Part shown: positions 1 to 64,000 of the stretch, one piece after another | Numbering within the stretch: position 1 is the stretch's first letter | How the letters are laid out: every line of letters starts with the position of its first letter | From: Ulva prolifera | Taxonomy: Eukaryota > Chlorophyta > Ulvophyceae > Ulvales > Ulvaceae | Reading direction: 5' to 3' | Assembly (NCBI GenBank): GCA_023078555.1 | Contig: CM041200.1 | Span: 6,797,361 to 6,861,360, forward strand | DNA length: 64,000 nt | Notes under the pieces: model-generated | The model's input: the letters and a program-made list of their open reading frames with translations, nothing else | Databases searched by the model: none | What the model was told of the DNA's origin: nothing | Made by a program: the position numbers and the translations under genes

Positions 1-298
1 TCTTGCGTTATGTGGACTAGTCATGATCATGTTTCGTGCACACCAATTCGAATGCACCACCGCGACGTGTCTCAGGTGCAGTGATGCATTAAAAGCACAG
101 CGCGCTGCAGCGCTCGAGTCTGGGGACATGCGCCCTGTCCCGCGTAGGAACGAACTGGTTGTCGATATGTCTGCTAGGCACACATGAAAATTTCATTTGG
201 ACTCAAATCGCAGCGTCATGGCAACACCTAGACATGCGCTGTGCTGATACTTGTGCATCTAGGGGGCACATCACACAAGATACCCATTCGTGTGAGCC
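1..298. other. Left-edge sequence without a recognised gene
   Basis: No convincing coding stretch, repeat or RNA gene is visible. It directly precedes the ATG at 299 and probably holds the promoter and 5' leader of the next gene. Confidence 0.4.
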
Positions 299-3200
299 AT
301 GCCAAGTGACGATGAAAGCATCGCGTGTGAAAATGAATTCTTTCGGACAGGCCATGGCAAGTCGGTGCGGATCGTCTCTTGGAGCCCCGAGTATGCCATT
401 GTGGATGCGAGGGGCGGATACGCTTTCACATCCGATCTTATATGTAAATGATAGCCGGGAAGAATTGTTGCAGGTAGTTTCCAGCAAGGGAAGGCGGAAA
501 TGGTGCGATATTCCGAAGCGTTGGTGACATTGGCAGCTTGTGTGCAGGACCGTACAGCTGTGCTTGTGCAGGAGCAGAAAGGCCGAACGCCAACTTGGAG
601 CCATAAAACATCGACCGAAGAAGGAGTATAAGCAGCAGTCACTCGGCCAGTCCCAAGTGCGTCGCCGGGCCCTTGCTAAACCGTTTCTTGAAGCAGCTTT
701 GCAACAGAAACATCAGAACAGCAATAAACATGCAGGCAGCACTGCTGAAGCAGATCTCAAGCTCTCACTCTTCGTCATCCGCGGATATATCAGTGGAACG
801 AGATGACTGCTGCGGGGCTGTGCTTGCTCTGCAACAACAGTTGAGCAGCATAGCCGAAGAGTACGTGACTCAGGACAAGCCGCAAACAGAGAGCTCCTCT
901 CAACTTCTTCAGGATGTGTCCACAGCATGTGCCTCCAGTCTGGGGGTACTTTGCGCTTGTGGCAGGGACGTGCTGCAAGCAAAACTGCCTGCCAGTGTCT
1001 TGCAGGAGTGTAGGGACACGATTTCGCAGGCATGTATCCACACTTACATGAAAGATGTTGATATTGTTCTGTTTCGCTACATCTGCTGCGCAGATCACGG
1101 ATTGACAAGCTGCAGGTGTGCAATGAGGCTCAAGGCACAGAGATCCTTGCGCTGCTGCCTCTCGCGATTGCTGTAATGTGGCACTGTGCTCTGGAAGATC
1201 GAGTAGCAGAAGCCATAAGCAGCCTTGATCTACTTCGGCCATCCCAGAGGCTGCCTCCAGAAAAGCGCGCCCAGCTGGTATCTGGAGTGCAAGTTACACT
1301 TATTGCAGGGCATGTTGCTGTGGCTGCCACGGCAATCTGTGGTTCACGGGTACGATCACGTTCCTTGAGTGATCATGCGAGGCTGTGCTGACTCACATAC
1401 TAACTGATACCAGGGTCAATCACATTGCTGCTTCATGTGGTACAGGCATCGCAGACCCTCGCATTTTTCTGACTGTTTCCCATGAACATATTGCAGGAGT
1501 TTTGGCATTATCCTGTTCTGACAAAAGCTAGCACCTGTGTATTGACCGAAAATTGTGTATGCGCAATGTTGGGCCTCTTAGGTCACCACGGATCGATATA
1601 GCATACCACCTGGTACTCCGGATATTCGAAAGCCTGTGGTGTTGTGGATACCTGCTAGGCCAGACTGAGCAGGGAAGTGACGCTAATCCTTCGGTAAGAC
1701 GGTCGCTGTGGTAAATGTGTCTGGTTGATGAGGCTTGCTAGACTGCACATATAGTGTAGTTGGCGACTTAGCGGCTGCCTGACTAAGCCGACTCCAGATT
1801 GTGTAATGCATCAAGTGCATATGTTTCATCATCTGCGTTTTCATGGCCGTTGATGTTGTGTGTGGAAGCCTATATGTATACGTAGTGAACTGTCTGGGCG
1901 GGGGAGTCAATCTATTTCTGACACCTCGGTAATGCAGGTATGTAGTGGGTCAGAGGAGCTCAAGGTTGATACAGATAGCCAACCCATGATGCGCTACATG
2001 ATGCAAAAGCTCTACGATGTTAGCCAGGCTTTCAACAAGTCCGGCCGGAGCAAACTGCTGGTGCCAATTGATGTGGCTCTCGAGAACCATTTTGCAGATG
2101 ACAAGATCATGAAGGTGCGCCCATCACAGCATGCCCTAATGCTGCTATATACTGCAGAGCTCACATGCCATAGAGCAGTTTGTCACGTGTTTGAAGCCAT
2201 GTCCCCGGACTGGCTTGCCATGTGCTTGAGTGATGGAAGTTCATTGGGGCGTGAGTGCTGTTCCCTGACCTACGACTTATTTCCAGGTACACCTCCCATT
2301 AATGAGACGGGGTTATGCTGCCGAGGATGCTTGGCAAGCATACAAAGATGCAGGCGAGGCGCAAGCATGTGACTCAGCACCACTCACGCCACCCTCCACT
2401 GTTGTCACAAAAGGTCTGCCTTCCGTTGTCTGTTGTGCATGTATTTCCCCAGTCCATCAGTAGGATGCATGCAATTCAGTTGGCCCTGTTGATCTGAGAT
2501 CCGCCATCACATGGGACATGAGTAGTGAAAAGGTGCTGTGATGTCGGGCACGGTGAGTGTGGGTGTGAAGGCTCAAGGCGGCCCTTTCGGCTCTGTTGCC
2601 GTCGGTTTGTGCCACCATGCTCAGGGCCGTTCCAGGTTTCTGCACTGATAGTGGAAACCCCTGCCTCACATGTTGTGCTGAATATGCTTCACAAAGGAAG
2701 GCTGATCCTGAGCTAGCACTGCAATGAACCCACGCCGGCACCTGAGCCCCCTCGGCGACACCGCCGCACAGCTGTGCTGCTTCTGCGCTTGCGGTCCCGC
2801 TGACTCGTGCATCATGCATCCGCAGACAAGGAAAACAAGAGCAAGGGCGGGGCATCTGCATCGACCCGCACAGGCCAGACGCTCCGCCGCACCCGGTCAG
2901 AACCTCTGCCTGCCGCCGGAGCGGCGCTGGCCGCCAAGTCGCTGGCCGCCAAGGCGCGCGGGCTGCACCGCACCGCGTCGACAAAGCGCAGCAAGCATGT
3001 CATCCGCACCCACCATCATCTCGTCCCACGCATGGCGATGCCAGCCCAGGTGCGTGCACCTGCTCGGCACAAGGTGAAGTATCTCGTGCAGTCCGTCGCA
3101 TGGCAGACCACACACCGCAGTGGGTGTGTCCAGGGGCAGGGGGGGGGGGGGGGGGGAAGGCCTGCACAGAGCACACAGTGTGCTCATGGCAGAGTGCAGG

Positions 3201-4339
3201 CGGAGCAGTCAGGCGCTGGCATCATCAAAGATTATCGTTGCTCTGATGTACTAGTGAATTATGTTCCCACAATATGCCAGAGGCAACTCGATTGAGCTGT
3301 TCCTGCTACGGCAACAAACAAAATCAGCAATGCGCCGCTGCGGAAGTGTTGGACGCCCAGCATCATCACCTGTGGGAACAGCAGTAGCTGCTCATGACCC
3401 GATATCTGGGCAGCACCTGCCATGCCCGCAGTCCATACACATCTCCATCTCCCAATCCTGCAGGTCAGGGGCCTTGATCGGTGAAGACCGTAGGTCATGC
3501 TCCAGACAATTGTGGTCACACAATCCGGCATGGAGCTGAGCTGCCCAGCTACCTGACACTGTCATGGACTTGGGCACACCATACGTACATGCAGACCACG
3601 CCATCGTTAGCTGTGGACTGTCTCGTGTCGGTGGGCTTAAAGATTCAACACGCGTGCCGGTTGCAGGTAACGCAAAAATGCATGCCCAATGTGCCAGTGG
3701 CGAAAAGGATAAAACGATCGTCTCGAGGTCGGGGTGCTTGCCCACTGTCTGTCATCCCAGACACTGAGAAGGTGACGAGGGAGTTCTGTTGGGGTGCATC
3801 CGCAGATGCGATCAAGAAGCGTCTGGACTTCCATGCATTCGAGGACGCCCCTGTCGACCATGGAGTGCTGCATGGGGTCACTGCAGGTACAGTCACGCGG
3901 CCCTGGTGCTTCAAAGTCGCGTACGTTTGTGCGTGTCGACTGGTCTTGCCTTGTGATAAGAGCGCGAGCATCTTCCGCTATGAATTTTTGAGTGTGAGTT
4001 TGTGACGGACGCATCTGTGATTTTGGAGTCATGGCTTTGTAGTTTCATTTCTTTGTGTCCATTACTGTTTGATTCGGAATGCTCCTTATGCAGCAAAAAC
4101 TTTCCATTAACATCTTAGAGCCCGTCAATATGTGGTGTACCAGAAATGGACCGTGTCAGAACTGATGTGCTGGTCATCCTCACCATTTGGATCCTGATTA
4201 CATTGCTTTCGCTGAAGTGTCTCCGATGCCCTGCATTTTGAGCTAGGTTTGACTGAATGCAGAGGACTTCGCCCTATTCCCAGCTATGGACCTTCCAGTC
4301 ATAGCTGAGCAGAAGAAGACAATCTTCACGATGCATTAA
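299..4339 (+). CDS. Intron-rich gene (possibly two), product not recognised
   Basis: I do not recognise the product. The best-supported start is the ATG at 299. Exon 1 (299-443) and exon 2 (474-625) join in frame across a candidate intron of only 30 nt. Exon 3 (694-1065) is Ser/Gln-rich, and exon 4 (about 1116-1349) reads as an Ala/Leu-rich helical segment. Later coding-like stretches lie at about 1940-2250 (helical), 2832-3048 (basic, Ser/Thr/Arg-rich), 3667-3890 (basic then mixed) and 4263-4339. The last ends in TAA after a segment containing MDLPVIAEQ. Joins between about 1.35 and 4.2 kb are not settled, so this may be one protein of several hundred residues or two adjacent genes. A G-tract at 3139-3156 lies in a presumed intron. 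The basic, Ser-rich middle suggests a disordered, possibly nuclear protein, but that is inference. Confidence 0.4.
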
Positions 4340-4639
4340 GAAAAGGTGGAGCCAACGCATATGATGGCCTCACGCTGTGGCCCTTCGATAGATGGTAGAT
4401 TTTGATATCTGAGCTCGTATGAAGTGATGGCTTGCTCAAGAAAGCCTCGAGTGATTCACTGCGGCTCATCCTCTTCCCTGCCCTTTGATTCAATGAAGAA
4501 TCAGAAACAAGTCCATGGAGAAACAACACTTTTTGATATATCGCTGTTGCTGACTTTGCCGCCCTGAACAAGTGCAGTCGTATGGCACAGACACATAGAG
4601 CAGTAGGCCACACCACGTGGCAGATTTGTGCTGTGGTGT

Positions 4640-4945
4640 AAATCAGTAAACAATTGCCTGTGCAACATCACGCTCAATGCATATTTTATGGCCATGGAGG
4701 GTCCCAGCAGCTCCAGATATGTGATGGCTCTCCAGTTCAGGCTGGGAAATGCTTGAACAAGAGTTGTTGCGATACCTTGTTTCTTCCGTGCTTTGAATTG
4801 AGGTAATGCACCAGCCCACGACTGCAACATCACCGTCTATCTTACAGAAGAGATAGGGCCTGATGACTGTACGTTCAGCAAGCGCTACAATGTGATTCAG
4901 GGTGGTTCTTACATCTTCCGCTTCCTGGCTCGGAGTCAGTGACTA
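4640..4945. other. Coding-like stretch open on both strands
   Basis: On the plus strand, 4818-4942 reads as a plausible C-terminal segment (includes YNVIQGGSYIFRFLA) ending in TGA just after. On the minus strand about 100 codons are open from roughly 4945 to 4640 and also look protein-like (includes PYLFCKIDGDVAVVGWC). Neither matches a family I know, and the two readings largely exclude each other. The strand cannot be chosen from sequence alone. Confidence 0.25.
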
Positions 4946-5992
4946 CCTCGTGCGGCCTCACTGCAAACTTGGCCCCTTCTCATTCGCAGTGTGTACGCAC
5001 GTGTCACAGATCTCTAGGCCTCGAGGCCTTCGAACCCGATAAGCCGGGCGCAGGATTCACCCGAACACATGCACAAGAGCACTACACCTCAAGACAAAAA
5101 ATATCAGGCCCATTGTCATGCGAGTCACTCAATCGGGATAGTTATGAAGTAGTGTTGGAGTTTTGATAGGGTATCGGTAATGTGCCGCGTATGCGGTCAT
5201 GGCTACAAGTGCGGATGTGGTGAGGCAGCGATCTTAGCTGAGCTCGCTACACTAGGAGCAGCACCTGAACCTGTGCGCCATAAGCAGCCAATGCTTAACA
5301 GAACATCACATCTCGAACTACAGTGTTGGAAGTTACGGCCTGTAGGTGAAACACTCTGAGGGGCGTGTACTGCAAGGTCGACACCGTTCAGCATACCGTA
5401 GCAGTCAACGATTAAACACTACATAGTACATCTGAATTCTCTGTCAGTAGTGTGTTATACAACGAAGGAGGCTGTCCTTTGCAGCAGAAGTATCCCGTGG
5501 CCTCGTTGTGCGTGAACAGGTATGTTCCACACATGCGCAACACACCGGCTGCTGCATCAAGACAGTGCATTATATATATTCTAGTGGGATACCGCATAGC
5601 AGCGTGGAGGCATGTTCGCTGCCATCATGACAACCGTACGCGTGTGCCATGCCGATCCCGACGATACACGACATCCTTGGGTTCGAGCCCATACCATGCG
5701 AGTATGCTTGCATACTTATTTGAATGATGCCATGCTTCTATTTTGTGGGCTTGCAACGCAGCGGTAGACATGCCGCTGGTTGGGTGGTATCGCGCGCATG
5801 GCTTACCCGGACAGCATCAGCAGCTGATCACCGGCCCGCGACCCGCTAAACGCTGCATTGACAGCACAAATGTGGCTGCAGATCATCTACGATATGATGT
5901 GCGAGCCTTCAGTGTGGGCTTCGGGGCGCGGGGAGTTGGTGCATTCCGCGCGTCACAGCTTCACACCGGCCCAGCCCCGGTGCACGCCCGGC
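4946..5992. other. Intergenic region or 5' part of the zinc-finger gene
   Basis: No supported gene is seen. The frame of the downstream zinc-finger gene stays open back to about 5858, with an in-frame ATG near 5870, so part of this stretch could belong to its 5' end. Confidence 0.35.
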
Positions 5993-7333
5993 ATGAATTC
6001 CAACGATGACCCGCATGAAGAAGCACGGGACGATGATACTGAGGAAACATACACGCTGGCGGCCATGCTGGCGGGAGACCAGATGCCGATTGATGACAGC
6101 AAGGCAGAAGATGCCCTCGCGACCATGGTTGTGCCGCAGTCTCCAAAACATCAGCTCTCAACACATGGTTCCACAATTAATGCCATGGACAATGCGCAGC
6201 GGCGTCCGAGGATGCGGCAGAAGAGCCCTTTCAATGCACCCCTCCACCGATCCCACACTCCCTCAGTGGTCCCTTCCGCAGACATGGCCACGAACAGCGC
6301 CGCCATCGGCACAAGCTCTTCCACTGCTTCACGCTATCCTACAGCCGGGTTCGGCGTAGTGTCACAGATGCGCGCTTGCACACCCGAGCCTCGCCCTAGC
6401 CCACTCGGCCTCGGCGTCCTGTCCCAGTGTAGCCTGGCAGATGACTACACGCCACCACAGCGCCGGTTTTCAACACCTTCAGCCCCAGCTGGCCGTCGCC
6501 CTCTTTGGCCACAGATGCGCTCCTCCCAGAGAACCTACACCACTGCGAAAGCAGCCCAAATGCGACTGTGCGCTGGCCTGTTCGCACGAAAGCAAGATCC
6601 GGTGGCGCCGCGGATGTGGCCAGCAGCGGCCTCACAGGCGTGCGCCTTTCAACCTTTGCTGCGGTTGGAAAGCCATCCCGCGCGAGTCTCCATGGACTCG
6701 CTGCCCAGCTGCTCCGAGGCGACAGATGATGATGTCGAGATGTCCGACAGTTCCGAGCATTCCAGCGCCTCAGCAACCTTTCACTTCTCCAGCCGACTCC
6801 AGTCAAGTGCGTCCTCGTCAGCGATCGAGAACGCTGACATGACGGATCTCACAACCGAGGTGCCGCCCCCGAACGCATTCGTAGCCCCATGTGGCCGCGG
6901 GGATTACGGCCAGACCCCAGCGACTGGTGAAGACGTAGACATGGCAGACGGCGATGATGCGGATCAGACCGTAGTGGTCGAGGCCGGCCCCAAGGCAGGA
7001 GAGTCGCAGCCGCGGCGGCGATCCCGGCAGCAGGCGCCGAGCGTCAGCCCGAGCATGAGGGTGCAGATGGTGGCGGCGGAGGCCGCGGCGGCCGCGAGCA
7101 TCACCGCGCCGCTGCGGCGCCGATCCCCTGAGGCGGGCGCCGCCGTGTGTGAGACGCACCGCTGCCGCCGCTGCGGCTGCCTGCCGGCCGCGACGGAGGC
7201 GTCATGCCGGTCCCTGTGGACACCGCGCGCCTGCCACGGCTGCGGCACCCTGTATGCGAGCGCCGTGCGGCGGCTGCTGCAGAAGCCGGTGCGGCTGGAC
7301 GAAGGCCGCCGCCGCGAGCTCGAGCGCTGCTAG
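5993..7333 (+). CDS. GATA-like zinc-finger protein
   Basis: Open frame of 446 codons from the ATG at 5993; it extends upstream, so the true start could be earlier or on another exon. Most of the protein is low complexity: acidic at the N terminus, then Ser/Pro/Thr-rich, with acidic clusters near the middle and Arg-rich stretches after. The only clear domain is at the C terminus: Cys391-X2-Cys394-X19-Cys414-X2-Cys417, with the second knuckle reading CHGCGTLYA, like the CNACGLY knuckle of GATA fingers. A basic tail of about 29 residues follows to the TAG at 7331. GATA fingers bind GATA-containing DNA, so a nuclear transcription factor is inferred. The finger loop lacks the usual Trp-Arg context, so DNA binding is not certain. 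GC content climbs sharply toward the 3' end. Confidence 0.6.
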   Translation: MNSNDDPHEEARDDDTEETYTLAAMLAGDQMPIDDSKAEDALATMVVPQSPKHQLSTHGSTINAMDNAQRRPRMRQKSPFNAPLHRSHTPSVVPSADMATNSAAIGTSSSTASRYPTAGFGVVSQMRACTPEPRPSPLGLGVLSQCSLADDYTPPQRRFSTPSAPAGRRPLWPQMRSSQRTYTTAKAAQMRLCAGLFARKQDPVAPRMWPAAASQACAFQPLLRLESHPARVSMDSLPSCSEATDDDVEMSDSSEHSSASATFHFSSRLQSSASSSAIENADMTDLTTEVPPPNAFVAPCGRGDYGQTPATGEDVDMADGDDADQTVVVEAGPKAGESQPRRRSRQQAPSVSPSMRVQMVAAEAAAAASITAPLRRRSPEAGAAVCETHRCRRCGCLPAATEASCRSLWTPRACHGCGTLYASAVRRLLQKPVRLDEGRRRELERC

Positions 7334-8735
7334 CCGCACACCCTGTGGCGTGGCCATGGTGCCCCCCTCCCCCCCCCTGGAAGATGAGAGCTTGTGAAGA
7401 CTCTAAAAATGCATCAGTTCAGACTGCACAGGGTGTGATGTAATCCGATACATTGAGGGGAGGGGGGGGTGCCGTCTACATACGATGATGTAGAATGAGT
7501 GCATGGTGTATGGAGGAGGCGATGGAGCCTGGCCGCACCTGCGTTGTTGCCGTAGCGTGTTTGGAGCATGGAGCGACGTGTGTTGCACGGCGCCCATGTG
7601 TGGCGGCGACGAAGCAGGGCCGAGGGTGCCCGTGTGGGGTGTGTGCACGCCCTGGGCGTGATCCGTGCTGCCGTTCTCAACTAAATGCGTGGGCGATGTT
7701 GAGGTGGCTGTTGACGTGGGTCCTTCTTGGCATAGTGTTGAGCGTTGTCGAATGCCCAGTGTGGACACCACAGCCCGTGCCGGGGCATTGTGATTGTGTG
7801 AACAGTGAGCAAGAGGCTGTGACAACCTGAGGGATGGTGTCGCAGAAATAAAGCAGCACCAGCGCTGTTGATGAGGAGAGCGGTGAGGGATGGTGTGATG
7901 GCTGGTGCAATACGAGTGGCCGTGAGAGTGGGATGTCATCCTGTGGGATTTACCGCCTGACCACGATGGGTTCGTGAGGGGCTTGAGCCTCCGAGCGTGC
8001 GGCGCTAGCCTAGAGGCCTTCTGCTAGCTGGGCTGCTCATGGCCGAGCTGGCAAGGGATAGATGGTCATGGGGGAGAATTTCAGGGCTCATGATGATGGT
8101 GGACAAATAAGTGTTGCTGTCTTAGCGAGTGTAAGCTTGCAACCACAAGCATCTGCACAACCAGGGGCCTTGCAGCTGGCTGTGGCCTGTGGCAGCATGT
8201 TGCATCGTGCCATCATGGAAGGGTGCAAGGCTGATTTGCATGCCAAGATCATGAATTGTACAGAAGGTGTCATAAAGTTTCTTCCTCCGAAGGTTTCTGG
8301 GAACAATTTGATCACCTTCACTAGAACAACGCTTACAAGAGAGACCAACGCTCGTAAGTGGCTGAGGTGACTCATGTCCACGCGCATTTGAACAGCGCTC
8401 CAAGAAGCTCCAGGGAAGTTTGCCTTGGCTGGCGTGATTGAGCATCCAAACGGAAAGAGTCAGGTACATACAATTTTTGTGATCTGCCGTACGCTTCCCG
8501 ACGCCTGTGTTCACATTGATCAGCGTGTTGTGATCCCTGCGTTCCGAACGATGCGTGCTGCTTGCTGGAATTGAGTACGGTACAACTAGGTTGCCGAATA
8601 CGTGTCGCACAGTGATGAGCACCGTTACAGCACATCACGTGGCAGAGTTTGTGTTGTTTCAGGCCTTTTGAACGTGGCGGTTGTTTAATCGGCAGCGTGA
8701 TAGGCCTTTTCGGATTTCCAGCACGGACCGCCATC
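7334..8735. other. Intergenic; possible unassigned exon at about 8060-8360
   Basis: Mostly noncoding, with a short G-rich run near 7458-7470. The plus frame at 8062-8370 stays open and looks mildly protein-like, but it has no clear splice partner or family match. Confidence 0.3.
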
Positions 8736-11700
8736 ATGATGTGCAATCGAGTCCTTAAAGGACACATAAACACTCTCGGCTCTTGCCTGAAGCAGGAAAC
8801 GCACGGCGCTTTGAGCCGGCGTGCAAGAGCTAGCGCAGCACCTCTGCCATACACGTTCAGAGCGCAGTGCCACCCAGGTGTGCTGGCCCTCGCACGAAAG
8901 CACCCACATTCCGTTCATCATTGCCGCCAGGATGCGCGAGCTGTAAATTCACTGACACCAAGCGTCTACGCCCCCAGGTATGGAGGAAGTTGTTGCAGAG
9001 GAGCTGCGCCATCCCTCCATCAAAGCCAAGGGCATCGACTTCATCCCGATGAAAGCCGGAGTCGAATTCAGGTACCGTCCTTCTCGGGTCATCGTCTCAC
9101 GAACAACTGCCTCGTGCCACGTACATCCAGCACACTCCAGCAGCAGTGTCTGAACAGGCATCGCCCGCTCCTGCAGCGGCGCTTCCATGCAGACAGCCTA
9201 CGCGGCATGTGTGAGGCTCAGGGCAGCTCTGCGAGTGCTCCATCTGCTCAGCATCCAGGAGATGAACCCACACGGGCAGGGCTATGAGGAGCTGTATGGG
9301 GCGATCCGGAGGGCTGCGCCTTGGGAGGAGATGGTCCGCCCGGGCATGACCGTCGGCGTTGAGCTGCGGCTGCGGAGCTGCTCCGACTGGAACCACTCCA
9401 CGGCCGCACAGCAGTGCGTGCAGAACGCGATCGCTGACGCAGTGCGGGACGCCGGGTGCGCTACGCCGCCTGCGCCTCCGCCGGGAGCTGAGCCTCGCAC
9501 CGGGCCTCTGCTGGATGGTGCAGCCTCGCCATGCATGCATGCCCGCATTCCACCACTGCATGCGCCGATGATATGGGCCCCGCTAGCAGCTGCGGCTGCA
9601 ATGACCCGCTTTTTGTACCTCCACAGCCCGATCACCTCCCTGATGCGATGCTTGTTAGATTGTTTTGACTCTGCCATGCAAAGGCCACAGCTCCTTGCGT
9701 TATACGCGCGACCACCTTCATGCATGGCAAGAGTCATCTCCGATAGGGGATCAACGGCCGTTACATCACTAATCGCTGCCGCTCCAGCAACCGTTAGTCA
9801 TGCATACCCGCACCTGCGCAGCGCCTGTGTGGCGGCAGCGCCGGCCTGGCCCTGTTGACGGCGGCGCGCGTGCGCAGGGGCGAGAAGCCGGGGCGGGCGC
9901 GGGGCCAGGAGGAGGCGTCCCTGCAGCTGTTTGTCACGATGTTCCAGGACGAGGTGAAGGTGTTCCGGGACGTGTCGGGGCGCTCGATGCACCGGCGTGG
10001 CTACCGGGGTGTCGTGCACCGCGCCGCGCTCAACGAGGCCGCCGCCGCGGGCATGCTCCTCACCGCCGGCTGGCCGCAGCTCGCCGCGAACGGTGCGGGC
10101 CCCGTCACCGCAGTGCGGTGCTGGCACGGCCTCCACATGCATGCTGAGGCCGTGCCAGCACCGCGCCTGAGCTCATCGGCAGAGTTTGCGCATGTTCACA
10201 GGTGTGGGGAGCCGTGCCCTCCTGCGAAGGGGCGCATGTCACATCCCAACGATTGTTGATGGGATCGTCTCCCATGCTCACTGCTGTCCCTCCACGCAGA
10301 ACATCACCCCCACACTTCCCGTAAGCACCATCCGCGCAGCGCCGCACCACTGCACACCCAGTCTGCGTGAGGTTGTGGTGCAGGCGGCAAGCTGGTGGAC
10401 CCTATGTGCGGCTCGGGCACGCTGCTGGCGGAGGCGGCGCTGATGGCGCACGGCGTCGCGCCCGGACTGCTGCGCCAGCACTGGGGGCTCACGGGCTGGC
10501 ACGATTTCGACGAGGCGGCGTGGCGGGCCGTGCTGGAGGAGGCTCGCGCCGCCACCTCCCGCTCTTTCGACGGCGTCATCGCCGGCTGCGACGTGCATGA
10601 GGTGCCCCTCCCCCCCACTCCCCCCTCGCGTGCCAATGCATGGTCGGCTGTGTGCTGTGACGTGTCAAATTGCGATGGCAGATGTTGGATCTACTGGCGA
10701 GGCACACCGCGTGGCCACAAGGCCACAGACTAGACAGACACGCCGATGCCTGCTGACCGTGTGAGAACAGCGTCGATGGCATTGGCACCAGGGCTCTACA
10801 GGCCGTTTTTCCGTTGTCTGGAAAACCGAAGCCAAACCCCTTTTTTGGTCGGGCTGGACCCTCCATGCAGCATGCTGGATGTCGGGGTTTTCCGCCGACC
10901 CCTCAGGTTCCGTCGGGTGTCACAAAAACAAGTTTCGGGTGACCTGTATTAGGACGCGCTCATGCACTGTTGATTCGGATGAGATTCGGTTTTGGTGTTT
11001 GTCTGCCTCCGTCCACTCTTTTGTAAGAAGTACGCGCTCATGCAGTGGGCAGTGTTCCCGCCTGCACAGATATGAAAGCTGGTACTGCAGCAAGAATCCT
11101 TACTGCTGGCGATCACGAACTCTCTTTTCAGGCAATCGTGGCAGATCGCCTGAGCGTTCTGCAGCTATTTTCTTCGAACGACTAGCTTCGTTGCTGCCTT
11201 GGTCGGCTGATGCAGAAGTTTTAGCCGTGCGGTTAGGCCCTCGACCAGTGAACCCGAACTCATGCAAGGTCATTCTCGCAATGCGCAAGCAGCAAGCAAC
11301 ACTGTTGTGACTCAACTGGGGACTACTCTTTCATTGTAGTATGTATCCTGTGCCTTCAGGCCCGCCAAGCTGTCGGGACCAGGGCCGACAGGATTTCGGG
11401 ATCCCGATAAGCTGTCGGGGTTTGTCGGCGGTCCCGAAAAGCACCATTGGCGGCCCCCCTCTGGCTTGTCGGGAACAGCGACAACTCGCTTCGCTCGCTG
11501 TCGGTTTGTTTGCCCTTTTCCATTTTTTTTTCAGGAAACCGACCGGGATGTAGAGCACTGATTGGCACTCAACCCCGCTGGCTCCCTGAAAGCCATCACA
11601 CGCGCAAGTGGGTTGGTGCAATTCAATGCGTAGCGAACACCCGAGGCCATGCATGCACACCGCGGTCAACAGGAGGCGGTGCTGTAGGGTGCGCTGAGCC

Positions 11701-12444
11701 TGGCGAAGCAGGCGCTGGTCGAGGCGCGGGTGGCGCCGTCGGTGCAGCTGCACCTCGGCAACTGCCACGACTGGGTCCTCCCAGAGGCCCCGGACATCGT
11801 CATCACAAACCCGCCGTGGGGGCGGCGGCTGGGGGGCCCGCAGGAGTCCTTTGGCAGCGAGGACGAGGAGCCGGAGGAGGAGGCCGAGGCAGAGGAGGCG
11901 TGGGCCGACCTGCGGCAGTTCCTTAAGGGGCAGTGCCCAGGTGCGCCCCTCAACACCACTCGCATAGGGTTGCTGATGGCGGAAGGCTTGCCTCTAGGAA
12001 TGTAGCTTGATGTTGCGGAGGACAAATACTACTCTCTGGAGACAGATGGTGTTGATCGGGCTGCATGTGTGTCAGGGTGCGCCTGGGCGGTGCGACCGCG
12101 TGCAGGTGGCCATGCCGCGCTGCCCGCATGCTGCCCCGCATCGCTGCCGAGAATATGCCTTGAACATGACCCTATTGCATGAACGCCGCAGGGTCGGACT
12201 CAAGTGGCCCAGTCCGAGGGCTGAGCACGTGCATGCAGGTACCAATGCATGGATCCTGAGCGGCACGAAGGGGCCGACGCAGGCGCTGCGCATGAAGGCC
12301 TCGCGCCGCCACCCCCTCTCCCTCGGCGGCGTGGACTGCCGGCTGCTGCACTACGAGGTGCGGCCCCCGCCGCCCGCCGGCGACGCGGCCCCCACGTCGC
12401 GGCCCGGCCGCCAGCCCGCGAGACCGGCCGCCGGCACATTCTGA
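8736..12444 (+). CDS. THUMP-domain RNA methyltransferase, RlmL-like
   Basis: Seven exons close in phase: 8736-8877, 8978-9071, 9177-9455, 9878-10092, 10384-10601, 11688-11940, 12239-12444 (468 aa). A basic leader ([10 protein letters not shown] start) suggests organelle targeting. After it come the RlmL-type entry [13 protein letters not shown], a THUMP segment ending [11 protein letters not shown], the SAM-binding motif [15 protein letters not shown], and the catalytic motif [10 protein letters not shown]. The C terminus matches the family pattern [20 protein letters not shown]. The bacterial relative RlmL makes m2G2445 in 23S rRNA; here N2-guanine methylation of organellar rRNA (or tRNA) is inferred. 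An acidic patch lies after NPPWG. Donors are almost all GTGCG. Intron 5 is large because it carries a DNA transposon. Confidence 0.88.
10789..11560. mobile_element. Non-autonomous hAT-type DNA transposon (772 bp)
   Basis: The ends are 12-bp terminal inverted repeats, left CAGGGCTCTACA and right (reverse complement) CAGTGCTCTACA, matching at 11 of 12. They are flanked by a perfect 8-bp target-site duplication ATTGGCAC at 10781-10788 and 11561-11568. CAG...CTG ends with 8-bp duplications are the hAT signature. Repeats of GTCGGG/CCCGAC cluster near both ends, as expected of subterminal transposase-binding sites. No transposase is encoded, so movement would need a source element elsewhere. It sits in intron 5 of the THUMP methyltransferase gene. 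The intact duplication and near-identical termini suggest a fairly recent insertion. Confidence 0.85.
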
Positions 12445-13757
12445 CCCTGCGCCCGGGCTCCCTCATCACGGCAGCGCGGGCAGCTGCCGGGCTAGGCCTT
12501 CACAGCGGCAACCTGAAATGCTGCTGCTCACCACCCTGTAAGTGGGATCTAGTGATTGGATTTGCTGCTGAGTTCCACTGTGATGGAAGGAGGAAGAGAG
12601 TCTGGTAGTGTCGAGTTGGGCAGCCCCGAGTCGCTCACCGGCAGATTTGTGGCCGCTGCTGTGGCAGCCGACACACCCAGAGGGGATTCGGGGGCTGGGG
12701 ATTCTCGCTGCGGCGGGAGAGGCTTCCCGCGGCACGGACTCTTGCGCAGCGAAGCGGGAGCCTTGGCTACATTTGTCCCTCAGCGCACTCACACACACAT
12801 ACACACACAGATGCCACATCCCCCCCGCCCCCCAGGGCCGCCACTGCAAGCCGCCTCTGCTGCCAGGGCATAACGGTTGTGCGTTGTCTTGTTGTGGGGC
12901 TGTGAAGGCACGCCTGCAGAGCGGGCCTGCCTGCGGGTGCATGCATTCCATGCATCCATTCCACCATGGGCCTGCTGCGGTATTTAGCCATGCTTGGTCC
13001 TTGCCTCGCTCGTCACTCTGCAGCAGATACGTGGCTTGTGGGGTTGACTGGCTGTGGTGTCTAGGTGCTGCTCTGCTTGCAATGATGGTGGTGGCTGGGG
13101 GTGATGGGGTCCTGTTCTTGTGGTGCATGCAGTTCCCACACGGCTGCCTGCCTCGCCAGCTGCCCCCTTGTAACACCTGCGTGAAACCCCACATGCTGCT
13201 CAACAGCAATGCTCTATGTGCTTGTCAGGTCACACCAATTGCCTTGAGTGTCTGTGCTGAGGAGAAGTCCTCTGCAGCCGGTAGCACTTCCACAGCACAC
13301 CACCGACAAACCCCTGGGATGCGGCGGCCGGATGTGCACATATAGCCGCTTCCCCTTGTGTCCAGGAGCACGTGCTACCAGCTCCTCCGGCTTTGTCCTT
13401 GTAACACATAGCCGCCCGGATATGAGTGCACCGGAGGCTGGACGCGATCCACAGAATGCAGCGATGCCCCAGCCATACCCCTGCCCTTGTACTGCACACC
13501 ATCATGCAACACACACTGATAACGAAGCACGCATGTTTGGAGGGCCATGAGAGATCCTGACCAGCCTACGCCATATGCATGCTAGCACGTGATCCTGCTT
13601 GTTCAGAGATGTCAGGGTCCTGAACACAACATCGCAGATTCGGTGTGCTTCACCTTCCGCCTGGTGCCAACAGCCGTGGTGGATCCTGAGCAGTGTTTGT
13701 GGAACCCTGCAATGTGGTGGTGTCACGTAGGGTTCCCATGATTCACAGTGAAATCGA

Positions 13758-13779
13758 AGAGAGGAGAGCTCTCCTCTCT
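13758..13779. repeat. Perfect 22-bp palindrome
   Basis: Eleven-base arms, purine-rich left (A/G) and pyrimidine-rich right (C/T), meet at AGCT with no spacer. It could extrude a cruciform or bind a dimeric protein; nothing nearby shows which. Confidence 0.6.
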
Positions 13780-14248
13780 CGAGAGGCGGGCAATGCTGGA
13801 GAGGCCTGCGGAACAGAGCATGCCGATGCATCTCACATCTGCTTGACTTCACCGTAGACTCACTTATATGTGCACACCTGCTCTCCAATCCTTGTGATAG
13901 ATCTTAGCAGACACCATATGTATGTACACTGTCAGCAATAATGTTGCTTAAAGCAGCGTTCCGTTAGACGACCAGGAGAAGCCTCGGTGCACTCAGCGTG
14001 CAGCACAGGTTCAGAGAAAAGGGATTCATCCCGAGCCGGCGTATTTCTGATTTCTGCATGCGACAGTGACCCCGCGTGCCAGCTGCGTGCTTCTGCAGCA
14101 GGCCTTTGAAATCTCAAGTTTGCCGCGGTCTGGGTCAGGCGATTATAATAACTGCCCTCTGCGCCACACCCTACGCCCTGATACAGTCACGCCAGCTGCG
14201 AAGGTGCAGTGACAGAGCCGCACAGCAGCGACGAGCATCTCACTGAAT

Positions 14249-14288
14249 CTCAGACAGTGGTCGGCCCATTGTCCGACCATTGTCTGAG
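14249..14288. repeat. Stem-loop: 16-bp arms, 8-nt loop
   Basis: The left arm (14249-14264, CTCAGACAGTGGTCGG) pairs with the right arm (14273-14288, CCGACCATTGTCTGAG) at 15 Watson-Crick pairs plus one G-T wobble, around the loop CCCATTGT. It lies 40 bp upstream of two G-boxes. It could be a cruciform, part of a structured RNA or a remnant of a small inverted-repeat element. Confidence 0.65.
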
Positions 14289-14327
14289 TTTCGATGCGTC
14301 CAGGGCGCCAGTATTCGCAGCACGGTA

Positions 14328-14341
14328 CACGTGGACACGTG
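14328..14341. promoter_or_regulatory. Two G-boxes (CACGTG) two bases apart
   Basis: CACGTG at 14328-14333 and again at 14336-14341. G-boxes bind bZIP and bHLH factors in plants and algae. They lie about 0.8 kb upstream of the MRS2-like start codon, or may serve an unrecognised transcript. Confidence 0.4.
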
Positions 14342-15152
14342 TGAACATGAACGGGCAGCGCGCTGCAGCGGGAACCATGGCGTGGAAGTGCAGCTTCAGT
14401 CTGGGGGTATGTGTGGCCTTGGAAGTCACCGGCCACCGCTGCTCCACCTATATGCTGTCGGCTCTGTACGGTACCTTTTTGGCACGCGGGCGGGCTTGCT
14501 GGCCACGACTATGGCTTTGAGTTACAGAAGAGTATCCGATTGACTATGGCTTTCGTCACTTGGAGAATGGCGTTCATCACTTGGCGATTCGAATGGCTCT
14601 CACCGCTGCACGGCGACGACAGAGCTTGTGTAACGTCACTCATGTAAGCGTTTGTTCTAGGCTGGAAGCAGTAAAGCAGTAGCACGTGCGAGCGTTGTCC
14701 GCCCGCGGCGTCGACAAGCGCATGCTGCAATTGCTATATAGCTCCAGTGGACGCACGAATCGCGGCACGATGTTCACAGCGACATAACCAGCAGGCAGAA
14801 GGGCGTGCACATGTTGCATTTGTATGATACGACGTCGGCGAGGAGTTCTCTAACTTTCAGCACGTGCAGGATTCTCGGAAGCTGCATGTGGGATAATGGC
14901 ATGGCTGTGCATGCTGGATCCACGAACGTTGATGGCAACTTGACTGGGCGGACGGCGACATAAGGATGACCAATGCGGACAGGTTAACAGATGAGCGGAT
15001 GGCAGCAATTGCATCAGTGCTATATGTTATACTGTCCTCCAAGTGGGAAGGCGCAAACATGTGAGGGAGCGCCTGCTGTGGCAGCATCATGAACGCCATT
15101 GATGGCCCAATCGTATGAATACAGCGCATCGGTGCACGTAGCGTCCGCTGAA

Positions 15153-18100
15153 ATGGCTGTCGGAACAGACGATTACACGGAACCTTTGTTGCCTGACTCG
15201 AGTGCGGCGCTGCTGTCCCGTTCATCCCGCTCGGAAACCCGGCTGAGCAAAATTTATCATAACTTGGTCTCTCGACCGTCAGTTTCAATTGAGCGGGCTG
15301 ACGGCCAATTTACTGAACAGCCGTCATCCTTCTTCAAAGATAAGGTCAAGGAGAAGAAAAGGTGTGTTGCAGTTGACCGACGGTCAGGTTCACATTGTGT
15401 GTAGCCGAGCGCAACGCTCATGACGCTTCCTGGCTCACTGTGCCTCCGGAGGCCTAGCCAATCGCCAATTTTGTGCCGCATGTTGTAGGCGATTGACATG
15501 GATTCAGCTTGATGCCTCTGGTGCCAGGAGCATGTTACAGGCGGACAAGCGAAACCTGTGCCAGCAGATGGGGCTGCGCCTGCCTGTCCGAGACTTGCGA
15601 GTCTTGGACCCCGCATTCACTACGCAAGGCAGCGGATGTGTTCTCGTTCGTGAGAGGTGCATTGTGGTTGCGCTAGAACATGTGCGCATCATAATTATGA
15701 AGGATCGCGTGTTAGTGCCCAAGGGCGACATGTTCTCACCTCACGAGGCCAACCTAATGCGAGCCCTCGAGCGCCATATACTTGACTACAGCAGACCAGG
15801 ATGTACGCTAGGCCCTTCACAAAGTCATCAGTCGCTGTTCGGGCTTGCGAACGGAGGTGCGTGGCGATGAGCCCCTGTTCGTGCCCTGAAAAGCAAATGT
15901 GCTGGAGCGCGATCTGATCCTTGCTCGTCCTGGTTCCAGTCGTTGCTGTGTGTTTGTTTGTGTAGTTGCTCTGCCATACAATGCCCCGATATGTGTGAAC
16001 CTAAAGCAAATGTACGCCATACGTCCCACCACGCCCTTGCAGCTGTACAAGCCATCCCTCAAACATGATGCTGGAGCAGGTCATCATGATGATAAAGCCA
16101 GCAGTAAGTGGGACGGTCATGACTACAGCCACGACAGCGCAGCCAATGGGGGCGAGTCCCAGTCAGTGCTGCCCAAACCCCGGAACAGCTCTGGTGCAGG
16201 CATGCAGAACCCATTTGGCGCTTTCAGCGTAGGGCCCCACAATGGCTCTGCATCAAGCCCACCGGAAGGCGGCGCCTGTGCGACATCAGGTGCGAGCGCC
16301 ATCCTCCAGCACATCAGCAAAACCCCCCTGGGGGGGCACATGCCCTACATCGCGGGCACATGCCCTACATTGCAGCCCTGGAGCTGCCTCCACCACCACG
16401 TCACCCCGTCCCTTCGCGCAGCTACTTCCTCGCATCAGCGGCACACATAGTGGCCCCACACCATCCCTGCAGATCCTGCATTGCATGCCTGCGTGCACCC
16501 CCGCCTCGACGCTATCTCCACACGCACACTCGATGCCACCAGGGCTTCGCCCGCACCATCACAGCACAGTGAATGCATCGAGCGGCTTCGCTGAACGTCC
16601 ACCACTGCACCTGGGCCCCCCCGGATGCACGCATGCTTGCGCCTGTGCCGCCGCCATGCATGGCACACCCGGCCCCGCAGTGCAGGCAGGCTGCGCTCCT
16701 GCGCCGACCCCAGCAGCCCGTCGGCACCGACGGAGGCGTACATGGAGCTCATGCCCTTTGAGCACTCGGTGCTGGACTGCGCGCTGAATGAGGTCACGGC
16801 GCGACTCAGCCGGGAGGTGCGCGAGCTGACGGGGCGCGCGAAGCCGGTGGTGGACCGCATGACGAGCGACGTGCGCCGCGAGACGCTGCTGTCGGTGCGC
16901 GATCTCAAGAACGAGCAGCAGGAGCTGCACAGCCGCGTCGAGGTCGTGTGCGAGCAGCTCGACGCCCTCTCCGGTGCCCCCCCCCCCCCCAATCGCCCGC
17001 TGGAAGAACGCCCCACAGCCTTGCCTTGCCGTCCCGACTGTGGCCCCCTTGTTGCCCGCCTTGTGGCCCTTCCCTTCCAGCTGCTGAGAGATTTCGATGT
17101 TGCTGCCTCGCAGTGTCGGAATCTTGTCACGCACCACTGTCCAAATGCAAAATGGGAATGTTAGTCTCGACCACTACTCCCCAGATTCCCCTCGAAGCAC
17201 CACTGCTGCTCAGTCACGGCGGCGTCTTAAGGTTGCTGCCAGAGCGTCCTCCTCCAAGTAGTGCGGACCTACTTCTCCCATACGCCTGGCACTAGTGGTA
17301 GCCACGGCTGACGGCGAGCCACTGCCGACGCCGACCCGAGGGCAGCAGCCGCTCCCGCCCCTCTCCTCTGCCTCTGCCGGGCTGCGTCAGCTTCCACCTC
17401 TGATGGCAGTGCTGGTGCAGAAGAGAAGGATCTCTGGCGGATGTGCCTGACGACGCGCGACGAGGTCGCCGAGCTGCGCGGCAGCACGCCCGTGCTCAGC
17501 ACCGGCCCGCTGCGTGACCCCAGCGTGCACGGCGCCGGCCTCTTTGAGGGGCCCCGCCGCAGCACGGACGCGCTGCCGCAGGTCCCGCACTTCTTTGAGA
17601 CCGCCCACGCCAACGCCTCCTTCCGCGGGAACACGCTCCGCGAAGAGTGGGTGCGCTGCGTGCTGTGCTGTGCTGTGTTCCATAGTCGATGAAAGGCCGC
17701 TTTTCTATTCTGCTGCCGTGCATGGCTTTCCTACGGGATGGCTCGGGACCCCAGCAAGATTGGTATTTCCCAAAACTGGCATTGCCAGCTCCACGCAAAG
17801 CACGCATGTGTATCTTGCGCGCAGGGGAGTCGACGCTTACGGCTTTGTGCTTGCATGCGGTAGCAAGTCAGCATCCAGCTCAGCCACTGTGGCAACATGT
17901 GAGCGCCACAAAGTGAGGCCGCGTGGTAGGTGCTGACGACTGCTGAACACCTGGCACCGTGCAGGGTGGCCATGCGCAGTGGACAGAGGGGGACTCGCAG
18001 CTGGACCAGCGCGTGGTCAACGCGATCGTAGCGGCAGACATCGAGCACGTGGAGGAGCTCATCGAAGCGTACTCCATCGAAGCCGGTGTGTGCTAAGCAG

Positions 18101-18804
18101 CCTTCCCCCCCTCCCCCTCTCCTGCCCATGGCCGGGGCTGATGTACTGTATTTTTCTGCCAGAGCTTCCGGCCGTGCACCCGCTCGAATCGATGGTCTTT
18201 TGATTGCCCTGTTTGCCCCTGTCACGAGCACTCTGCTGCGCTGCAAGGGGCCGGAGGGGGTCGCACTTTGTGATGTGCGGGGCCCAACACTGCTCTGAAT
18301 CTGCCTGGATCTGCACAGCGCGGCGGCGGCACCTGGAATTTCCCTGGTCAGTACCGCCTGATGCTGCAGCCTGCATGTGGCCGCGGGGGGGCCTGCGGGT
18401 CTGCTCGCAGCCAGTGGCACATGCATCTGCTCGTGCATCTGGTTGTATGGCTGTGCTGTAGCAGTGTACGGCACAGCAGCGGCGGGGGATTGAGTGCAGA
18501 CCGGGCGCGCAACAGGCTGGAGAGCCTCGGCAACCACATCACAGACGTGGAGGCGTTTGTCAACATCGACATGGACGCGGTGCGCAACCGCATGATCAAG
18601 TGGGAGATCGTGCTCACCACCGCCTCCTTCGTGACGGGCATCTACGCCGTCGTCGCGGGCATTCTCGGTGAGAACCTCCCGCTCGCGCCGCACAGCATGA
18701 TCAATGAGGGGGGCTACATCCTCGTCAACCTCGGCATGTGCCTCCTCTGCGCCACCGTCTTCTGTGTCATCACATACAATGCAAAGCGCAACGGGCTCCT
18801 GTGA
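15153..18804 (+). CDS. MRS2/CorA-family magnesium transporter with GEN in place of GMN
   Basis: Seven exons close in phase: 15153-15361, 15489-15856, 15966-16289, 16686-16973, 17421-17650, 17965-18085, 18500-18804 (614 aa). Exon 2 carries the MRS2 N-terminal pattern (LTWIQLDASG, then LPVRDLRVLDP). Exons 4-7 carry the long helical core (PFEHSVLDCALNEV; DIEHVEELIEAY) and two C-terminal membrane helices. MRS2/CorA proteins form pentameric Mg channels whose selectivity loop is normally Gly-Met-Asn after the first helix. Here it is Gly570-Glu571-Asn572 at 18667-18675. Exon 3 adds about 100 His/Ser/Gly/Asn-rich residues, making the protein longer than plant MRS2 (about 400-450 aa). The membrane could be mitochondrial, plastid or vacuolar. 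The first two exons are moderate in GC, exons 4-7 very GC-rich. Confidence 0.85.
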
Positions 18805-19987
18805 GTAGCCGTGGTGCAGCGGCGCGGGGCCGGGCGTAGCGCGGCCGTGCCACCTCTTGCATCAGCTACAGGACACACCTGTTGCTGCGGTGTGTGACCT
18901 GCCGCTGAGATTTTCCTTTCTAAACACAGGCTCCCGTTGCGCGCCTGATGCTGCCGCGTTGCAGCAGGCACGCTCGGCCTGCCGGGCCACTCTGCCGGTG
19001 TGTGCCGGAGCATCATCTCTGTGGCACCCCGTATACCGTCCCACTTGTGTGTGGCGGTAGTGTAACAGCTCGTGAGTGCGCATTCTTGTGCGTTGTATTG
19101 ATTCGTAATTGAGGCTAGATGCAATGGTACTTTGTAGTCAGGAGCCGCTGTGCGTGCTCGTTACAGACTGTATGGCGAGGGAACATGTGTAGGCGGTGCG
19201 AGTCGTGTATTGATCAAGCCTAGGAAAAACTTATGTGGAACCACCGTCAATGTACCGAGAATTAGGTGAAATTACAAAATAGGCGCTAACAGCCTCTACG
19301 CAGTGATTACAGGCCCATTACCACTGTGCATCAGCAATTCTCTGTTGCTAGCGTGGCCTTGAAGCAGTTCAGCGAAAAGCTCCGTGGCAGTAACGGTTGT
19401 TACGAACGCGGATGCGGACGTTATGGCGAGAGCATGCATCTTGCAAGGGCAGACCTGCCCCGCTCAGCCGGCATCGCCTGCTTGTACCCAGTCAGGAGCA
19501 TGGTGGTGAAGCACACGAGTCAACAAACCTCCAAACAGTTTCAGTGCAAAGCTATTCCCATCTTTTACAAACCCCTTCCTTTCCACTATGCCCAGGCTTC
19601 AACTGCATGAACATTTCCCTAGACGAAACCCATCCCACTCAAATCGTACTTGAAAACCGTACCCATATATTCACTCATCCCTCAAACTCTCTCAGACTCA
19701 ATGATGTTGCCTGATAGCTGACCAGCTGTAACTCTGTTGCTTGAATGCGTTGCACTTCTGAACGCCTGAATCTACCACGCCGACGGCCATGAATCGGCAG
19801 TGTAGAAATTTTAGAATCCCTCCGCAATGGCACATCACCATTTCTGATCAGGTGAGCGCAAGCCAGTGAATGGTTTATAGTAAGCAAGATCGGCCAACAG
19901 ACCTTCAGTGAGCCAACCTGACGGTACCATGCCATCATTTGGGTTGTACCTGCACACAACATGCACATTGAGGTCGAGGCAGATCAG
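18805..19987. other. Intergenic sequence
   Basis: No supported gene. It presumably contains the 3' UTR of the MRS2-like gene and the 3' end of the minus-strand gene that follows. Confidence 0.4.
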
Positions 19988-21001
19988 TCAGACTGCAGAC
20001 ATCCTCCAGCACTGCAAGGAGCACGGTGAGTCGGAAGCAGTAGCACACCAAGCCATCCTTGGCTTGTAGCGCGTCTCCGGCGTGCAGATGAACGACTCCC
20101 TCAGCTCCTTTGAATCGCGTATCCTGCAGGAAAAACTTACGCATCTGAAGAAAACTATGTCAGCTAGACTAGCAGCCAAAAAGGTGGAAGGGAAAAGAAA
20201 AGGCACTCACCAACGTGATACAGGCAGAATGTGTGGTACCTCAGGCGGTACATACTCCTCCTCCTCAGTGCCGTCGTAGACGCGAGTAGTCCTCTGCATT
20301 TCCTTGGCTTTCGCCATGGCTTCATCAATCTCGTCCTGGCAGCGAGGCCAAAGAAAATCGGCAACTCTGGCAGCAAATTTAGCCACAGGCAGCTCCTTGT
20401 GATTGACCTCATGCATATTCCGCAGCTTGGTTTCGGCTTCAGAGGATGAGTACATGGGCATGTTCGCGCCGATCCAAAGGTTGTACGATACCTGAAAGGC
20501 AATTAGCAAGACTCAAATCACCTTGCTTCCTATGACTGGACACCGGCCCTTCTGCCTAGCCGATGCCTCGTCAGCGCCGGCCCCGCTGGCGCAGCCGTAA
20601 GAATGCAGGGACCGCTACAATTGTGAAGAGTTCGAATTGAATTAATGTTGTGGTATGCATCCTTTGATGAGGTTCAGGACGCACCGCATTGATCTTTTGT
20701 GTCTTAGCAGAGGGTTCCGGGGCTGGTGTCTGACTTGCAACATCGACGCTGTCTTTATCCTTTGGAGCATCGTTAATATCACATTTTGAGAGTTTTTCGG
20801 CGTCCTTGAGCCATTGCGGCAGTTCTACATTTGCCTCTTGCAGCTTCTGGGCCTGCAAAGCAAGCAATCGCCATCGTTATCAGCGCAGGCGGCGAGTTGG
20901 ACGTAGCGGAGCCCCGTGCAGCTGTAACATACCTGGGCATATAGTACTGGTGTAATACGCTGAGCAGCAACGCTCCTAGTGGCGGATGTTGCTTGCTGCA
21001 T
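19988..21001 (-). CDS. Small mitochondrial-looking protein, not recognised
   Basis: Three exons on the minus strand close in phase 0: 21001-20933, 20852-20685 and 20491-20240. A further exon starts near 20145; its reading and end are unsure. The first exon encodes MQQATSATRSVAAQRITPV, basic and Ser/Thr/Ala-rich without acidic residues, like a mitochondrial presequence. Exon 2 has an amphipathic start (NVELPQWLKDAEKL) and a charged Pro-rich linker. Exon 3 has VSYNLWIGANMPMY, a charged helical part (WPRCQDEIDEAMAKAKEMQR) and an acidic tail. No catalytic motif or membrane helix is obvious. A lineage-specific accessory subunit of a respiratory complex or mitoribosome is only a guess. Confidence 0.55.
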
Positions 21002-23405
21002 TTGGATAAGACGCAAAAGCTATGCAACGGAACCAAATCAATTGACACATGAATTGACGATCGTATCACATTGACCACACTTGTAGCGCACTGCACGCTT
21101 CAAATGTATTTATTCAAGCGCCTCTTGCAAACTCCACAGCACTTCTGTCGACAGCGCGCTGTAACATTCGATACACTTGGATCTGTCACTTTTTGAGTGC
21201 CAGCTCAGCCCAACGCGGTTCCCAGTCAGCGGCGTGTTATGCATGATGCAATGCATGCATGCAGCGGGCGGCATCTCCAAGCATGCAGTATCTCGAAGAT
21301 ATCAGAAATATATCGGCGATTTGCAGCCCAACTCCGACAGACATTGGCCATCACGCGATTGTGATCACGCTACAGCTTGTTGTTCGTTGTTGCGCGTTGA
21401 CTGTGCACTTGAGAAGCATAGCCGCAATGCCGGTACACCCGGCGGTAGGTTCTGATTTCTTGCAACAGCGCCGGTCAGATTTACTTGTGCCTTCGGTAGC
21501 ACATTGTATACAGCAGCGTTCGGAACGTCTGCCATTCATCATGCTTAGGTGTTGGTGACAACGTCGATGGTACACTTGATGATATGTTGAAGCTAGAGTA
21601 GCTGGGATCGCTAGGACAGCGGATAGCGTAAAGTGAAAACAAGACATACCATACGCAATCTAAAGTTTTGAATCAGTATTTGTTCAACAAAAAAATGCGT
21701 TCAATACACAATAAAGAAAATGCTCGTGAAATTCATGACTCGAAAGGGACTGAATTTAATGAGTGCATTGTTAGCTGGTGTCATTGATGGAGATAAATAT
21801 ATAGCTAACAAACTGTCCAGGCACCGAGTTGCCCTGCACATTCCCCAATCGCCTCTTGATTATTCTGCCCTGACACAGCTCATCTCAGATTGAGTTGACA
21901 GGTCTGATTTTGGTGTACTGTGCCGAAGGCTGCTGCTCTGTGTTCCAGCACGCATAACATGTGCTCTGCGAACATGTCCAGAAACCACACAAGTCAGCGC
22001 CGAGAAGCTACACATGTACAAGCAGCTCGATCCTGTACGGTGTAAGAAAATAATGTGGCTGTGCACCGAAGAGCTCGTTTGGCGCCCATAGCTCTTTGTG
22101 TACAGAGAAGTTAGTGGCCGGAGCCTGAAAACTGGCCCACGTACGCTTTCAGCAGGGACGTTAACATAAAACACAAAATAACGATTACATGTCGGATCTC
22201 GGAGGCTACGCCGTCATCCTGTCGATCGTGCATCAACGTATAGGCACTAGAGTATAGGTTGGCGCAGCAGGCTGTAGCAAGACACCTGTAGCTGTGTACA
22301 TGGCTTGTGCATTCGCAAGCAGCCTCTGGGCTCAGCGAGTGTCCCCCCACAAGAATTTGACATGGCTTGTTTTTGTGCTTCACCTGCGACTCCCCTATGC
22401 GGTGACAACCACAAGCCTAGGGTGTATTGCCAGCAGGTATAGCCACACCGTGGGTATAGAGCAACAGATGATAACTTGTGAGACCCTGCGATTTGACGCC
22501 ATAGTCTAGCAAGAACGAATGAGACCAATTGTGAAGTGATGGCGTGACTCTTCTGACCAGTGTTCGAAAAATTTGTCGGTTTCAACATCTGCGGTTCGAT
22601 CCTGTTCGGTTCAAATGGGTGTGATACCTGGATTTTTCAACGGTGCAGCCTTTAGACATAACCGTATAAAAGTAAGCTTGGCAGGCGCTGTTCCAAGCAT
22701 GCAAGGGCAATCATGAACATGTTTGCAGGAGCTAGAACTGGGAGACGGCACTGGCAGCGAGACAGACACAAGTGCAAGCGACACGGTTGACGAGACGTTC
22801 TTACCGCAGCAATCATACAGCGTCTGGTGATGCAGTTCATGCTACACCTCAGGGCCAGCAAAACAAGGAATATTTATATTTTGCAGCATGGATGTCGTGC
22901 AGCTACGCGGACGTGCATAGCTTTCGAATTGCAGTTTTCATGTAGACACTCAGACAAAGAGTTGCAGCCTTCATCGCTGGCCCAGAAGTCGGTTGCACTG
23001 GAAGTCCAGTAGCCTTCTGTAACATCCACAGAGCGTTGGTCACGTTTCTGCAATTCATGTGTACAAGTGCATCCCCCCCCCCCCCCCCCCCCCCCCCCCG
23101 AACTCGTGATTGTGGCTTCGGGGCAGTATTGTGGGGTTGTATGGCATTTCTAAACGATCGCACAGCAGCATAGTCGCGACGAGGCATTAACACTGGCATC
23201 ATAGCGTTGCAGCTGTTAGACCTGCTGACTCCAAGTGTCTGCAACGTCCTGTCCGATCTTCCGCAGTATCTTCCGGACGGCTGTCCGCGGTCAAAGTTGA
23301 AGTATCGTTTTGAATTAAAAAGCTTTGCGACGTCGTCTGATCATATAGAATTGTTATCATTTCAGCCCGATCGCTACTCTGCCGTCGCCACGGTAGTTCT
23401 ATATA
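21002..23405. other. Intergenic region, 2.4 kb, AT-richer, with a C-tract
   Basis: No reading frame here looks coding. A 27-nt run of C lies at 23073-23099, about 0.3 kb upstream of the CCT5 start. The right end should contain the CCT5 promoter. Confidence 0.45.
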
Positions 23406-25787
23406 ATGTCTCTAGTGTTTGACGAGTATGGCAGACCCTTCATCATTGTCAGAGAGCAAGACAAGAAGTCTCGAAAGAAAGGTAAACATGTCGATGCGTG
23501 AGAAATGCGCATATGTGTTGGCATACAGCGTATCTAATGGTCCTCTCCTGCGGACGAGCGCGACCATGCCGCACGTTAACCTGGGGCAAATTCGCCTGGC
23601 CCCTTGCGTGGTCCTCATATCAAGTTGTTGCTTTGTGTTAATGGTAGCACACTCATGCGCCTGTGTCTGCCCTGGCTTGCACTCTTGATTCCACCTGCAG
23701 GGCTGGAGGCACAGAAGTCAAACATCAGTGCAGCCAAGACCGTCGCCAAGGTGCGATACAACGAGGTATTTCAGGACTTTGCTTGCTCGAGAGGACTGTC
23801 AAATCGAAACCACATGGAGTGATGGTGTGTTCAGGTGATGCGGTCCAGCCTAGGCCCCAAAGGCATGGACAAAATGATGCAAAGCCCAGATGGAGACATT
23901 ACCATCACAAACGACGGTGCAACTATTCTCGAAAAGATGCAAGTGGAGCACCAGATCGCCAAGCTGATGGTGAACTTGTCTCAATCGCAGGACGATGAGA
24001 TTGGTGACGGTACAACTGGCGTGGTTGTGCTGGCGGGGGCACTCCTGGAAGAATCTGAAGCGTTATTAGACATGGGGATCCACCCCCTGCGCGTAGCTGA
24101 AGTAAGTTCCAGAATCAGTGTCATTGTAGTGTGCATGAGCAAAGGTGCAATCCCCTAAAGCTGCTCCACCAAGACCTGAGTGCAGGGCTACGAGATGGCG
24201 TGTCGAGTGGCCATCAAGACTCTGGAGGAAATTGCACACAAATTTGAATTCTCCACAGAGGATCGTGAGCCTCTCATCCAGACATGCATGACGACTCTTT
24301 CTTCCAAGATCGTTGGCCGATGCAAACGCGAAATGGCGGAAATGTGTGTGGAGGCTGTCCTTAGTGTTGCGGATCTGGAGCGGCGTGATGTAAATTTGGA
24401 CCTCATCAAGCTGGATGGCAAAGTAGGTTCCAAGACTGATGACACGCGTTTGGTGCATGGTATCGTTCTAGACAAAGACTTCAGCCATCCCCAGATGCCC
24501 AAAGAGCTTAAGGATGTCAAGGTAAATTCGCCATCTTCTCAAAGTGGCATGCACAAGAATGTATCATGAAGCCAGCAGTCACGAAAGCTACATTGTGTAA
24601 TTTGCTATGGTCGAACCATCTTACATGCAGATTGCAATTTTGACGTGTCCGTTTGAGCCGCCCAAGCCCAAGACGAAGCACAAAGTTGACATCGACAGTG
24701 TTGAAAAGTACAAGGCTCTCCAAGATCAAGAGAAGAAATATTTTATTGACATGGTCCAACGCTGCAAGGATGTCGGTGCTGGGCTCGTTATCTGTCAGTG
24801 GGGCTTCGATGACGAAGCTAACCATCTCCTGTATCAGATGGGCCTCCCAGCTGTCCGATGGGTTGGCGGCGTGGAGATTGAGCTACTGGCTATTGCTACT
24901 GGAGCGCGCATCGTGCCACGCTTCGAGGAACTGTCGGAAGACAAGCTCGGCTTTGCTGGCAGGTGCGAGCTTCTTGACTAGCAGCAGACCCCATGCTGCT
25001 GTTTCTATGTGTATGTAGATGCACGAACATTTGTCCATGTCAACAGGGATGTTGGCAACTCCTGAAATTGTCTCTGATCCAGGCTGCCCAGTCTTGTGCT
25101 GCTGCAAATTGTTTGACGTGTGCGCAAGTCACAATGACGCTCACCACTGGGCAGCAAAGATGTAGCTGTGAATGGGCATGCCACTGGCGGACAGTACACG
25201 GCTTGGGCCGGTGGCAATGATATTCGTGATCTTGCAGGATACGAGAGCAGACGTTCGGAACGACACGCGACTCAACACTGGTCATCGAAGAGTGTAGCTC
25301 CACCAAGTCAGTGACCATCTATTGCCGCGGCGGCAACCGTATGATTCTGGATGAGACCAAGCGCTCCCTGCATGATGCTATCTGTGTGGCGCGCAATCTG
25401 GTGCGGGACAACGCCATTGTGTATGGGGGTGGGGCTGCTGAGATCGCTGCGGGGATTGCAGTAGCAGATGCTGCCAATCAGGTGGTTGGACAGGAGCAAT
25501 ACGCGATGCGGGCCTTTGTCAAGGCTCTGGATGCTGTGCCGCTTGCCCTTGCTGAGAATGCGGGGCTGTCGCCAATTGAAACCGTAGCTACTGCGAAGGC
25601 GCAGCAGATCGCAGACAAGAATCCGCACCTGGGTGTGGACTGCAATGAGGTTGGGACATCGGACATGCGAGAGCAGAATGTGTTTGAGACCTTGATTGGG
25701 AAAAAGCAGCAGATGTTCCTGGCAACACAGGTCTGCAAGATGATCCTGAAAGTTGATGATGTGATCCAACCAAGTGGCTATGAATGA
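23406..25787 (+). CDS. CCT5: T-complex protein 1 subunit epsilon (CCT5)
   Basis: Six exons close in phase: 23406-23481, 23701-23750, 23835-24101, 24186-24521, 24631-24962, 25238-25787 (536 aa, the usual length). CCT5 is one of eight subunits of the cytosolic TRiC ring, which folds actin, tubulin and other proteins using ATP. The start [18 protein letters not shown] is the epsilon-specific N terminus. Next come [11 protein letters not shown], the group II chaperonin motif NDGATIL, and the nucleotide-site motif GDGTT (residues 99-103). The apical domain includes [17 protein letters not shown], and the C-terminal equatorial part includes [12 protein letters not shown]. Unlike its neighbours the gene is evenly moderate in GC along its length. 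No missing key residue is seen. Confidence 0.95.
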
Positions 25788-26228
25788 TCGTACGTGTGTG
25801 TCTGAGATCGTGTAATTGCATGCTGGGGTATTGGTTGATAGCATGTACATCAAGCTCTAGCCAGTGCAGAAGTGTGCATATGATTGCTGCATAGTAATGA
25901 GCTTGCGATATCTTCAGATTGGCTTTTATTGTCGATACACAAGTATTCACGACCTTCCTGCCGTACTATGGTGATTGCCTGTAGCGCAGTGCTGGCGCTT
26001 GTCAGTCAAGGTCTCACGTTCCCTCGTGACGTCACGAGTTGCCCATATCCGCATTGAAGCATGCACCTCCATCGGTGATATATGATCACCCATTATGTTC
26101 TCAAATCTCTCGTGTCTGCCTGCTTTGGCGTGCTCGTGATTCGAAGGCCACGGCGTATGCGGACTTCGTGAACGGTATCCGCTGTTGTCAGCCAAGTTTC
26201 ACGAGTCACAGCTAACACTGCTGGTCTC
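25788..26228. other. Intergenic between CCT5 and the P450 reductase
   Basis: Holds the CCT5 3' UTR and the reductase promoter; no further gene seen. Confidence 0.4.
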
Positions 26229-28096
26229 ATGGCCAATGAATGGGTCATATATTCGCTAGTCTCAGTATCCGCTCTAGTGCTCTGTGTTTCTTCAGCTTTG
26301 CTGTATGCTCGATACAACCGTCGTGAGGTCGCCTGTGCCCACGAGCCTGAACAAGATGCCGACACGCGGGAAGAATATAAAATCATGTACGGCACTCAGA
26401 CAGGTACAGCGGAGAAGTTTGCAAAGCAGGCGGCCTCGGCTCTAGACGCAAAGTATGGCGGGCAGGCCAGGTTCACCGTCGTGGACGTGGAAGACTTTGA
26501 TCATTCAAACATGGGCACAGAGAAACTCATGATGTTTATGCTTGCTACCTACGGAGATGGAGAGCCTACAGATAATGCAGTTTCGTTGGATGAATGGCTT
26601 CAGAGTGCTGCTGACGACGTCATGAACGGAGATCGCAGCGACATACTTGAGGTGCATGTCCTGAGAACGAAGCTGTTGACACCGAGCTTGAAGCATTGTT
26701 TTTGCCATGAATGTAGGCAGTCTTGGTTACACTTGTGTTCTCGCTGTGCAGGACACGCCATTCGCTGTGTTCGGGCTTGGCAACCGACAGTACGAGCACT
26801 TCAACGCGACAGGAAAGCGTGTCTTCAAGAACTTGAGCACTATAGGAGGGAATCCTGTTGTGAAGCTGGGTCTCGGTGATGACGACGGCGACATCGCGGA
26901 TGATTTTGCTACTTGGCTGGAACAGCTGGTTTCTGCCATTGAGTCCTCCGGACTTCTGAAAGTCTCCCAGCCCGACAACGGCACGCTAGCTACAAGCGCG
27001 TCGTACGACGTTGAGGTCATCGATTCTTCTTCCAGCAATTGTGCCGATGTGCACCAGGGCTACGTCATGGGCAGTTCTCATGCGAAGGCACCCTCCATGC
27101 TCAAAGTCAGCACTGTCCGGGAGCTTCATAGCGCTGCGTCAGACCGCAGCTGTGTGCACGTTGAGCTCGAGCTAGGTGCGCTCTCACTCAACGCATGAAC
27201 TGGTGACTGCTCAGCGAGCACTGCTAACGCCAGTACTGTCGTCATTTCGAGATGCTCGAATCATGATGTCCACAGACTCGATTACCCATGCAGCCCCGGG
27301 AATGACGTACACAACCGGAGACCACGTAGCCGTGTTCGGCACGAACCAGCCCGAGGTCGTCAGCCGAGCGTGCCGCCTCTTCGACACAGACCCCAGCTCC
27401 ACCATCGCCGTCCGCTTGCCCTCGCCCAACCCCGCCCTGCTCCCGGCGCCCTTCCCATCCCCTCTCACCCTCCGCGATGCCCTCACACACCACTGCGAGC
27501 TCCAGCAGGCCCCTGATAAGGAGGCGTTACGTGTCCTTGCCACCCACGCCACTGACCCCACTCACGCCGCGCGCCTCTCCCACCTCGCCGGCCACGACGG
27601 CCGCGCAGACTATGCCACCTACATCACTGCCGCAAAGCGCAGCATCCTCGACGTCATGGAGGACTTCCCCTCCGCGCGGCCCCCCCTCGGTGCCGCCTTC
27701 GCGTGTCTCCTCCCACGCATGCACCCGCGCTACTACTCCATCTCCTCCTCCCCCATGCATGACTCGCGACACATCAGCGTCACCGCCGCCGTCATCGACG
27801 AGGTCACGCCCGCAGGCCGGCGGCACCACGGCGTCGCGACCACAACACTCGCGCGGTGCGCGCCAGGGGCCGCGCTGCCGGGCGCGCTGCGCGCGTCGAC
27901 GTTCCGCTTGCCCGCGGACAGCAGCGCACCGATCGTGATGGTCGGGCCGGGGACCGGGCTCGCGCCGTTCCGGGGTTTCCTGCAGGAGCGGGCGGCGCTC
28001 GCGGCGCAGGGGCGGCCGCTCGGGCCGGCGTGGCTGTTCTTCGGCTGCCGCCACCCGCAGCATGACTACCTCTACCAGCATGAGCTTGCGGTGCAG

Positions 28097-28135
<39 letters not shown>

Positions 28136-28797
28136 ATTACAGGCACTCTGATCAAGGGTTGTTTTTTGTAGCCGTACTGGTGACAGGGTTCTCGGGAGGA
28201 CCCTGAGCTGATGATTCTCGTCCTGTGCTTCGATCATTGTTCAGAATAAGTGAATCTGATGTGCTCTGTTGCTCTCTCCGATGATGCAACGGCCTGAGCT
28301 CTTCTCATCTGTACCACCCAAGTGTCGCGGGTCACGCAGATGCACACGCCTTGTTGCTCCGCTGCCCATGCATGCATGGTCAGCGCCACGGAGCTCCTGG
28401 CCACTCATCGCGCCATGCCTGCTGCACACCGCGGCGCGTAATGGCCCCATGCACGCATGCGCGCTGCCGGATGCGCAGGCATCAGCGGCCGTCGCTGCAC
28501 GTGCAGGTCATGCAGGAGCGGGGCGTGCTGACGAAGCTCTGCGTCGCCTTCTCGCGGCTCGGGGAGAGCAAAGACTACGTGCAGCACCACCTCGCCCTCC
28601 ATGGCGCCGAGGTGGTGGGTGCGCTGGAGGGCGGGGGCAGCCTGTTCGTCTGCGGCGACGCGAAGCACATGGCGAAGGACGTGCACGCCGCGGTGGAGGC
28701 CGCGGTGCAGGCAGCCCGCGCCTGCACCGCCGCGGAGGCGCAGGCTTTCGTGCGTGACCTGCAGCACAGCCACCGGTACATGCAGGACGTGTGGTGA
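26229..28797 (+). CDS. NADPH-cytochrome P450 reductase
   Basis: Four exons close in phase: 26229-26651, 26752-27175, 27276-28090, 28507-28797 (650 aa, normal range). The enzyme passes electrons from NADPH through FAD and FMN to P450s on the ER. An N-terminal anchor helix (about residues 6-27) is followed by the flavodoxin domain with the FMN loop YGTQTGTAEKF (54 onward) and FGLGNRQYEHFN. Then come the connecting domain, the FAD motif RYYSISSS, the NADP-binding GPGTGLAPFRGFLQER and FFGCR, and the C-terminal CGDAKHMAKDV ending in Asp-Val-Trp, the usual aromatic end that stacks on FAD. Exons 1-2 are moderate in GC; exons 3-4 are strongly GC-rich. Intron 3 opens with its donor followed at once by a 37-nt C run. 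Confidence 0.95.
28097..28133 (+). repeat. 37-nt C homopolymer at the start of an intron
   Basis: Uninterrupted C from 28097 to 28133, six bases after the exon 3 donor (GTGCAG) of the P450 reductase gene. Exact length may be unreliable because of sequencing slippage. Confidence 0.8.
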
Positions 28798-30070
28798 TGG
28801 TGAGGCGGCATGTGGCGCGGCGGCCCGGGCGGGGTGGGGGCGCCCCCGCGCTGCTCGGAAGCGGAGGGTTCCTGCAGGACAGGCATGCATCACTTTTGAG
28901 TGTGCTCCGCTTTGAGGAGAATGCGAATGGTCCGGAGTGCGTGAGGCTCCCTGGATTTTGTCACACGTGTTTCTGAATTATGCATGCGAGATTTCATGAT
29001 GTGGGACTGGGTGCGTGAGAGGCCTGCGCATGCGGCGGGTGTGCTGTGTTGCTGTGACGCTGCTGTAACTCGCTGCGCCTTGGGGTTTGTGAGTGCTGCT
29101 CCGGTGGAACATCGAGTACGTATTCCCCCCCGCGGTCGTGCCCCAATGTGGCGCCGGAGCATCCCCGACTAGCAGGTGCAACGAACGCAGTGCAACATCC
29201 ATGAGATATGCCACAGGCACCATCGTCCAATTCATTCTGAATCACGCTGCTTTGTACTTGCTCAAAAACAGTAGCACACATGTCAAAGAAGACTCGGGGT
29301 CAGCAACAGCCGTTGATTTCAGCCGCTGGAACCATCCGCTAGACAGCGACGTGTGGGGCCGTGGTTCAACTGCATCGTGTAGAGGGTCTTGGAGATGGTG
29401 CTCCGTGTCTCAGGACGTCTGCTCGGGAAAGTGGGTGTGCCTCTGGAAGGACGGACGAAAGCAGCTCGCGCTCCATGCACCGGTTTGGTAGGTGATGGCT
29501 TACACTCGCCATGCAAGACCCTGAACCTCCGTGCAGTATTTGCTCGTGCTGTGTGGAACCGTCGGAGCAGCGGCTGTGAGTGGTCTATGGCTTTGCGGAC
29601 AATGCAGGCGCCGGCACTGGTGGTACGCACTCTTGCATGTGTGGCACATAGTAATCATCAATGTCTGTGTGCAACGATCCGCATGTCAATGAATAGGCAT
29701 GGCTGACACGCATTTGCGCATGGTTGTATGAATCAGGCAGACCTTGCCAGTGCTGCAGCGTGATTCAAACATATTGATTCGCATCCAAATGGGGTTGCGC
29801 CAATAGCTGCTGCATGCAGCCTCGTGGGCATTTGTCGCGATTGCATTGCTTCAAGTCAGGCCTGGTGCTGTACCATGCAATGTCCCGAGCTCTTCCAGTC
29901 TGTACCTCATGATGCATCTGTGGACACCAGGATGTGATCATCGACGACAGTGGCCCAGGTTTCTTCCAACATTCCAGTCGTTGTGGACTTCATCCTCTGG
30001 ATGTTTGTTACTGGAAGTGGCGGGCGTATCTTGACAGGCAATTCCTTGGACAGAAATATATTCTGTCGCC
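28798..30070. other. Intergenic; weak coding-like stretch near 29279-29495
   Basis: After the reductase 3' end, a plus-strand ATG at 29279 begins MSKKTRGQQQPLISAAG, and the frame near 29389-29490 reads as a basic, Leu/Val-rich segment. A join with good splice sites is not clear and no family is recognised. Otherwise nothing is seen. Confidence 0.25.
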
Positions 30071-30710
30071 ATGGCCGGACTACTCCGCCTATTCTCGTCT
30101 CCTGCCTGCAGACATATTTTCCCGACTACTTGCTCCATGCTTACCCCTGCCATGCAACGTGCAGCATCTGGCTTGTCACAGGATGATCTTCGTCGGGTAC
30201 GCTCAGTCGGAAGCCCGTCCAGGCACATGCTGCTGCAACCAAAACAAGCGCTAGCTGAGTTCGCAGCCCACCAAAACAACAGTCAATCTGTAGGAAGTCA
30301 ATAAAGCAATGTACCGAGCTAAGCAGAGAGGTCTACTGGAGCTTGATCTGGTGATCGGGATCTATGCGGAGCGCAACGTGCCAACAATGTCGGTAGACAA
30401 GCTCGCCGAAACAGAAAGGCTGCTGCGAGAAGAAAACGTGGACCTTTGGCAGTGGCTGACCCAACAGTCGACAGCTCCTGATCATGTACAAGAAAATGTA
30501 GTATTCAAGGCACGTTCGCGATACCTGTCCTATGGGACACACCATGTAACAATGCAAGCCATGCTAACCTCACCCAACAACGCGAATATGCAGGAGCTTG
30601 CACAGTCCGTTGAAGATATATACTCAACAAAGTGTCCGCGGGAGGCCAGGGCCAGTTCAGATGCTCAATGGGTGCATGGGTGGCAAGACAAACCGAACAC
30701 AACTGTCTGA
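30071..30710 (+). CDS. SDHAF2: Succinate dehydrogenase assembly factor 2 (SDHAF2/Sdh5)
   Basis: SDHAF2 is a small mitochondrial matrix protein that helps attach FAD covalently to the flavoprotein subunit of succinate dehydrogenase. The core at 30309-30500 has the family signature MYRAKQRGLLELDLVIG, followed by a helical bundle and DLWQWLTQQ near its end, matching the plant form (YRSKQRG...DLWKWLT). An upstream exon from the ATG at 30071 encodes MAGLLRLFSSPACRHIF, a typical mitochondrial presequence, ending DDLRR at 30196. The join to the core needs a phase that the obvious GTACG donor does not give; a GC donor or a very short intron would fix it. The C terminus beyond about 30510 may also be spliced (acceptor near 30595) rather than read straight to 30710. 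Confidence 0.8.
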
Positions 30711-31257
30711 AAACGGTCCATGTCGTTGATTGCGCAGTACTGTACACTATGCTGCTGCAGGTTTCGGTGGGCCGCTCCGTATCTTGTGCCTACCTTGCCT
30801 TCGGTTGCGGGGGTGAAATCTGATATCGGATGCGAGTGCGCTTGCGGGGCAGCCCCGGTCCTGAGCTAACATGCCATGTGCTCATTCGCAATCAGAATCG
30901 TGATGCTGTGTACAAATGGGAAATGTTTCGTGTTACATTGACTTGTAGGCCTCTCAACCACTCGGCACATAATGTGCGACTATGATCTCCTCACCATGCA
31001 ATGATGCAAGTGCCATATCTGGGTCTCGACTCGTACTTGAGCGCTGCGGTATCGCCGCCAGCATGACCTCGTGCTCACCTGTGACAACAAAGCGCGCGCA
31101 TGCTGTGAACGTGTGCCCCAGCACCGTGTCACACAATCCGTCAAGGTCTTCACAAGACAGCGGCTACCTGAATCAATCAAAGCGCGTGCTGCATGGTCAG
31201 ACCCTGTTGTTCCACATTTGCTCTGTTGCCCGAGCCAGCGGCAGTCGTCACGCCGTA
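30711..31257. other. Intergenic between convergent genes
   Basis: Sequence between the 3' ends of SDHAF2 and the minus-strand FBXO21/SirB1-like gene. No gene seen. Confidence 0.4.
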
Positions 31258-33227
31258 TCAGGGGTGCCCCGCGGGTCCACCATCCCAGCCCGGGAGTTTG
31301 CAGCCGTCAGGGTGCAGCGCCGCGTGCTGGTAGAGCCAGCGCACGACGTCGTCGCTCTCGCCGCGCCGCTGACACGCCGTCACCATCGTGGCCGCGTGCT
31401 CGGCCCACATCCGGAACACCACCTGCGCCGACGGCGCCAGGTCGATGCCCTCCGGCCACTCCGCCTCCGGCAGCACCCACGCGCCCTTCGGCCGGCTCGG
31501 GTCCAGCACGCCTGCACCACAGCACGCAACGCTAACGCCACGCCGAAGCCTGCTTGCTGCGGAAGCATGACAGCCCGTGTGTCTCAATGAAGGTGGCTGG
31601 CCACGGCCAGGATGAACACCGCGTGTGTGCGTGTGCCACGCCCTCCGTCCTCTCACAGCTGTGGTACGCTAACCGCTGGAGCCTCGCACAGGCCTCGACG
31701 GCGGCACCTCCTCGCACCACTCGATCCATGATGCCTCAGGTACCACTTTCAGACCAGGGTGCACATGCATGCATGCACAGCTGCATGCTGTTCTGCGACA
31801 GACAGCCGTGCACAAGCAGCAGAAGGGGGGGGTGCCGCACATGGTTCCTCAGGGGAGCCCCCGCACAGCAGCACCCGCGGCGGCGCCGGCGCCGTCGCGA
31901 GCTGCCCGACGCCCATCAGCACCGCGAGGTCCACCTCCTCTGCACCCCACGCCCCCGCTTGTACACCACCCCACATGCATCCGCCACTGCAACTCCCCGC
32001 AACAGCGGGCCTCTTCCTTGCCACACCTGGCCCCACAACTCAGCACAGCTGCAGGTCGTAAACTGCGCAAGGGCTACAACAAATCACCGAAGCTCAGGCC
32101 ATAGCATGGTAGAATGGTTCAAGAAATCTGCAGGTCCCCATGCAAGGACGTGTGCCCGGGGTGTGAGCGCGATTCCGAGGGCGCAGCTGAACTCTGGCGG
32201 GCGTGCGCACCGTGGTGGGGGAAGTGCGGCACAACGGAGAGGCCGAGGCGGCGCAGCACGCAGATGGCGGCAGTGGCGAGCGCGATGGGCGCGCCCCGGC
32301 GCAGCGCAACGACGTCCGGCAGCAGCAGAGGCTTGTACCCCTCGTACACCCACTCGAAGGGCGGGCAGTCGAACTTGAGGGCGCGGCCGAGCGCCGCGGC
32401 GGCGGCATGCATCTCGGCACGGGTCGTGGGGCGCAGGTCCTGCCCCGGGTCGCGGCCCCGCTCCAGCAGCTCCCGCCTGCATGCCCCCGCTGGGATGTCA
32501 CGGGGAGCGTCCCGATTAGAATAGATGAGTTCATTCTGCTGGTTGTGCTGCGGTGAAGGTTGCTCGCGCACGCTCCGGGATGGCGGGTGCGGGCTGGGGC
32601 TTCTGACTGCAAGTGCCTGGGCAGCGGCAATCGGCCAGCGTTGTAACACGAGATGCTCAACTCGCCTGCGCTCAATCATGGCAGCCGGCATATGACGCTG
32701 CGCGCTGTGCTCCTTCACCGACGCTGCCCTACTGTGGAGTGCCGAGCAGAACGCCGTGACACCGACGCTGAAGTTGACATGCGCAGCCAGCCCCCAGGGT
32801 GGTGGCCATGCCCTGGTGGCCGGGCGCCTTGCCAGCGCTGGCAAGCAGCCACACATGCACGCCTCGTGAGCTCAGTCTGCCCTCGGACGCAGGGGTTGCT
32901 CGGGTCGGCCGACACGTATGCATGAGCCCGGCCGCCAGATTCAGGGCACGACGTGCGTGTCAGGGAAGGTGGGGAGGGGGCGCACGGCAGAGCCTGCGGC
33001 TGCGAGAGCGTGACCTGCTCGGCAACTTCGTTCAGGCGCTCCCCGCACAGGGCTGCCTCCGTTCCGGGGTCCCCAACGGCGTCGTCCTCCAGCCACCAGG
33101 TCGTCCTATGCTGCGTTGCTAGGCTGTGGGTGTGCAGCGCCCCGTCTTCAATCGCCATCGCTGCCAGGCGCCTCGTGACCGGCTGGTGTCGGTACTTCTG
33201 CAGGATGAGGTGCCATCCCGCCAGCGC
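31258..33227 (-). CDS. FBXO21/SirB1-like (transglutaminase-like fold) protein; 5' end unresolved
   Basis: Minus-strand exons that close in phase: 33227-33015; then 32476-32211, 31939-31841, 31734-31657 and 31511-31258. One exon between 33015 and 32476 is unplaced and the N terminus lies upstream of 33227; a stretch near 33.2-33.5 kb (with DEEDSARTVRANILDLL) is a candidate. The first exon matches FBXO21 before its SirB1 domain (ALAGWHLILQKY, then MAIEDGAL and ERLNEVAEQ). The second has the SirB1 core LPDVVALRRGAPIALATAAI, equivalent to the family's VLERRRGIPISLS. C-terminal exons are helical (AQVVFRMWAEHAATMV), like the TPR-like tail of SirB1 proteins. FBXO21 is a substrate receptor of SCF ubiquitin ligases; whether an F-box is present here I cannot show. 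GC rises steeply toward the 3' end. Confidence 0.6.
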
Positions 33228-34725
33228 CTGCAGGGATCAGCGGTGCTGTGAGCTCCAAGGAGCACCTGTGGAAGGACCGAGGAGGTCGAGGATGTTCGCA
33301 CGTACTGTTCTAGCTGAGTCTTCTTCGTCTAGAGCCCCTGAGGAGGTGAGGAACTCGTGCTGCTTCGAGAGAGCAGCTGCGATGCGGGCGCCATCTGTGC
33401 AGGCAGAGATGCTCCTGACAGGAGCTGTGATCACAGTGTGGTATGACCGCTTTCGCTTCAGGTCCCGTGGACACATGATGGCAGCAGCACGTACCGCTGG
33501 CACCACTCAGGCTCTGCAGGTGGTACCCAGTGTCAAAGCTCGTCTGAGCCGGGCTGAGGAGCTGAGCGAAGCCTTTTACGCCAGTCAACGGGATTTGATC
33601 TATCTCAAAAGCTTGTACAAGAGCCGAGACTACATTTTTTGCTCGTCCGGCCATATGTCGCAATGGCGCAGTCACCCCGAGCAAGGTGTGGATGGCGGTT
33701 ATACACAAGTGGTGATTTCGACCAAGCACAACACGCACTGTGAATTCCAGTCGCGACAACATATGCTCTGATGAGAGCTCGTAGGTGCATCGGTTGCTGT
33801 TGCATCTGCGCGCGTTCTGACGCCACGGCGTTCACGACACGTCAGATCACCGGTGACCACCGCTCCACAGCTCGAAACCCGAGTGTAATCCAAGCCGAAC
33901 AACTCGCATGCGGTAGAGTATGCTAACATGGTCATGCCTATCGGTACTTGATGACCCTCTCTGGCGGATTGCATCACACTACCACCACCGCACAGCATCA
34001 TATATCCAGCCATCCTCCTGTGAGACCGGTGGGTAGATTCAACCAGTCGAGAAGCAATCACATCAAACAGGCCAACGTTCGAGAGATCATGCCCAACTGG
34101 CTCTGCACCGTCGTGTAAGTCTAGCCGCCCTTTGAACGTGCACCGCTTTCACCCTCGCCATCAGTTTTGGTGCGTGGCAAGGCCGGCTGCAGAGCGACGC
34201 GCTGCCTAGGTGCGATTTATATCCACGTGTGATACCTTGAAGCTTGTACATCAGCTCGAAATTGGCCGTAAATTTGTAAATTGTGGCTGTCACTGTTGAT
34301 TGGCGACGAGGCGTTGCGAGGCGGGAGCGTCTGTCACAGCGTCGAATCGACAGAAGTCGTTTTGCCGCGGCTTGTATCCTGCGTAGAATCAATCTCTCGA
34401 CTTGCGCTATGTTCCCTGTTGTTGTCTTTTTACTGATGTTGCCCTTACAGTCGATAGTGTCGCAGATGCCTTTGTTAGCCAAATGCCATTCGCCATCGAC
34501 CTTGACGGCCACACTCAGGGATAGGCACCTGTCACTGATCAAGAGAAAACATGAATGCGTGCTTCAGAAGCTTGCGCCTTGCTTCGTCATCCTCGAGGGT
34601 TGCCTTTGTGCCTTATTACGTAGCGGCTCATGTTCCGCGCCGGAGTGCCAGCCCGAGGCGCGCATCGGAGCGCCACACGTGAACACAATTCCCTAGTAAC
34701 CATTCTTCATCATGCAGGTGCGCAG
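33228..34725. other. Region of uncertain coding content
   Basis: Probably includes the 5' exons and promoter of the minus-strand FBXO21-like gene (33.2-33.8 kb). Around 34.2-34.55 kb both strands have open frames over 100 codons, the minus one more protein-like (VAVKVDGEWHLANKGICDT), but no family is recognised. Confidence 0.3.
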
Positions 34726-35157
34726 ATGCATTCTGCGAGAGTGGCTGCAGCGGCAGCGATTGTTTTTTACACATCGTGTGTCGCTGGGCGTCGTCTACGC
34801 AGTTCGAACCCTCTTCAAGCCGAAGCTGAAGCCGGAGCGTCAAGTCCAGCCACTGAGGATCTGTCAGAGGACCTAGACCATGAAGGCGATGACGGTGTGG
34901 ACACGAAGACTGTTGCTTTGGCCGTCGTTGCAGCAGCACTCATCACCGCACTAGTTATCTACGGCTTTTACAAGATGTGCAAGAGCGGAACAGCCGCCGA
35001 AAGAGCTTCCCAGCTTTTTAAATTTGACAAGAGTGGACGAGGGAATCCTGACCGGGGTGCATACATGAGACATTCGGACTCGGCTGTGGTTCAAGCCCCA
35101 GTGGCGAACACAGGTCCAGGCGGCCTGCCGACAATTCCGAGCGATGCCACTCTGTAG
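34726..35157 (+). CDS. Small single-pass membrane protein, unknown function
   Basis: Single open frame of 143 aa from the ATG at 34726. The N terminus MHSARVAAAAAIVFYTSCVAG looks like a signal peptide (short basic start, hydrophobic Ala/Val core, small residues at the end). A charged, acidic segment follows (about residues 35-57), then one membrane helix (TVALAVVAAALITALVIYGF, about 60-80). The cytosolic tail is basic (KMCKSGTAAER, then KFDKSGRG) and ends in a Gly/Pro-rich stretch. The layout predicts a type I membrane protein. I recognise no domain. An alternative ATG at 34712 opens a different, shorter frame and is less likely. An upstream exon cannot be excluded. Confidence 0.55.
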   Translation: MHSARVAAAAAIVFYTSCVAGRRLRSSNPLQAEAEAGASSPATEDLSEDLDHEGDDGVDTKTVALAVVAAALITALVIYGFYKMCKSGTAAERASQLFKFDKSGRGNPDRGAYMRHSDSAVVQAPVANTGPGGLPTIPSDATL

Positions 35158-36644
35158 GGATCATGAGGGGACGTCAAGCGGCGGTCCGGCACGGATGTGT
35201 ATGTGTCTCGAGAGGTTTTATTCCCTCATTTTGTGGGTGTTGGGCATACCCCCACGCCCCCATATCAGACTTCCGACTCTGATTTTTGAAAAGGGCTTTG
35301 TTGATTTACATGTGCAGATTCACTTAATTTCCATCTCAAGGTGTCCCCGATTCTGAGCGACACGAAGACCGTCTTGTGATGTAGCACAGGCATCGCATGT
35401 TATGACACATTCAGCACAGAGTTGCTCAACAGTATTGGTGCCTGATGGTCCCCCTAAAGCAATGCTTATGAAAACATATGAGTACAACTTTTTCAATGTA
35501 ATCATGCAGAAAGTGCAACGAAACCGATCGCATTGGATGCCATTGTGGCGACAGGTGCCGAGAATGGTGTGACGCCATAAATGTCAACCAGTGCAGCAAG
35601 GGAGCACACACAGCTCGAATGCTGCGCCACAGACGAAGCATATATCGCGTCACACGCGGCTACGCCGACTTGCGCGCACGCTCAATCTTGACAGCTGGAG
35701 CGGCTGACATCTGGTCGATCGCTCATGTCGGGTCACATCCTGCCCCCGCGGCCCCGCCAGCCCGACCACTGGCACTGACGGGACCAGCCAGGCAACGAGG
35801 TTGTGAGGTTGCGGATGCAAGGATAGAACACAGGATGGCCTCGTCATCACTGGATCTCTCGTGATCTTGGACATGGAAGTTGGGAGTAGCATGTCCCGCC
35901 AGTCCCGGCCCGCCGAGTGAAGCAGCCTTTGTTCAGAGCACAGCAGCCGATGTCACTTCACCGAGACCGAACAACCTGGTGCATTCCCCGCCCCAGCTGG
36001 GTCAAAAATACAAACAAGAGACAAGAGCGTCTGCCTGTTTCTAAAGTACTGTATGGAATGGACGGAGTGGCAACTTCATTCACTGCTGCGTTGCTGCCAA
36101 ATGTCGTCCCCACCAACCAGCTGGGGCAGTACGCGGGCTGGCCGGAACCTATTGCCATAGTCCACCTACGCATTTCGACTCGGCACTTCTGCCCATTACT
36201 TCTTGTAAACAGCGTTATTCGTCCTCAACCGTACCGACATATGCTTCTCACAGCGTACATAAGAGACAAATTACATCCTGCAGTATACATGGTGGACTCT
36301 ATCACTCCTCCGAGGCAGGGAACACTGGAACGACGCTGCACTGGGATCGTGCTCTTGACATGATCAGCGCCACAACGCCTGTGGCACAGGGCAGAGCTTG
36401 GCGTGTGCTACTCAACAACAGCACACCGCGCGGCGGCAGCAACATACATTCCTGGCATCAACGATTTCTATTCCCCCTGCAATCACTCGAGGTGCATCAC
36501 ATGCTACGGCAATGCGCGGACGCCTGTGGCTGTGTCTACAAGCACACACATGGCAGCAAGTTGCGACGCTGCAGTTGCCCTCTGGCCACAATTGCGCACC
36601 CCTGGCTACGGTGAGCACTGGCACGACACAGGCCGCGGCCGGGG
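35158..36644 (+). other. Possible unrecognised plus-strand gene, exons unresolved
   Basis: Separate stretches look protein-like: 35.89-36.03 kb (Pro/Ser-rich, PNNLVHSPPQLGQKY), 36.05-36.17 kb (TNQLGQYAGWPEPIAIVHL), and 36403-36654, which contains Cys/His-rich YSPCNHSRCITCYGNA and ends in TAG. I cannot join them with confidence or name a family. The last frame would overlap the 3' end of the minus-strand LSF1-like gene (stop at 36645) by about 10 bp. Confidence 0.25.
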
Positions 36645-38489
36645 TCACATGTAGGCGGGGCGGCGCATGATGCGGATGCGGCGGGCGGTCTCGCGGCGGG
36701 CGGCGGCGACCTCCTCGGACCGCAGCACGCGCGCCGGCGGCACCTCCAGCGCATGCATCATCTGCCCCCCTCCCCCCCGGGACAACGGCCGCGCCGGGTC
36801 CACGCTGCGGATGGACTGCACCCTGAAGGAGTACCGCAGCGTCGCCGGCTTGTGCTTAGGGAGGACCTGCACACAACCTCCCGTCGGGCCGCTGCACAGG
36901 CATCAACAGGAGAGGGAAGGCCCCTGCACGCGCAGCCACGGCGCAAGAGGGCGCTGTGCCCGACACAGAACCATGCGCGGACATGGCCCACCAGACCATG
37001 CACACGGTTTGAAGTAGCATGCACGCCCCTCCATCATCTCGACCACCACTTACAAACCACGAGCAACAGACGCTGCTAGTGTCCAAGTCTTTGTTTCGAA
37101 ACATGACACGCATAATCGAACGTGTACATGCTGACTGTAACGGCTCGGCAGGTGAAGCCTTGCAATGGCAGCATCAGCAACGCTGGGCGGCCGGTGCGCA
37201 CCCACACTTCTGCAGTGTGGGCCCCCTGCTCCACCCGCGTCATCGGGATCTCCAGAGGGCCCCCCGCGGACCCGGGCCTCACGACAGTGTCCTGCGCAGA
37301 GGCCCGGGCCTCCACCGGCACTGGGGCCTCACGGCCCGGACTGTAGGCGGACGGCACGGCGCGGGGGCGGTGCCCGGCAGCGGCGGCTTCAGCGGCGGCG
37401 GGGGGCTCGCACTTGCCGGGGACGGAGGGGTCGAGCGACAGCACGACGTTGCCGGAGCCGCCGTACGGCCACACGACCCTGACCAGGCGCGGCTGGAACG
37501 CCACCTCCCGCGCCATCTTTGCCGTCGCCGCGCGAATGATGCCCTGCATGCGGCACCCGGGCGGTGAGGCAGGCCCCGTTGTGTGCCAGCAGAGGGCAGT
37601 CTCGCTCACGGGAGCAACTGTGACATGCAGTAAAGAAATGATTGGTTCGGACGTTCTGGGCCACATGTAGCCAGCGCATGGGCGTTCCCATCACAATCTG
37701 CTGCAGAATGATGATCTTGTCTGGCGCGCACTTTGCCGATGTGCTCATGTTTGGGCCATGGAACGTGCGCCACACGTCAACTGCCGCAGACATGGTGCAT
37801 GCGGCCATGGAGCGGCGGCTCGGTTTGGGAGGCCACGAGCATGTAGCGCACGGCAGGACGAGGGGGGCTCACCACATCGACCTCGCAGCCGCAGCGCTGG
37901 CGCGCCACCATCACGCTCTCTGCCAGCGGCAGGCAGCCCACCCAGTGCAGGCACGCCGCCACCGCCGTCGCCGCGAGGCCCGGCGCCTTACTCGGAGCAT
38001 GCAGCAGCACTGCCGCATTGCCCCCCGGCCGCACGCTGCCGCGGCTGCTCACGCCGAGCCGCACCGCCGCGGCGTGCAGGCAGCACACGGCGTCGATGAA
38101 GGCTGCGAGGGGGGATACGTGCGGCGGCGTGCCGCGAAGCCGCAGCCCCGGCCGGCACGACACGCGCACGATGTCCACCGTCTGCAGGCCAAACTCGGCC
38201 GCGACGGACACCGCGCCCTCCGCGTCCAGCATGCCCTGGACCACAACTAGCCACGGCAGCACAGCGCGCGCCACCAGCCGCGCCCCCTGCGCGCCGCCCG
38301 CTCCATCTGCATGCAGCATCTGAGTCAGCGCGGTGGTGCTGTTGCGTGCCCGCGCCTTGCCACGGTTCTCACACCAGCGACTGTACCGCGGCAGCGTGGC
38401 TGGTGCATGCGCTACACAAAGCTGCTGCAGCACCAGCAGGCTTTTAGTTGCAAGTACTTGGGGGATCACAGCGGGGCCGAGATAGCCGG

Positions 38490-38521
<32 letters not shown>

Positions 38522-39299
38522 TGCAGGGTCGCGCACCGGCGTTGGCGCCCTCATGGGGAGCGGACGGGGGGGCCAGCAGTTCAAGCCGAGGCACAGAGAG
38601 GCACGCCTGCAGGCTGCGCCGCCACTGCTCCGGCCGCCCCAGGCACCTGAGGAACTTGCCCTGCATGCTCGCCATGCGTCATGTCGATCCGAAGGCACTG
38701 CGCAGCCGCTCGGCAGCATCGGCTCCACGGATAGCATGCGGTAGGTCGGGAAACTGGCGTGAGGCAAGCAAACATGTGATACAAGGAAATGCATGGCCGT
38801 GGCGCGGGAGCGCGGTGCCGCCATGGCCACGGCTGGAAAGCTGCGCAGCGCCACTTCAAGCCACCCAGGGCGTTCTCGTACATGGGGTGATTGCAGAGAG
38901 CGTTGAAGGGTCTACGAGACACACCTCTCCCTGCCTCGTCCTGTGGTACGTTACAAGCATTTGCCTGCCTGGCCGCCGTGGCTCCCCCTGTTGTGGCACT
39001 ACCAGCACGCTGTGGTCTGCCAGGGCCCCCATTGCCACAGCATCGCTGCATGCTCCCCCGCTGACACCGCACGCATACCACACATACCCCTCGCGCCTGC
39101 CAGGTGAACGTCTGGGGCGTTGCATGACACAGGCTAGGCTTGAGTCGTCCATGAGGGCTGGCAGCAAGGTGGCCAGCGCCTCAGAGCCCCACCTTCCCTG
39201 AACGCTGTGTACATCTCCCGCACACAGCAGGCTATCCCCGGGCTGCAGCAGGCGGGACTCAGCTTTTGTGCATCCAGCAAGGATCCGGTGCACGACCAC
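36645..39299 (-). CDS. LSF1-like PDZ / pseudo-phosphatase / CBM48 protein; N terminus unresolved
   Basis: Minus-strand exons: PDZ exon from 39299 to about 39100; 38660-38537; 38306-37873 (phosphatase fold); 37543-37202 and 36866-36645 (CBM48). The PDZ part has ILAGCTKAESRLLQPGDSLL. The phosphatase part has GMLDAEGAVSVAAEFGLQ, VSPLAAFIDAV and AATAVAACLHWVGCLPLAE, aligning with SEX4/LSF1. The carbohydrate module starts VRVVWPYGGSGNVVLSLD and ends ATLRYSFRVQSIRSVDPARP. PDZ, phosphatase, CBM48 in that order is the LSF1 architecture; plant LSF1 is a plastid scaffold bringing beta-amylases to starch and lacks phosphatase activity. Here the HCxxGxxR loop reads HAPSKAPG, so catalytic Cys and Arg are both absent. 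A 29-nt G run at 38493-38521 (C on the sense strand) lies in an intron. Exons before 39.3 kb and between 39.1 and 38.66 kb are not resolved. Confidence 0.75.
38493..38521 (-). repeat. 29-nt homopolymer (C on the LSF1-like sense strand)
   Basis: Reads as G on the plus strand. It lies 15 nt into the intron that follows exon 38660-38537 of the LSF1-like gene. Confidence 0.75.
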
Positions 39300-40690
39300 C
39301 TGCATACACTGTCGGCTGTGTGCGGTCTGCATGGTCGCCAGTGTCATCTATCGAAGGCCTGTAGTGGCCAACACTCCCCATTACGCAAACAAGGGTCAAG
39401 AGAAGCATGTGTCTCCGTAATGACTCTGCATAGGGCGACATGACTCTGACAGCCTTGGCTACAGCTTCGCGCAAGTCGCTGCCTTCCGTCAATGCGCACT
39501 CGGGGTCGCACATTCGAGGACTCCGGGTCCACCAAGAATTGGATCCGCAATGGCTTCTGTAATTCGACGTAGTACTTTCTGGAATTTGTTCTTGACGTGT
39601 ACCGCTGCTGTGTTGCAGGCTCGTCCCTGCATCGCGTCGTCATTGATGTACAAATTCTGATACCCACCACGCATGTCCCTGTCTCGAGTTATGTGCAGCA
39701 GCCTGACATCAGCTTTCACAACACCCAGTACCGTTGAAGCTCGTGCACGTTCACATGGATCTGCTGTGCTCATAGAGGCTGAAAGGATCACGAAGGCGCC
39801 CACTTACGATAGCGCTGGAGCAATCTCTAACGCTCCAGCCATGTCGAGCCCTGGAAATGCAGTATAGCATTTCATTCAATGGTACACATGTATTCACGTT
39901 GTAGACGGCTGCGTACGGATGGTAGAATGTCACGGGGTTCAAGCTCGTTGATGCGCGTGCAGGTGACACACGCGCCCTTCCCAATGGCGTTGAACCTGTG
40001 CTGCGCAAGCACAGCCTCATACTCAAGAATATAGAATGCCGATACGCAGTCTTAGCAACATCTAGGCTGACTGTGTCCGTGTGACAGGTCTTTGTCAGCT
40101 GTCGGGATGCACACAACGCCCCATGTCCTTGCAGACTCACTACGTTGACGGTACGTAGACACGCTATGTTCGCTGCCCGTGCTATTAACTGTTTCAAGTT
40201 TGATTTCACTTCTGTACGTGTTCGAAAACAAGGTCATTGTTCTGCGCTCACGCCGATAGCGCGACAAGTCGAGTCTGCATGGGGCAGGATGGCGATGCCA
40301 GCACTGCCAGCAATCCGCTTATTAGGTATGATTAATATCCAGCCAGCCCCGCACGCGTGAGTGCCGCGTGCACGGCCTCAGCTGATCGTGACGGCCGCTG
40401 CTCATCTTCTCACAGAGAAGCCAGTACGACCGTGTGGTCGGCGTTGGACCTGATGTGCCAGTGGCTCCCTGGAAGACGCGCTGGCCGAACAACTTCCCGC
40501 AACTGCCACACCGTCATGGCGACGGGCACTCTAATTCAGGTGGAACGACATGCTTCACACACGAGTGGGGTGGTCAGTAGCCCCGGCGTGTATCATGCTC
40601 GAGTTTGAGCTCGAGGACACGTTGCGCGCGTGCAATAAGCTAGAGACATCAACCTGGCAGTAAACATGAGAGGAGCCGCAATTTGAGAGG
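39300..40690. other. 5' region of the LSF1-like gene and RWDD2-like promoter
   Basis: Minus-strand frames near 39.5-39.8 kb (MSTADPCERARASTVLGVVK) may be N-terminal exons of the LSF1-like gene, but splice joins are not established. The stretch from about 39.87 to 40.69 kb shows no gene and should contain both promoters. Confidence 0.3.
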
Positions 40691-42418
40691 ATGCGAGAAA
40701 TTGAAATTGACGCGCTGTCTAGGCAGGTGCAAGAGCTCGATGTGCGCATCCGCCACACTCCACATCTTGAAATCGGCGCCAGATTGGCTGTCTTGACTGA
40801 GCTCAACAAAGGCGGAAACGCAGAGGCAAGTTTGACGCATGATGATTCCATTTGCAGGCACTACAGAGTGTATACCCGGATGACGGGTCAGTTGTGTTTT
40901 CAGCAGCAGAGCAGGAAAGGCTCAGGCATGCCGAGCAGCTAACCTCTGATGCGGACACACGCAATGCTGGAGCTGCTGTTTGGCAAGGATGCCTATCCGG
41001 CTGCATCAACCTCCCGAATATGAGCGTAGAGGGCGCTGCGGTATCCCTGCGTTTCATGCTGCCCACGGGCTACCCAGATGCGAGCCCGTCCTTGCAACTC
41101 ATTGCCAATGCACCCAGGTATGCACCGACCCCCGCTCCAACCGCTTACATGCACAGCGTAGCTTGTATGGTAGTCGTTCGAGAAACAGGCAGCCAGCATC
41201 ACTCTAATTCTCAGTTCTTTCCTTTCCGTTGGCCCGGGATGGTGCTGGCATAAGCATAAGCTGTCGAGATCCTTTTCGCATCTAAACGTCTGTCTTAGAG
41301 GAGATCTCATGCAATGGGACCACAGGGGCTCGTGCCTTTGCATGTCGCATCATGCCACAGACCCGTTGCATCACCTTGCAATGATGTGTCATCCAGACAG
41401 CCCTCAACCCCTGCCCGACGCCGCCCATCCCATGCAGGGAGCATCACGACCAGCTGACCCAAGAGCTAGCCAGCTTTGCACAGCAACACGCGGGCGAGGA
41501 GGTGCTGCTGCTGTGCGTCGAGCACGTCTCCGCGCTCCTCGAGAGCCGCCTCGCAAGCGGCGCCCTTTCTGCTGCCGCGCCCGGCCCCGCGCCGCCGGCC
41601 GCCCAAGACGTGCCAGAGACACACTCTCTCATGCATGCCGTCGTCTGGTGCGCTTGCTACTCCACGTGTGCCCATCAACTGGGCTGCGCCACCACGGTGC
41701 ATGAACACTCCGTGATGTCGTTCGCTGAAGCACGCGGCTTGGCGGGTGTGGGGTGGCCTCCCACAACAAACACCTGCCGAGGCATGTCCCCAGCGCAAGC
41801 ACTCCCCCCCGGCCAAGCCTGCCGCCTGCTGCTGTGTTGTAGCTTTACCAGGGGTACATGTGTGGGGTGGCTTGCCCTCCGACTGTGCTTGCCGCGTGCA
41901 TGCGTGTGGAGCGAGTGCTGTTGGTCGCAACGCTTTGTCGCGTGAACACGTGCAACGCCCCGAGCTCGTGTCAATTACCCTGCTGTGATCAGAATGCGTA
42001 CGCCAGTGGCAGCTGAGATCATTCATATCCCACATGCGTCCGCCAGCCCGGCTTGGTGTGAAGGTTCCACCACATCAAGTCGCCGAAGAAGCGGCGCAGC
42101 ATGGCCGCATGGTCCAGCGACCTCGCGGTCGGCGGCATGTACAAGCTCGGCTACCCCGGCGTGCTGCTGCTCGAGGGCGCCGCTGCCGACGTCGGCGAGT
42201 TCCTCGAGCGGCTGCGCAGCCAGCGCTGGAAGGCAATGGCTGTGCGCGGGGAGCAGCAGGAGGAGTGCGGCAGCGCCGCCGCGCTGCGCGCGCGCCGCCG
42301 CCTGCCGCCGCGCCTCGCAGAGCTGCGGGATGAGCAGCTCGGGGAGATGGGCGAGGCCGCCCGCGCCGCCGGCCTACACGACCTCTTCCTCTGCGCCCTC
42401 AAGCTCGACCGTGGCTGA
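40691..42418 (+). CDS. RWD domain-containing protein 2-like (RWD + DUF1115)
   Basis: Four exons close in phase: 40691-40726, 40858-41117, 41438-41647, 42064-42418 (286 aa, close to human RWDD2A/B). The N terminus MREIEIDALSRQ joins to ALQSVYPDDGSVVF, the start of an RWD fold, followed by the RWD core (LRFMLPTGYPDASPSLQL). Exon 3 is helical (DQLTQELASFAQQHAGEEVL). The join of exons 3 and 4 creates VVWFHHIKSPKKRR, the DUF1115 signature, followed by YKLGYPGVLLLEG and a C-terminal helical part. RWD domains mediate protein contacts in ubiquitin and translation-control factors; the role of RWDD2 itself is not known. Exons 1-2 are moderate in GC, exons 3-4 very GC-rich. Confidence 0.85.
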
Positions 42419-44015
42419 CGCCCGGCACCCCGCCACGGCGGCGTGGTTCGCGTGCTCGGGTCGCGGCCGGCCTGGCCTGCGTCTCGCACCGGCGGCCTCG
42501 GCTCGATCGTACTGGATCCCTCTTCATGATCTGGTGCGTGCACTTGTGCAGCTACACACTAGCATGTGGTGCGTGCACTGGTGCAGATTGCGCCCCCGTC
42601 CGGGGTTGACTGCATGCAGTGCCGGTGCATGCTGGCGCGTGCGGCCTGCACAAATGCGGTGCCGTGAGCGCGAGCGCGCGGTGCAGGAACACCTCAGATG
42701 CAGGCGTGCCACATCACGCAGGGGAGGATGCGCTTGGCACGGCGAGCGCTCGGCGCCCCTGACCCGATCAAGCATGCAGCTGGGTCGAGATCCACAGGTT
42801 TGGCACAGTTCTTGCAGTGGAGTGGCCCAGAGCAGTGCGTGTGTGGCTGGCCTGCAAGTGCAGGTGCCAGCGGCATAGATGCATCTGCGCAGGAAGATTG
42901 CCGTGCCAAGCGCATCCAAGTCACCTCACTGGGGCTGGTCTCGCTGCTTCCCGTTAGTGCTGGCTGGAGATCATGCATGGTAAGGCATGCAATTGGCAGA
43001 AGCAAGTGCAGGTAAATATCCACCGCAGTTGATGAGATGGAACTTTGATTTCAGAGGCTCTGACAGTGCCTGGTCTGATTTTGCCAGAGCCATGTCATCT
43101 CACGGTTGCCTTTGTCACAAATCACTGGACCGAGTCAAGCTTGCAAAACAACATTGGGGGCGTGGTGGCTAGAAGGATTGACCCTGCTGGTACACCACAG
43201 TGTTGTTATCAAGTGTTGGGATCGACGATGACCGAATGCAGGCCAGGAGGGGCACTGGATCCGGATAAGACGGCTTGCTTGTGCTGTGCATGTAGGCCGG
43301 GCAGCTGCCTCATGGTTCAAGTTGATTGCACAGGCACGTAGAGTCCTCCAGCTGCGCCTCATGGTAGGTCGACTTCGACATGATGTAGCCCATCCACATG
43401 CGCAAACGTCTAGATCTGTGACTGGTGTAGCGTTATCGACATTATATGTCGGCACGTGGTCCCGATTATCCGGAGTTGTGAACTTCTGGTTAGGACATAT
43501 TTGGCTAAGCAACTCCAGATGTAAATTACTTCACATTACATGTAAAGGCACAAGCATACAGCCCAGTGCATATTCGCGAAACGCACGAGCGATGCACGGG
43601 CATCTTATCTAGGCGTAAGGATGGCGTGCAGACACACCGCAGCTGCGCGTGTATACCTTCCGGCGAGGTGCTCATACAAACGAATCGAGTATCTGTACAT
43701 GGTATTTCTGCGGAACGTCGACGAGAGCTCGTCCACGAATCGGATTCGCCATGCATTGCCTTTGAGCAGAATATACTGGCCACAAAATCAAGTCAGCCAC
43801 GCAATATGCACGGGTGTGCGCCTGAATGGACCACATAAGTCCTGGTCCCACCCCAACAAGGAGCACCAGTACGCTGTCAACCTTTCCATACGCTCGCGTT
43901 TGGGTTTGGCAGTAGCATCAGAGATTAGCAGCTGCAGCACTCCCGTCGGAACGGTGGCCTTCGCACATTTCACCGTGAAGTATTGACGTTGCTGTCTATC
44001 AGATATACCACAAAC
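42419..44015. other. Intergenic sequence
   Basis: About 1.6 kb with no supported gene; open frames here look noncoding. It contains the RWDD2-like 3' UTR and the promoter of the FAD4-like gene. Confidence 0.4.
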
Positions 44016-45787
44016 ATGCTCTGCCATACTTCCAATTGCGTGTCATGGCGCTCCAGGGCCGTGGGTGTTCGCAACAATTCAGCGCAAGTTTGCCACGCTG
44101 TAGCGACCGAGACCACCAAACCGGAGGTCGCCGAGAAGCGCCAGGTAGTATCATATGATGGAGTGGACTTCACGGTCGATGAAAATCCAGAGCTGAAGAG
44201 CTCGTGGGGGCAGCGTGTCACAGTCGCATCGAGCTCGGTCGCGATGGGGCTGTTGATGGCCTCTGGTTTCAGCCATGGCATCGATGGTCTACAAGCCGGC
44301 CTTTGCATATTCGCAGGCTACATTTTTGCAGGTTTGACTTTTTCTGATGGCCTTGTGTGTATGCTTTGCAGCGGCAGGGAGCCTACGTGTCTGCAGGCCT
44401 CCAACATGTGTTAGTACAGCTGCACTCGTGGAAGCCAGCAGTCAGCCGGAATGCGGAAACACTGCAGCCCGCCCCGTGCTTACACATGCCCACTTGTTTT
44501 TCTCCTCTTTTCGTCCGTGTACTGATATAGATGTGGGTGCAGACATTGGCTCTGGTCTATACCACTTTGGGGTGGACAACTATGGAAGCAAAGACACCCC
44601 CGTCGTTGGCAGCCAGATAGCAGCCTTCCAAGGTATGCTCTTGTCATCGAAGGTGATCACCGGTGTCGACCCGCGCTCACATCGTTTCGCGTGTCTCGAG
44701 GTAGACAATGCAGCGTTCGCTGGCCTGTTTGTACAGTGGCACCTTTGCCTGAGCTTGACCAATTGAAGTGATTTGCACGCTGATCAATGATTGGCCGGTC
44801 CACGCAATAAGAAATTGCAGCACTGGCCTTGCCATACTGACAGAACTCACACCACACCGTAATCGAGCCTGCTCAATCGAACAATCCCCTTTGCGCAGCC
44901 ACGCCACGCACACTGACTCACCCAGAGCATATCGCTCGCCATGCCCCCATATTCAGCAGCGTAGCACCGCTGCGACCGCCACGCCACGTACCTGACCATC
45001 GCTTTGCGCCCGCTGCAGGGCACCACCAGCGGCCGTGGACGATCACGCAGCGCGAGTTCTGCAACAACTGCAGCCTGACGTTCAAGCCCGCGGGTGTCTC
45101 GGCGGCGCTGTTCCTCGCGGCCTCCGCCGCCGGCCTCACGCCGAGCCAATGGGACGTCTTTGCGGCGTCGGCCATCTTCTTCATCGCCATGTCACAGCAG
45201 TTCCACGCCTGGAGCCACACGCTCCCGAGCCGCCTGCCGCCGGCGGTTGTGACGCTGCAGAACGCCAACCTCATCATCTCCCGCAAGGCCCACGGCATCC
45301 ACCACCGCAGCCCCTTTAGTGCGCCCCCCTCCCGCCCGCCGCATGCCCTCCCTGCATCCCACCACCCACTCCACCCGGTCCAGACGGACCTCCACCGTGC
45401 GCCTTGCCCCCAGGCTGTGGGCCAACCCTGTGGAGCCAGCAGCCCTACAGCAGGCAACACGTCTGTAGTCAGAACGCACGGTGGGAATGCCTGACGTACT
45501 TGCCCTGTCAGGCTGGCTGCTCTGTGGCTGTGCTCGGCCGTCTGCCGCACCTCCCCCCCCCCCCCCCCCCATGGCTGGCCGGCGTGACCGCGTCGCCGTG
45601 CTGTGCAGATGTCAACTACTGCATCGTCAGCGGCTGGTGCAACCCGCTGCTGGACGCGGGAGTGATGCTCGCACTGGAGCGGGCCATCCACCGCGCGACC
45701 GGGGTCGAGCCGCGGGGCTGGTCGGAGCCGCAAGCGGGGTGGCGCGAGATGACCCCGGAGGAGGCCGCCGCCGCCGACCAGCGGTGA
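44016..45787 (+). CDS. FAD4: FAD4/TMEM189/CarF-family desaturase, probably plastid
   Basis: Four exons close in phase: 44016-44331, 44531-44632, 45019-45318, 45609-45787 (298 aa). Conserved His motifs run in family order: DIGSGLYHFGVDNYG, GHHQRPWTITQREF, QQFHAWSHT, HGIHHRSPF, then NYCIVSGWCNPLLD. Several hydrophobic segments lie between them. The family has plant FAD4, which makes trans-delta3 16:1 in plastid phosphatidylglycerol, and animal/bacterial TMEM189/CarF, which makes the plasmalogen vinyl ether. The N terminus (MLCHTSNCVSWRSRAVGVRN) is Ser/Arg-rich without acidic residues, like a transit peptide, favouring the FAD4 role. FAD4 needs a peroxiredoxin partner in Arabidopsis; none is in this window. 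Intron 3 has an 18-nt C run near its 3' end (45553-45570). Confidence 0.88.
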
Positions 45788-47606
45788 CCGCCCCCCCGGC
45801 CCCTGCTCGGAGGCTGCCCTCATCTCTACGCCAGCTCTGGAAGAGTCAGACTGCAGCACCGCCAGGGCGCACGCACGTGAAACCCCCACATTCCAGCACT
45901 GCAAGAGCGCGCAAGAGCTCAACACCGATGTGGGCACCACAAGATTCGACACGTGCGGCACAGGAGGCCCATCGCATAGCACTGCCCGCATCCCTGCGTC
46001 GCCAGGCCTCCCTGTTGTGCGGGGGCTTAGCTGCCGGTGTCAGTCGATGAGTCGTCAGCGTGCTGGGCGCACCTACGTCATCCGGAACTTGAATCCTAGT
46101 GACTTGGCCGTGGCCACATGCAGCACGTCACGTGGCAGCGGGCCGCAGAGCTTGTTTACCAGCAGCACTGTCGCACCGTTGCAGGCTTGCCAGGCAGTCG
46201 GGGCTTGCTGTCAACGTTTCCCTCCTTGGATGAGCTCTGCAGTCGCTGCTTTTACTCGTGTTGGTCAGTCATGCAGTTCTGCGGTAGTTTGAAGTGATGT
46301 TTGTAGGTTCGTGCTGGCTTTCTATTTTGTGTGTCCTCGTAGGGGCCCCGCTTCGTGTGTGAAGCTCGAGCCCTGGATCAGAACATGCAGCATGCCTTGC
46401 AGTGACGTGCGCCCAGTGATGCCAGTGACAATTGTAAGCAGCTATGTATTGACATGTGTGTTCCTCACCCCAAGCTGCAATCCTCTCCACAGCGCAGCTT
46501 ACTCGTGTGATTGTCGCTGCTATAAATGCACGAGTAAAGTGACTGTGGTCGTGGCCATCCCCTTCTGGGCCATTGGCATGTGGTCTGTGCTATGGCTGCA
46601 GCCTGGCGTGACCACATGTACACACAGAGTAGTCGTTTGTTTGAAGATAGACACTGTGAATGGCGTAAACAGTGTGGAGATCTTCGATTTGAGTCTTGTG
46701 CAGTCCATGGTTGCTGGATCAAATCTGGTGGCAAGAAAGCCTGTCGCTGTCCTATTCAGACAGTGTTGGGGGGTATGAGAACATGCAGGCATCCAGAGAA
46801 ACGCAATTGTAAGAGAGTGCAAAGCTGTAGCTGTAGCGGTGGGATAGATGACATGGTGTGAGCCGTTGCATGGCAAAGTACCAAGGCAATGTGTGGACAG
46901 CCCCAAGCTCAAAACTCCGGAATCACGCTAGCTATGAACAGCATCTTCAGAGCCCAGAGTTGATTACTGACAACAAGGTGTAGTGAATGGTTCGAGACGT
47001 CTCTGTTCACGAGGTGCCTTGTCTACGCGTATGGTCTTCAGTTTCGCGTGGATGTACCTGTACAGTGCTTGTGCCTCCTGCAGAGGGTACATCTGATGGT
47101 GCTGTGTAAAGTGAAAATCCACTTGCTCCTGGGATGTTTGTGTTTGGGGGTGTCGGGTTGCGCGCGGGGTGCAAGGTTGCACGGGACTCGGCTTGAGGGG
47201 CTGCAGTGCCTTGTGGTTGTTTTGAGTTGAGTAGGGTGGCAGCAGTTGCGACGCTCTGCAGTGGTGTGCCTTGACTGTGCTGAGGTCTGGCGCGATTCCT
47301 GCGTTGCTACCTGCCTCTCCGACTTTGTCCATGCATGACACAGGTCTGGCATCGACTTTCATCATCCTGTAACATGGCCGTGCGTTCGCACCGGTTGGCG
47401 GGGTCGGCAGGTCAGTGAGTACAGCTGCAACTGTATGCATGACCTTTCCGCACAAGCTTCGTCCGTTCAATCAAGGCGATGGCAGTGCATACTAACAAGC
47501 TGGCGGCATACAAAACTTCTGTTTTTTCAATTAAACGTCTACCATATTTCGTGCTCCTGTCAGGTCGTGTCCGCAGGAGGGGGTACAATTGACAGTTACG
47601 CTCACC
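45788..47606. other. Intergenic sequence
   Basis: About 1.8 kb with no supported gene. Open frames at 46.3-46.8 kb are Cys/Val-rich but have no domain or splice support. Confidence 0.4.
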
Positions 47607-49770
47607 ATGTCGACGTCGGGCTGCTCACAGCTTTACACCTGGCATGATGTCGCCATAGTGGCCACGTTTATTTCAACCCTGCTCATCACATATCTAAGTC
47701 TGACTGGTCTCTTTGGAGAGACAAATTCTGAGGTGTGTGTCCTGAACCTGAACCTGAAGGAGTGACGCAGAATTTGCTGCAAGTTGTGCATGCGCCAACG
47801 GCCTTGTCGCTTTGAGCGAGAGACTCCCACCATTGCAATCGAGCAGCTGTTTAGTGTTCATGCGGCAACATGTATCCGTACGTGTGAGTAGTCTGTACCG
47901 TGGACGTACGTGGACGTATAGTGCATGACAGACGGCTTGACCGGCTCCGTGCAGTGCTAGCCGCAACAGTGATTCTCAATGCGAACTCTGTAGAGCGGTA
48001 GCTGCTGCAACAACTACTTAACACACAAAGAAGAAGCATCCACACGCTTTAACCCCTCGCGTTGTGCGTGTTTGTGACGTCGAGGCAATGATGACCTTGC
48101 ACTGAGACTTGAGCTTAGTTGACACAACAGGTAGCAGCGTACCGTCATGGACCGAGCATAATACTATGATCCATAAAGAGTATACATTCTTCAAGACTAT
48201 CTGAAATGTGCCCATGACCTGAGCTCTACTCTGGGCATACATTTTGTTGCTGGTCTCTGGACGGGTCACTTGTGAGTATCATAGGTATTCGGTATCATCA
48301 GTAATGCTTCTTCACGGCTGGCTCACAAATGTTCACCTTGTCTGTTACGTTTTTACGGATTGATGTGATCACAGGCCTCCACTGTCACATCCTTTTTGCA
48401 TACCTGTGTCATGAAGACACATGGCGACTCAGGCTGCATTCACCTTGTTGATCTGCACGCGACCACTGCACACAGCCAGTAGCCTCTCCTTGATGTTGCT
48501 ATTGTTAGCTAGGGTGCCATGCACACATCCGACTCGGTGCACACAAGCGAAGTGCGTGTGGGCAACCCCCTGGGGCCCCCCTGTCACTCTCAGATGCCAG
48601 CACACACAGCTCTCCTCGCGCGTGGCCATCAAAGTGCCCATTTGCTGGTACCACAACGCCGTGGCGCAGCCAGCATCAGAGCCTCTTGCACCGCGACTTG
48701 TTATTCTGGGGAAGACGTTGTGCATGTACCCACGCTACCGCACACTGACGCCGACACTTGGGTGCAGATTAGCGATGCGCGGCCGACTCCGATCACTCCT
48801 GACGGCTGGGCCTTCTCCATCTGGGGTATCATCTTCACCGGCCAGGCCGCTGCCATTATCTACCTTTTGATCCGCCGGCTCAAGTGGCAATCCGACACGG
48901 TTCGCCCTCAACGCCCTTGCCCCTGCTCCCCATCCGCACGCACGGGCTGCCTATTATGCTCCAACTGTGAGTCATACTGGCCGGAATTGCTCTTACGCAA
49001 TTCTCGCCATGTTTTCCGGGGTCTCTTCAACTTGCTTGGCACAAAGCCACGCGTTCCCTGCTACGCCACAGCCAGCCCCACCGCTACCCAGCACAGATGA
49101 CCCGAGTACATGGATGCAACACACCGTCCTCCCTTTTCTGCTGCAGGAGTTCAAGCAAAGCGCTGTCAAGTCATTGACCTTCTGGCTGTGCGCCGGTTGG
49201 GCGGGCGAGGCGGCGTGGACGGTCGTCTTTGCGCGCAACACGCCCGCCGCCCTCTCCGTGTGCGCCGTGCTGCTCACCGCCTCCTGCGCCGCCTTCCTCG
49301 GCGCGCTGCACGTCGCACTGCCCCTGCGGCCAGGAGCTTTCGAGTACACATGCGCGACGTTCATGCGCCACGTGCTCTCGGGCTCCATCGCCATCAATGC
49401 CGCCTGGCTGTCCGTCGCGACCACCCTCGGCATCCTCGTTGCCGCCGGCGCCAACCACCCCGGCAAGGACCTCGAGGCCGCCGGCATCGTGCTCGCAGTC
49501 GCCGCGACCGCCCTTGCCGCCGGCGTCGCGCTCTCCGGCGCCTGCACAACGTACCCGCTCACGCTCGTGTGGGCGTTCACCGCCGTCGCGACCAAGAGCA
49601 GCACAGAGCCGACGGTTGTGATCGCTGCGTGGGCGTGCGCTGCGGCGATGCTCGTTGCGAGTGTGGCCGCCGCCGTGCTGCGCGGGCTGCGCGCCCCCGG
49701 CGACCGCGCAGCGAAGGACCCTGCGCTCTCAGCCGACACCGAGCTGCAGTACGCGGCCATCGACCCCTAG
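47607..49770 (+). CDS. TspO/MBR-related multi-pass membrane protein, copy A
   Basis: Exons: 47607-47732, 48768-48899 and 49147-49770 (about 293 aa; all phase 0). A short extra exon at about 49098-49146 in the same frame is possible. The first helix ends ITYLSLTGLFGETN, then PITPDGWAFSIWGIIFTG, the family's TPxGxxFxIWG motif. The last exon carries several helices (FWLCAGWAGEAAWTVVF; AAWLSVATTLGILVAAG; YPLTLVWAFTAVATK), giving about seven to eight membrane passes. It resembles the larger tryptophan-rich sensory proteins related to TspO/MBR rather than the 5-helix, 160-residue TspO. Canonical TspO binds porphyrins and cholesterol; the ligand of this branch is not known. The last exon is far more GC-rich than the first. 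Confidence 0.75.
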
Positions 49771-50701
49771 AAGGTGTCCTGGCAGGTGAAGGGGGTGCAC
49801 GCAGGCGGTTCAACCTCGGCGTCCAAGCTGTGAGTGGCGGGGGGGGGGGGAGGGATTGTGGTGTGCCCAAGAGGGGCAAGTGGTAGATACAAGGTGAGTC
49901 GTATTCAAGAGGAGATGGAAGGTCTTAGGCAGAGGTGGCTGCGGACTTGAGAGATGCAAGGCCTGTTCAGCCGCAGATGAGACAGTGATGAAGAGCATCC
50001 GCGTGGGGTGTCATGGGGTGTGCATACCACGCCACGGCTAGCTTCTGCGTGCACAGGCCTCCCACAGGCTGCAGCCTGTCTGAACAGATTTACTCGACGG
50101 TGCCGTCGGTGGAGTGTAGTGACGTAGTGTATAGAATGCTATAGTGCAGGAAAAACTCTGGTCTGTTGCCGACCGGTAGTCATTGTAAAGCGAGTGCGCG
50201 CATACAGCGTCCTGAGTGCCGCTAGGTGCGCCTCGCAACAGCCCTTGTGTGCAAGCTGTCAAATTTTATTGTGTCCGGTGTGTGGCATTTTGCCCTTGCC
50301 ATGTTACAGGACGCCCTTGACTCACAGCATCTGATGTCGCTTCGATGCTATCTTCCACGACATCAAAACTCCCTGCCGTAATGCAGCTGTCTTGGACAGG
50401 CGTAGCACCTGACCACATCGCAAATGCCACCATGGCATGAGCAGTCACGATGGACTCTGTTGCTGCCAAAAACAACGCGCAAGCGAGATGATGCGTCTTG
50501 AAAGCGCGCAATGCTACCAGACCAGTTGGGCAGACAACAACCCTACCTCGTCTACTAGAAAGGGTTCTGCTACCTGCAGTCTGACGCGTTCAGCCCACAG
50601 TTGAACATCCACCGCCCCACAAACAGTAGACCTCTTGCAGACGTGCCCTCTTGGCTCACAGTCAGCACCGCCCTAGCAGACAGCCGTGAGTCGGTGGGAC
50701 G
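49771..50701. other. Intergenic between convergent genes
   Basis: Contains the 3' end of copy A and a short G run near 49839-49850. No gene seen. Confidence 0.4.
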
Positions 50702-52856
50702 TCACGAGCTGGGTTGCTTGCGCTTGCCAGCCCTCGGCTCAGCACCGCCCTCGCACACGGGCACCGCCAGTGCCGCATCCCACCCATTACGTGCAACCCG
50801 CGCATTCCACATGTCCGGCCAGAAATCCGAGGTATAGGGAAAGCGTCCCGCCGTGGTGGCGTCCAGCGCGTCGGGGGGGTGGAACCAGTAGTTCACGGCG
50901 GCGTGCGGGGCCGCGGCGGCGCCGCTGGAGGAGGTGACCTCGTGGAACCACGAGGCAGGCAGGTACAGCATCTCGCCGGCGCGCAGCACCACCTCCTCCG
51001 CCGCCGCCGCACCCGGGAACAGCGGGAAGCGCCGCCGCAGTGCATCCTCCGGCAGCGCCATGTCCACCTGCACCACTCCCCTCAATCACATAAGCCAGGC
51101 ACACAGACAGCGCAGGAGGCCGCGCAAGAGCGCATGAAGTGCATGGAGTTGAGTGTCGGGGTGATCGCAGCACACCTGGCTGAAGCTGTCTGGTGCTGCG
51201 CCGCCAGTGGCTGCCTTCGCAGCCCCTCCCTGCTGCGTATCTGAGGGTGCTTCTGTGCCGCCACCGGTGGCCACGGCTGCCGCACCCCCCTCACTGTTAC
51301 TATCTGCTGTGTCATCATCCTCGTCATCATCATCCTCGTCATCATCCCCGTCATCGTAGTCATCGTAGTCATCGCTGCCGGCGGCGTCCAGCGCCGCGGC
51401 CAGCGCGGCCTCCACGTCAGACTCCCCGCTGCCGCTGCCGCCTCCGTCCGCGCCTTCCCCGGCAGCCGGCGCCAGAGCCGCCGCGCCGTCCGCGCGCCGC
51501 TTCAGGCGCCAGCGCCGCACGTCCGCAGCGTCGGCGCCATCGGCCGCCACGTCACCCTGACCCTTGTACACAATCCTGCATCTCCGGGACGTCAATGCAG
51601 CGGGGCGCAAAGCGGCCATGCATGAGGCCCCCCTCCAGGCTTTCATTGCCGTACAGCCGCAAGCCTCTGCAGTGGCCGGGGAGTGCGGCACAAGGTCATT
51701 GTACGCTGCCAACACGGGGACCAAATGGATGAGACTGTGATGAGTGATGGAGGCGGGGTGGGGGCGCACCGGCCGTTGGGGTGGATGCGGTCGACCGCGC
51801 CATGCGTGTACATGCGCGCCGCCATGGCCGGGGGGAACAGGCGGAACCGCTTGGTACCGCGCAGCAGCACGTACAGGTTGTCGTGGAAGTCGTGGTGCAG
51901 GCCCGATGACGCCCCCGCCGCGCTCGCTCCCATCCACACGTTCACCGCCTGCACCCACGCCACACATGCGGCGCTCTGCTCCGTGCCACATGGCTATGGA
52001 GTTGTGCCTCAGCTGTGCTGTGTTCCTGTGCGGTTCCTGTGGCCCTACCTGCCTCCCTGAGTCTGTCCTGTACCACTCCATATGGCTCAGCAAATTCAGA
52101 TATGCTGTACACAGCCGTAATGCCACTGCCCCCAGCCGCAACCTAGCTGCTTGGCCGGTGGTGCTACCCGCCGCGCCGCCATGCCAGGGATGCAGGCGCA
52201 GGTGCAGCACATGCAGGTGGGGCAGCGGGCGACAGAGATGGCAACACGTGGCTGAGGGGGCATCAGGTGTGCACCTGCGGAATGAGGTTGCCCATGACTG
52301 CCGGCTTCAGCGGCAGTCCGCGGTCGACCATGCGGTGCAGGGGTGGCGTGAGGAGCGCCGGGAAACCGTCCACCTCGACTGGGGCGTCCTGTGTGGACAG
52401 GTACAGCTCCTCGGAGCCAGCATGCAGCTTCTGCAGCACCTCTGCCACAGCCATCTGCACCTTGCGGCCATTCCCGAACGCCCTGCCTTTGCCGGATTGA
52501 AGCTCCACACTCACCGCGTCTCCGCCCTGCATACTGGAGAAATTGAAGTGTGTACGGCAGCCATGTGACAGCAGCAGCATGCATCCTGTACAAGCCCTCG
52601 CTTGGGCGGGGAGCTCCGGCGCCCTGGTGCAGTGGCGGAGGTGGTCTCGGAGATATGGACAAGCGGTCTTTGCACGCCGGCCGCGCATCGACGCGACAAA
52701 ACTCACCGCTGCCTCCGTCAGCTTGTCTCTGCTCAAAAGTTCTGGCAGTATTTCGAGGTCCGGAGGTAGTGCCCGAAAGGTGCAAGGGCGTCTCTGGGAA
52801 ATGTACTGCGACCAGACCGCCGCTGGCGACGTGTCAGTGCATGCTTCGACCGGCAT
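50702..52856 (-). CDS. JmjC/cupin-8 Fe(II)/2-oxoglutarate oxygenase with a long acidic insert
   Basis: Five minus-strand exons close in phase: 52856-52707, 52526-52275, 51948-51770, 51575-51176, 51067-50702 (448 aa). JmjC enzymes hydroxylate or demethylate proteins or RNA using Fe(II), 2-oxoglutarate and oxygen. The iron ligands are present: His152-x-Asp154 in SSGLHHDFHDNLYVLLRG, the 2-oxoglutarate Lys in TKRFRLFPP, and the distal His369 in LYLPASWFHEV. The Asn-Leu-Tyr after HxD and KRF-LFPP resemble JMJD7/HSPBAP1-type cupin-8 proteins. Between the two metal-binding halves exon 4 adds about 130 residues with a long Asp/Glu run and Ala/Gly-rich flanks. The first 134 residues are a less conserved N-terminal half. 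Start chosen at the first ATG fitting the domain; the frame extends upstream. The substrate cannot be predicted. GC rises strongly toward the 3' end. Confidence 0.82.
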
Positions 52857-53663
52857 ATAGTCGTTCAAATATACGAGTGTAAATCCTGTGTGCAGTTGGT
52901 CTAGTGAGACACGCTCAGCCAACGTGCAGTGTTCCCCACGTAACTTGATCACACTGTCGAGCTCGCGAGCAAGCCATCACACAGTCCCGACCAAAGCATG
53001 CTATCCCAGCCTGCGCGACTTGCAGATCCAGATCCATATTGTCCGGGCGAGGGCGGCACGTTTCAATGAGCTGTTTCGTTGACATGCATGGGCGAGGAAA
53101 ACGTGTATGCAAAGCTCTCTCACCGCTCCGGCTCAGTACTTGTAGAAAATTCTCAGCTTCACGGGGAGCGAAAACTGCGCTAGAACATTCCCAAGCCGTG
53201 TTGTGCTAGAAGTGTGAGTGGGTGTTCGTAGCGTTGCTGCACCATGACAAGGGTTCGGCGCTGCTCCTCGTGCACCAACGCACTGCAGCGCCGTCGCGCA
53301 CGCCTTGACCTCCCCGGCGCAGTCGTGTGACAGATGCGAATATCAGAAGGCGGAACCTGTCTATTCGACGTATCCTATTTGACCTCTCGCGATCAGTTGT
53401 ACGGCTGTACATGGGGCTTCTAGCGGTTGCACCTGGTGCACTTGTGGCTACATGCTGCTGACCACTTGCATGGCGCTGCACCTGCACATACAAGCTCCAC
53501 GTCAGATGTTTGACAGCACGTCCACGCTCCCTAGCGCTACAGTCCGGCCATAAAACTGCAGCGCACTCCACATCGCTAGCTATTCTTATTGCGCTCCAAC
53601 GAGTCCAACAGCTATCCAGTCAACGGCCAACACCATTTCGCTAAGGATCATCCTCAACACAAC
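52857..53663. other. Shared 5' region of divergent JmjC and TspO-like B genes
   Basis: The JmjC gene (-) and TspO-related copy B (+) are transcribed apart from here, so both promoters lie in this 0.8 kb. No gene or clear motif was found. Confidence 0.4.
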
Positions 53664-55079
53664 ATGAGCAAGTACGACGGACATGACATTGCCACGGTGC
53701 TGGCATACGTGATCACACTGCTGATCACCTATGGCACTCAAACTGGTTGGTTCGGCAAGACCAACGCAGACGTGCGGCCCTGCCTTGCCTGCCTGCCTCA
53801 CTGCGTGCCCCGACATGCGCGACCATGAAATGTCTCCAAAGAAGAAGTTTGCTATGTCCTCGTTCATCCTCGTTCATCTGTATCCTGTGGTTTGATTGGT
53901 GCGGGGCAGCAAGGGCGTGCCTGGAGGAGTTGAAAGTGTTCGACGATTGTTGTCACACGCACTCCGTCATCGCAGCCGAGTGCACCGACTCGTCAAATCA
54001 CAGCAAACACCACTATACTCATCGTGCATTTCACTGATATAACCGACTGCACAATCGTGGGCATCCACGCTGGCATTTGAACTGCGTTTGTCACTTGCAG
54101 ATCAGCGATCAGTACCAGACGCCCTTGACGCCAGCAGGCTTCACGTTCGCTATCTGGGGCATCATCTTCATCGGACAGGGAATCTCGGTCGCATATCTGA
54201 TGTACCGCCCAGATGAGGGGGTCCGTTCCGAGCCAACCTTCCCATTCGCAATCTCGCCCCATCTTGCGTTACCTCTGCTCGATCAGCAATAACTGTCTCA
54301 ACATGCACTTGTATGCTATCAAACTAACTGTACGGGTTAGAATTTGTCGCCGTGCGAGCCCATCAGACCCAGGAGCGCATGAGAGCTTCCCTGATGCGCG
54401 CTACATCGAACGTCGCCTGCGCGCGCAGCTGCGTCACTACAGCGACATCTCTCGATACCTGGCATCCACACTCACGCTCATGAAACCGTGCCGCATGCAG
54501 TCGACCAAGCAGAGCGTGGTCAAGTCCGTGTGCATCTGGTGGATCTTCGGCTGGGCAGCGGAGAGCCTGTGGCAGTACCTCTTCCAGCTGCAGTCAAAGG
54601 CCAGCCTCGTCGCCTGCGCGGTGGCCCTCCTCTCCGCCCTCTACGCCTTCGCCCACGCCTACCGCAACTCGCTCTCGCTCCGCCCGGCCATCACCGACTT
54701 CTCCCCCGACGCCCTCGCCAAGCACGTCATCGTCGGCAGCACGGCCATGAACGCCGCGTGGCTGTCTGTCGCCGCCTCTGTTGGAGTCCTCATCGCCGTC
54801 CTCGCAACCACCTCCATCCGCCTCATGCCGCTCGCCGTGGCCGCCGCTGTGACCGTCGCCGTCGTCGGCGCCGGAGTCGTGCTGCAGACGCAGGGCTGGG
54901 TGTACGGCATCACCCTCGTCTGGGCGTTCTACGGGGTGTCGGTCAAGCAGCACAGCCACCCGGTGGTGCAGAACGTCGCGTACGCCGCCATCGCCGTGCT
55001 CGGCCTGCTGAGCGCCTGGTCTGTGATGCAGCTCGCCCGCACCCGCTCCACAGGGGCCGCGTCGCCGCTGCTCGGGTAG
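53664..55079 (+). CDS. TspO/MBR-related multi-pass membrane protein, copy B
   Basis: Exons 53664-53771, 54101-54220 and 54501-55079, all phase 0 (268 aa); the same three-exon plan as copy A with splice sites at equivalent places. Helix 1 is VLAYVITLLITYGTQTGWF, followed by LTPAGFTFAIWGIIFIG (TPxGxxFxIWG motif). The large last exon holds the remaining helices, including WWIFGWAAESLWQYLF and WVYGITLVWAFYGVSVK, aligned with copy A. The two genes are clearly paralogues but diverged. A possible extra exon at about 54355-54480 was not needed to close the frame. Ligand and membrane are unknown; relatives sit in mitochondria, plastids or ER. Confidence 0.75.
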
Positions 55080-55875
55080 GCTGTGCCACCCGCAGGGTTG
55101 CGTTTCCCTCCAGTGGCTGTCATCACTATGCATTTTTTTCCATGTGAGTCATCAATGGGGCGCGCTCGTTAGAGGCTCCAGCGTACCGCTGGGAGACAGC
55201 GAGTGTCGATTGCTTGGACCATTTGGTGGCTGGCGCCTGAGCAAGCAGGATGCACCGCAAGCTGGACATGTCACAAATGACCAGATGGCCGGATCTCCGG
55301 AAAATCAGTGGTTGTTATTACTTGACGTGAATGTTGTACGTCCAGGCGCGTTGTAGGATAAACCGCCCTTGCTAGAGTAGGCATGCACAATTCTGCAACT
55401 GGGGTCTGGCGAGTGAGAACGTAAAGGAACTACAAGCTTCCGTTGTAACATTCTTCGCCATGCTCAGCACGTTCTGTCCTACAGTCAATCAGGGCGCTGT
55501 CATTGTGCCACACTTGCGGCTGATCACACTCATCACACGTTCTGCCCTTGCATGTCTAGCACACTGCTGGGCCCCTGCTGTTTGCCTGGCCTCAGCACTC
55601 CTCGCCCCTCAATGTCTACAGCACAAACAGCCCTATTCTGCATGGATGCAGCACACACGCGACACTCCCGTGCTCAGCACACAGCGCAGGCAGTCCATGT
55701 GTCTGAAAAGTGGTGCAGCGTTCACATACAGAATCATGTTCATGTTGTTGCATAACATGCGTGCTGTGCATCTGTGGGTCTGAGTGCCGGGCAGCATGTG
55801 AGCTCTGGTCTGCAGTGCGGCGCAGGTTACACGTAGGACAGCCAGCCTGCGCCACAGTTGACACAATGCACCGCA
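55080..55875. other. Intergenic between convergent genes
   Basis: Lies between the 3' ends of TspO-like copy B and TIM22. No gene is supported. Confidence 0.4.
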
Positions 55876-56683
55876 TCAATGGAAACCCATGAAGCGGTCT
55901 ACTGCCACAGAGAACCCAGCAAAGGATGCTGCTCCCATGGCCATCCCCATCGGGCCGCCTGCACGGCACAGATACTCAGCGTTCGCCCGCACCGACACAC
56001 GCCAGGCGGCCTCGTCACAGGATAACGAATGTGCCAGTGTCAGGAGTCCAGCAGATGTAGAGTTTGGTGCGCACTGCCTCGCGCCAGGAGGCCGCCCGTG
56101 ACGAAGCCCGTGTATAGTGAGTTGTACATGTCATGCTTGCCCCTGTGCGACTCGATGACGCACTCTATCCCAGCATACAGCATCCCTAGCGTCGCAAAAC
56201 TTCGTGCATACATGCTGCACACAACTTCACTCGGTTTGTGTAACGTCAGACGTTGCCACTGCTTGGCCCTGGGCGCCATATGTGAGGAAATCTGCAGAAA
56301 TGGCACCATCATGCCACACCATCATAGTAAGGATCGTACACGCTTCTTTCCTTGGTCATTCTATATGTGCTTCGCAGAACCTGCATCGTTGTCTTCGACG
56401 GCTGATCCGCCAAAGGAGCTGGGTTGCCCATGGCTGCTGGGTCCATGGCACCCATAAAAATACCAAACGCTATTCCCATCACACCCCCTGCTGCGCCCGA
56501 GATGAGTGATCTCACTACACAATTTTGGCTAGCATCATGCTGTGCTAGCTCTGTTGCTGTAATATTGGGCACAGCTTCGTAATGGAATCGGCTGGTGATA
56601 GATTGCCCAACGACATAGCCTTTGGGGGCAGGCTCTTCTGCGGCTTCGACGACCGGCGATGCTGCCTCAGCGTCGGCAGCCAT
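55876..56683 (-). CDS. TIM22: Mitochondrial import inner membrane translocase subunit TIM22
   Basis: Three minus-strand exons close in phase: 56683-56340, 56214-56078, 55958-55876 (187 aa). TIM22 is the channel that inserts carrier proteins into the mitochondrial inner membrane. The N-terminal 30 residues are acidic and Ala-rich. Helix 1 is Gly-rich (ISGAAGGVMGIAFGIFMGAM). Exon 2 has the family hallmark ARSFATLGMLYAGIECVIES, and exon 3 the last helix (GPMGMAMGAASFAGFSVAVD) and the stop. Frame requires intron 1 to use a GTACG donor and intron 2 a GC donor (CGAG|GCAGTG), so the latter is probably a GC-AG intron. The gene is divergent from the EF-hand gene at 57149; a damaged second copy lies at 58.5-58.8 kb. 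Confidence 0.9.
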
Positions 56684-57148
56684 TAGGTTGGGTCTGCACA
56701 CACTTCAGTCCGGTCGCAGCTGCCCGTTTGGTAGCAACGCTGCGACACTGCCACGAACGTTCTCATACACGCAAACTTCTCCTCTTGAAAACAATCGCGG
56801 CCAATCAAGACACCAACTGCTGAGCAGATGATCAGCAATCTGCACATCTGCAAAGTCTTGATCCAAATCGTTCTGGTCTGCGGCGACAGTGCTAGTCGTG
56901 GCTGGTAGGTGCATGCCTGTGGCCACATCGAGTGCATTGCCGCTGGCACGGGACAAGCGCTAACATCGACCTTGTCGCGTGGCCTTCTCCACGGCCCACC
57001 GTGCTAAAGAGGAGGCTGTGTTACTCAGCTGTGTAGTCACTTGCGAGTATGACCCCTGGCATCTAGCCGTGTCTCTTCGGCAGCATCGCGACAGCTTCGT
57101 TACTGTAAGTCTTCAGCTGTACCTTACAGGTCCCACGGTCGTGTGATA
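56684..57148. promoter_or_regulatory. Bidirectional promoter region of TIM22 and EF-hand gene 1
   Basis: The two start codons are 465 bp apart and point away from each other. No specific element was identified; the inference rests on gene arrangement. Confidence 0.45.
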
Positions 57149-58223
57149 ATGGACATCCAACAGGTGTGAGCCACACATTCTGTATCACATGCACGCATCG
57201 CTTGACACTAACACATGGAAAATTGCGTCCTGCTGAAGCCAAGGCCGTTGGCATTTTCGTGTTCAGAGCAGGCCATCGCCATTGGTCCGGGCGATTGCTG
57301 TCCTGAATTCATAGGGATACATGCAGTGGTTCAGGACCGTTGATAGGGATGGCAGTGGACAAATCGGCGCTACAGAGCTCCAGCAGGCGCTTGGGATGGG
57401 CAATTTGCACTTCTCACTCCAGGTGATCGCATCCATGATCAGGTGCGCACATGCAATCCGTTGCAAGGAAAGTTTTAGAATCATATGCAAATTTCTTTCT
57501 CTCAAGCGCAAAGTTGGCGTTGATTCTGGCTGCTTGCAGGATGTATGACAAGGACAGGAGCGGCAGCATCTCCTTCACCGAGTTCCAAGGCTTGGTACGG
57601 AAATCACTGGTCACCTGCATCCCTCCTCATGACATTATATTGCATCACACAGTATGTTATGTCATCTGTGTTGCCGCGTCTGCTGTGCTTCGTCTAGATT
57701 GGCTTCCGCTTGCTAATCGGTGTCAATGCTTCTGCAGCATCAATTTCTCATGGAAATGCACGCTTCATTCCAGCATTTTGATACAGACCGTTCTGGATCC
57801 TTAGAGAAAGGGGAAGTGTACAGAGCGCTACAGCATTCAGGTGTTCCTCCTCATGAATTGATTGACACCAACCCAGTGTGTGCACCGAACAAATGGCTGA
57901 AAACGAACCAGTTCCGTGCCTTTGGAGGACAGAGAATGCAATTCAGCAAGTTTGCGTGGCTATGACCTGACCTGGCTGGCTTTCGCAGTGCGGTGAGACC
58001 GCAACGTGGTGCAGGCTTCAACCTTGATGAGCACTCCTTTAACTCAGTCTTCTATGCATTTGACCCAGACAAGAGCCAAGGCATGAAACAAGTAGAATAC
58101 ATTGCGACTTGTGTGTTCCTGAGAAACACTGCAGCCATCTTCCAGGCGTTTGACACCTCGCGGCAAGGCCGGGTGTCTCTGGACTACAACCAGTTCGTCT
58201 ATGCAGCTGCCAACTGCAAGTGA
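57149..58223 (+). CDS. Penta-EF-hand calcium-binding protein, copy 1
   Basis: Five exons close in phase: 57149-57163 (only MDIQQ), 57327-57442, 57540-57594, 57738-57840, 58015-58223 (165 aa). The protein is essentially the penta-EF-hand domain of the ALG-2/PDCD6 and sorcin group, whose members bind Ca and dimerise through the fifth hand. EF1 (DRDGSGQIGATE), EF2 (DKDRSGSISFTE) and EF3 (DTDRSGSLEKGE) have full Ca-binding loops. EF4 (DPDKSQGMKQVE) lacks the central Gly and EF5 (DTSRQGRVSLDY) lacks the final acidic residue, so these two probably bind Ca poorly. The Gly/Pro-rich N-terminal tail usual in the family is missing. Copy 2 at 60022 has identical exon lengths. Confidence 0.9.
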
Positions 58224-58301
58224 TCTGCAATCCATGCAACCTGCAATCGAATCACTGGTCTTCGTGCCAATTTCTACTAGGCATCCACTGCAACCGCATG
58301 T

Positions 58302-58371
58302 AGAACAGCGCCTGGCGGATGGCAGAGTACATTGCAGCGTGTGTCTTTGTGAGGCAGAGCTGGCAGGATTT
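58302..58371 (+). pseudogene. Decayed alternative terminal exon of EF-hand gene 1
   Basis: About 70 bp clearly similar to the middle of the second terminal exon of EF-hand gene 2 (61165-61373). Homologous stretches include CTGGCGGATGGC and GCAGCGTGTGTCTT. The rest of the exon is not recognisable and the frame is not kept. It lies about 80 bp after the stop of copy 1, the position expected if the ancestral gene already had two terminal exons. Confidence 0.7.
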
Positions 58372-58474
58372 AAACTTTGAAGCTTCATGCAGTGCCACCA
58401 GTTGGGCCTATGTGCTGAATGTCGGGAGTCCTCTGCGGAGCACCACCACACCGAACAAAAAGTGATGTCCAGGG

Positions 58475-58805
58475 ATAATACACGCTCCTTCCCATGGTCG
58501 TCCGACAAGAAGTTAGCACTGCTGTGTCACATGCGGGTGATGATGCGGGTACTGCCAACTTGGCTGTATCCGCAGCATCATCTGTGACAGCTGATCTGCC
58601 GCGGCATGCCGATGGAGCCTGGTTGCTCCTGGCCATTGAATCCATGGCACCCTTAAACACACCATACATTGCCCCATCATGCCGCTGAGGTAAGCGACTG
58701 CATGATTCTGGCTGCCATCATCCTGTGTTAGCTCGAGCTCTGCTGCTGTTACGCTGGGCATACTCTTCAAAGCGACATCCTCCAACATTGTGATCGGCGA
58801 CCTTC
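58475..58805 (-). pseudogene. TIM22 pseudogene, exon 1 only
   Basis: Minus-strand sequence aligns with exon 1 of the intact TIM22 gene: SMPSVTAAELELTQDDGSQN against AVPNITATELAQHDASQN, then in a shifted frame MYGVFKGAMDSMARSNQAP against IAFGIFMGAMDPAAMGNPAP, and lastly RSVYYP against RSVYDP. There is a frameshift within the first membrane helix, the helix is disrupted, and exons 2 and 3 are absent. It lies divergent from EF-hand gene 2, mirroring the intact pair, so it came from a segmental duplication and not from a processed transcript. Confidence 0.82.
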
Positions 58806-60021
58806 CCGTCCCACAGTCCATGCACAAACACTCAGCAGATCCAAACGTTTGACGTTGTCCACATGATCGGATCTGTACAAGGATGTCCAAGATCTAGGTG
58901 ATTCTGGGCTGACCTAACAGTGCTTGCAGTGGCTGATGTATGGGGTGGCGTCATGTGCATGGCTGCTCAATTGTGCTGGTTCATATCAGACCGATCTTGC
59001 GCTCTACCAGCACACGCAATCCACAATGCAGGCTGCATGATCGAGCAACATGCCGAGATTCACTCGCTCAGCTAACAGTGCCTGGATGCCGTACACTGTG
59101 TGAGCCATGCACACATGGTTCTGCTGCAGTAACTTGCGAGCATGCAGCAGAGCTCCGATACCTTTCCTCACCATTAAAGCGCATGTTGAGGTCTGTGACC
59201 GAGCTGCCCTGATGTGAAGCCTTGAAAGCAAAAGAGTTAAAGAACAAAGGCCATGGACTTGCATGCCACCCAGATACATAGTATCGACATCCGTGAGTTT
59301 GGCGCGCCGTGAGTTGATTCAATCCTGATAATTAGGATGGATCGAGCTCGGAGCAGATTATGCGCATAGTCCCTGAACAAGACAGTGTTGGTGGCATCAG
59401 CGCATACGCGTACCGCGGCATTCCGGAACACCACACAAGATTGTCCCCGCTGCACCCCGCTTGACATTCATCACACGATGTTGCAGGAGCTGCTCACGGT
59501 CGAGAAACTTTTTTGAGATTCTTAGATTCCGCGTATCGTCTCGCAGGCGTTTCTCTGGAGCGATCGCGTGGCGGAGACCTGTCATTGACACAGTGTCAAC
59601 AGTCTTCTGCACAATATCTTGTGGAAACTGCAGCGTGCGGCGGCACCTGCAGATCGCTGAACAGCGTACCGTCGTAGACGTCAACAGAGTTCGTTGCAAC
59701 GCGTGCAGGGCGCTCACAATCCCATGGCGCGCTAAAAAGCTCAGCTGAGCATGGCCATGCATACCGCACAAGCCACCTTCCCCCGACGTGCGTGTGAGCG
59801 CAGTGCTACATGGCAAACACTAAACTTCCCAAGGTCAGGTCGCCCTGTCATATACATCCCGCGTCCGCAGAAGTACGGCGTTGAGTTGCTCTCCTACACA
59901 GAAACTGTCGGTAACTTGAACCAATCAGCCCGAACATTTGATTGCATCTTTCCAGCGTCATCGCAACAGGGTCCTTCTTGGAAGTCTTCATCTGCACCAT
60001 CATCTTCCAGAGCGTGCAATA
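58806..60021. other. Region between the TIM22 pseudogene and EF-hand gene 2
   Basis: Corresponds to the 465-bp spacer of the first pair but is about 1.2 kb, so it has gained sequence. A minus-strand frame at 59397-59816 (139 codons, basic, with LRISKKFLDREQLLQHRVM) is the best coding candidate; it has no recognised family. The promoter of EF-hand gene 2 should lie at the right end. Confidence 0.35.
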
Positions 60022-61157
60022 ATGGACATTCGGGAGGTGTGAGCTTCACGCGCCACATCAGCTCAGCGCCCTGCTTGGAACCAGAAAATGCCGCATCATA
60101 TTCTGAGACTACATTCAAATTTATGAGGCACGCATCGTGTCGCGTCGAGTAGAATCACGGACATTGGCAGTTGCGTAACCTGCGCAGGTCATCGCCGGTT
60201 GTCCGGTGCGCCGTTGCTTCATCCTGAAACGCGCGCTGCACTAAAGTGTGTCGTGGTACATGTAGTGGTTCAGGATCGTTGATAGGGATGGCAGCGGACA
60301 AATTGACGCTACCGAGCTCCAGCAGGCTCTGGGGATGGGCAATCTGCACTTCTCACTTCAGGTGGTCGCGTCCATGATCAGGTGCGCGGATACGATAAGC
60401 AAGCATGAGATGCCCTCTAGCACTCTGCAATATAACGCCTTTTGTCACAAGAGCAGAGTCGCGATTATGTCTGGTCGCCTGCAGGATGTACGACAAAGAC
60501 AGGAATGGCAACATATCTTTCCCCGAGTTCCAAGGCTTGGTACGGACCCAAACTATTGATCAGCTGCATCGCTGCAGCTTTCATCACGATGTCAAACCCA
60601 CGTACATCTGCATCGAAACTGGCTCCATTCAGATTCTGGTTTCCTTGTTAACCGCTGTCAGTGCTGCTGCAGCATCAATTTCTAATGGACATGCACGCTT
60701 CATTCCATCAATTTGACACAGACCGTTCTGGTGCTCTAGAGAAAGGAGAAGTGCACCGAGCTCTGCAGCAGTCGGGTGCGGCCCCCCAGGCATTGTTCAG
60801 CACTCTGAGTTGTCTGAACTGAGCGCATCGTCAGAAACAAATCAAGAATGTGCGTGTGGGGGAAGGAAAGTACAGTCGAGCAATCGCACGTCGCTATGAC
60901 CTGGCCTGGCTGGCTTTCGCAGTGCGGTGAGGCCGCAACGTGGTGCAGGCTTCAACCTTGATGAGCACGCCTTTAACTCGGTCTTCACCGCATTTGACCC
61001 AGACCGGAGCCAAAGCATGAAACAACCCGAATACATTGCGACTTGCGTGTTCCTGAGAAACACTGCAGCCATCTTCCAGGCGTTTGACACCTCGCGGCAA
61101 GGCCGGGTGTCTCTGGACTACAACCAGTTCGTCTATGCAGCATCCAACTGCAAGTGA
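60022..61157 (+). CDS. Penta-EF-hand calcium-binding protein, copy 2
   Basis: Five exons with the same lengths as copy 1 (15, 116, 55, 103, 209 nt): 60022-60036, 60266-60381, 60485-60539, 60673-60775, 60949-61157 (165 aa). EF1 (DRDGSGQIDATE), EF2 (DKDRNGNISFPE) and EF3 (DTDRSGALEKGE) are complete. EF4 (DPDRSQSMKQPE) and EF5 (DTSRQGRVSLDY) are degenerate as in copy 1. No stop or frameshift is seen, so both copies look functional. Immediately downstream is a second homologous terminal exon (61165-61373) in the same phase. The exon 2 acceptor is TAG in this copy (CAG in copy 1). Confidence 0.9.
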
Positions 61158-61164
61158 TCTGCAG

Positions 61165-61373
61165 GTTTCCGGCTGGACCAGCATGCCTTCGAAGCACTGT
61201 TCCGGGCGTACAATCCCATGCAAAACGGCTCCTGGCAGATGGCCGAATACATCGCAGCATGTGTCTTCCTGAAGCAGACATCACTGATGTTCACAGCATT
61301 TGACACTCACCAACAGGGGCGAGTGTCTCTGGACTACAACCAATTTGTGTATGCAACGTCCAACTGCCGATAA
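61165..61373 (+). CDS. Alternative terminal exon of EF-hand gene 2
   Basis: A 209-nt stretch, exactly the length and phase of exon 5 (60949-61157), preceded by CTGCAG seven bases after the exon 5 stop. It encodes a homologous C-terminal half (GFRLDQHAFEALFRAYNP ... NQFVYATSNCR) ending in TAA. Joined to exon 4 it would replace EF4 and EF5. Its EF4 loop (NPMQNGSWQMAE) is also degenerate and its EF5 (DTHQQGRVSLDY) resembles the other exon. The two exons each end in a stop, so they would be mutually exclusive. Its intact frame against the decay of the matching exon in copy 1 suggests it is in use. Confidence 0.7.
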
Positions 61374-62140
61374 ATAGAGGTGGTGACGGTCAAGTAGAAG
61401 TGACCTGGACTCGTGCGTCTGTTGTTAGTAGTGCGTTGGGTAAGCATGTTGTGTGAATCGAATGGCAGATGTTGAATCATGGCGTGCTGCGTCAACAAAG
61501 GCCATTTCATGCGATCGGGTGTAGAGGTGCACGAAACCGACCGCAATTGCGTTAAGTATACTGCACTGTGGTGTGGCGTTCAACTTTGTAACAATTTTTG
61601 TACCAATGGCGTCTTGTCAGTTCAGGTGTGCATTGCCTGGCGTGATACTGCCAGTGTTTCACCTCGGCACTGTGTGCAGCATCATGTACGTTCTGGCTTC
61701 GTCGTTGCAGCTGCTTCTGGCCGAGGTGGTAAACGTCCGCCAATACGGAAGTTGTGGTCTCATGCATATGTGTGGGTGTGTGTATGACACCCCGATCTGG
61801 CTGCCTCAGATAAAGTTCGTGCTGCTCTATTTGACGCAACCGCTCTGTGCCTTGCACCCACTTCACACATGTGACGAACAGGCCAAACATGGGAACCCTC
61901 ACACTGGAATCCAAGCTTACATGCACGACCTCCAGTGTGGCGAGCCTACCACCGCAGTCGGCTGGGGCTGGTACCCTTGCACATGGCCACAGCACCAGAT
62001 GCCCAGCTACCGCAGCCACTGCAGCGCCAATGATTCAAGGCACCACTGCCCCCCGCTAGTGCACTCGCGCAGGCCCCACTGACATCGCACACAATCGCTT
62101 CGTGGCTAGCAGCACCGGCGCCGCAGCAGCCACAGTGGCG
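61374..62140. other. Intergenic between convergent genes
   Basis: Between the EF-hand gene 2 terminus and the 3' end of the glutamyl-tRNA synthetase gene. No gene is supported. Confidence 0.4.
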
Positions 62141-63760
62141 TCACCGCTTCTGTCGGCCGTCGGGGATGTTGAGCAGCACCAGCGGCTGCCCCGGCGTCGG
62201 CGCGGCAGCATCGACGCGCCAGTAGCCCTTGCGCTCGAGCTGGAGGACGGCGCCGTGCTGTAGGGCGCGCATGTTGGCGTCGCCGAGCGCCTCCTCCTCC
62301 TGCCAGCTCTCCCGGTTGACGTAGTCGTCAAAGTTGTCCTCCTCTTCCAGCTGCACACCGCCCCGCACTTACGCAGGCCTGAAGAAGAAGACCCAGGCCA
62401 TTGCATGGCTGAGCAAAACAAAGCTTACCACCAGACATCGCAACCAAATTGTGTACGTCAGAGGTCACATTCCGAACTGAGGAAGCCTTCCAATGAGATC
62501 TGGAAGTGATCTTCTTTTGTTCCGCACGACACCCACACACACGGTGCGCACACGGAGCATGGAGGCATGGTCCCCCAACCGTTGCAAAGCTTGCACAAGC
62601 ACCGTCGCGACAGAGCACAGCGACAGCGCGCAGCAGAGGCACAGCCAGGGGGCGGGGCGCACCTTGGCCTTGGTGATGAGGTAGCCGAGGGACACGAGGC
62701 GCAGCGGCACGACGTCCGGGACGTCCGCGAGCCACGTCAGCTTGAGCTTCGTCTTCTTGAAGTCGCCCTCAAGATGCAGCTCCCCGGTGATTGCCGTCAC
62801 CGCGCCGTCCGGCCCCGCCTCCACCTCCCGCATGATGCAGTTGCCCCAGTCCATGAGCGTCACCTGCAGCAGCACCCCGCGAGGTGAGGCCCCTGGCCAG
62901 TCTCTGCCGAGGCAGCCTCGCCAGTGACACATCGTGTCAGAGGTGCATGCGCCCGTGGTGCTCCACCCACTGTCCGGGCATGTCACTCCAGGAGCACGTG
63001 ATGAGACACGCCTGCTCCAGGAGCACAGCCGTGTCTGCAAAGTATAATGAAAAAACTGCATGGATTTGCACCATTGTACAGCAGAGCAATAAATCACACT
63101 ACCCAGTATCCACAGTTGATAGTGGCTACATTGGGGTGCTCATACGGGAGCTGCAGGCCCGTTCAGGAAAGGGGGGGAGGCACCTCCTCGCCCTGCGACA
63201 GGGCACGCGCGTCAGCCTGGTCAATGAAGATGCGATTAGTCTTGTACACGACCTTCGTGCCGACGTCAGGGTTCTTCTTGTGCTTGGGCGCCGATGTCAG
63301 CTCGAGGGCGGTCGGGCCGTTGGTCAGCGTGACGGGCACCATGCCCGCCTTCGCGACGGCCGTGTGCCGCGGCGCCACCGGGTCAATCATCTGCACAGCA
63401 ACGGCGTCTACAGGTGCTGCGTCTTGACACTCTCTGTGTCTTCAGTGCAAGGCACCACTCTGCTTGATGTGCAATCAGGGTCAACAAGGCAAAGCGGGGG
63501 AGCCTGACTGCCACGTGGGTGCAGGGAAGGCAGGCAGCCTGGCGCGCAGCAGAGCCGCACCTGCTTGTTGATCGCCCAGATCTTGTCCCACTGCTGCAGG
63601 TTGTTATTGCGGGAGGCGCCCTGCGCGACGATGAACTCCTTCAGCGCCGGCAGCTGCAGGCCCGCCCGCAGGATGCCCTGCACAGTGGGGAAGCGCGGGT
63701 CCGTCCAGCCCTGCACGACCCCCGTGTCCACCAGCTTCTGTAGTTTCCGCTTCGACAGCA
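62141..63760 (-). CDS. Cytosolic glutamyl-tRNA synthetase, C-terminal part (gene runs off the right edge)
   Basis: Four minus-strand exons close in phase: 63760-63561, 63390-63184, 62863-62663, 62350-62141 (last 272 codons). The enzyme charges tRNA-Glu with glutamate in the cytosol. Visible parts: the class I KMSKS-equivalent [33 protein letters not shown], the catalytic-domain end [10 protein letters not shown], and the eukaryotic-type anticodon-binding beta-barrel domain ([49 protein letters not shown]). This beta-barrel form separates it from bacterial and organellar GluRS. N-terminal exons with the HIGH motif must lie beyond 64000. All donors are GTG and all acceptors GCAG. The exons are GC-rich, in line with the 3' bias seen in other long genes. 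Confidence 0.92.
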
Positions 63761-64000
63761 CTGCACATGCATGCCCCCTCACGCATGCCCACTCACACAT
63801 GCCCCCTCACCCTGCTGCCCGCCACGCCGGCCGGCGCAGAGCCCTACCAGCCCTCTTCACTGGCACAGGTCCGCTCGCGGCACAACTCCACAGCAGGAGG
63901 CGAAAGCAGCACGGCCTCGGGCGCAGGCAGCGCCGTGATCTGCAAGAGCCGCCGGCCCTCACTCCCTGGCGGCCGAGACGCATGTGCCGAGACGCATGTG
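63761..64000 (-). other. Intron of the glutamyl-tRNA synthetase gene at the window edge
   Basis: Sequence upstream (on the minus strand) of exon 63760-63561, beginning with its GCAG acceptor. Nothing coding was recognised. Direct repeats of ATGCCCCCTCACGC-like and GCCGAGACGCATGTG units occur near 63765-63810 and 63971-64000. Confidence 0.45.

Follow-up and report, generated by a model that had tools for sequence, protein, structure and literature searches.

The window, i.e., the whole 64,000-nt stretch of the Ulva prolifera genome that was analysed, carries two tandem penta-EF-hand (PEF) genes on its plus strand, gene U (57149-58223) and gene D (60022-61373). The 88.9 Mb genome has the marks of a photosynthetic eukaryote, with 38 matches at exon level to the chlorophyll a/b-binding family and introns of the spliceosomal type. 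Gene D begins with a short start exon that encodes MDIRE (exon 1, 60022-60036) and was placed by its frame and splice sites; in this model the presumed start codon lies directly 5' of EF1. Exon 2 (60266-60381) encodes EF1, recognised by Pfam as an EF-hand, exon 3 (60485-60539) encodes EF2 and exon 4 (60673-60775) EF3, and the gene closes with a terminal region in which the EF4-EF5 segment is present in two copies. The first copy, terminal segment 5a (60949-61157, EF4a-EF5a), ends in TGA, and the second, 5b (61165-61373, EF4b-EF5b), in TAA, as read directly and by script. Each copy is 209 nt long, and the 7-nt spacer tctgcag between them (61158-61164) contains the 5b acceptor.

The donor of exon 4 (TCGG/gtgcgg, 60775/60776) is in phase 1, and both segments are entered in phase 1 after TGCAG, the junctions reading ggtgcag/GC for 5a and atctgcag/GT for 5b. 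Intron 4 measures 173 nt in its short form (60776-60948), and a long form would end at 61164 and measure 389 nt; joining the donor to 5a or to 5b yields an intact 165-residue frame in either case. A sequence-only reading of the region had described 5a and 5b as homologous segments of equal length, entered in the same phase through GCAG acceptors and ending in stops of their own, and this description is exact to the base. A repeat finder returned a 125-nt core with 73% identity at a spacing of 216 nt. The copies differ, in register, at 79 of the 204 coding bases compared, which rules out an assembly artefact as their source, and the two peptides are identical at 42 of 69 residues.

Family assignment and genomic surroundings

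Judged from its sequence, the product of gene D is an ALG-2/sorcin-type PEF protein, in which 5a and 5b both correspond to the EF4-EF5 segment. Pfam detects EF-hand pairs in the predicted isoforms a and b (ending in 5a and 5b, respectively), and both align with solved PEF proteins, the alignments covering residues 1-154 of 160 for 1y1x and 2-153 for 3aak. Among the matches listed, the best solved structure is that of the Leishmania PDCD6 homolog, followed by ALG-2. Thirty PEF-type chains occur in both solved-structure tables (the best 60 of 275 and the best 60 of 271 matches); they represent few distinct molecules and are not independent, and 26 of them favour 5b over 5a in score, for instance ALG-2 3aak (95.6 vs. 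89.7 bits), sorcin 5mra (84.5 vs. 80.9 bits) and Leishmania 1y1x (109.4 vs. 107.9 bits), and 4phj, 1kfu, 4okh and 7x79 score slightly lower.

A search of the whole genome with the 5b peptide (E up to 10) scored five places, 5b itself included. The other four are 5a (E 2.8e-24), exon 5 of gene U (8.2e-23), a third PEF gene (1.3e-8) and a relic in gene U (6.4e-4). The third PEF gene (L026; G000:C1:1235800-1238800, minus strand) has a single terminal exon and an intron 4 in the corresponding position, and is devoid of an intron between EF2 and EF3. Locus L027, which a search of viral contigs had brought up with 63% identity over 19 residues, was discarded as a chance match; apart from the string DYNQFVYA, a translated search of its 10,057 bases gave no PEF exon, and the long open frames of this locus, which are on the other strand, resemble phage genes by eye. 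A search of genome contigs for loci of related species returned none.

The surroundings of the two genes contain further paralogous pairs, at 48763-48846/54096-54179 (71%) and 47265-47330/52003-52068 (74%), and by sequence similarity the region is rich in old duplications. Beside gene U, a gene on the minus strand shows weak similarity to Tim17/Tim22 at 56409-56468 (E 0.0098, under the Pfam cut-off), and a 60-nt stretch beside gene D (58608-58667) is 75% identical to this interval; the duplicated U/D block may have included the Tim17/Tim22-like neighbour. For the gene at approximately 53664-55079, two peptides compared with Pfam at E up to 1 matched no family.

One terminal exon with two 3' splice sites

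Just 7 nt separate 5a from 5b, with neither a donor at the end of 5a nor room for polyadenylation, and hence 5b is necessarily part of the 3' UTR of any 5a mRNA. Segments 5a and 5b make up a single compound terminal exon, whose two 3' splice sites are spaced by 216 nt, and are not true alternative last exons, for which separate poly(A) sites would be required; mutual exclusion of the two can hold only for the protein, by way of the 5a stop. The initial designation of the pair as alternative last exons made by exon duplication is thus imprecise in its first part, given the 7-nt gap, whereas its second part stands: an exon duplication with two endings, both of which look maintained, is supported by the selection on 5b, the top-ranked acceptor and the PEF homology. 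Downstream, at 61587-61591, the motif TGTAA, which green algae use as a poly(A) signal, provides a possible signal shared by both endings.

We consider it fairly probable that gene D uses this compound exon through competing acceptors to make two isoforms, and that the underlying duplication is older than that of the genes. According to this proposal, the EF4-EF5 segment would have been duplicated in tandem ahead of the U/D gene duplication, and the copies would now form one terminal exon in which the 3' splice sites at 60948 and 61164 compete. Splicing from 60775 to 60949 would give isoform a, whose stop would leave 5b as 3' UTR; splicing from 60775 to 61165 would remove 5a and give isoform b, if 61164 is used at present. 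EF1-EF3 would be common to both isoforms.

The two acceptors were compared by means of a 21-base model derived from 19 CCT chaperonin introns of the same genome, PEF introns being kept out of the training set. Twenty-two CCT intron candidates had been collected, of which three doubtful ones (indices 3, 20 and 21) were dropped before counting. The model is small and takes no account of branch points, and the CCT intron boundaries are the best fit to a profile made from exon hits of the same genes, so that some may be wrong; 14 of the 19 introns end in TGCAG. Among the 37 AGs in 60801-61420, the one at 61164 ranks first (9.9 bits) and that at 60948 second (9.6 bits), and scores as high as theirs are reached by 0.75% (61164) and 0.97% (60948) of the 7848 AGs that the two strands of the window contain. 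The next-ranked AGs, at 61079 (8.5 bits) and 61140 (8.3 bits), are fair ones inside 5a and would compete. The first good AG 3' of the branch point is usually favoured, and 60948, 61079 and 61140 all lie upstream of 61164, which counts against the use of the latter. The training introns range from 73 to 338 nt, and the 389-nt long form of intron 4 would somewhat exceed all of them.

A further AG, preceded by pyrimidines, is located at 60922 (gctttcgcag/TGCGGTGAGG), 26 nt upstream of the 5a acceptor; it scores low (1.6 bits), and splicing at this position would bring a stop shortly past EF3. RNA structure was considered as a selector between 5a and 5b and set aside, the predicted fold of 60776-61180 being barely better than that of shuffled sequences (z -1.75, 6/100 shuffles as good).

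The second segment could also be reached by translation. The open frame runs through the TGA of 5a into 5b (216 nt, i.e., 72 codons), and ribosomes that occasionally pass this stop would make a longer protein with seven EF-hands. However, a continuous frame arises by chance in one case out of three, readthrough has no need of the good acceptor that 5b has retained, and UGA UCU is not known to be a leaky stop context; we regard this route as very improbable.

The paralog gene U and the constraint on segment 5b

Gene U, the tandem paralog, has exons at 57149-57163, 57327-57442, 57540-57594, 57738-57840 and 58015-58223, the last of which is of the 5a type. It is followed on the same strand by a decayed 5b (58230-58360) with a lost acceptor (ctgcaA), a TAG at 58301-58303 and several indels, in which the EF5 half is not recognisable. 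The interval 58291-58358 matches 5b of gene D at 54 of 68 bases, and matches 5a only over about 30 bases. The presence of this relic implies that 5a and 5b already formed a pair before U and D were duplicated, and that 5b was lost from U. The death of 5b in U also counts against the proposed use of two endings, as it means that the arrangement is dispensable in one gene copy. The relic affords a natural before-and-after comparison.

The similarity of U and D is uneven. Exons 1-4 have diverged to a dS of 0.57 and the introns are 55-68% identical, and dS in 5a is 0.15. A candidate gene-conversion tract extends over 57964-58229 (plus strand), where blocks of 24 nt are identical at 20-24 positions with 60898-61163 of gene D; the five intron-4 blocks before it are identical at 11-16 of 24 positions. 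A recent gene conversion between U and D, reaching from the last part of intron 4 through the whole of 5a to the 5a/5b border, is therefore probable from the alignment, and the tract stops at this border, where homology ceases. Strong constraint on the splicing signals of intron 4 and 5a would also lower the divergence in this interval. A recent arrival of 5a in both genes, on the other hand, is ruled out by the saturated divergence between 5a and 5b together with the 5b relic in U.

In a one-ratio tree, the changes since this probable conversion fall on 5a of U (0.77 vs. 0.002 per codon for D, the latter at the lower bound). This estimate bears on the suggestion that the two genes divide the labour, gene D mostly skipping 5a and specialising in ending b while gene U supplies ending a. 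Such a division is in keeping with U having only 5a in working order and D retaining 5b, and would explain how U could lose its 5b, but 5a of gene D is essentially unchanged since the ancestor that it shares with 5a of U, has a strong acceptor and is not decaying. We consider the division improbable.

The differences between 5a and 5b are distributed over codon positions 1, 2 and 3 as 22, 16 and 41 (41/79 at the third). The pairwise omega is 0.038, with dS saturated and at the fit bound, and omega = 1 is rejected (LRT 35.3). In a tree of four sequences, with the third PEF gene (L026, region C1:1236810) as outgroup, omega = 1 over the whole 5b branch is rejected (LRT 11.5, p = 7e-4), as it is on the stem to 5a (LRT 11.5); these branch estimates rest on 68 codons, a distant outgroup and the saturated 5a-5b dS. 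Adding a neutral tail to the 5b branch costs 0.9, 1.9 and 2.9 units of lnL at 0.05, 0.10 and 0.15 substitutions per site, respectively, and 4.0 and 6.0 units at 0.20 and 0.285. For comparison, exons 2-4 give a D branch of approximately 0.20 per site after the U/D split (0.592/3), and 0.285 is half of the pairwise 0.57. The fits indicate that coding constraint acted on 5b during part of the time since the U/D split, and they are compatible with a neutral period of up to about 0.1 substitutions per site, i.e., about half of the D branch. Exons 2-4 of gene D are constrained as well, a neutral tail of 0.05 costing 1.9 lnL; for exons 2-4 of gene U, a tail of 0.05 is free of cost, against 3.7 lnL for one of 0.10. 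When neutral copies were simulated at 0.20 substitutions per site, with substitutions only, the frame was kept in 26% and the frame together with the AG in 17%, and by these figures the intact 5b frame alone is weak evidence. By the tree fits, 5b looks maintained.

An alternative is that 5b is a recently dead relic, i.e., a formerly working ending that is now only the 3' UTR of the 5a mRNA. This fate is evident in gene U, 5a lies upstream of 5b behind an equally good acceptor, and the data tolerate up to about 0.1 neutral substitutions per site at the end of the 5b branch. However, neutral drift of 5b over the full length of the D branch after the U/D split is penalised by 4 lnL, 5b has kept its frame and a TGCAG acceptor that is the best of 37 AGs, and its scores against solved PEF proteins are on the whole not reduced (26/30 higher). 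We hold a dead 5b to be rather unlikely, and retain two competing acceptors and two isoforms as our reading of gene D.

Predicted effect of ending b and known systems

The sequence-only reading had suggested that splicing could switch the choice of partner, the endings differing in EF4 and in EF5, the dimerisation hand. The EF5 segment is present in both copies with a predicted role in dimerisation, but it is the more conserved part of the pair (23/32 identical residues in the last 32, against 19/37 before it), and the suggestion, as far as it rests on EF5, is accordingly weak. As compared at the level of sequence, the sharper differences between a and b are the residue at the entry from EF3 to EF4 and the EF4 loop. 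The loop in 5a, DPDRSQSMKQPE, offers oxygen ligands at positions 1, 3, 5 and 12, and that in 5b, NPMQNGSWQMAE, has an acidic residue at neither position 1 nor position 3; following the general EF-hand rule, we take these positions to be the Ca2+ ligands. In the alignment to 3aak, GYRL of ALG-2 faces GFNL in 5a and GFRL in 5b, which places an Arg at the position of ALG-2 R125 in 5b, and not in 5a, where it is Asn. The equivalent residue is Ser in the third PEF gene and Gln in the Leishmania protein, and Arg is thus not required across the PEF family.

Compared with isoform a, isoform b would have Arg in place of Asn at the R125 position and an EF4 loop that lacks acidic residues at the ligand positions 1 and 3. 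By analogy with ALG-2, the choice between a and b would be expected to alter the Ca2+ response and the opening of the target pocket more than EF5 dimerisation and the choice of dimer partner; the present use of 61164, its regulation and this functional effect are inferred.

A narrow full-text search for tandem exon duplication and alternative splicing in green algae found no report, which is weak evidence of absence. Searches for PEF proteins in green algae, judged by titles and the beginnings of abstracts, for a PEF protein in Chlamydomonas or an ALG-2 homolog, and, in outline, for alternative splicing in Chlamydomonas gave nothing on the subject.

The swapping of exon duplicates is well described in animals. 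Tandem duplicated substitution exons are as a rule separated by introns with splice signals of their own. In gene D, homologous segments are neighbours in one gene and share their phase, as in such substitutions, but the anatomy does not provide for one copy per transcript, since the 5a RNA includes 5b. Gene D would thus work like a tandem duplicated exon substitution and is not a strict member of the class, the use of 5b being presumed. In humans, 77 of 236 such events are C-terminal, and the exon swap in ACTN1/ACTN4 touches EF-hand residues, with one version only keeping Ca2+ binding (PMC9741552). Gene D resembles ACTN1/ACTN4 in that tandem-duplicated homologous segments are, here putatively, swapped by splicing; the difference is that its copies are 7 nt apart and that splicing would select one of the 3' splice sites of a single terminal exon. 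Should ending b be used, gene D would show exon swapping in a minimal form, an additional acceptor plus a stop codon doing what otherwise takes a pair of exons.

Drosophila pip and PGRP-LC likewise have tandem duplicated terminal exons and select between 3' splice sites; for these genes, competing RNA structures have been reported (PMC9013439), in contrast to the unremarkable fold of 60776-61180 in gene D. Exons 4a/4b of OGDH are a homologous pair that sets Ca2+ sensitivity (PMC7969005). That pair is internal, and its intervening intron has branch points near its donor, whereas the copies in gene D have no intron between them.

The closest parallel in terms of protein family is PDCD6 (ALG-2) itself. 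When EF3 of ALG-2 binds Ca2+, R125 moves and Pocket 1 becomes open to ALIX, and the loss of Gly-Phe in ALG-2 deltaGF122 abolishes ALIX binding with retention of dimerisation (PMC2927601, PMC5037681). The published boundary at the end of human PDCD6 exon 4 reads TCAGGTTTCG/gt, and an alternative donor lies 6 nt upstream of it (PMC2927601). As we read this boundary, human PDCD6 intron 4 interrupts the Gly codon ahead of Tyr124-Arg125 in phase 1, at the position that intron 4 occupies in gene D, before Phe-Arg or Phe-Asn. In PDCD6, splicing at this equivalent intron bears on R125 and target binding, as it would in gene D. In human and mouse PDCD6, the choice is between two donors 6 nt apart and Gly-Phe is lost, whereas in gene D the acceptor side would pick whole EF4-EF5 modules. 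We put forward tentatively, as possible though on the unlikely side, that the switch between two EF4-EF5 modules toggles an ALG-2-type arginine switch together with Ca2+ ligation by EF4, at the intron of the mammalian ALG-2 splice event that changes the choice of target, and that one paralog later shed its second module. If ending b is used, gene D would be a second case in which splicing at this PEF intron bears on a Ca2+-gated target pocket.
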